A DNA stretch of 32,926 nt from Pseudomonadota bacterium (GTDB taxonomy: Bacteria; Pseudomonadota; Alphaproteobacteria; UBA1280; RI-95), in assembly GCA_016125375.1 (NCBI GenBank), contig WGLU01000003.1, forward strand, positions 100,954 to 133,879, read 5' to 3'. The notes under the pieces are model-generated. The model ran no database searches. It was not told where the DNA came from and saw only the letters and a list, made by a program, of their open reading frames with translations. Position 1 is the stretch's first letter, and each line of letters begins with the position of its first letter. Positions 1-32,926 of the stretch are shown here, piece after piece. The position numbers and the translations under genes are program-made.

Positions 1-1581
1 GGCATCCACCAGTTTATAGGGTGGCAGGGGATAAACGGGTTTGCTATCAGCCTCGCCACGGGCAAGGTTCACGATGTCCGACAGGATATCCAGATAAAAG
101 CCCGACAGCGGCAGCGACGACCAGCGCACATCCGCCGCCACGTGTATCAAAATCATGTAGCCGTTGCCTTCTTTACGGCCGGTGACGAGGGGGGTGTCAT
201 CCTCCAGCGCCAGCCATGTGTAGTTGGCAATATCGGGCGCGTTTTCGGGCAGGAACTGCGTGGTCACGTGCACGTCCTTCGGCACGGTAAGGTTTTGCAG
301 CGGTGTATCTGGGCGGGCTTTGCCGACTTTGAGTGCCCCGCCCCATGACAGGGGGCCTGCCAGCTCCCGCGGACGTGGGCGCAGGCGGACGGGCAGCAGG
401 GGGTCCATATCCCGGTTATTCTCCAGCCATGTTCCGGCAAAGGTGACCAGTACGCCGCCCTGTTGCACCCATTTTTGCAGGTCGGGGATGTGCTCGGGCT
501 GATGGTCGAGCAGAATCAGGTTAAAGCCGTCCAGTGCAGTCTCTTCTGTCATCTGGCGGGGCTTACCCAGCGGGGACAGGGCATTCTCCAGATAATACGT
601 GCCGGACAGGAGCGGGAAGTCCTGATTGGGGGTGGTCATGAGCCCGACGCGTGGGATACCGCGAATCTGTGCCAAGCCCCGCCATGCACCCAGATGTTCC
701 TCGCCGTCGAGGCGCAGCACGCCTGCGCCGGTAACGGTAGAGGGGACTTTAAGGGCAACATCCAGCGTATTTTTGTCGGTAACGGCCGATGCATCCGGCA
801 GGCCGCGGGTGACAAAGCGGCCATCATTATCGTACAGGCTGACGGCGCTGAACGGTTTGCGCGCCGGGTGCCACAGGCGCACCAGCATGCCGTCTTCCGT
901 CGGTTTAACACCGTCAATCATGGTCGGCAGGTCATCCGCTGCGGGCACATACACATAGGCCTGACCGAAAGCGCCCAGCAGGCGCAGAGTCTCACCACGT
1001 TCTTTGGCATTATCGGCCATGCCGCTGCTCAGCCAAACCACGTTGGCCGTACTTTCCCCGGCGGCCTGCATCACGGTGGTGGCTGTTTGCACCGCCTCGA
1101 CCGTTTTGGCCGGCCACGGGGCAGGCATCAGGTGCTCCAGCCGTTGCAAGGCTTCATCCGCGCTGGTTAGCAGGAGTTTGTCCGCTTCTGCTGTTGGTAC
1201 CAGCAGGACTTTAGCCTGCTGTCGTTTGGCTTCTTGCAGGGCGGTCTGTGTCAGTTGACGGATGTCGCTCCAGTAGGGGGCGGCGCGCCAGTCGTTCTCG
1301 ACCACCACAACAAAGGGGGCTTTTTGGTAAACAGGTTCATCCCCCTCGCTCAGGAAGGGCTCGGCCAAGAGCACAATCAGGGTGCTGACCATCAGTAGGC
1401 GCAGAATCAGCAGCCACAGGGGCGGTGTGCGCGGCGGGGGGAGGGTTTCATCCAGCGGGCGCAAGAGGGCGAGGGCCGGAAAATCCACCTTGCGCGGAGC
1501 AGGGGGCAGGTGGCGGATGAACCACCAGACCGCCGGCAGGATCACCAGCGCGAGCAGCAGGGATGGGACGACAAAGCCCAT
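1..1581 (-). CDS. BatA-like N-terminal membrane protein (probably DUF4159 family), partial
   Basis: The frame is open from the ATG at 1581 to the left edge, giving 527 codons with no stop, so the C-terminus is missing. The N-terminus (about residues 1-80) has two hydrophobic helices separated by a Pro/Arg-rich loop, as in the aerotolerance-regulator (BatA) N-terminal family. The following part alternates beta and alpha elements and looks like a VWA/GATase-like periplasmic or cytoplasmic region. In alphaproteobacteria such proteins are about 900 residues long, carry a C-terminal DUF4159 and follow MoxR and DUF58 genes; that order is seen here. The start is fixed by a one-base TAATG overlap with the DUF58 stop, which suggests translational coupling. 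A role in envelope or stress-related protein assembly is inferred from the family. The DUF4159 part cannot be checked because it lies outside the window. Confidence 0.82.
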   Translation of the reverse strand, partial: MGFVVPSLLLALVILPAVWWFIRHLPPAPRKVDFPALALLRPLDETLPPPRTPPLWLLILRLLMVSTLIVLLAEPFLSEGDEPVYQKAPFVVVVENDWRAAPYWSDIRQLTQTALQEAKRQQAKVLLVPTAEADKLLLTSADEALQRLEHLMPAPWPAKTVEAVQTATTVMQAAGESTANVVWLSSGMADNAKERGETLRLLGAFGQAYVYVPAADDLPTMIDGVKPTEDGMLVRLWHPARKPFSAVSLYDNDGRFVTRGLPDASAVTDKNTLDVALKVPSTVTGAGVLRLDGEEHLGAWRGLAQIRGIPRVGLMTTPNQDFPLLSGTYYLENALSPLGKPRQMTEETALDGFNLILLDHQPEHIPDLQKWVQQGGVLVTFAGTWLENNRDMDPLLPVRLRPRPRELAGPLSWGGALKVGKARPDTPLQNLTVPKDVHVTTQFLPENAPDIANYTWLALEDDTPLVTGRKEGNGYMILIHVAADVRWSSLPLSGFYLDILSDIVNLARGEADSKPVYPLPPYKLVDA

Positions 1582-2441
1582 TAGCGCACGCCTCCCTCTG
1601 CCAGCAGGGCATACAGGCGCAGCAAGACAGCCTGCGGTTCAGTATGGGTGAGGTGTACCAGATAGTGCCCGCCCGTGCGGGTGGCTGCATCTTGCAGGGC
1701 GCTGCGCAGGGTGCTGCGGCGGTGCAGGTACTGGCGGCGCAGGGTGCGCGGGTCTGCCACATCCTCGCTGCCTTCGCCCTCCATCCCTTTAAACAGGGTC
1801 GGGCCTTTGAAGGGGAATGTTTCCTCGGCAGGGTCGGTGACCTCGACCAGAATCAATTGCACGCCCTGTCCGGCCATGTGGCGCATCCAGTCGGCTGTTG
1901 CTGCGGCCTGTGGTAAAAAATCCCCGAACAAGACAATATGCGAACGGCTTTTGACCTTGCGCAGCGGCGGCAGGCTGGTGCCGTCGTGCGGGTGGGTCAG
2001 AATATCGTGCAGACGGTGGAGCGCCATGCGGTCAAGGCTGGGGGGCAAATGCCCGTCGAGGCTGGCAATCAACTCGCCGCCGCGCAAAACAAGGCTGGCG
2101 AGTGTGAGCGCCAACAGGTTGGCGCGTTCCGCTTTGGTGGGCAGGTGCTTGTTGCTGTGGTAGGTCATGGACGGAGAGCCGTCAGTCCAGAAATACAATT
2201 GCTGGGCGGCTTCCCACTCCTGCTCGCGCACGAACAGGCGCTCGCCGCGGGCCGAGGCACGCCAGTCGATGCGCTGGGCGCTCTCGCCGGGTTCGTACGG
2301 GCGGTATTGGAAGAAGCTATCCCCCACGCCGGCACGCTTGCGGCCGTGAGCACCGAACGTCAGCGTGGACGCGGTATGCAACGCCGCCACCAGCAGGGGC
2401 GGCAGCGCCTGTCCCAGCAGTTCGGCGTCGCGCAGCAACAT
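1581..2441 (-). CDS. DUF58 domain-containing protein
   Basis: This is a 286-residue protein of the DUF58 family, a VWA-like fold that partners MoxR AAA+ ATPases. The family hallmark, FQYRPYEPGESAQRIDWRAS, lies at about residues 44-63. A MIDAS-like TDGSPSM follows at 86-92. No transmembrane segment is visible, so it is probably cytoplasmic and bound to its membrane partner encoded next. The ATG at 2441 has GGGAG eight bases upstream. The gene starts 11 bases after moxR and overlaps the next gene by one base, so the three form an operon. MoxR/DUF58/BatA sets are thought to act as chaperone-like systems that insert or activate metal-dependent protein complexes; the client here is unknown. Confidence 0.92.
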   Translation of the reverse strand: MLLRDAELLGQALPPLLVAALHTASTLTFGAHGRKRAGVGDSFFQYRPYEPGESAQRIDWRASARGERLFVREQEWEAAQQLYFWTDGSPSMTYHSNKHLPTKAERANLLALTLASLVLRGGELIASLDGHLPPSLDRMALHRLHDILTHPHDGTSLPPLRKVKSRSHIVLFGDFLPQAAATADWMRHMAGQGVQLILVEVTDPAEETFPFKGPTLFKGMEGEGSEDVADPRTLRRQYLHRRSTLRSALQDAATRTGGHYLVHLTHTEPQAVLLRLYALLAEGGVR

Positions 2442-2452
2442 AGGGGTGCTCC

Positions 2453-3445
2453 CTACAGCTTGGCGACGAGGTGGCGGATGATGTCTTCCACCGTCACGCC
2501 CTCGGCGCGTGCGGTAAAGGTGGGCTGCATGCGGTGGCGCAGGACGGCGGGAGCCAGCGCGGCCACATCGTCCAGCGACGGGGTGGGGCGGCCATCCAGC
2601 GCCGCGCTCACGCGGGCGCAGGCCAGCAGAGTTTGCCCGGCGCGGGGGCCTGGCCCCCAGGCGAGGGATTCGGCTACTTTTTTATCCGGCGATGTTTCGG
2701 GACGTGCATGCCGTACGAGGGTGACGATGCCTTCAACCACTTTTTCGCCAACCGGAATCTGGGTCAGAAGTTCTTGGGCGGCCATCAGGGCGTCACCGTC
2801 AAACACCGCATTCACGGCAGTCTTTTTACCGCTGGTGGTGGCGATAATCATGGCTTTTTCGTCATGTTCTTCGGGGTAGCCGACGGTGATTTCCATCATA
2901 AAACGGTCGAGCTGAGCTTCGGGCAGGGGGTAGGTGCCCTCGTGTTCCAGCGGGTTTTGGGTGGCCAGTACGTGGAACGGCTTGGGCAACAGGTGGGTAT
3001 GACCGGCTACGCTAACGGTGCGTTCCTGCATGGCCTGCAACAGGGCGGACTGGGTGCGCGGGCTGGCGCGGTTGATTTCGTCCGCCATCAGCAATTGGCT
3101 GAAGACAGGGCCTTCGATAAAGCGGAAACTCTTGCGGCCGCCATCGTCTTCTTCCAGCACCTCGGTGCCCAGAATGTCCGACGGCATCAGGTCCGGTGTA
3201 CATTGGATGCGACGGCTGGACAGACCCATTACCTCGCCCAGCGTGCTGACCAACAGTGTTTTTGCCAGGCCCGGTACGCCCACCAGCAGTGTGTGGCCAC
3301 CGGCCAGCAGGGTGATGAGGGTCTGGTCGATGACAGCCTCTTGCCCGAAAATACGCTTGGCGATCTCACCCCGTGCGCTATCGAGCTTGGTGTGCAGGTC
3401 TTGCAGTTGGGTATCCAGTCCGGAGGGGGATTTGCGCGTAGCCAT
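2453..3445 (-). CDS. moxR: MoxR-family AAA+ ATPase
   Basis: This is a 330-residue cytoplasmic AAA+ ATPase. Walker A GVPGLAKT is at residues 56-63, Walker B LLMADE at about 118-123 followed by INRASPR, and the sensor region LATQNP comes after. The C-terminal part is the MoxR lid domain (AAA_lid_2). Length and motifs fit the family. The frame stays open upstream to 3625, but I place the start at 3445 because MATRKSPSG gives the usual family length; an in-frame ATG at 3487 has no better ribosome site. It is the first gene of a moxR-DUF58-BatA operon and would use ATP hydrolysis to remodel a client together with the VWA-like partners. Confidence 0.93.
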   Translation of the reverse strand: MATRKSPSGLDTQLQDLHTKLDSARGEIAKRIFGQEAVIDQTLITLLAGGHTLLVGVPGLAKTLLVSTLGEVMGLSSRRIQCTPDLMPSDILGTEVLEEDDGGRKSFRFIEGPVFSQLLMADEINRASPRTQSALLQAMQERTVSVAGHTHLLPKPFHVLATQNPLEHEGTYPLPEAQLDRFMMEITVGYPEEHDEKAMIIATTSGKKTAVNAVFDGDALMAAQELLTQIPVGEKVVEGIVTLVRHARPETSPDKKVAESLAWGPGPRAGQTLLACARVSAALDGRPTPSLDDVAALAPAVLRHRMQPTFTARAEGVTVEDIIRHLVAKL

Positions 3446-3660
3446 AGCAGTCCGTCTTTTTGTTCGATTTTTGAAAGAGGTTTCCATTCTGCCATGAAGT
3501 GACACCTTATGCCACTGATTGTAGAGGGCTTGTTCGGCCATAAAGCAGGTGTAAGATTGACATAATGTCCCGCAGGCGCCATCTGAAAGGTAAGTGTGTA
3601 ACATCACCGCGTTCTGTTTCCCCACGATTACCCTCTACAGGGCTAAGGACCCTATGACCT

Positions 3661-4035
3661 ATGGATACCGCCTTCATTTTTGTTATGCCTGTGCTCATCC
3701 TTGTCGCTTCCGGCTTCTTCTGCCATATGCTCCTCTGGAAGGGGCGTCATCATCTGCCGGTGGATATTTCCGGCGTTGCCGCGTTCCTGATTGCCGGCCA
3801 TCTGGTTGGCTGGACGTGGCTGGCATGCGTTGTTTATGCAAGCGTCTTTGCGCATAGTGCTTTCGAAGGCCTGCCTTACTTTTTCGCCACACTGCCGTAC
3901 TTCGCCGGTGCGCTGTTTGCGGTTATGGGTGGGAGCATGCTCCTGACCTGTCGCAAGTACCGTACCTGGTCGGGCGCCTTCAGTGGCGTTGCCATGATCA
4001 CCTTCGGCACGCTGTTCATCAGCTTTGCCGCGTAA
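3661..4035 (+). CDS. Small four-helix membrane protein, unknown function
   Basis: This 124-residue protein is almost entirely hydrophobic, with about four predicted transmembrane helices (near residues 4-22, 35-60, 70-95 and 103-122). A short polar stretch, WKGRHHLP, follows helix 1 and CRKYRTWSG precedes helix 4. I do not recognise a family. The ATG at 3661 has AAGGA at 3645-3649. An ATG at 3654 is in another frame and gives no membrane-like product. The gene is alone on its strand, divergent from moxR and convergent with hemH, and ends just before a strong bidirectional terminator. A coding gene is likely because of the clean hydrophobic pattern, the ribosome site and the terminator; the function is unknown. 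Confidence 0.7.
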   Translation: MDTAFIFVMPVLILVASGFFCHMLLWKGRHHLPVDISGVAAFLIAGHLVGWTWLACVVYASVFAHSAFEGLPYFFATLPYFAGALFAVMGGSMLLTCRKYRTWSGAFSGVAMITFGTLFISFAA

Positions 4036-4041
4036 CGATAG

Positions 4042-4068
4042 AAAAAGCCGCCCACTGGGCGGCTTTTT
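4042..4068. terminator. Bidirectional rho-independent terminator
   Basis: A perfect 12-bp stem (AAAAAGCCGCCC pairing with GGGCGGCTTTTT, loop of three) lies between two convergent genes. It carries A and T runs on both sides, so it can end both the small membrane-protein gene and hemH. Confidence 0.92.
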
Positions 4069-4078
4069 CTATTTCAGG

Positions 4079-5119
4079 TCAGAAAGATTTTACGAGAGCG
4101 GCATAAAGTGCGATTGCACTTGGTGTGTCGTTAAGGCAGGGGACAAAGGTGAAGGTTTCTCCACCCGCATGGATAAAGGTTTCCCGTCCGGCCTGATTGA
4201 TTTCTTCCAGTGTTTCCACGCAGTCCGCGGCAAAGCCGGGTGTGAGGACGAGGACGTTTTTATACCCCTCGGCAGGCAAGGCAGCGAGTGTGGCGTCGGT
4301 CGCAGGGGTGAGCCATTCAGCCTTGCCAAACTTGGACTGGAAAGTTGTGCGCACAGCGTCGGCCGCCCAGCCCATTTTTTCGCGTAGCAGGCGGGATGTT
4401 TTCCAGCAATGGCAGGGGTAGGGATCGCCGCTTTTAAAATACGACACCGGAATGCCGTGGTATGACAGCAGCACCATGTCCGGCTGGTGGGGCAGGTCGC
4501 GGGTTGCGGTAGCTACGCTCTGCGCCAGCGCGTCGATGTACAGGGGGTGGTCGTGGTAATTGCGGACCAGATGCAAGTACGGGATGTGGCGGGCCTTTTT
4601 CAGGCCGTCAAACAGGGCGTCGTACACGCTGCCGGTAGTCACGCTGGAATACTGCGGGTACAACGGCAGAACCACAATCCGGTCACAACCGCGTTCTTTC
4701 AGACTGTCGAGCGTCCCTTCTATGGCAGGGTTGCCGTAGCGCATGGCAAAATCCACCACAAAGTCGCGCCCCAGCTCGGCTTGCAGCGCCGTGGCCTGCG
4801 CTCGGGTAAGGGTGAGCAGGGGGCTCTCGTTCTGCTTGGTGTTCCAGATTTTACGGTAATTCCGGGCCGACTTTTGCGGAATGATTTGCAGCAGGATGCC
4901 GTTCAGCAGGGTGCGCCAGAAGAGAGGCGACATTTCCACCACACGGCGGTCGGACAGAAACTCTTTCAGGTACCGGCGCATGGACAAGTAATCCGTGGCG
5001 GAGGGGGTGCCCAGATTCACCAGCAATACGCCGGTCTTCGTCGGGGCGCCATGAACGTGGGCAGGTTCGTGTTTCAGGTACATGCGGGTGTCCGTAATTG
5101 TCATCAGAACGTGCCGCAT
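4079..5119 (-). CDS. hemH: Ferrochelatase
   Basis: The product inserts Fe2+ into protoporphyrin IX, the last step of protohaem synthesis, and acts in the cytoplasm or at the inner face of the membrane. The 346-residue length is normal. It begins the conserved fold with GVLLVNLGTP, carries MRYGNP and LPLYPQYSS, and has the active-site LSYHGIP with its metal-binding His near residue 220. The acidic helix DCVETLEEI with the conserved Glu lies near residue 300. The stretch YPCHCWKTSRLL corresponds to the proteobacterial PCHC region. The start is not sharply defined: 5119 and an in-frame ATG at 5104 both lack a strong ribosome site. It is a single-gene unit between two terminators, with no other haem gene nearby. 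Confidence 0.96.
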   Translation of the reverse strand: MRHVLMTITDTRMYLKHEPAHVHGAPTKTGVLLVNLGTPSATDYLSMRRYLKEFLSDRRVVEMSPLFWRTLLNGILLQIIPQKSARNYRKIWNTKQNESPLLTLTRAQATALQAELGRDFVVDFAMRYGNPAIEGTLDSLKERGCDRIVVLPLYPQYSSVTTGSVYDALFDGLKKARHIPYLHLVRNYHDHPLYIDALAQSVATATRDLPHQPDMVLLSYHGIPVSYFKSGDPYPCHCWKTSRLLREKMGWAADAVRTTFQSKFGKAEWLTPATDATLAALPAEGYKNVLVLTPGFAADCVETLEEINQAGRETFIHAGGETFTFVPCLNDTPSAIALYAALVKSF

Positions 5120-5144
5120 TCTGTCACAAACAGCGCATAAAAAA

Positions 5145-5170
5145 AAGAGCCCCCCGTTGGGGGAGCTCTT
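5145..5170 (-). terminator. Rho-independent terminator of the 5189-5839 gene
   Basis: On the minus strand a G+C-rich stem (AAGAGC and CCCCC paired across a three-base loop, one bulged base) is followed by eight T residues. It lies 18 bases after the stop of the gene. Confidence 0.88.
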
Positions 5171-5188
5171 CTCGTATCGCTTGGTGGT

Positions 5189-5839
5189 TCAGGCGCTCTC
5201 GGACGCGCCTTCCTGCCGGGGCAGGGTGCGGACATCGGCCGGCTTCTCGTCGCCGAGGCTGTCGACATTCTTGATGCACCAGGCCACGTGCCGGTTGGCG
5301 CGGGCGATGATGGCGTCTTTCTTGGTGCCGTCGCGCAGGAAGTCCGGCGCGAAGCTGCCGATACGGCCGGCGTCGGCCGATTCCAGCGTCGCAACCATCA
5401 GCTTGTAGGTGGCAACCAGCGGGTACTTGCCCTTGCAGGTGCCCTGCGCCAGTGCCGCGTACATCTGCGCATCGTCCAGCTCGCGGCGGAACATGCGCTC
5501 GGAGATCAGGCGGTTCAGGTCGCTCTGGGGGCTGCCGTCGGCGGCCATGAGGGCGGCGCGTTCGGCGGTGTTCAGGTCCGGCATGAAGTAGCGCATCAGC
5601 TTGGCCAGATGGCGGGCCAGACGGCGCGCTTCGGGCGGGCAGACGTGCTCGGCGTCGATGATGGCGCCGGTCTTGTCGCGCTTGGTGTTGCCGACTTCCA
5701 TGAACTCCAGCACCCAGGCCACATCGGCGGCGAGGATATCGTCCATGGACAGGTCTTTCACGGTGAGGGCACCGCGTGTGAGCTGCACGCGCAGGTACGT
5801 GCCGCGCACCAGACGCACGGGGGCGGTGATGAGAGTCAT
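5189..5839 (-). CDS. Uncharacterised protein, 216 aa
   Basis: I do not recognise this protein. It has 216 residues, no signal peptide and no transmembrane helix. The N-terminal 35 residues look beta-rich (GTYLRVQLTRGALTVKDL). The middle is helical with many Arg and Ala (PPEARRLARHLAKLMRYFM), and two cysteines lie near residues 67 and 135. The start at 5839 has a GAGAGAGGT ribosome site. The gene has its own promoter-like site and terminator, which supports real expression. It is visibly richer in G+C at third positions than hemH or the atp genes beside it, so it may be a later acquisition or a taxon-restricted gene. The function is unknown. Confidence 0.75.
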   Translation of the reverse strand: MTLITAPVRLVRGTYLRVQLTRGALTVKDLSMDDILAADVAWVLEFMEVGNTKRDKTGAIIDAEHVCPPEARRLARHLAKLMRYFMPDLNTAERAALMAADGSPQSDLNRLISERMFRRELDDAQMYAALAQGTCKGKYPLVATYKLMVATLESADAGRIGSFAPDFLRDGTKKDAIIARANRHVAWCIKNVDSLGDEKPADVRTLPRQEGASESA

Positions 5840-5951
5840 TGGTTGGTAACCTCTCTCTTGGCTGGGGGTGAGGGAAAATCATCTCCCGCGCACGGCGGGG
5901 TTAAAGGTTTCCGAACAGGAAAAGGAACGACAAGTAAACAAGTCGGTGGGG

Positions 5952-5980
5952 AACATAGGTACCTGCGCGGCGATTTGCAA
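5952..5980 (-). promoter_or_regulatory. Candidate sigma-70-type promoter for the 5189-5839 gene
   Basis: On the minus strand TTGCAA (5980-5975) and TATGTT (5957-5952) are separated by 17 bases, leaving a leader of about 105 bases before the start codon. The -35 element lies in an inverted repeat, GCGATTT and AAATCGC (5970-5990), which could be an operator. Confidence 0.45.
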
Positions 5981-5990
5981 GTAAAATCGC
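5970..5990. repeat. Inverted repeat over the -35 region
   Basis: GCGATTT (5970-5976) and AAATCGC (5984-5990) are perfect 7-bp arms around a 7-base centre. The repeat covers the proposed -35 box of the divergent upstream gene and lies about 140 bases before atpH, so a bound regulator could affect either side. The rest of the 5840-6125 gap holds no gene that I can support and no clear atp promoter. Confidence 0.4.
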
Positions 5991-6125
5991 AGAATTTTGA
6001 CCCACCGGGGTGTATACATGAAGGGCAGCTAAAACCCGCTCCTGAAACGTATTTTGATGTTGCTAAAAAGGGCGCTGTCGTGGTATCCAATGGGCGGAAA
6101 AAAGCGTAGTCAGGACAAATACTGA

Positions 6126-6671
6126 ATGACATACCAACCCCTCGGGCTGGAAAGCCGTTATAGTAAAGCACTTTACGCGCTGGCAGAAAAAGCCGGCAGC
6201 GTGGATGCCACCTACACCGAACTGCAAGCGCTGAAAGATGCCTGTGCCGGTGATCTGGGCGCCGTGCTGACCGACGGCTCCCTCAAAGCAAAAGTTAAAG
6301 CAGATATTCTGGCCGATGTGACCAAAAAAGCCAAAATGTCCGATCTGATTCAAAAATTTGTGCAAGTTGTGGCTGCCAATGGCCGCTCGGACTGCCTGCC
6401 TGCCATGGTGGATGCGTTCGACGCCCTGCGCGCTGCAAACAATGCCGAAGTCACTGCCGTGGTGACCAGCGCCCAGCCGCTGAGTGCCGCCCAGCAGAAG
6501 AACATTATCGCCTTCGTCAAAACGACGGATAAAGCGATTAAAGCGGTCAAGCTGAGTGAAAAGATTGACCCAACCCTGATGGCAGGTCTGAAAGTGCGTA
6601 TCGGCTCGACCGAATATGACTCCAGCCTGCGTGGTGCATTAACCGACCTGCGTACAGCGATGAAAGGATAG
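6126..6671 (+). CDS. atpH: ATP synthase F1 subunit delta
   Basis: The 181-residue product is the F1 delta subunit (OSCP homologue), which links the alpha3beta3 head to the peripheral stalk. The N-terminal helical domain includes SRYSKALYALAEKAG, and the C-terminal domain carries the typical VTSAQPLSAAQQKNI and the final glycine-rich IGSTEYDSSLRGALTDLR. The length matches alphaproteobacterial AtpH. The ATG at 6126 follows AGGAC at 6112-6116. It is the first gene of atpHAGDC, with atpA nine bases downstream. As is usual in alphaproteobacteria, the F0 genes are not in this operon. Confidence 0.96.
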   Translation: MTYQPLGLESRYSKALYALAEKAGSVDATYTELQALKDACAGDLGAVLTDGSLKAKVKADILADVTKKAKMSDLIQKFVQVVAANGRSDCLPAMVDAFDALRAANNAEVTAVVTSAQPLSAAQQKNIIAFVKTTDKAIKAVKLSEKIDPTLMAGLKVRIGSTEYDSSLRGALTDLRTAMKG

Positions 6672-6680
6672 TCGAGACCG

Positions 6681-8229
6681 ATGGAAATCCGGGCAGAAGA
6701 GATTAGCCGTATTCTGAAAGACCAAATCGAGAATTACGGGAAAAAATCCACCGTTGCCGAGGTGGGCGAGGTGCTGTCGGTTGGCGACGGCGTTGCGCGT
6801 ATTCATGGCCTTGAAGCTGTTCAGGCCGGTGAGATGGTGGAGTTTCCGGGCGGCATCATGGGTATGGTGCTGAACCTGGACGAAGGTCACGTCGGTACCG
6901 TAATTTTCGGTGACGACCGCTCCATCCGCGAAGGTGATACCGTTAAGCGTTCCGGTCGTATCGTGGACGTACCGGTTGGCAAAGAGCTGCTGGGCCGCGT
7001 TGTTGACGGTCTGGGCAATGCCATCGACGGTAAAGGCGAGCTGAAAGGCAAAACCCGTTCCCGAGTGGAAGTGATTGCACCGGGCATCATGGCCCGTAAA
7101 TCCGTGCATGAGCCCATGCAGACCGGTCTTAAGGCGATTGACGCCCTGGTGCCGGTTGGCCGCGGCCAGCGCGAGCTGATTATTGGTGACCGTCAGACCG
7201 GTAAGACCGCTGTGGCGATTGACACCATCATCAACCAAAAATCCACCCACAAGACCGACAAGCCGGTTTACTGCATCTACGTAGCTGTGGGTCAGAAGCG
7301 CTCCACCGTTGCGCAGGTTGTTAAAACGCTCGAAGAGCACGGCGCGATGGAATACACCACTGTTGTGGCTGCTACCGCGTCCGAACCGGCACCGATGCAG
7401 TTCATTGCACCGTACACCGGTTGCGCCATGGGCGAGTACTTCCGCGACAACGGCATGCACTGCCTGATTATTTACGATGACCTGTCCAAACAGGCTGTGG
7501 CTTACCGCCAGATGTCCCTGCTGCTGCGTCGTCCCCCCGGCCGCGAAGCCTACCCTGGCGACGTGTTCTACCTGCACAGCCGTCTGCTGGAGCGTGCCTC
7601 CAAGCTCAACGACGAGCTGGGTGCCGGTTCCTTGACCGCGCTGCCGATTATCGAAACTCAGGCAGGTGACGTGTCGGCTTACATTCCGACAAACGTGATC
7701 TCCATTACCGACGGTCAGATTTTCTTGGAATCCGACCTGTTCTACGCTGGTGTGCGTCCTGCGATTAACGTGGGTCTGTCCGTATCTCGTGTAGGTGGTT
7801 CGGCACAGATTAAAGCCATGAAACAGGTTGCAGGTACCCTGCGTCTGGACTTGGCCCAGTACCGCGAAATGGCAGCTTTTGCACAGTTCGCATCGGATCT
7901 GGATGCCTCGACCCAGAACCTGCTGAAACGTGGCGAACGTATGACCGAGCTGCTTAAACAGCGTCAGTACGAGCCGCTCCACGTGTCCGAGCAGGTATGC
8001 CTGATTTATGCAGGTGTCCGCGGTCACATGGACGATATCGAGCCCCGCAAGGTGCAAGACTTCGGTGACCACCTGGTGGAAACTCTGCGCAACGATGCAG
8101 ACCTGCTGAAGATGGTAACCTCCGAGTCCAAGCTGACCGAGGAGATTGAAAACCGTCTGGCCGATATCATTCTGGAAGCCAAATCCACCTTCGGTGGTGC
8201 AGAAGATAAAGCAGAGCAGGAGCAACTGG

Positions 8230-8243
<14 letters not shown>
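6681..8243 (+). CDS. atpA: ATP synthase F1 subunit alpha
   Basis: The 520-residue product is the non-catalytic, nucleotide-binding alpha subunit of the F1 head. Visible motifs are the N-terminal [13 protein letters not shown], the Walker A GDRQTGKT at about residues 169-176, and the [10 protein letters not shown] segment with the arginine finger that completes the beta active site. It is roughly ten residues longer than the usual 510, because of an acidic Gln/Glu-rich tail ending [10 protein letters not shown]. The tail overlaps the start of atpG by 14 bases, so it may have arisen by stop-codon drift. The ribosome site before 6681 is modest (AAGGA 13 bases upstream). Confidence 0.98.
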
Positions 8244-10564
<2,321 letters not shown>

Positions 10565-10581
10565 TACAGGAGTAAACGCCC

Positions 10582-10986
10582 ATGCGTTTTGAGATTGTCA
10601 CACCGGAAAAGCGTATTGCCGCATTTGAGGCTGCCTTTGTCACCGCACCGGGTTCGGAAGGTGATTTTGGTGTCCTCCCCGGCCATGCGCCGTTCCTGTC
10701 GCTGCTGCGCCCCGGCGCTATTGTGGTGACGGATGCGGACGGTAAAGAGCGTATTTTCTGCGTCAGCGCAGGTTTTGTGGATGTAAACCCTGCATCCGTA
10801 ACCGTGCTCGCCGAAGATGCGACGACCAAGGAAAACATCAAGCTGGACGCAGCACAGGCACGTTACGATGCGTCTGTTAAAGCTGTGACGGATCTGGAAC
10901 GCCGTAAAGAAGGCGGTGCCAAACTGGCACTGGCTCTTAAAGAGCGAGACCGTGCCTGGGCACAGCTGTTTGTGGCCAAAATGTAG
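10582..10986 (+). CDS. atpC: ATP synthase F1 subunit epsilon
   Basis: The 134-residue product is the epsilon subunit, which binds the foot of gamma and can inhibit ATP hydrolysis. The N-terminal beta-sandwich shows FEIVTPEKRI, APGSEGDFGVLPGHAPFLS and the ISCVSAGFVDV-like strand (here IFCVSAGFVDVNP). The two C-terminal helices are present (AQARYDASVKAVTDLER and following). The start has an AGGAG ribosome site at 10568-10572. It is the last gene of the atp operon, ending just before a strong terminator. Confidence 0.96.
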   Translation: MRFEIVTPEKRIAAFEAAFVTAPGSEGDFGVLPGHAPFLSLLRPGAIVVTDADGKERIFCVSAGFVDVNPASVTVLAEDATTKENIKLDAAQARYDASVKAVTDLERRKEGGAKLALALKERDRAWAQLFVAKM

Positions 10987-11000
10987 GGCTGACCAGACAA

Positions 11001-11029
11001 AAAAATCCCCCGCATCGCGGGGGATTTTT
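11001..11029 (+). terminator. Terminator of the atp operon
   Basis: A perfect stem (AAAAATCCCCCGC with GCGGGGGATTTTT, three-base loop) followed by T residues lies 15 bases after the atpC stop. Confidence 0.93.
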
Positions 11030-11062
11030 TATGCACAGGCAAGTAGTCAGGCGAAACAAGAA

Positions 11063-11088
11063 AACCCCCTGCCAACAGGCAGGGGGTT
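11063..11088 (-). terminator. Terminator of the 11104-11313 gene
   Basis: A perfect 11-bp stem (AACCCCCTGCC with GGCAGGGGGTT, four-base loop) is followed on the minus strand by a short T-rich run. It lies back to back with the atp terminator. Confidence 0.85.
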
Positions 11089-11103
11089 GTTACAGCCGCA
11101 AGG

Positions 11104-11313
11104 TTACCGCAGGGCAACCATCAGGATGTAACCGATCAGGGCACCAGCCAGACCGGCCGAGATGGCGATGACAAATGCCACTCCGCCGCTCAGGCTGGCG
11201 CCCAGGACCACGAGAAGGCCGACAACGAGGCCGACGAGGGCACCGCCGCCCATGAAGAAGAAGGTGAAAAGGGTGCGGAAGGCATCGTCGATGCCTTTGC
11301 CGATATTGCTCAT
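11104..11313 (-). CDS. Small glycine-rich two-helix membrane protein, 69 aa
   Basis: This 69-residue protein begins with the polar helix MSNIGKGIDDAFRTL. Two hydrophobic segments (about 16-41 and 45-66) follow, rich in Gly and Ala (GGGALVGLVVGLLVVLGASL), in a glycine-zipper-like pattern. I do not recognise a family. The ATG at 11313 has GGAG at good spacing. The frame is open further upstream, but the extra residues look non-coding. It is a single gene between its own terminator and the nadE terminator. The position next to the ATP synthase operon is probably incidental: it faces the other way and has no similarity to AtpI or subunit c that I can see. Confidence 0.72.
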   Translation of the reverse strand: MSNIGKGIDDAFRTLFTFFFMGGGALVGLVVGLLVVLGASLSGGVAFVIAISAGLAGALIGYILMVALR

Positions 11314-11421
11314 AGCAGGTCTCCGAACAGGGTAGCTAAAAAAAGCAGGGGAAAAGAGTATCAGATGGGTCGTTAAAAACCAGCGGAAACTAGCATGCGC
11401 ACGACCGTAAAGCAAATAATA

Positions 11422-11449
11422 AAAGCCCCCCGTTTTCACGGGGGGCTTT
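11422..11449 (-). terminator. Terminator of the aminotransferase-nadE operon
   Basis: A perfect 11-bp stem (AAAGCCCCCCG with CGGGGGGCTTT, six-base loop) ends in a T-rich tract on the minus strand. It lies ten bases after the nadE stop. Confidence 0.9.
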
Positions 11450-11458
11450 ATCGGTTGG

Positions 11459-13087
11459 CTAGTCCTTTGGTTGCGACCGGTAACGGTTCACAATCGGGTA
11501 GCGGAAGTCTTTGCCGAAGGCCACGTCCGTCACCTTGACACCGGGGGCGGACTGGCGGCGCTTGTACTCGGCACCGCGCAGCAGGCGGATGACACGGTCC
11601 ACCACGGCGGCATCAACCCCCGCGGCTACGATGTCAACACGGCCCTTGCGTTGCTCGATGAGCATGCGCAGCACCTTGTCCAGTACAGCGTACGGCGGCA
11701 GGCTGTCCTCGTCCTTCTGGCCGGGGCGCAGCTCGGCGCTGGGCGGCTTGTCCAGCACGTTCTGCGGAATCACCACAGAGCGGCTGTTACGCCACTTGCA
11801 CAGCTCGTACACGCTGGTCTTGTAGATGTCCTTGATGGGGTTGTAGCCGCCGTTCATGTCGCCATAAAGGGTGGCGTAGCCGACCGACATCTCGGACTTG
11901 TTGCCGGTGGTCAGCACCATGTGGCCGTACTTGTTGGAGTAGGCCATCAGCAGCATGCCGCGGATACGTGCCTGAATGTTCTCCTCGGTCAGGCCCGAGG
12001 TGGTCAGGTCGAAGTCCGGCGACACCATCTTGGTGTAGGCCTCCATCGCGGGCGCAATGGCAATGGTGCGGGTGTGGATACCCAGCGCCTCGGCCAGCTT
12101 GTGCGCATCGCTCAGGGAGTGGTCGGAGCTGAACGGCGATGGCATCAGGATGCCTTCCACGCGGTCGGCACCCAGCGCATCCACGGCAATCGCCGCTACG
12201 ATGGACGAGTCGATACCGCCGGACAGCCCGATGAGCACGCCGGGGAAGCCATTCTTATTGACGTAGTCACGGGTACCCGTGACCAGCGCCAGGTAGATGT
12301 CTTCCCAGTGGCCGGGCTGCGGCTGGTTGATGCCGGCGTCAAAGGCGTAGCCTTTGGCCGCTTTGGTCAGAACGGCCTTGAAGGCAGCATCCGTCCACGG
12401 CTTTTGCAGGTGAACGATGTTGCCGCCGGGGTTCATGGCGAAGGACCGCCCGTCGAACACCAGCTCGTCCTGACCGCCCCATTGGTTGACGTACAGGATG
12501 GGCAGGCCGCATTCATTCACGCGGTCACGCACCACATCCTCGCGCGTGCGGGGCTTGTTGGTGACGTAGGGCGACGCGTTGGGAGAAACGATGACTTCCG
12601 CGCCCGCAGCCTTGAGCGCTGCGCACACCCGAGGGAACCACAGGTCCTCGCAGATGGCGATGCCCACGGCAATGCCGTTGAGCGGCACGACGGTTACGTC
12701 GTTGGCGCTTTGGAAGTAGCGCTTCTCGTCGAACACGCCGTAGTTGGGCAGTTCGGTCTTGAGGGCAACATCCGTAATGCTGCCACTGCGGATGAGGGCA
12801 GCGCCGTTGTACAGCTTGCCGTTCTTGATCCAGGGTGAGCCAATGAGCACGGCCGTATGGCCGCGCACGCTGGCCGCCAGTTCGTGAACGGCAGCCATGC
12901 AGGCGTCCACAAAGTCGGCCTTGAGGAGCAGGTCTTCCGGCGGGTAGCCGCAGATGAAGAGTTCGGGCAGGACCAGCAGGTCGGCATTCTGGCTTTCGGC
13001 ACGGGCGAGTTCCTCGCGCGCTATGGCCAGATTGCCCTGAAGGTCCCCCATCACGGGGTTACGCTGAGCGGCCCAGATGGTCAACAT
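11459..13087 (-). CDS. nadE: Glutamine-dependent NAD+ synthetase
   Basis: The 542-residue cytoplasmic enzyme amidates deamido-NAD+ to NAD+ with ATP and glutamine-derived ammonia. The N-terminal nitrilase-type glutaminase domain (about 1-250) has a complete Glu-Lys-Cys triad: E42 in LPELF, K110 in LKTELPNYG and C146 in ICEDLW. The C-terminal synthetase domain has the PP-loop SGGIDSS at 289-295, then MPSPFSS and TTGNKSEMSVGYATLYGDM. Length and architecture match the alphaproteobacterial form. It is the last gene of a five-gene operon, starting 15 bases after the TPP-decarboxylase beta subunit, with its ribosome site (AAGGGA) in that gap. A direct functional tie to the decarboxylase is not evident. 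Confidence 0.97.
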   Translation of the reverse strand: MLTIWAAQRNPVMGDLQGNLAIAREELARAESQNADLLVLPELFICGYPPEDLLLKADFVDACMAAVHELAASVRGHTAVLIGSPWIKNGKLYNGAALIRSGSITDVALKTELPNYGVFDEKRYFQSANDVTVVPLNGIAVGIAICEDLWFPRVCAALKAAGAEVIVSPNASPYVTNKPRTREDVVRDRVNECGLPILYVNQWGGQDELVFDGRSFAMNPGGNIVHLQKPWTDAAFKAVLTKAAKGYAFDAGINQPQPGHWEDIYLALVTGTRDYVNKNGFPGVLIGLSGGIDSSIVAAIAVDALGADRVEGILMPSPFSSDHSLSDAHKLAEALGIHTRTIAIAPAMEAYTKMVSPDFDLTTSGLTEENIQARIRGMLLMAYSNKYGHMVLTTGNKSEMSVGYATLYGDMNGGYNPIKDIYKTSVYELCKWRNSRSVVIPQNVLDKPPSAELRPGQKDEDSLPPYAVLDKVLRMLIEQRKGRVDIVAAGVDAAVVDRVIRLLRGAEYKRRQSAPGVKVTDVAFGKDFRYPIVNRYRSQPKD

Positions 13088-13102
13088 GGTTGTATCCCTT
13101 CT

Positions 13103-13657
13103 TTAGTTCTGGGAGAGGTAGTCTCTAAAACGGGCATGAATATGCAGCGGCTGCAAGGGGAAGGAAGGTGCCTTGGCGGTACTCTTTTCCACCTGTGCAT
13201 GCAGCAGGGTAAGTCCATTGTCGGCAGAGAACACCAAATTGGTGCCCAAGTCAATCTGTTGATAATGGGTAAACCCTTTAAAGCCCGCACTCAGTTGGGC
13301 GTAGTCGATGGCGGAAGACGGTGACGGCACCTTGCCAGTCAGGTCGTAAACGCCATTGTCCATTACGGCCAAAGTCAGGTTCTTAGGCGCCATATAGCTG
13401 ATGGTTGCCAGCGCGTTCAGGTTCATGGCCAGCGCGCCGTCACCGCAGATGGCAAGCACGGGCTTGTTCGGCTGGGCCAGCGCCACACCCAGTGCGACCG
13501 AAGGTGCCATACCCATCGGACCCGAAAGGTACAGATGGCTCGGGTGATCGCCCGTGCTGTACAGCCATTGGGTCTGGGAGCCGATTTCGGAAACAACCAA
13601 TGCGCCGCTCGCATGGGCGGCTTCGGCCAGATGGCGGATAATATCAACCTGTTGCAT
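13103..13657 (-). CDS. TPP-dependent 2-oxo acid decarboxylase, beta subunit (ComE/Ppd-like)
   Basis: This 184-residue protein is a stand-alone TPP pyrophosphate-binding domain. It shows SGPMGMAPSVALGVALAQP, then the TPP/Mg2+ motif beginning GDGALAMNLNALATI (GDG at 72-74) and closing with MDNGVY near 99-104. This is the pattern of the sulfopyruvate decarboxylase beta subunit (ComE) and the C-terminal half of phosphonopyruvate decarboxylase. The start at 13657 has AGGAG seven bases upstream. It overlaps the 3' end of ispDF by 14 bases. Its partner, the alpha half, is the gene before ispDF, so the two subunits of one enzyme are separated by an unrelated gene. The substrate is unknown; sulfopyruvate, phosphonopyruvate or another 3-substituted pyruvate are candidates. 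Confidence 0.86.
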   Translation of the reverse strand: MQQVDIIRHLAEAAHASGALVVSEIGSQTQWLYSTGDHPSHLYLSGPMGMAPSVALGVALAQPNKPVLAICGDGALAMNLNALATISYMAPKNLTLAVMDNGVYDLTGKVPSPSSAIDYAQLSAGFKGFTHYQQIDLGTNLVFSADNGLTLLHAQVEKSTAKAPSFPLQPLHIHARFRDYLSQN

Positions 13658-14834
13658 GGGTCTGCTCCTGTTGTTGGGCGGCTTGTCGGGGACGGATAAT
13701 GCTGGCGGTGGCGTGTGCGGCAATGCCCTCGCCGCGGCCGGTAAAGCCCAGACCTTCCGTTGTTGTGGCCTTTATATTAACCTCATCCGGGCTGATGCCC
13801 AAGACGGCAGCAGTGCGGGTGCGCATAACCTCGCGATGGGGGCCGATTTTGGGGGCCTGACAGATAAGGGTGACATCAACGTGGGTAATATCCCCACCCT
13901 GTGCGCGGACAAGAGATGCTGCATGGCGCAGGAACAGGGCCGAGTCCGCCCCCCTCCATTTGGCCTCGCTGGGTGGGAAGTGCTGGCCGATATCCCCGCC
14001 GCCGATGCAGCCGAGCAGAGCGTCGGTCAGGGCGTGCCAGGCCACGTCGGCATCGGAATGGCCGTCAAGGCCGTGGGTGTGGGGTATGGTAACCCCACAC
14101 AGCACGAGAGGACGGTCTTCGACAAGTCGGTGCACGTCGTAACCGCTGGCGCTGATGGACAGGGGGGGCTGGGTGTTCTCTGTGTCTTGCGGGTGGGTGA
14201 TTTTAATATTGGTAGCACAGCCTTCAACTACGTGGACGGCAAGATCCGCCTGTTGGGCGACAGCCGTATCATCCCGCAGGTTTCGCCCTTTGGCAGCGTG
14301 ATGGGCATGGAGGATATCGGTAAAAATAAATCCTTGCGGCGTTTGCAGGCGGGCGGTAGGTCCAGCCACTGGCCCGGCCAACAGACCATCCGCAACGCGG
14401 GCAAGGGCGTCAACGCTGGTAAGGGCGGGCACCACTGCCGTCGCGCCAGCTTGCAGGGCATCCAACACGCGGGTGATAAGCTGCGGGCTTGTGTGCGGGC
14501 GCGCACCGTCGTGAATCAGAACATGGCCGGGATTCAGGCTGTCGGCAGCCATGGCCAGCAGGCCGTGATAGACCGATGATTGGCGGCTGTCGCCCCCGTG
14601 CACAAAACGCACGTTGAGGCCTTTCAGTGCGGCGTGGGCCAGTGCCTCATCATCCGGGTGGATGACAACGTAAACGGTGCCTACCTGTGGGTGGGCGGCA
14701 AAGGTGTCCACGGTTTTGCGCAGAACGGGTCTGCCCCCCAGCAGGGCGTATTGCTTAGGCAGGGCACCGCCAAAACGGGTGCCGCGGCCAGCGGCAACAA
14801 TAAGGGCAGCCGTGTTACTGGACGGTGTGTGCAT
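13644..14834 (-). CDS. ispDF: Bifunctional IspD/IspF of the MEP isoprenoid pathway
   Basis: The 396-residue fusion catalyses two non-consecutive MEP-pathway steps: CTP-dependent formation of CDP-methylerythritol (IspD) and cyclisation to MEcPP (IspF). The IspD part (about 1-225) has LIVAAGRGTRFGGALPKQY with the CTP-binding loop, VHGGDSRQSSVYHGL and LIHDGARP. The IspF part (about 226-385) has SGYDVHRL with metal ligands D233 and H235, then HSDADVAWHALTDALLGCIG and KATTTEGLGFTGRGEGIA. The fusion is common in alphaproteobacteria. The gene overlaps the preceding TPP-alpha gene by 20 bases and the following TPP-beta gene by 14, with a weak ribosome site of its own, so its translation is probably coupled to the upstream gene. 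Confidence 0.97.
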   Translation of the reverse strand: MHTPSSNTAALIVAAGRGTRFGGALPKQYALLGGRPVLRKTVDTFAAHPQVGTVYVVIHPDDEALAHAALKGLNVRFVHGGDSRQSSVYHGLLAMAADSLNPGHVLIHDGARPHTSPQLITRVLDALQAGATAVVPALTSVDALARVADGLLAGPVAGPTARLQTPQGFIFTDILHAHHAAKGRNLRDDTAVAQQADLAVHVVEGCATNIKITHPQDTENTQPPLSISASGYDVHRLVEDRPLVLCGVTIPHTHGLDGHSDADVAWHALTDALLGCIGGGDIGQHFPPSEAKWRGADSALFLRHAASLVRAQGGDITHVDVTLICQAPKIGPHREVMRTRTAAVLGISPDEVNIKATTTEGLGFTGRGEGIAAHATASIIRPRQAAQQQEQTHATG

Positions 14835-15330
14835 TGGGCGGATAATCCAGCAGCAGAACGGCAGGCTCCTGCGCGGTTTCTGCCCGCTCCATCAGACGTT
14901 TGATGAGGTCCGGCTCGTCCTTGTAGGTGTAATAGCTGGTGGTCAGCAGGTTCATGGCACCCAGAATGCCGTCCATATAGCGGATCTTGGGAATGTCGTA
15001 GCTGTTCTTGTCGAACAGATTGCCGCGGTTGGCGACCAGCAGCACGAACGGCGTGCGGTAGTTCTGGCACAGGGTAGAGAAGCAACCCAGGCTGTTGAGC
15101 AGACCCACGTTCTGGGTCAGCATCAGGGCGCGTTTGCCGGCCATGGCAAAACCGCTGGCAACGGCAAGGGCTTCCTCTTCCCGCGCGGCAGGGACGTAGG
15201 TGATATCTGCAGCATTGCCCAGTTGTTCAATCAGCGGTGCCAGCCAGCCGTCGGGCACACCCACAGCGTGGGTAATGCCCGCAGCGCGGACCTGTGCGAC
15301 AAACTCTTCCTGAAAGCTCTTACGCGGCAT
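14815..15330 (-). CDS. TPP-dependent 2-oxo acid decarboxylase, alpha subunit (ComD/Ppd-like)
   Basis: This 171-residue protein is a stand-alone TPP pyrimidine-binding domain. It shows THAVGVPDGWLAPLIEQL, PAAREEEALAVASGFAMAGK with the Glu cluster at 51-53 that would activate the cofactor, and LMLTQNVGLLNSLG. The last two segments closely follow the ComD/phosphonopyruvate decarboxylase pattern (REEE then MQNSGLGN). Its length is that of a separate alpha subunit, not of a full-length Ppd. The start has GGAGG 12 bases upstream, within the end of the aminotransferase gene, which it overlaps by 11 bases. It needs a beta subunit, and the only candidate in view is the gene after ispDF. The product would be an aldehyde such as sulfoacetaldehyde or phosphonoacetaldehyde. 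Confidence 0.85.
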   Translation of the reverse strand: MPRKSFQEEFVAQVRAAGITHAVGVPDGWLAPLIEQLGNAADITYVPAAREEEALAVASGFAMAGKRALMLTQNVGLLNSLGCFSTLCQNYRTPFVLLVANRGNLFDKNSYDIPKIRYMDGILGAMNLLTTSYYTYKDEPDLIKRLMERAETAQEPAVLLLDYPPNAHTVQ

Positions 15331-16534
15331 GGCTGTTTTCAGCCTCCACAGCTTTGAAAAAATCTACAAAGCGCTTCAGGCCTTCATCGAGCTGGTCATC
15401 CTTGCAGGCATAGCTGATGCGCACGCCGTTGCCGTCACCAAAGGCGCTGCCCGGAACGAGGGCGAGGTCTTTTTCTTCCAGCAGCAGGGTGCACAGGCTG
15501 ATGTCGTCGGTGATTTTCTTGCCCTTGTAGGTTTTGCCGTAAAAGGCTGAAACATCCGGGAAAGCATAAAAGGCGCCGGCCGGTTTGGGGCATTTGATAG
15601 CAGGCACTTCGGCCAGTGCCTTCATCACCTTGTCACGCTTGGCCTGGAACACCGGCATCATGGCGTCCGAAAAATCCTGCGGGCCGCCAAAGGCAGCGGC
15701 AGCAGCGGCCATGGACACGTTGTTGATGTTGGTCACCTGCGCGCTGGAAAGGGTCAGCAGGGCCTTAATCATCTCTTCCGGTGCGGCAACCATGCCCACG
15801 CGCCAGCCCGGCATGCCATAGTTTTTAGAGATGGATTGCACAATCACCGTACGGTCGCGCAGTTTGGGGTTGGTGTGCAGCAGGTGGTGGAACTTCTCAC
15901 CATCGAACACCATGCGGTCGTAAATATCGTCGGAGATGATGATGATATTGTGTTTTTCCAGCTCATCGCCCAGGGCTTTGATTTCCTCGCGGCTGTAGAC
16001 CATGCCGGTGGGGTTGCTGGGGTTGTTGAAGATAATCGCTTTGGTCTTTTTGGTGACGGCAGCGGCAATCTGCTTTGGCTTGAGCTTGTAGTTCTGGCTC
16101 GCCGGGCAGTTCATGAACACAGGCTCGCCGCCCAGCAGCTCGACCATGTCCGGGTAGGATGTCCAGTAAGGGGAGGGAATAAGCACCTCGTCGCCCTCGT
16201 CCAGAATGGCCATCAGAATATTGAACAGGGCGTGTTTGCCCCCAACAGCAGCGGCAACTTCGCTCGGCTTGTAAGTCAGCTTGTTTTCGTGCATGCGGGC
16301 AATGAAAGCATTGACCAGTTCCTCGCTGCCGCGGCCCGGCAGGTAGGCGCCACTGTCACCGTCCACAGCCTTGTGGGCAGCGTCATAGACGTGCTTGGCA
16401 GGCAGGAAGTTGGGAACGCCGATGGAGAAACTGATAATCTTGCGGCCCTGTTTTTGCAGATCACGTACTTTGTCCGATACCTGTACCACGGCGCTGGGCT
16501 TGGCGGTGGCCATACGTTTTGCGAGCTTCATCAT
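15320..16534 (-). CDS. PLP-dependent class I/II aminotransferase (aspartate aminotransferase-like)
   Basis: The 404-residue cytoplasmic enzyme is a fold-type I aminotransferase of the Igamma aspartate aminotransferase group. Key elements are GRGSEELVNAF, the PSPYWTSYPDM substrate loop, NNPSNPTG near 170-177, SDDIYD near 201-206, the PLP lysine K237 in SISKNYGMPGWRVG and the C-terminal RISYA arginine that binds the substrate carboxylate. The ATG at 16534 has AGGA eight bases upstream; a GTG at 16537 and an ATG at 16531 are alternatives. It leads the operon and overlaps the TPP-alpha gene, so it may supply the 2-oxo acid for decarboxylation, for example by deaminating L-cysteate or aspartate-like substrates. 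That link is inference; general aspartate transamination is the simplest reading. Confidence 0.93.
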   Translation of the reverse strand: MMKLAKRMATAKPSAVVQVSDKVRDLQKQGRKIISFSIGVPNFLPAKHVYDAAHKAVDGDSGAYLPGRGSEELVNAFIARMHENKLTYKPSEVAAAVGGKHALFNILMAILDEGDEVLIPSPYWTSYPDMVELLGGEPVFMNCPASQNYKLKPKQIAAAVTKKTKAIIFNNPSNPTGMVYSREEIKALGDELEKHNIIIISDDIYDRMVFDGEKFHHLLHTNPKLRDRTVIVQSISKNYGMPGWRVGMVAAPEEMIKALLTLSSAQVTNINNVSMAAAAAAFGGPQDFSDAMMPVFQAKRDKVMKALAEVPAIKCPKPAGAFYAFPDVSAFYGKTYKGKKITDDISLCTLLLEEKDLALVPGSAFGDGNGVRISYACKDDQLDEGLKRFVDFFKAVEAENSHAA

Positions 16535-16622
16535 CACAGGTATCCTTTCTGAAAATCATTGGCGGAAAACACCGTAGAGCCTACTCCTTTCCCGTTCCCA
16601 AGTCCACACGGTTCAACAACAG

Positions 16623-16650
16623 TTGCGCACGCCAGCGAATGGGGTAGAAT
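16623..16650 (+). promoter_or_regulatory. Candidate promoter for psd-pssA
   Basis: TTGCGC (16623-16628) and TAGAAT (16645-16650) are 16 bases apart. The predicted transcript starts about 30 bases before the psd start and includes its AAGGA ribosome site. Confidence 0.55.
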
Positions 16651-16689
16651 GGGGCAGTTTTTAAGACCAGAAGTAAGGATATATACCCC

Positions 16690-17394
16690 ATGTCGAACAT
16701 CCGCGATGCCATCCGTTCCGTGATGGTGCCCATCCACCCCGACGGCTGGAAGTTTATCGTTATTTTCTTCCTCGCCGCGATCGTGTTGGACCGTATCTAC
16801 ACACCGCTGGGGATACTGGGGCTTATCCTGACCGCATGGTGTGCGTATTTCTTCCGGGATCCCAAGCGCTTTACGCCGACTCGTACAGGCCTGGTCATCA
16901 GTCCTGCCGACGGTATGGTGCAAGCCATTACCGAGCGTACACCCCCGGCTGAACTGGGTCTGAAAGAGAAAATGACCTGTGTGTCCGTTTTCATGAACGT
17001 ATTTGATGTGCACGTGAACCGCGTGCCGACTGACGCGGTGGTGGAGAGTATCGTCTACCGTCCGGGCTTGTTCCTGAATGCCGATCTGGACAAGGCGAGC
17101 GAGGATAACGAGCGCATGAGCATTCACATGGTCCTGCCTGACGGGCGCGACATGGTGATGGTACAGGTTGCAGGGCTTGTTGCCCGCCGTATCCTGTGCA
17201 AGCTCTATGAGGGACAAAAGGTGCAGGCTGGTGAAAAGTTCGGTCTTATCCGTTTTGGCAGCCGCGTGGATGTTTACCTGCCTAAGGGTGTTAACCCGCA
17301 GGTCGTGCTGGGGCAGCGCATGATTGCGGGTGAGACCATCATTGCCGATCTGGCCGATAGCAAAACACCGGCGATGACTGGCGAGGCCCGCTAA
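16690..17394 (+). CDS. psd: Phosphatidylserine decarboxylase proenzyme (short type)
   Basis: The 234-residue inner-membrane enzyme decarboxylates phosphatidylserine to phosphatidylethanolamine. It has an N-terminal membrane segment (about 20-47), then YFFRDPKR and SPADG, and [12 protein letters not shown], all typical of Psd. The proenzyme cleaves itself at G190-S191 in the RFGSR motif, which makes the pyruvoyl group. The product would be a 190-residue beta and a 44-residue alpha chain. Length and motif belong to the short type found in alphaproteobacteria. The start at 16690 has AAGGA. It overlaps pssA by one base (TAATG), so the two steps of phosphatidylethanolamine synthesis are co-expressed. 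Confidence 0.96.
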
Positions 17395-18218
17395 TGGCGA
17401 CCCAGACAGCCGAAAAATCCCGTCGCCGCCTGCCACGGGCAACCGGTCTGCCCATGCGGCAGATGATTCCCAACATTGTCACGTTGCTGGCATTGTGCTC
17501 GGGTCTGACGGCAATCCGTTTTGGTCTGGAAGGGCGGTTTGAACATGCCATTCTGGCGATTTTTCTGGCTGCTGTTTTTGACGGTCTGGACGGACGCATC
17601 GCACGCCTGTTGCGTGCCACCAGCAAAATCGGTGCGGAGCTGGATTCCCTGTCCGACCTGATTAGCTTTGGCGTTGCGCCTGCGGTGCTGATGTACCTGT
17701 GGACCATGCATGGTGTGGGCGGCCCCGGTTGGGCCATCTGCCTGATGTTTGTTGTCTGTTCCGCCCTGCGTCTGGCCCGTTTTAACGTCGGTCTGGGGCA
17801 GGATGCCGAGCTGCCGGCCTTTGCGTTCAAGTTCTTCATCGGCGTGCCGACGCCTATGGGTGCCATGCTGGTGCTGATTCCGATGATGATGGGCTTCTCG
17901 TTCGAGGAGCCGTGGTTCAGCATGCCTGCTGTCACAGGGGCATTTATGATTGTGGTTGGCCTGCTGATGGTCAGCACACTGCCCACCTTCTCGTTCAAGC
18001 GCCTGCGCCTGCCCTACTGGACGGTATTGCCGCTGATGTTGTTTGTGGGCCTGTTTGCCGGGTTTATTATTTCCGAGCCGTGGCTCATGCTTTCCGGCCT
18101 GGGGGGGCTATACCTGTGCACCATCCCTTACAGTGTGCGTGCCTATGCACGTCTTAAGGCTGAGGCTGCCGCCCTGCGCGAGGGTGCTGGCGAACCTGCC
18201 CTGAAAGTGGCCAAATAA
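17394..18218 (+). CDS. pssA: CDP-diacylglycerol-serine O-phosphatidyltransferase
   Basis: The 274-residue integral membrane enzyme makes phosphatidylserine from CDP-diacylglycerol and serine, feeding Psd encoded just upstream. The CDP-alcohol phosphatidyltransferase motif is complete: DGLDGRIARLL, then SKIGAELDSLSDLISFG, with the catalytic aspartates spaced as in the family. About seven or eight hydrophobic helices follow the basic N-terminus. The ATG overlaps the psd stop, so the order psd-pssA is translationally coupled although it is the reverse of the pathway order. A terminator follows directly. Confidence 0.95.
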   Translation: MATQTAEKSRRRLPRATGLPMRQMIPNIVTLLALCSGLTAIRFGLEGRFEHAILAIFLAAVFDGLDGRIARLLRATSKIGAELDSLSDLISFGVAPAVLMYLWTMHGVGGPGWAICLMFVVCSALRLARFNVGLGQDAELPAFAFKFFIGVPTPMGAMLVLIPMMMGFSFEEPWFSMPAVTGAFMIVVGLLMVSTLPTFSFKRLRLPYWTVLPLMLFVGLFAGFIISEPWLMLSGLGGLYLCTIPYSVRAYARLKAEAAALREGAGEPALKVAK

Positions 18219-18248
18219 AAAACACCCCGCATCTGCGGGGTGTTTTTT
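18217..18248. terminator. Terminator of psd-pssA, also usable by the convergent 18285 gene
   Basis: AAAACACCCCGC pairs with GCGGGGTGTTTT around a four-base loop, with A and T runs on both sides. It overlaps the last base of the pssA stop region and lies 36 bases after the convergent gene. Confidence 0.9.
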
Positions 18249-18284
18249 CAGGCAGCCGTCCGCCGGGACCACTGCAATCTATAT

Positions 18285-18773
18285 TTAACGCGTCTGCGCC
18301 ATTTCTGTCGCTGGGGACAGCTCAACCTCTGCACTGGCACGCAGCGCACTCAGGGTGCGGCTGTGGTCTTCCCAGGTATTAAAACAGGGGGAGCCATCTG
18401 CACGGGTCAGGCGGCTTTCAATTTCCATATGCGCCTTGGCTGCGGCTACATTCGTAGCGGCTCTGCCATTGCGTGCCGGGTCGGCCAGAGCGTCCTGCGC
18501 ATTGTAGAACTCCTGCGCGGCACGCAGGCGGGCAACGCGGGGGTCGTTTACGTAGGCTACGCCGGCTTCGGAGCTTTGCAGGTAGGGGTAGTCCACACCA
18601 AAAGCCTGAGCATGCTGTTTTTGCAGGGTGCGCAGCGCTGTATCAATGTGGGTTTGGGCGATGCCGGGGGCGGTGCTTTCCGCATCCAGAACGCCAAAGT
18701 TTACGCCTTGCGCGCTGAGTCTGGACTTAATATCCGCCAGCGTGGTGACAACGGTTGTTTGCGGGTCGGTCAT
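18285..18773 (-). CDS. Uncharacterised soluble protein, 162 aa
   Basis: I do not recognise this protein. It has about 162 residues, no signal peptide and no transmembrane helix, and is mostly helical and Ala-rich (AARLRAAQEFYNAQDALAD-like stretches), with two cysteine-poor halves. The start at 18773 (MTDPQTTVV) has GAGG 12 bases upstream; an in-frame ATG at 18791 would add six residues and has a weaker site. It is convergent with pssA and shares its terminator. Codon use resembles the neighbouring genes. It may be a single-gene unit, since the gap to the preceding minus-strand gene is about 90 bases. Confidence 0.68.
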   Translation of the reverse strand: MTDPQTTVVTTLADIKSRLSAQGVNFGVLDAESTAPGIAQTHIDTALRTLQKQHAQAFGVDYPYLQSSEAGVAYVNDPRVARLRAAQEFYNAQDALADPARNGRAATNVAAAKAHMEIESRLTRADGSPCFNTWEDHSRTLSALRASAEVELSPATEMAQTR

Positions 18774-18864
18774 GATGGGGTGTTGCCTCATCCAAGGTTG
18801 CTCGTTGGAAGCTATTTAGGTGAGGTGAGCCCATCATTCAAGACATAAATGAGAAGAAGCGGAT

Positions 18865-19413
18865 TTATTTTTTTACGGGTGTGTTGTCGGTTGCACTCTT
18901 GCGTGACATCATCCCACCCTTGGCGCGCCAGAGCTCTAACCGGTAGAGGGCATAGCCGCCAAGCAGATAGACTCCCCAAACGGTGCCGCCACCAATCAGC
19001 AGGGATGACTGCTCTTCCGGCGGTAAGGGAGGGGCAAAGAACAGGATTGCCACGCTGAGGGCAGTCAGTCCCAAGCCAATGGCTGACCAGAAAAAGGTCG
19101 CCAGCAGCAGAATCATACCCAGAAACTGGTTGGTTTCCGAGTCGTATTCCAGCGGGTGTTCCGCAAACGACGCATTGATGCGGTTAATGGTTTTTCGGGC
19201 GCATATCTGCGCTACGCCTATGCCAACAACAGCCGTAACCAGCAGGGCGGCCAGTGCCAGCGGGTGGCTCATCGTGCCAAAGGTCGTGCGCGCCCAGTCA
19301 GCCAGCGCGAGCACCAGCAGCACAACAGGCATGTAAAAGAGCGCATGAAGTCTGTTCACCCCCCTGTTCTGAGGCGATATAAACGGTTGTTGAGGGTCTT
19401 TTGGAGTGGACAT
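18865..19413 (-). CDS. Four-helix membrane protein, unknown function
   Basis: The 182-residue protein has two pairs of hydrophobic helices (about 25-45 and 52-72, then 95-122 and 135-156) separated by a polar loop containing NRINASFAEHPLEYDSETNQ. The C-terminus is basic (RKSATDNTPVKK). I do not recognise a family. It starts seven bases after the stop of the preceding gene, with GGAG overlapping that gene's end, so it is in an operon with it and with the aldehyde dehydrogenase. It has the same two-plus-two helix plan as the preceding gene, which may mean an old duplication. I see no catalytic motif. Confidence 0.72.
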   Translation of the reverse strand: MSTPKDPQQPFISPQNRGVNRLHALFYMPVVLLVLALADWARTTFGTMSHPLALAALLVTAVVGIGVAQICARKTINRINASFAEHPLEYDSETNQFLGMILLLATFFWSAIGLGLTALSVAILFFAPPLPPEEQSSLLIGGGTVWGVYLLGGYALYRLELWRAKGGMMSRKSATDNTPVKK

Positions 19414-19420
19414 AGTCTAT

Positions 19421-20017
19421 CTATTCTCCGGCAGAAGTGGGGGAGGAAGTATTGGGTGTATCAGGTTGTGACGATGCCATTTTGTGCAGAATATAACGGT
19501 TTACAGTAATGGCGCGGTATTGCAAGACAATCAGCAGAGCACTCGTAGCAACCAGAAGGCAGGTCAACGACGCAAGCTTATGTACATCAGCACCTTGTTG
19601 GGTGCGCAGCCAGAGGAGGTGGCTCATATAACCACTCAGCCCTAAGTAGATGGGCCAGGATAGAACAGCTGCACTTACCATCGCCTTGTCCTGGGTTTTT
19701 CTACGCTTAATGTCGGAGGCGATTATGCCTTCAGCCGTCTGCTCCGCAGGCGTATGGAACACTGGGCCCAAGTTAACATACCACCTGTAGCAGAAATAAC
19801 CTGCTAACAGGGTGCCGGAAATAACAAAGGGGGCAAATCTGGGCGCATCACTGGTGGCCGTTCCAACGAGGGCACCAATCAGAACCATGAGAATTAGAAA
19901 TAAGCCGTATTTCTTAGCCTGTTTTGACTCTTTCTCAGCACGTTCACGGCGCATCTTGTTCAGATGCGCCGTGAGCTCCTCAGGGCTGAGCTTCTTTGGT
20001 TTGAAATTACTTTCCAA
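19421..20017 (-). CDS. Four-helix membrane protein with a charged N-terminus, unknown function
   Basis: The roughly 198-residue protein begins with a charged helix (SPEELTAHLNKMRRERAEKES). Two hydrophobic helices (about 38-80), a polar loop with HTPAEQTAEGIIASDIKRRK, and two further helices (about 115-165) follow; the tail is Ser/Thr/Pro-rich. I do not recognise a family. No ATG fits the start. TTG at 20017 has GGGG seven bases upstream, TTG at 20023 is too close to it, and the ATG at 19954 would cut off the charged helix. With TTG at 20017 it overlaps the aldehyde dehydrogenase gene by 11 bases, so its translation is probably coupled to that gene. Confidence 0.7.
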   Translation of the reverse strand: MESNFKPKKLSPEELTAHLNKMRRERAEKESKQAKKYGLFLILMVLIGALVGTATSDAPRFAPFVISGTLLAGYFCYRWYVNLGPVFHTPAEQTAEGIIASDIKRRKTQDKAMVSAAVLSWPIYLGLSGYMSHLLWLRTQQGADVHKLASLTCLLVATSALLIVLQYRAITVNRYILHKMASSQPDTPNTSSPTSAGE

Positions 20018-21542
20018 AATCAATCCCCAAATCCGCGGGTGGTGTGGTGCTGGTGTTCATCACAATGCTCTGGCGGCGCATGTACTGCTTCCAGCTGTCA
20101 GAGCCCTTTTCGCTGCCGAGGCCGGACATTTTGGTGCCGCCGAATGCCAGTGCGACTTCCAGCCCGCCGGTGTTGTCGTTTACCGATACCATGCCGCTGT
20201 CGCTGCCGGTTGCGCCTGTGAAACGGGCAACTTCGCGCAGGTCGTTGCTGAAAATACCGGACGAGAGGCCTTGCTCCACGCCGTTGCATTTTTCCAATGC
20301 GTCCTCGAACGTGCTGTAGGGCTGTACATACAGCAACGGGCCAAAGGTTTCGTCCTGTGGCTGGGGTGTATCTGCGTCCAGAATCGCCATGTAGGGGGCC
20401 ACGTAACAGCCCTCGGTCGGGATATGGGTGTTGGGGCGGAACAGCGTCACGCCTTTCTGGCCCTTGAGTTGCTCGATTTTGGCATCGAACATGGCTTTGG
20501 CTTTCGCGTCTACCAGTGGCGGCAGGGTGAGGCCGTCGCTGCCGAAATCGGCCACGCTGAGGCTGTTGTAGGCCACTTTCAGGCGGCGGACCACCTCGTC
20601 AAAACGGCTGGTGTGCACCAGCAGACGTCGCAGCGCGGTGCAACGCTGGCCACCGTTGGACAAGGCGGCAATAAAGGCCGTGCGCAGGCTAACTTCCATG
20701 TCGGCCTTGTCAGAGAAGATGGCTGCGGCGTTACCGCCCAGCTCCAGAATGCACGTGGCCAGACGGGCACCCGCGGCCTTGCCGACGGCCTGACCCATAG
20801 CCGTGCTGCCGGTGGCGCTGATGAGCGGCAGGCGGGTGTCGTTCACCAGCGGGATGGCGACGTCTTCGTTGGTACCCATCACAAGGCTGAATACGCCTTC
20901 CGGCACTTCCGGGTGTTTGGCCAGCACATCGGCGATGACCTTGGCAACAGCGGCACTGAACAATGGCGTCTGCGGTGCGGGTTTCCAGATGACGCTGTTC
21001 CCGCACAAAATGGCCACGCAGGCATTCCATGCCCACAGGGAGATAGGGAAGTTGAAGGCGGTAATGACCAGAATTGCGCCTAGAGGGTGCCATTTTTCAA
21101 TCAGTTGTACATCGGCACGGGCGCTGGGGGCGTCCAGCCCGCCAATGGTACGGGCAAGGCCTGCGGCATAGGTGGCGGTGATGGCACTGTCTTCGATTTC
21201 GCCCTTCGCTTCACGCAGGGGCTTACCCATTTCAAGGCACATGACCTGCGCCAAATCATCCTTGCGAGCGCGCAGTTCGGCTGCGAGTGATATCAGAACA
21301 GCCGCACGTGCGGGTACGGGCACGGTGCGCCATGTTTTAAAACCTTCCAGCGCCGTTTTGACAACCTGTTCGCGCTGGGTGCCGTCGGCCTGTGCAAAAC
21401 TGGCGACAGCCTTGCCGTCGATAGGGCTGATGGAGGTGTCCTGCGGCCCTTTGCCTGTGATGAGCGTACGCCCAGTGCTGGCGGCAGGGATGGATTTGTC
21501 CAGCCCGAAGAGGGGAAGTACTTTTTTGCATTCGGGTGTCAT
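20007..21542 (-). CDS. Aldehyde dehydrogenase, ALDH7 (antiquitin/AASADH-like) family
   Basis: The 511-residue NAD(P)-dependent enzyme oxidises an aldehyde to a carboxylate. ITAFNFPISLWAWN and the cofactor-binding VIWKPAPQTPL are typical of ALDH7. The general base E267 lies in ILELGGNAA and the catalytic C301 in GGQRCTALRR. The C-terminus GGTKMSGLGSEKGSDSWKQY also follows ALDH7, where the family oxidises alpha-aminoadipate semialdehyde (piperideine-6-carboxylate) in lysine breakdown or betaine aldehydes. The substrate cannot be fixed here. The ATG at 21542 has GGAGG seven bases upstream; the longer open frame upstream has the Arg-rich look of a shadow frame. Two small membrane-protein genes follow in the same unit. 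Confidence 0.93.
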   Translation of the reverse strand: MTPECKKVLPLFGLDKSIPAASTGRTLITGKGPQDTSISPIDGKAVASFAQADGTQREQVVKTALEGFKTWRTVPVPARAAVLISLAAELRARKDDLAQVMCLEMGKPLREAKGEIEDSAITATYAAGLARTIGGLDAPSARADVQLIEKWHPLGAILVITAFNFPISLWAWNACVAILCGNSVIWKPAPQTPLFSAAVAKVIADVLAKHPEVPEGVFSLVMGTNEDVAIPLVNDTRLPLISATGSTAMGQAVGKAAGARLATCILELGGNAAAIFSDKADMEVSLRTAFIAALSNGGQRCTALRRLLVHTSRFDEVVRRLKVAYNSLSVADFGSDGLTLPPLVDAKAKAMFDAKIEQLKGQKGVTLFRPNTHIPTEGCYVAPYMAILDADTPQPQDETFGPLLYVQPYSTFEDALEKCNGVEQGLSSGIFSNDLREVARFTGATGSDSGMVSVNDNTGGLEVALAFGGTKMSGLGSEKGSDSWKQYMRRQSIVMNTSTTPPADLGIDFGK

Positions 21543-21603
21543 GGCTGTGCCTCCGTCAAATTGTTCGGCGTTCATCATAGGCCAGTTTGGACGCAAAAGA
21601 AAA

Positions 21604-21625
21604 GCCCCCGACCGAAGTCGGGGGC
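21604..21625 (-). terminator. Terminator of the 21647 gene
   Basis: A perfect 9-bp G+C stem (GCCCCCGAC with GTCGGGGGC, loop CGAA) is followed on the minus strand by TTTTCTTTT. It separates this gene from the aldehyde dehydrogenase unit. Confidence 0.9.
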
Positions 21626-21646
21626 AATCGCTTGAAGGAGGTTGGC

Positions 21647-21991
21647 TTAGCCGGCCGAACCCGGGGTGACGGGCGCGGCGGGGGTGGCCGGCGCCGTCGG
21701 GGCGCTGCCGCCGAACAGGCCGGTCACGCTGGCCTTGGCGCCGGTGATGGCGCTGGCGAGGTCGCCGGTGATGATGCCATGATCGATGAGGTAGCCGGAG
21801 CCGAACCACGCGGCGGCGCCCAGGGCGCCGACCACGACGACGGTCTTGACCAGGCCGCCGAAGAACGAGCCGCCCTTCTTGGCGGGTGCGTCGGTCTTGG
21901 TGGTGGGGGTGGTGTCGGTCTTGGTGGTGTCGACGGGCTTGGTGTCGGTGGTGTTCTCGGGCTTCGGGGCCTCGGGGGTGCCGTTCGTCAT
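21647..21991 (-). CDS. Thr/Pro/Ala-rich single-helix protein, unknown function
   Basis: The product has 114 residues from the ATG at 21991, which has AGGAG with nine-base spacing. The N-terminal 45 residues are low-complexity (Thr, Lys, Asp, Pro). One transmembrane helix follows (LVKTVVVVGALGAAAWFGSG), then GYLIDHGIITGD and an Ala/Pro-rich tail. An in-frame ATG at 22081, also with a ribosome site (AAGGAG, 11 bases), would add a strongly basic 30-residue leader (RKPNRHKARRDRRRAAAV). Either or both starts may be used. The gene is much richer in G+C than acn beside it and has its own terminator. A membrane-anchored structural or stress role is possible but nothing identifies it. Confidence 0.65.
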   Translation of the reverse strand: MTNGTPEAPKPENTTDTKPVDTTKTDTTPTTKTDAPAKKGGSFFGGLVKTVVVVGALGAAAWFGSGYLIDHGIITGDLASAITGAKASVTGLFGGSAPTAPATPAAPVTPGSAG

Positions 21992-22242
21992 GACGATGTG
22001 CTCCTGGTTGGCGGCGGTCGGCTTGACCGCGGCAGCGCGACGACGGTCGCGGCGTGCCTTGTGGCGATTGGGTTTACGCATCAGAAGAACCGCTCCTTCA
22101 TCGCGGGTAGTGGCAGAAAAGTCCAAGGAAAAGGGAGGGAAACAACAGATGTATACGCTTGTACAGGGGCGGAACTTACGCCAACTATAACGACAATTCA
22201 AGGCTTTTTTTGCTGCATTTGCGCACAGTTTACCTAATGTGC

Positions 22243-22271
22243 TGGCAAGTTTTGCGGGTATTGGATAGAAT
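22243..22271 (+). promoter_or_regulatory. Candidate promoter for the aconitase gene
   Basis: TAGAAT (22266-22271) is preceded by a weak TGGCAA (22243-22248) at 17-base spacing. The TAGAATGG block is shared with the psd promoter. The predicted leader is about 40 bases and includes the AAGGAG ribosome site at 22304-22309. Confidence 0.4.
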
Positions 22272-22317
22272 GGCCACGATTTTGAGAAGAAAAACACCGT
22301 CTCAAGGAGAGTCAGCA

Positions 22318-24582
22318 ATGGGCCAAATGACCATCGAAAGCACCCCCCAATTCGTCGAAAATGTTTATAAAAAAATGACCGAGCGTCTGGCCGTTGTCCG
22401 CAACCGCCTCAACCGCCCGCTCACGCTGGCCGAAAAAATCATCTACGGCCACCTGAACGACCCCAAAACTGCCGACCTTACCCCCGGTACCAGCTATCTG
22501 GAGCTGCGTCCCGACCGTGTGGCGTTTCAGGATGCGACCGCCCAGATGGCTATCCTCCAGTTCATGCTGGCAAATAAAGACTATCCAGCCGTGCCGGTAA
22601 CCGTGCACTGCGACCACCTGATCCGTGCCCATACCGGTGCCAATGACGACCTGAAAGTCGCCAATACCGAAAACAAGGAAGTATACGACTTTCTGGCCTC
22701 GTCCTCGCAGAAATACGGCTTCGGCTTCTGGAAGCCGGGCTCGGGCATTATCCACCAGGTTGTGCTGGAGCAGTATGCCTTCCCGGGTCTGATGATGCTG
22801 GGTACCGACTCCCACACCCCGAACGCGGGTGGTCTGGGTGCCTTTGCCTCCGGTGTTGGCGGTGCCGACGCTGTGGACGTGATGGTTGACCTGCCGTGGG
22901 AAGTGCTGCACCCGCATATCGTGGGCGTTAAGCTGACCGGCGAGATGAAGGGCTGGACCGCACCGAAGGACGTTATCCTGAAACTGCTGGACATCCTGAC
23001 CGTTGAAGGCGGTACCAACCGCGTTATCGAATACTTTGGCCCCGGCTGCGCCTCTATCAGCTGTACCGGTAAAGCCACCATCTGCAACATGGGTGCCGAG
23101 CTGGGTGCAACCACCTCGCTGTTCCCCCATGACGAGCGTATGGACACCTACCTCAAATCCACAGGCCGCGCCGAGCTGGTTAAGCTGGCTGGCAAATATG
23201 CCGACCTGCTGGTTGCAGATAAAGGGTCTGAGAAACACTACCAGACCGTTATCGAAATCGACCTGTCTACGCTGGAGCCGCATGTTGTTGGCCCGCACTC
23301 GCCGGATTTGGCTGCCCCTGTGTCCAAAATGGGCGCGCACCTGAAAAAAGGCGGCTGGCCGACCAACCTGACCAGCGCCCTGATTGGTTCGTGTACCAAC
23401 TCCTCCTACGAGGATATGGGCCGCATTGCCGAGATGGCTGACCAAGCCATCGCTGCTGGCGCCAAAATCAAGATCCCGCTGCTGGTAACCCCGGGTTCCG
23501 AGCAGGTGCGCGCGACGATTGCGCGCGACGGCATTATGCAGAAACTGGAAAAACTGGGTGCGGTTGTGCTGGCAAATGCCTGCGGTCCGTGCATCGGCCA
23601 GTGGAAGCGTGACGACATTAAGGCAGGCGAGAGCAACTCCATCATCTCGTCCTACAACCGGAACTTCCCCAAGCGTAACGATGGCAACGCGGCAACCTGC
23701 TCGTTTATCGGCAGCCCGGAAACGGTTCTGGCTTACGCCTTCCACGGTCGTATCGACATTGACCCGTTCACCACGCCGATTGACCTGGGTAATGGCAAAA
23801 CCTTTACCCTGAAGGCACCGGGCAAAGTTGCCGAAGTGCCTGCCAAAGGCTACGTGCCGGATGAGGAAGGTTTCCTGCCGCCGTCCGCCAATGGTGGTAA
23901 GGTGAACGTCAGCGTGGCATCGTCTTCGGACCGTCTGCAACTGCTGACCCCGTTCGATGCTTGGAGCGGTAAGGACTACACCGGCCTGCCCGTGCTGATG
24001 AAAGCCAAAGGCAAGTGCACGACCGACCATATTTCCCCGGCTGGCCCGTGGCTGAAATATCGTGGTCACCTGCAAAACATCTCCAACAACATGTTCAGCG
24101 GTGCTGTGAACGCCTTTACCGGCGAACCCGGTCGCGGCAAAGACCTGTTGAGCGGTGATGTGAAGCCTTACAACGAAGTGGCCATCCACTACAAAGGCGA
24201 AGGCCTGGGTTGGGTTGCCGTGGGCGACAGCAACTACGGTGAAGGCAGCTCCCGCGAGCATGCGGCGATGAGCCCGCGTTTCCTCGGGGCCCGTGCGGTG
24301 ATTACCCGCAGCTTTGCCCGTATCCACGAAACCAACCTGAAAAAACAGGGCATCCTGCCGCTGACCTTTACCAATCCGGCCGATTACGACCTGATTGAAG
24401 AGGAAGACCACATTGACATTAAGGGCCTGACCCAGCTTACACCGGGCAAGCCTGTCACAGCGGTTGTGCATCATAAAGATGGCAGCGAGGTGGAAATCAA
24501 GCTCAAGCACACCCTGAACGCTGAACAAATCCAGTGGTTCAAGGACGGCTCGGCGCTGAACACCTTGCGCAAGCACAAGTAA
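22318..24582 (+). CDS. acn: Aconitate hydratase, mitochondrial type
   Basis: The 754-residue [4Fe-4S] enzyme interconverts citrate and isocitrate in the TCA cycle. It matches the mitochondrial aconitase (ACO2) branch throughout: RLNRPLTLAEKIIYGHLNDP, RPDRVAFQDATAQMAILQF, GFWKPGSGIIHQ, GTDSHTPNAGGLG and SISCTGKATICNMGAE. Cluster ligands are C359 in GSCTNSS and C422 and C425 in ACGPCIG. The swivel domain has KGKCTTDHISPAGPWLK and YGEGSSREHAA. The length also fits this branch, whereas most alphaproteobacterial AcnA proteins are about 890-900 residues. The ATG at 22318 has AAGGAG eight bases upstream; the open frame further upstream is intergenic. It is a single-gene unit with its own terminator. 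Confidence 0.97.
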   Translation: MGQMTIESTPQFVENVYKKMTERLAVVRNRLNRPLTLAEKIIYGHLNDPKTADLTPGTSYLELRPDRVAFQDATAQMAILQFMLANKDYPAVPVTVHCDHLIRAHTGANDDLKVANTENKEVYDFLASSSQKYGFGFWKPGSGIIHQVVLEQYAFPGLMMLGTDSHTPNAGGLGAFASGVGGADAVDVMVDLPWEVLHPHIVGVKLTGEMKGWTAPKDVILKLLDILTVEGGTNRVIEYFGPGCASISCTGKATICNMGAELGATTSLFPHDERMDTYLKSTGRAELVKLAGKYADLLVADKGSEKHYQTVIEIDLSTLEPHVVGPHSPDLAAPVSKMGAHLKKGGWPTNLTSALIGSCTNSSYEDMGRIAEMADQAIAAGAKIKIPLLVTPGSEQVRATIARDGIMQKLEKLGAVVLANACGPCIGQWKRDDIKAGESNSIISSYNRNFPKRNDGNAATCSFIGSPETVLAYAFHGRIDIDPFTTPIDLGNGKTFTLKAPGKVAEVPAKGYVPDEEGFLPPSANGGKVNVSVASSSDRLQLLTPFDAWSGKDYTGLPVLMKAKGKCTTDHISPAGPWLKYRGHLQNISNNMFSGAVNAFTGEPGRGKDLLSGDVKPYNEVAIHYKGEGLGWVAVGDSNYGEGSSREHAAMSPRFLGARAVITRSFARIHETNLKKQGILPLTFTNPADYDLIEEEDHIDIKGLTQLTPGKPVTAVVHHKDGSEVEIKLKHTLNAEQIQWFKDGSALNTLRKHK

Positions 24583-24598
24583 GGGGCAACCCGAACAG

Positions 24599-24625
24599 AA
24601 AAACCGCGGCAATGCCGCGGTTTTT
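24599..24625. terminator. Bidirectional terminator between acn and the receiver gene
   Basis: A 12-bp stem (AAAAACCGCGGC with GCCGCGGTTTTT, three-base loop) with A and T runs on both sides lies 16 bases after the acn stop and 18 bases from the convergent gene. Confidence 0.92.
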
Positions 24626-24643
24626 TGTATGTGGTATATGAAC

Positions 24644-25000
24644 TTATTTGAGTAACAGGCTCACGCTATCCTGCACCATGCCCGGTGCGTAGGGTTGGAG
24701 GATAACTTTGGCGGCGTCGACACTTTTGGCATCGCGTTGTGTGCCACCTACAACCATGATGGGAATATACTCGTCACTGTTGGCCTTGGGCAGTGCGTCC
24801 AGCAGGAAATCATGCTCATCGGGATGTGCATCAATCACAATAAGGTCAGGGTTGGTGTGGTTGAGCTTTTCCAAAGCATCCAGAACACTGTCAGACACAA
24901 CAACCGTGCATGCTGTACCCATCAGCTCACCGTGCAATTTCTGCCGGTCGGCTGTATTACAGCTTATCAGCATAATTGTCTGTGTCGCTCTTGGTTCCAT
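24644..25000 (-). CDS. Degenerate single-domain response-regulator receiver
   Basis: The 118-residue cytoplasmic protein has the length and alternating pattern of a CheY-like receiver. Strand 1 is TIMLISCN and lacks the usual acidic pair. Strand 3 is PDLIVIDAHPD, with an Asp at the phosphorylation position. Strand 4 is YIPIMVVGGT. The conserved strand-5 Lys is replaced in KVILQPYAPG, where KP reads QP. So the phosphoacceptor may be present but two catalytic positions are lost, suggesting phosphorylation-independent signalling or a pseudo-receiver. The start at 25000 (MEPRATQ) has GAGGA eight bases upstream; an ATG at 25018 has none. There is no kinase or output domain nearby. The region upstream is A+T-rich. 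Confidence 0.75.
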   Translation of the reverse strand: MEPRATQTIMLISCNTADRQKLHGELMGTACTVVVSDSVLDALEKLNHTNPDLIVIDAHPDEHDFLLDALPKANSDEYIPIMVVGGTQRDAKSVDAAKVILQPYAPGMVQDSVSLLLK

Positions 25001-25095
25001 TATATATTCCTCATTCAATCAAATGCGTATTATGCCAAAGTGGTAATGCAGCATAATTATGTCAACATAAAAACTGGCAAGTTAACGACATAAAA

Positions 25096-25121
25096 AACCC
25101 CCTGCATTGCTGCAGGGGGTT
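25096..25121 (-). terminator. Terminator of the degP-like gene
   Basis: A perfect 11-bp stem (AACCCCCTGCA with TGCAGGGGGTT, four-base loop) runs into TTTTT on the minus strand, a few bases after the protease stop. Confidence 0.92.
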
Positions 25122-25128
25122 CTGTTCG

Positions 25129-26799
25129 TTAGTTGGCGTTGAAGGCACGCGGCGTCAGTTCGATGAAAACGCGCTTGCGACGCAGGCCGTTCTCGTCGGT
25201 TTCAGCCGTGCCCTTGAGGGCCATGTGCTCTTCGCGCTCCTCGTGCAGGGAGCTGGACTCCTCGTCACCGACCTTGGCAACGACGGTCAGCTCCAGCACA
25301 ACCTTGCGGTTGGCGGCAGCAGCGCGCGCCACGTAGGCGTTGAGCTGCTCGGCAGAGGTGATGGCTTCGTAGGCAAAGCCGTCGCCCTCGGCAACCACAC
25401 CGCTGACGGTCGCAAACATCACCGGCTCACGCAGGGGCAGGGTCAGACCCGGCAGAACCGGGAGCGCACCCACTTGGAAGCGCGGGCCGTCGATGGCCGC
25501 CTCGTGGGCGGGACCGTGGTTGTAGATGTACGAGATGACAGGCGCATTCGCCAGCGCACCGAACTCGGCAGCCTTGGCGGCCGCCATACGCTCGATGACA
25601 GCGTCGAAGTCCATGCCGCGCTCTTCCATCTGCTCGCGCACCGTGGGCGGCAGCAGATCGAAAGCGTTCTTGAAGGCGTCGCGATAGACGTCCTTCAGGC
25701 TCTGCACACGCATGCCGGTAAAGCCTTCGTAGGCCTCGGCCGGGGTGGCCGTGGGCTTCACGAAGCCTTCGTCCAGCGTGAGCGTCAGGGTCTTCAGGGC
25801 CTTGTCGCGAACCACCATCAGGGTGACGGTGTCGCCAGCCTTGTGCATGTTCACCAGCTCGCGGAACTGCAGCGGGCCGACAACGTCGTAACCGCCGAAG
25901 CTGACGATGATGTCACGGACCTGCAGCCCGGCCTTGGCGGCCGCGCTGTCGGCAGTGACGCCGGTGATGACGACGCCAGTGGCGCCCTTTTCGAGCACAT
26001 CGGCGGGCACACCCAGCGTGCGCGCCGACGACTTGGTCAGCGACTCGGTGGCTGCACCCGTGACGGGCCAGCTGGGCGCACCATTGGCCAGAACCTGGCT
26101 GATGGCACGCTTGACCACGTTGACCGGAATGGCCAGACCCAGACCCTGGCTGCCGCCCGAACGCGAGATGATCGCGCTGTTCATGCCCACGACTTCGCCG
26201 CGGTCGTTGAACAGGGGGCCGCCCGAGTTACCGGGGTTGATAGCCGCATCCGTCTGGATGTAGCCGCCCGGCGCATCGGAGAAGCCGAGGCGCGGGTTCT
26301 TGCTGATCACACCCACCGTCACCGTGTCGGCCAGACCCAGCGGGCTGCCGATGGCGATAACCGTGTCGCCCACATTGACCATGTCGGAGTTGCCGAGGCG
26401 GACCTGCGGCATACCGGCACAGCTTTCCATCTGGACGATGGCGATGTCGTTGTGGATGCTCGGGTCGGGGAAACCGACGATCCGGGCGCGGATGGGGTTC
26501 GTCTGTTCGACGTCGCTCCAACGGTAGATGGTCAGGAACGCGGAGTTCTCGACCACGTGGGCGTTGGTGACGACGATGCAGCGCTGGTTGTCGATGAGGT
26601 AGCCCGAGCCGATGGAGCGGCTGAAGGTACCGTTCTCGGCAGTGCTCAGGTTGCGGATGTGCACAGTGGCCTGACGCAGGGTGTCGACATTCGCAGCACT
26701 GATGCTGCGATTGTCGGTTGCCTGCGCGGCACCGGTGCCAAGCGCAATAAGCGCAAGGCCCGCAACCGCCAGGGCACCCAGACGGTTGAAGATGTTCAT
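25129..26799 (-). CDS. Periplasmic DegP/HtrA-like serine protease with extended C-terminus
   Basis: The 556-residue protein has a Sec signal peptide (residues 1-27, cleavage likely after AAQA). A trypsin-like S1C domain follows with H81 in TNAHVV, D118 in HNDIAIV and S192 in GNSGGPL. One PDZ domain lies at about 255-340 (TGVVITGVTADSAAAKAGLQ then RDIIVSFGG). In the usual DegP a second PDZ would follow; here residues about 345-556 show no PDZ signature and are acidic and helical, then beta-rich, ending FIELTPRAFNAN. It should degrade or refold misfolded periplasmic proteins. The ATG at 26799 has AGGAG eight bases upstream. The gene is monocistronic, relatively G+C-rich, and divergent from metY. 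Confidence 0.92.
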   Translation of the reverse strand: MNIFNRLGALAVAGLALIALGTGAAQATDNRSISAANVDTLRQATVHIRNLSTAENGTFSRSIGSGYLIDNQRCIVVTNAHVVENSAFLTIYRWSDVEQTNPIRARIVGFPDPSIHNDIAIVQMESCAGMPQVRLGNSDMVNVGDTVIAIGSPLGLADTVTVGVISKNPRLGFSDAPGGYIQTDAAINPGNSGGPLFNDRGEVVGMNSAIISRSGGSQGLGLAIPVNVVKRAISQVLANGAPSWPVTGAATESLTKSSARTLGVPADVLEKGATGVVITGVTADSAAAKAGLQVRDIIVSFGGYDVVGPLQFRELVNMHKAGDTVTLMVVRDKALKTLTLTLDEGFVKPTATPAEAYEGFTGMRVQSLKDVYRDAFKNAFDLLPPTVREQMEERGMDFDAVIERMAAAKAAEFGALANAPVISYIYNHGPAHEAAIDGPRFQVGALPVLPGLTLPLREPVMFATVSGVVAEGDGFAYEAITSAEQLNAYVARAAAANRKVVLELTVVAKVGDEESSSLHEEREEHMALKGTAETDENGLRRKRVFIELTPRAFNAN

Positions 26800-26860
26800 G
26801 TTGAGTCTCCTGGGGCGGAATGCCCGTCAAAGAAAGGCCAGTTTCTACGGCCAAAATTCA

Positions 26861-26875
26861 CCGCTTTTCAAGCGG
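26861..26875. repeat. Inverted repeat in the protease leader
   Basis: CCGCTT and AAGCGG are perfect 6-bp arms around TTC, about 60 bases upstream of the protease start. It could be an operator or an RNA hairpin in the leader. Confidence 0.45.
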
Positions 26876-26973
26876 CGGGAGAAGAGGTAACTGGCAGCCA
26901 CGGTCGGTGGCGCCACTAAAAAGGGAGGAAAAAGGTCAGACATGAAAGTCTAAAGAACAAGACTAGCATATAT

Positions 26974-26990
26974 CCCTTTTCAGAAAAGGG
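26974..26990. repeat. Inverted repeat in the protease-metY gap
   Basis: CCCTTTT and AAAAGGG are perfect 7-bp arms around CAG, about 175 bases upstream of the protease start and 170 bases upstream of metY. The A+T-rich arms make it a possible regulator site; it is not a terminator of any gene in view. Confidence 0.4.
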
Positions 26991-27057
26991 AAAAATCTCC
27001 TGCCGCTCCAATTTGTTATGCTGCATTTGCGAAGCCTGGGTGCCCTGCGCACCTGCA

Positions 27058-27096
27058 CACTCACGCGCTTGCATCGCAAGGGTGAGTGGGTATACT
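27058..27096 (+). promoter_or_regulatory. metY promoter with an overlapping operator-like dyad
   Basis: TTGCAT (27069-27074) and TATACT (27091-27096) are 16 bases apart and form a good promoter. A long dyad covers the -35 and most of the spacer: CACTCAC (27058-27064) and CTTGC (27068-27072) pair with GCAAG (27076-27080) and GTGAGTG (27082-27088). A repressor bound there would block RNA polymerase. Confidence 0.55.
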
Positions 27097-27156
27097 GGCG
27101 GGGCAAGGCGGCCAGCCTTTTTATGCCGCCACCAATTAAAAAAGGAAGCTGTACCT

Positions 27157-28449
27157 ATGTCTCATCCGCATCTGGAAACGCTGGCCATCCACGCAGGCCA
27201 GAAAGCAGACCCCGTTACCGGCAGTGTTGTTATGCCCATCTACCAGACAGCGGGTTACCAGTTCGACTCGGCTTCCCACGCAAACGATCTTTTCCTGTTG
27301 CAGGACCCAAAAGGCAAACACGGCAACGTGTACAGCCGTATGGGCAACCCGACAGTTGACAACTTTGAAGCCCGTATGACCGCGCTGGACGGCGGCGTTG
27401 GTGCGGTGGCACTGGCCTCCGGCATGACAGCGGTTTCCTACGCTGTGCTGAACGTCTGCCGCGCGGGTGACAATTTTGTGACCTCGCGCAATCTGTACGG
27501 CGGTGTGAGCAACCTGTTCCAGAACATCTTCCGCGATTTTGGTATCGAGGCCCGTTTCGTCGACCATGATGATCCGGAGAACTTCCGCAAAGCAGTGGAC
27601 GATAAGACACGCCTGTTCTGGGGTGAGACCCTGCCCAACCCGGGTCTGAATGTTTTCCCGGTCGGTGAGGTTGCCAAAATCGGTAACGAACTGGGCGTTC
27701 CCCTGATGATTGATAACACCTGTGCCACGCCTATCCTGTGCCGTCCGTTTGATCATGGCGCACACATCACCGTGTACAGCGCGACCAAATACATCGGCGG
27801 TCACGGCAGCTCCATCGGTGGCGTTGTCGTGGATAGCGGCCGTTTTGACTGGGCCAAGCATGCCAAGCGGTTCCCGATGCTGAACGAGCCGGACCCTAGC
27901 TACCACGGCATCGAATGGACCAAAAAATTCGGTAACATTGCCTATATCCTGAAGCTGCGCGCTACCATGCTGCGCGACTTGGGCGGCTGCATGGCACCGA
28001 TGAACGGCTTCCTGTTCAATCAGGGGCTGGAAACTTTGTCCCTGCGGATGAAAAAGCACTGCGATAACGCTTCACAGGTTGCCCGTTATCTGGCCAACCA
28101 CCCGAAGGTGAACTTTGTCCGTTACCCCGGCCTGTCCGAAGGGAACGAGAAGAAGTGGGCAGATGCCTATCTGGGCGGCATGTACGGTCCGATGGTGGGT
28201 GTGGACATCAAGGGCGGTGTTCCTGGCGGTCAGAAATTTGTGGAAGGCCTGAAAATGTTCTACCACGTGGCCAACATTGGTGATACACGTTCCATGGCGA
28301 TTCACCCGGCCAGCACGACCCACTCGCAAGTTCCGTCCGATATGCGCCAGAAGGCGGGCATCACCGACGGCTACGTGCGGATGTGCATCGGGATTGAGCA
28401 TATTGACGATATTCTGGCAGATATGGACGCCAGCCTCGCCAAGCTGTAA
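27157..28449 (+). CDS. metY: O-acetylhomoserine sulfhydrylase (Cys/Met metabolism PLP enzyme)
   Basis: The 430-residue cytoplasmic PLP enzyme probably makes homocysteine from O-acetylhomoserine and sulfide in methionine synthesis. ETLAIHAGQ at the N-terminus, YSRMGNPTVDNFE, the ALASGMTAV loop, and the PLP lysine K211 in YSATKYIGGHG are diagnostic of the gamma-family, and the 430-residue length fits MetY better than MetZ (about 390-400). HPASTTHSQ near the C-terminus is also typical. The ATG at 27157 has AAGGAAG; the frame is open upstream through non-coding sequence. It has its own promoter with an operator-like dyad and a terminator, so it is a regulated single gene. Confidence 0.95.
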   Translation: MSHPHLETLAIHAGQKADPVTGSVVMPIYQTAGYQFDSASHANDLFLLQDPKGKHGNVYSRMGNPTVDNFEARMTALDGGVGAVALASGMTAVSYAVLNVCRAGDNFVTSRNLYGGVSNLFQNIFRDFGIEARFVDHDDPENFRKAVDDKTRLFWGETLPNPGLNVFPVGEVAKIGNELGVPLMIDNTCATPILCRPFDHGAHITVYSATKYIGGHGSSIGGVVVDSGRFDWAKHAKRFPMLNEPDPSYHGIEWTKKFGNIAYILKLRATMLRDLGGCMAPMNGFLFNQGLETLSLRMKKHCDNASQVARYLANHPKVNFVRYPGLSEGNEKKWADAYLGGMYGPMVGVDIKGGVPGGQKFVEGLKMFYHVANIGDTRSMAIHPASTTHSQVPSDMRQKAGITDGYVRMCIGIEHIDDILADMDASLAKL

Positions 28450-28453
28450 TCCG

Positions 28454-28477
28454 AAGGCCGCCTCAGGGCGGCCTTTT
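28454..28477 (+). terminator. Terminator of metY
   Basis: AAGGCCGCC pairs with GGCGGCCTT around TCAG and is followed by TTTT. It lies five bases after the metY stop and before the AbrB-family gene, which has its own ribosome site. Confidence 0.85.
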
Positions 28478-28499
28478 ACATGAAAAATAAGAGGTTCCT

Positions 28500-29606
28500 A
28501 TGCCACGTCATAAACGGCTGCCCTTCATGTGGGCGATACTCTTCGGCGCTTTGGGCGGGTTTGTTTTTTATAAGTTGCGTCTGCCTCTTCCGTGGATGCT
28601 CGGTGCCATGATCGCCTGCACAATTGCTGCCGTTGCCGGCGTTAGCCTGCATGTGCCCACGCGCCTGCGGACGCTGATGATTGCCGTGCTGGGGACGATG
28701 CTCGGCGGTGCTTTTACGCCGGAAGTGACAGAGCATGTGGTGCACTGGTGGGCATCGCTCCTTGTTATGCCCGTCTACATCACCATAGCCATGATTGTGA
28801 CGCTTTTCTACTTTGCGCGTACGACCGATATGACACCGGTCACCCGCTTTTGCTCGGCTGCGCCCGGTGGTCTGATGGAGATGATCCTGCTCGGCAAGAG
28901 TATGGGTGGGGATGACCGTACCATTGCTCTTGTCCACGCCATGCGGATTCTGATTGTGGTGATGACGGTGCCGCTCTGGTTCCGGTTCTTTGAGGGATAT
29001 GTTTCCGGCGGTCGTAACGCCATGGCGAGCGCCCTACTGCAAATGGACCCGAAAGATGCGCTTATCCTGACGCTATGTACGCTGGTTGGTTTGCTTATCA
29101 GCAGATACGTCCGCCTGCCAGCCCGTAACCTGACCGGCCCTTTGCTCGCCAGTGCCGTGGTCCATATGAGCGGGCTGACGCACGCGCGTCCGCCGCTCGA
29201 ATTGATTGCCTTTGCGCAGATGATTATCGGTGCCGGTATTGGTGCCCGCTTTGTTGGGATTAAGCTGCGCGACCTGTGGCGTACTGCTGTGGTGGGGGTG
29301 GGCTCGACCGCTCTTATTCTGACAGCCGCCATCGGTGTGTCGTTCCTGTTGCATGCTGTAACAGGGTTGCCACTTTATGCGGTCTTTTTGGGCATGGTCC
29401 CCGGGGGGCTGGTGGAAATGTGTATGATTGCCCTGTCATTGGGCGTCGATGTCGCCTTTGTGTCCACACACGCGCTGGCGCGGATTATGACCGTCATTTT
29501 TGGCGCGCCCCTGCTGTTCCATTTTCTATATGGGCGTTCGGTTGTGGTACCGGTACTGGAAGAAGGTCAGTTCGTCGATAACAAGCTCGACAGGGACGGG
29601 AAGTAG
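28500..29606 (+). CDS. AbrB-family integral membrane protein
   Basis: The 368-residue inner-membrane protein belongs to the AbrB (formerly annotated ammonia monooxygenase) family, PF05145-type. It has about ten hydrophobic helices arranged as two similar halves. Each half carries the family signature: LPLPWMLGAM with GTMLGGAFTPE in the first, and a repeat with GAGIGARFVG later. CSAAPGGLMEMILLG and MVPGGLVEMCMIAL are the paired PGG-x-x-EM motifs. The function is poorly defined in the family; transport or regulation is proposed. The ATG at 28500 has AGAGG. The last 40 bases overlap the convergent methyltransferase gene with no terminator between them. Confidence 0.9.
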   Translation: MPRHKRLPFMWAILFGALGGFVFYKLRLPLPWMLGAMIACTIAAVAGVSLHVPTRLRTLMIAVLGTMLGGAFTPEVTEHVVHWWASLLVMPVYITIAMIVTLFYFARTTDMTPVTRFCSAAPGGLMEMILLGKSMGGDDRTIALVHAMRILIVVMTVPLWFRFFEGYVSGGRNAMASALLQMDPKDALILTLCTLVGLLISRYVRLPARNLTGPLLASAVVHMSGLTHARPPLELIAFAQMIIGAGIGARFVGIKLRDLWRTAVVGVGSTALILTAAIGVSFLLHAVTGLPLYAVFLGMVPGGLVEMCMIALSLGVDVAFVSTHALARIMTVIFGAPLLFHFLYGRSVVVPVLEEGQFVDNKLDRDGK

Positions 29607-30199
29607 CGCGGCGTTTTAGCGCAGTAATCAATGTAGGCCTGACCAAAAGCCGCGCGCAGCATGGCCTCTTCCTTGGGTGTGCGGAAGATGGTAATCATCA
29701 GTGTCAGGGCGGAGCCGCCCAGAAAGCTTACCCAGTTGGCAGCGAGCAGGCTGAATGCCAGCAGCATCGAGAAGAGCACTGTGTACATGGGGTGGCGTAC
29801 ATAGGCGTAGGGACCGTTGGTCATCAGCTTATGGTCGTCACGAATGCGCAGCGTCGCGCTGAAATTCCGGCCCAGTGTGTGGTTGACCCACCAGAACAGT
29901 GCCAGACAAATGACTGCCAACACAGCGCCCATCCAACGCAGCGATGCGGGCAGCGGGATTTGTGCCCAGATGACCGCTTGCGGCCAAGCCAGATAGATCA
30001 GAGCAACCCCGACGGTCAATGCGGTCAGCACCAAACGCAATAAACCGATAAGCCGCCCTTCTTTTTGTGTGAATGGCGTTTCTTTCAGTGTGCCGCCCTG
30101 CCGGTGTGACACAACACGCAGGATGCCCAGTACCATAAAAAGCCCGGCCAAAGCGGCGCGGTAGGGCAGTTCCGTCATCAGGGCGGTGGGCAAGGTCAC
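29567..30199 (-). CDS. ICMT/PEMT-like membrane methyltransferase family protein
   Basis: The 210-residue integral membrane protein has about five hydrophobic helices. Its C-terminal part carries the isoprenylcysteine-carboxyl/phospholipid methyltransferase signature: TNGPYAYVRHPMYTVL for S-adenosylmethionine binding and later EEAMLRAAFGQAYIDYCAKTPRYFP. The methyl acceptor in bacteria is usually unknown. The start is GTG at 30199, sharing GTGA with the stop of the preceding gene, with GGAG eight bases upstream; an ATG at 30178 would remove the first seven residues. It is the last gene of the FecR-Sel1-methyltransferase unit and overlaps the convergent AbrB gene by 40 bases. Confidence 0.88.
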   Translation of the reverse strand: MTLPTALMTELPYRAALAGLFMVLGILRVVSHRQGGTLKETPFTQKEGRLIGLLRLVLTALTVGVALIYLAWPQAVIWAQIPLPASLRWMGAVLAVICLALFWWVNHTLGRNFSATLRIRDDHKLMTNGPYAYVRHPMYTVLFSMLLAFSLLAANWVSFLGGSALTLMITIFRTPKEEAMLRAAFGQAYIDYCAKTPRYFPSLSSLLSTN

Positions 30200-31227
30200 T
30201 GTTGCAGCTCCATGCGCGGAATGGGTTTGGCTTTGGTCTGCATGACGCTTTCAACACCTGGTGGCGGAGCCATTTTTGCCAGCGGCTTGCGCGGCTTGAA
30301 AGCACGGGCATCTTTTTCCAGATCGTTAAGGTCCTGCATGGTTAACTGATTGCGCAGGTTCTGCTGGATGAAGGCGGCATCCTCGGCACCGGCAAGTTTG
30401 GCAATTTCCAGCCACAGATATGCTTTTTTCACGTTAAAGCTGATGCCCTTGCCCAACATGTACATGGTGCTGAGTTTCATCTGGGCCGGTACGTATCCCA
30501 GTTCGGCTGCCTGCGCATACCAGGAGAAGGCACGGTTGTCGTTCGCTTTTACACCCAAACCGCCGGAAAACGCCTCACCCAGCCAGAACTGTGCCTCGGC
30601 ATAGTCCTGACCTGCGGCCTGTTTGAGCAGGGAGATGGCCATATCAGGGTTGGCCTTTACCCCGTTCTTTCCGGTCAGGTAATTAATGCCCATCTCTGTT
30701 TGGGTTTTTAACTCCTCTGCCGGGTCCGGGGCTTTATCGTCGGTTTTGTCCATCAGGGTTTTAGGGGCCTTGGCAGGCAGATACAGGCGGTCTTCGTCTT
30801 TAATCTGGTCATTGATGTCGCTTACCATGGCGTTGGGTTTGGCAATCGGCTTCAATGCGGTGGTTTTGGGTGCCAGTTGGGGCTTGGGCGCATCGTCACC
30901 ATAGACCAGTTCGTCGTAGATGTTCTGTAGTTCCTGATCGGTGAGCGGGCCATCGTTGGCAGTTGTGGCGCTGGCTTGCGGTTCTACTGCCTCTACAAGG
31001 CCTTCCGGTGGTAGGGGCGGGTTCTGTGTATCCGGTACATTCGGCAAGTCAGGCATCTGTGTAGTCAGGTTTTTGGGCATGACGGGCAAGCTGTAATACA
31101 TGCCATCATGTTTGGGAGTAATTTCGGCAGGCGCCGCAGGTGCGCCCGCTACGGGGTCACCGATTTGCAACGCGTGGGCGGGCAGCGCCCCCGCAATACA
31201 TCCAAACAGAACAAGCAGCGGTTTCAT
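30196..31227 (-). CDS. Secreted Sel1-repeat protein
   Basis: The 343-residue protein begins with a Sec signal peptide (about 1-20, cleavage near AHA). A Pro/Ala-rich, probably disordered region of about 140 residues follows. Two or three Sel1-like repeats then occupy about 175-285: AISLLKQAAGQDYAEAQFWL, GGLGVKANDNRAFSWYAQAA and GKGISFNVKKAYLWLEIAKL. The C-terminus is basic and Pro-rich. Such repeats mediate protein-protein contacts in the periplasm or at the surface. The ATG at 31227 has GGAG six bases upstream; a GTG at 31230 is too close to it. It follows the FecR-domain gene by three bases and overlaps the methyltransferase gene, so the three are co-translated. Confidence 0.88.
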   Translation of the reverse strand: MKPLLVLFGCIAGALPAHALQIGDPVAGAPAAPAEITPKHDGMYYSLPVMPKNLTTQMPDLPNVPDTQNPPLPPEGLVEAVEPQASATTANDGPLTDQELQNIYDELVYGDDAPKPQLAPKTTALKPIAKPNAMVSDINDQIKDEDRLYLPAKAPKTLMDKTDDKAPDPAEELKTQTEMGINYLTGKNGVKANPDMAISLLKQAAGQDYAEAQFWLGEAFSGGLGVKANDNRAFSWYAQAAELGYVPAQMKLSTMYMLGKGISFNVKKAYLWLEIAKLAGAEDAAFIQQNLRNQLTMQDLNDLEKDARAFKPRKPLAKMAPPPGVESVMQTKAKPIPRMELQQ

Positions 31228-31230
31228 CAC

Positions 31231-32514
31231 TTACTCCGTTTCAATCAGAATCACAGTCTGACCTGAGAAATTACCCTGTTTAAACAATCCGCGGTATTGT
31301 GGCGGGATGCTGATACGCAGGCGGGCGTTTTTATTTTCTTCGTTACAGGCTGCACCAAAGTCACTCCCCCTTGAGAGTTTAAACGATGGTTTGCTGGGTT
31401 CCAGAAGTACTTTTTCCTGCGTGCTTTCCCAGCTGACGGTATAGGGTACCTGCACCCCGCTGGGGTTGGTAAAAATAAAAGCTCCGCCCGGTCCGGTGCC
31501 TGTGGCGGTGATGTTGTAGTAGCCGGCACCGTTGTGGTAAACGCAGAATGTCTCATCTCCGCTGAAATTATCCGAATCCATGTTAAAGCTGCGGCCATCC
31601 GCACGTACCAGATCTGCTTGGATGTTTTCGACAATCCGGACTTTGATGCCGATAGAGCCGGAGGCCAGGCCACCACGCTGTCCGTCTTTGGCGCTACCTT
31701 GCCCTGTACCCGTATCCGGTTGTCGAAGTCCCAAAATATGTTGCAGCTGCTCGACCGGCGTGTTGCCGGTGGGGGTGGTGCTCTTTTGTGCGCCGGGTTT
31801 GGCAGTCGGTGCTTCTTCGGTCTGTTGGGCCGGTTCTTTCGACTGTTCTGTGGCAGGCGCAGCTGTCAGACCAAATTCCTCCAGCAGGGCGGTTTTATCT
31901 GCCAGCGTCAGCTGTTGCGGCGCAGTGGGGGCACTATTCTTATCCAGAACAATTGTGTAGGTCAGGGGCTCTTGCAGCGCCCGTTTACCGCCACCGGAGG
32001 CAACATCCACGCAGCAGTGGGTCAGCACCACGCGTGTCGCCCCGCTGCTGGCCACATCAACCACCGCGCCGGAGCCGCGGATACCAATGGTCGATGTAGG
32101 TGTCTTGTATTTAACATTCTGCGGTACGGCTTTACCGATTGCGCCACTGAGGAACCGGAAGACACCGCGCGTTAGCTCAAACACCGTTTCACCTTTGCCT
32201 TTGGCCGGGTCATACACAAAGGTGTCCAGCGTCACTTCGGCGTTCCGCCCGATGCTGAGGACCGATTCATCAACGAAAACAATCTCGACAAAGCCATCGG
32301 GCCCTGTGGTGATAATCTGGTTCTGGAAAACTGCATCGTCCTTTTTAAGGGCCGATTTGCTTTTGCCATCCGTCAGGGAGCCGCTGACAACGCCCCGCAA
32401 CGTAGTGATTTTACCGATAGGATCTAGAGCAAAGGCAGGCGCACAAACGCACAGGAGCCACAGCAGCGCTGCCGCAATAACCGAGAAAGTGCGGTGGCTG
32501 ATAGGGCGCGTCAT
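31231..32514 (-). CDS. Secreted FecR-domain protein with a pilin/coat-like C-terminal domain
   Basis: The 427-residue protein has a Sec signal peptide (about 1-29). The FecR domain spans about 38-165, with ITTGPDGFVEIVFVDESVLS, RGVFRFLSG and TPTSTIGIRGSGAVVDV, the usual pattern of FecR-like periplasmic domains. A Gln/Pro/Thr-rich linker (about 190-290) follows. The C-terminal 130 residues are beta-rich with ETFCVYHNGAGYYNITATG and a paired Cys later, resembling the spore-coat-U/CsuA-B type of secreted fold. I see no sigma factor or TonB receptor, so iron signalling is unlikely. AGGAGG lies close to the ATG at 32514. The gene follows ftsY by 36 bases and precedes the Sel1 gene. Confidence 0.86.
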   Translation of the reverse strand: MTRPISHRTFSVIAAALLWLLCVCAPAFALDPIGKITTLRGVVSGSLTDGKSKSALKKDDAVFQNQIITTGPDGFVEIVFVDESVLSIGRNAEVTLDTFVYDPAKGKGETVFELTRGVFRFLSGAIGKAVPQNVKYKTPTSTIGIRGSGAVVDVASSGATRVVLTHCCVDVASGGGKRALQEPLTYTIVLDKNSAPTAPQQLTLADKTALLEEFGLTAAPATEQSKEPAQQTEEAPTAKPGAQKSTTPTGNTPVEQLQHILGLRQPDTGTGQGSAKDGQRGGLASGSIGIKVRIVENIQADLVRADGRSFNMDSDNFSGDETFCVYHNGAGYYNITATGTGPGGAFIFTNPSGVQVPYTVSWESTQEKVLLEPSKPSFKLSRGSDFGAACNEENKNARLRISIPPQYRGLFKQGNFSGQTVILIETE

Positions 32515-32550
32515 GGGCCTCCTGTGTTCAACAAATGCGGCCCGTTTATT

Positions 32551-32926
32551 TTATGCGGGCTCTTGTTCTTCCAGCCCCATCAGGGCCTGGGCAAATGGGA
32601 TGGCTGCAAAAGGTCGTAAATCTGCAGTTTTTTCGCCAATTCCAATGAAGTGTAACGGCAACCCAAAGCTTTCGGTCAAGCTTATCACAACACCCCCTTT
32701 GGCGGTACTGTCCAATTTGGTCATAACGATGCCTGTGACATCTGCCATTTCCTTGAAAGCCTTTACCTGCATGTGCGCGTTCTGGCCAACTGTTGCATCA
32801 AGGACCAGCAGTGTTGCATGAGGGGCGCTTGGGTCGGCTTTGCGGATGACGCGCAGGATTTTTTCCAGCTGGGCCATCAGGTCTTGACGGTTTTGCAGGC
32901 GGCCTGCGGTATCGCACAACAGAATA
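32551..32926 (-). CDS. ftsY: Signal recognition particle receptor FtsY, C-terminal part
   Basis: Only the last 125 codons are in the window; the gene continues past the right edge. The fragment is the end of the NG GTPase domain: ILLCDTAGR (G3), LLVLDATVGQNA, TKLDSTAKGG (G4) and the closing HFIGIGEKTADLRPF (G5 and C-terminal helix). FtsY is the membrane docking protein for ribosome-SRP complexes. The tail after the G5 region, PFAQALMGLEEQEPA, is short and acidic. The FecR-domain gene follows after 36 bases without an obvious terminator, so it may be read through from ftsY. Confidence 0.96.
   Translation of the reverse strand, partial: ILLCDTAGRLQNRQDLMAQLEKILRVIRKADPSAPHATLLVLDATVGQNAHMQVKAFKEMADVTGIVMTKLDSTAKGGVVISLTESFGLPLHFIGIGEKTADLRPFAAIPFAQALMGLEEQEPA

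Follow-up and report, generated by a model that had tools for sequence, protein, structure and literature searches.

The window, a stretch of 32,926 nucleotides from an alphaproteobacterial contig, holds five closely packed minus-strand genes in the order AT, alpha, ispDF, beta and nadE, all of them free of internal stops. AT (15320..16537, with its ATG at 16534) encodes a class I-beta aspartate-type aminotransferase of 405 aa (Pfam Aminotran_1_2, 3.5e-68). Next to it lies alpha (14815..15330; 171 aa), for the half of a two-chain ThDP decarboxylase that has the PYR or N-terminal TPP domain (TPP_enzyme_N, 2.5e-10; TIGR03845, 89 bits). The PP or C-terminal TPP half, with its GDG...DN motif, is encoded by beta (13103..13657; TPP_enzyme_C, 2.5e-17; TIGR03846, 132 bits), whose start we set at the ATG at 13657; the mechanical ORF begins further out, at a TTG. 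Between the halves sits ispDF (13644..14834), a bifunctional gene of the MEP isoprenoid pathway in which the IspD (3.6e-49) and IspF (YgbB, 3e-63) domains are fused in one protein; it scores 201 bits with TIGR00151, over that model's cut-off, and 411.6 bits with NF006899, just below the cut-off of 417. The block closes with nadE (11459..13087), a glutamine-hydrolysing NAD+ synthase (NF010588, 761.9 bits, cut-off 479; Pfam NAD_synthase, 5.2e-78, together with CN_hydrolase).

By computation, AT and alpha overlap by 11 bases, alpha and ispDF by 20, and ispDF and beta by 14, while 15 bases separate beta from nadE. An earlier note on this DNA had described the same five genes, and its positions and all four junctions are exact to the base; its statement that an isoprenoid gene lies between both decarboxylase halves is likewise borne out by the coordinates and by domain searches. 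Upstream of AT, on the plus strand, stand the divergent psd (16690..17394), a phosphatidylserine decarboxylase gene identified by NF003677 (325 bits, cut-off 315) and by synteny, and the phosphatidylserine synthase gene pssA (17394..18218; TIGR00473, 125 bits, cut-off 107). The same note had raised a modified lipid head group on the basis of this pair, an idea that has nothing beyond adjacency in its favour.

Among curated models, alpha and beta are best matched by the alpha and beta subunits of sulfopyruvate decarboxylase, at about 60% of the cut-offs (TIGR03845, 89 against 147.95 bits; TIGR03846, 132 against 221.5 bits). The phosphonopyruvate decarboxylase model TIGR03297 falls further short, giving 61 bits for alpha and 96 for beta against a cut-off of 312.5. 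Aligned with their relatives, alpha shows AREEE in the catalytic-Glu region and beta the ThDP/Mg motif CGDG...DN, and the PYR and PP domains are found on separate proteins whose genes are adjacent in relatives. The solved relatives are RhiEF and AzcBC, with RhiF matching beta at 8.2e-17, and the AlphaFold2 model of alpha (pLDDT 88.8) finds its best folds in chains of the AzcB/AzcC entry 9u8q and in RhiE (9iz4). The curated-model matches and the solved relatives support the earlier view that alpha and beta together make up a single two-chain ThDP decarboxylase of the ComDE/RhiEF kind, and we infer that the PYR half with its AREEE and the PP half with its GDG...DN would assemble into a single ThDP-dependent enzyme.

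Each known system shares this build and departs from it in its own way. Like ComDE, the pair has its PYR and PP domains encoded by two small genes close to each other, and the ComDE models score best among the curated ones, but alpha and beta lie below the cut-offs, their pocket-region motifs differ, and coenzyme M pathway genes were not recognised here. RhiEF (PDB 9iz3/9iz4; PMC12141560), a two-chain ThDP decarboxylase whose substrate is phosphonopyruvate (PMC12141560), has the same fold (TM ~0.8) at 25% identity; unlike alpha, RhiE joins the full-length phosphonopyruvate decarboxylases in our trees (support 99/96), and pepM is missing here. AzcB/AzcC (PDB 9u8q-s) is also built of two chains and is the best structural match of alpha, but at 23-24% identity it belongs to a different clade and, according to the PDB title of 9u8q, acts in Streptomyces on an alpha-imino acid. 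LumK/LumL resembles the pair by description, being a ThDP decarboxylase of two chains that is active when these are co-expressed and form a 1:1 complex, but its substrate is a quinoxaline carboxylate from riboflavin catabolism (PMC12746152). The acids that such two-chain enzymes decarboxylate differ widely, so that the substrate does not follow from membership in the family.

In trees, the 11 alphas that carry VPDG[WY] form one clade with support of 100/100, and their betas form a clade at 97/92; both clades lie apart from the phosphonopyruvate decarboxylases. The branch of RhiE is long and its exact place uncertain, although it falls with the full-length enzymes and not with alpha, and the placement of RhiF in the beta tree is not firm. 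Where the alpha clade has VPDG[WY], other proteins have VPCS, VPCK or VPDS, and where it has NxYD the phosphonopyruvate decarboxylases have EPQH; the beta clade has GSQxxWL and SGPMG in place of GKxxREL and GSMG. The R[E/D]L of beta and the EPQH of alpha are thus missing from the window proteins, where the corresponding residues are W and Y. Going by the fold that ThDP decarboxylases share in general, the remodelled positions are inferred to line the substrate pocket. The affinity of both halves to the ComDE/Ppd type, as proposed in the earlier note, holds, and the AREEE and GDG...DN motifs are kept, but the pair does not group with the phosphonopyruvate decarboxylases and its pocket-region motifs are unlike theirs. 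We conclude that the decarboxylase represents a distinct and so far uncharacterised branch of a known enzyme type.

The gene order has relatives in two orders. In G003 (L031) and G005 (L030), which represent another family of this genome's order, a divergent psd again faces AT, alpha, beta and nadE; protein identity to the window is 53-73%, and ispDF is missing from the block. In G005, pssA adjoins psd as well, and in L031 a short acetyltransferase-like ORF is inserted between AT and alpha. Because the arrangement is kept with its divergent psd in two further genomes at this level of identity, it is not a product of chance. In a third member of the order, G002, three genes lie consecutively, namely one of ALDH7 type, an orthologue of AT (57% identical) and nadE; alpha and beta are not present, and a search for their remnants between AT and nadE found none. 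Among 142 genomes searched in a second order, alpha and beta stand side by side in eight, all of one family, and none of these eight pairs (0/8) has an aminotransferase beside it. Searched with alpha, genome contigs yielded just one relative, at 25%, and plasmid matches reached at most ~37% identity among the matches listed.

The alpha-ispDF-beta arrangement occurs in one of the 11 alpha-beta pairs found, that of the genome studied here, which was the sole representative of its family in these searches. The alpha-beta pair is a conserved unit, and its split was seen once, as relatives of both orders have alpha and beta adjacent without ispDF; the aminotransferase link is confined to this genome's order. 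The earlier note had counted a gene order confined to this one genome as a refutation; this applies to the split by ispDF, which is seen here only, but not to the AT-alpha-beta-nadE core, which is shared with G003 and G005.

This genome has a single copy of ispF and also has dxr, while ispDF and dxr are both absent from all five other genomes of the order (5/5). In G240 and G427, members of the second order, ispDF is present at a site away from alpha-beta. These distributions indicate that the adjacency of alpha and beta is probably ancestral, and that ispDF was either inserted in this lineage, or inserted earlier and then lost in the relatives along with the MEP pathway. We also considered ispDF as a recent foreign gene; its GC content is 0.63, its GC3 0.66 and its codon distance 0.31, all inside the range of the window's genes, so that base composition and codon usage give no sign of recent transfer. 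A functional split, for example one that couples isoprenoid synthesis to the decarboxylase, would fit the tight overlaps of ispDF with its neighbours (20 and 14 bases) and the distribution of dxr, which this genome shares with none of the five others of its order. We nevertheless regard it as very improbable, given that sister genomes carry the same operon without ispDF or dxr and that ispDF lies elsewhere in G240 and G427. The split was seen in one genome and probably has no function of its own.

The aminotransferase is best matched among NCBIfam models by aspartate transaminase PRK06107, at 364.8 bits against a cut-off of 617. Its closest solved relative is the rhizobial AatA (PDB 6f77; PMC11286295), and it is 40.5% identical to the S. 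meliloti protein; it differs in scoring below the curated aspartate transaminase cut-off and in reading GVPNF where AatA has GEPDF. Aspartate-type aminotransferases give one match at 1e-30 per genome in this genome (G000), G002, G003 and G005; the two other strong PF00155 matches in G000 are Kbl-like and HisC-like. As the only aspartate-type enzyme detected, and one that adjoins nadE in G002 without alpha or beta, AT probably has a housekeeping role, and AT and NadE would then be housekeeping genes on a shared transcript. At 20013-21377 the window also has an ALDH7-type gene, whose orthologue in G002 stands immediately before AT. We rejected the ALDH7 gene as an obligate partner of the decarboxylase, as it occurs in G002 without alpha-beta and is unlinked in G003 and G005.

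Based on these observations, we propose a two-chain ThDP decarboxylase of its own subfamily that acts on an amino-acid-derived 2-oxo acid, with AT and NadE as housekeeping neighbours and ispDF unrelated, an interpretation we hold to be moderately likely. The 2-oxo acid would arise by deamination of an amino acid, and alpha-beta would remove CO2 from it to give an aldehyde; ispDF would be a gene of the MEP pathway that came between the halves in this lineage. The substrate class is suggested, weakly, by two neighbours of types that convert amino acids to 2-oxo acids, the aminotransferase and, in one genome only (G426), a gene of the glutamate dehydrogenase family that lies upstream of alpha at a distance of 24 bases. 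Given the aspartate-type aminotransferase as partner, oxaloacetate-like dicarboxylic 2-oxo acids may serve as a first guess. AT may also carry no information on the substrate, given that alpha-beta pairs outside this order have no aminotransferase neighbour.

Several more specific substrates can be weighed against this proposal. That AT converts L-cysteate to sulfopyruvate, which alpha-beta then decarboxylates to sulfoacetaldehyde, is consistent with the best curated models and with the chemistry of Methanosarcina, where a general aspartate aminotransferase supplies the ComDE substrate from cysteate (PMC12713407). Scores that stop at about 60% of what the curated models demand, the remodelled motifs and the distinct clade speak against it; comA-C and cysteate synthase were not recognised within the window, and the neighbourhoods of the pair, as far as they were annotated, contained a recognisable sulfonate gene in 0/11 genomes. 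We find this route decidedly unlikely, and in light of the Methanosarcina precedent it would not be new in principle even if true. A phosphonopyruvate decarboxylase of a phosphonate pathway is extremely improbable. RhiEF offers a two-chain precedent and TIGR03297 matches both halves weakly, but the phosphono-aldehyde that the earlier note had envisaged finds no support, given those same low scores, the absence of R[E/D]L from beta and EPQH from alpha, and the position of RhiE with the full-length enzymes, apart from alpha. It is also unlikely because a genome-wide search for pepM (genome 97.7% complete) returned prpB, a methylisocitrate lyase gene, as the sole PEP-mutase-family match.

Possible but unlikely is an oxaloacetate alpha-decarboxylase, in which case aspartate would yield oxaloacetate and this in turn malonic semialdehyde, either as a source of beta-alanine or to be oxidised to acetyl-CoA. 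Sulfo- and phosphonopyruvate have their carboxylate analogue in oxaloacetate, the aminotransferase of the operon is of the aspartate type, and panD is absent from G000, G003 and G005; G001 and G004, however, lack panD without having alpha-beta, and panC is absent too, so pantothenate synthesis needs no beta-alanine. A role in supplying beta-alanine for pantothenate is weakened accordingly, both panD and panC being absent in genomes with alpha-beta. We consider it quite unlikely that the enzyme decarboxylates an aromatic or branched 2-oxo acid in an Ehrlich-type route with an aldehyde dehydrogenase as the sink. The bulky Trp and Tyr in the pocket region would suit such substrates, as would the ALDH7-type gene beside AT in G002 and a gene before alpha-beta in genus g204 that we read by eye as a pterin-carbinolamine dehydratase; the latter identity rests on that reading, pterin dehydratases are widespread, and the ALDH7 gene shows the independence from alpha-beta described above.

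Two-chain ThDP decarboxylases have been called rare (PMC12746152), and each characterised member acts on a different acid. With its distinct clade, its remodelled pocket-region residues and, in places, its position beside amino-acid-deaminating genes, the alpha-beta pair is a compact target in which to look for a new decarboxylation. We tentatively suggest that the two-chain ThDP decarboxylase of the VPDG clade could act on a substrate new to the type, for instance as a true oxaloacetate alpha-decarboxylase that forms malonic semialdehyde and is encoded with its substrate-making aminotransferase, although we think this unlikely. As the split operon illustrates, the genes for the two halves of such an enzyme can be separated by an essential gene. 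Should a common 2-oxo acid prove to be the substrate, the pair would close a gap in the metabolism of alphaproteobacteria with small genomes.

In G003, a genome of the window's order that keeps the aminotransferase, the two decarboxylase halves and nadE without ispDF, an ORF read as a GNAT-like acetyltransferase lies between the aminotransferase and alpha genes (L005:2005-2424, minus strand), and is a further lineage-specific insert in this operon. In G002, of the same order, an orthologue (52% identical) of the window's ALDH7-type aldehyde dehydrogenase gene (window 20007-21809, minus strand; best model L-piperideine-6-carboxylate dehydrogenase, 485/730 bits) stands immediately upstream of the aminotransferase orthologue. 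The window also carries, at 22312-24612 on the minus strand, a 766-aa ORF with no Pfam match and the most deviant codon usage among the listed genes (0.53).

Other neighbours accompany alpha-beta in some of the eight genomes of another order. In G426, alpha is preceded, at a distance of some 24 bases, by a glutamate-dehydrogenase-family gene with the same orientation (L103:3412-4689, minus strand), and a gene read as pterin-4a-carbinolamine-dehydratase-like directly precedes alpha in three genomes of genus g204 (L090:9787-10137, L105:8662-8964 and L108:8118-8420). Within about 4 kb of alpha-beta, five of the eight carry a gene named, by reading only, as 5-aminolevulinate synthase-like (on L090, L103, L104, L105 and L108).

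Standard-route pantothenate synthesis looks to be beyond the window's order: panD and panC had no match in the whole genomes of G000 (the window's own), G001, G003, G004 and G005, and the whole genome of G002 has panD and lacks panC. Among these six genomes, dxr and ispDF are both present only in G000 (ispDF at window 13644-14834; second locus of this observation, G000:C7:111311-111688), and both are missing from the other five, which have either lost the MEP pathway or draw their isoprenoids from another source.
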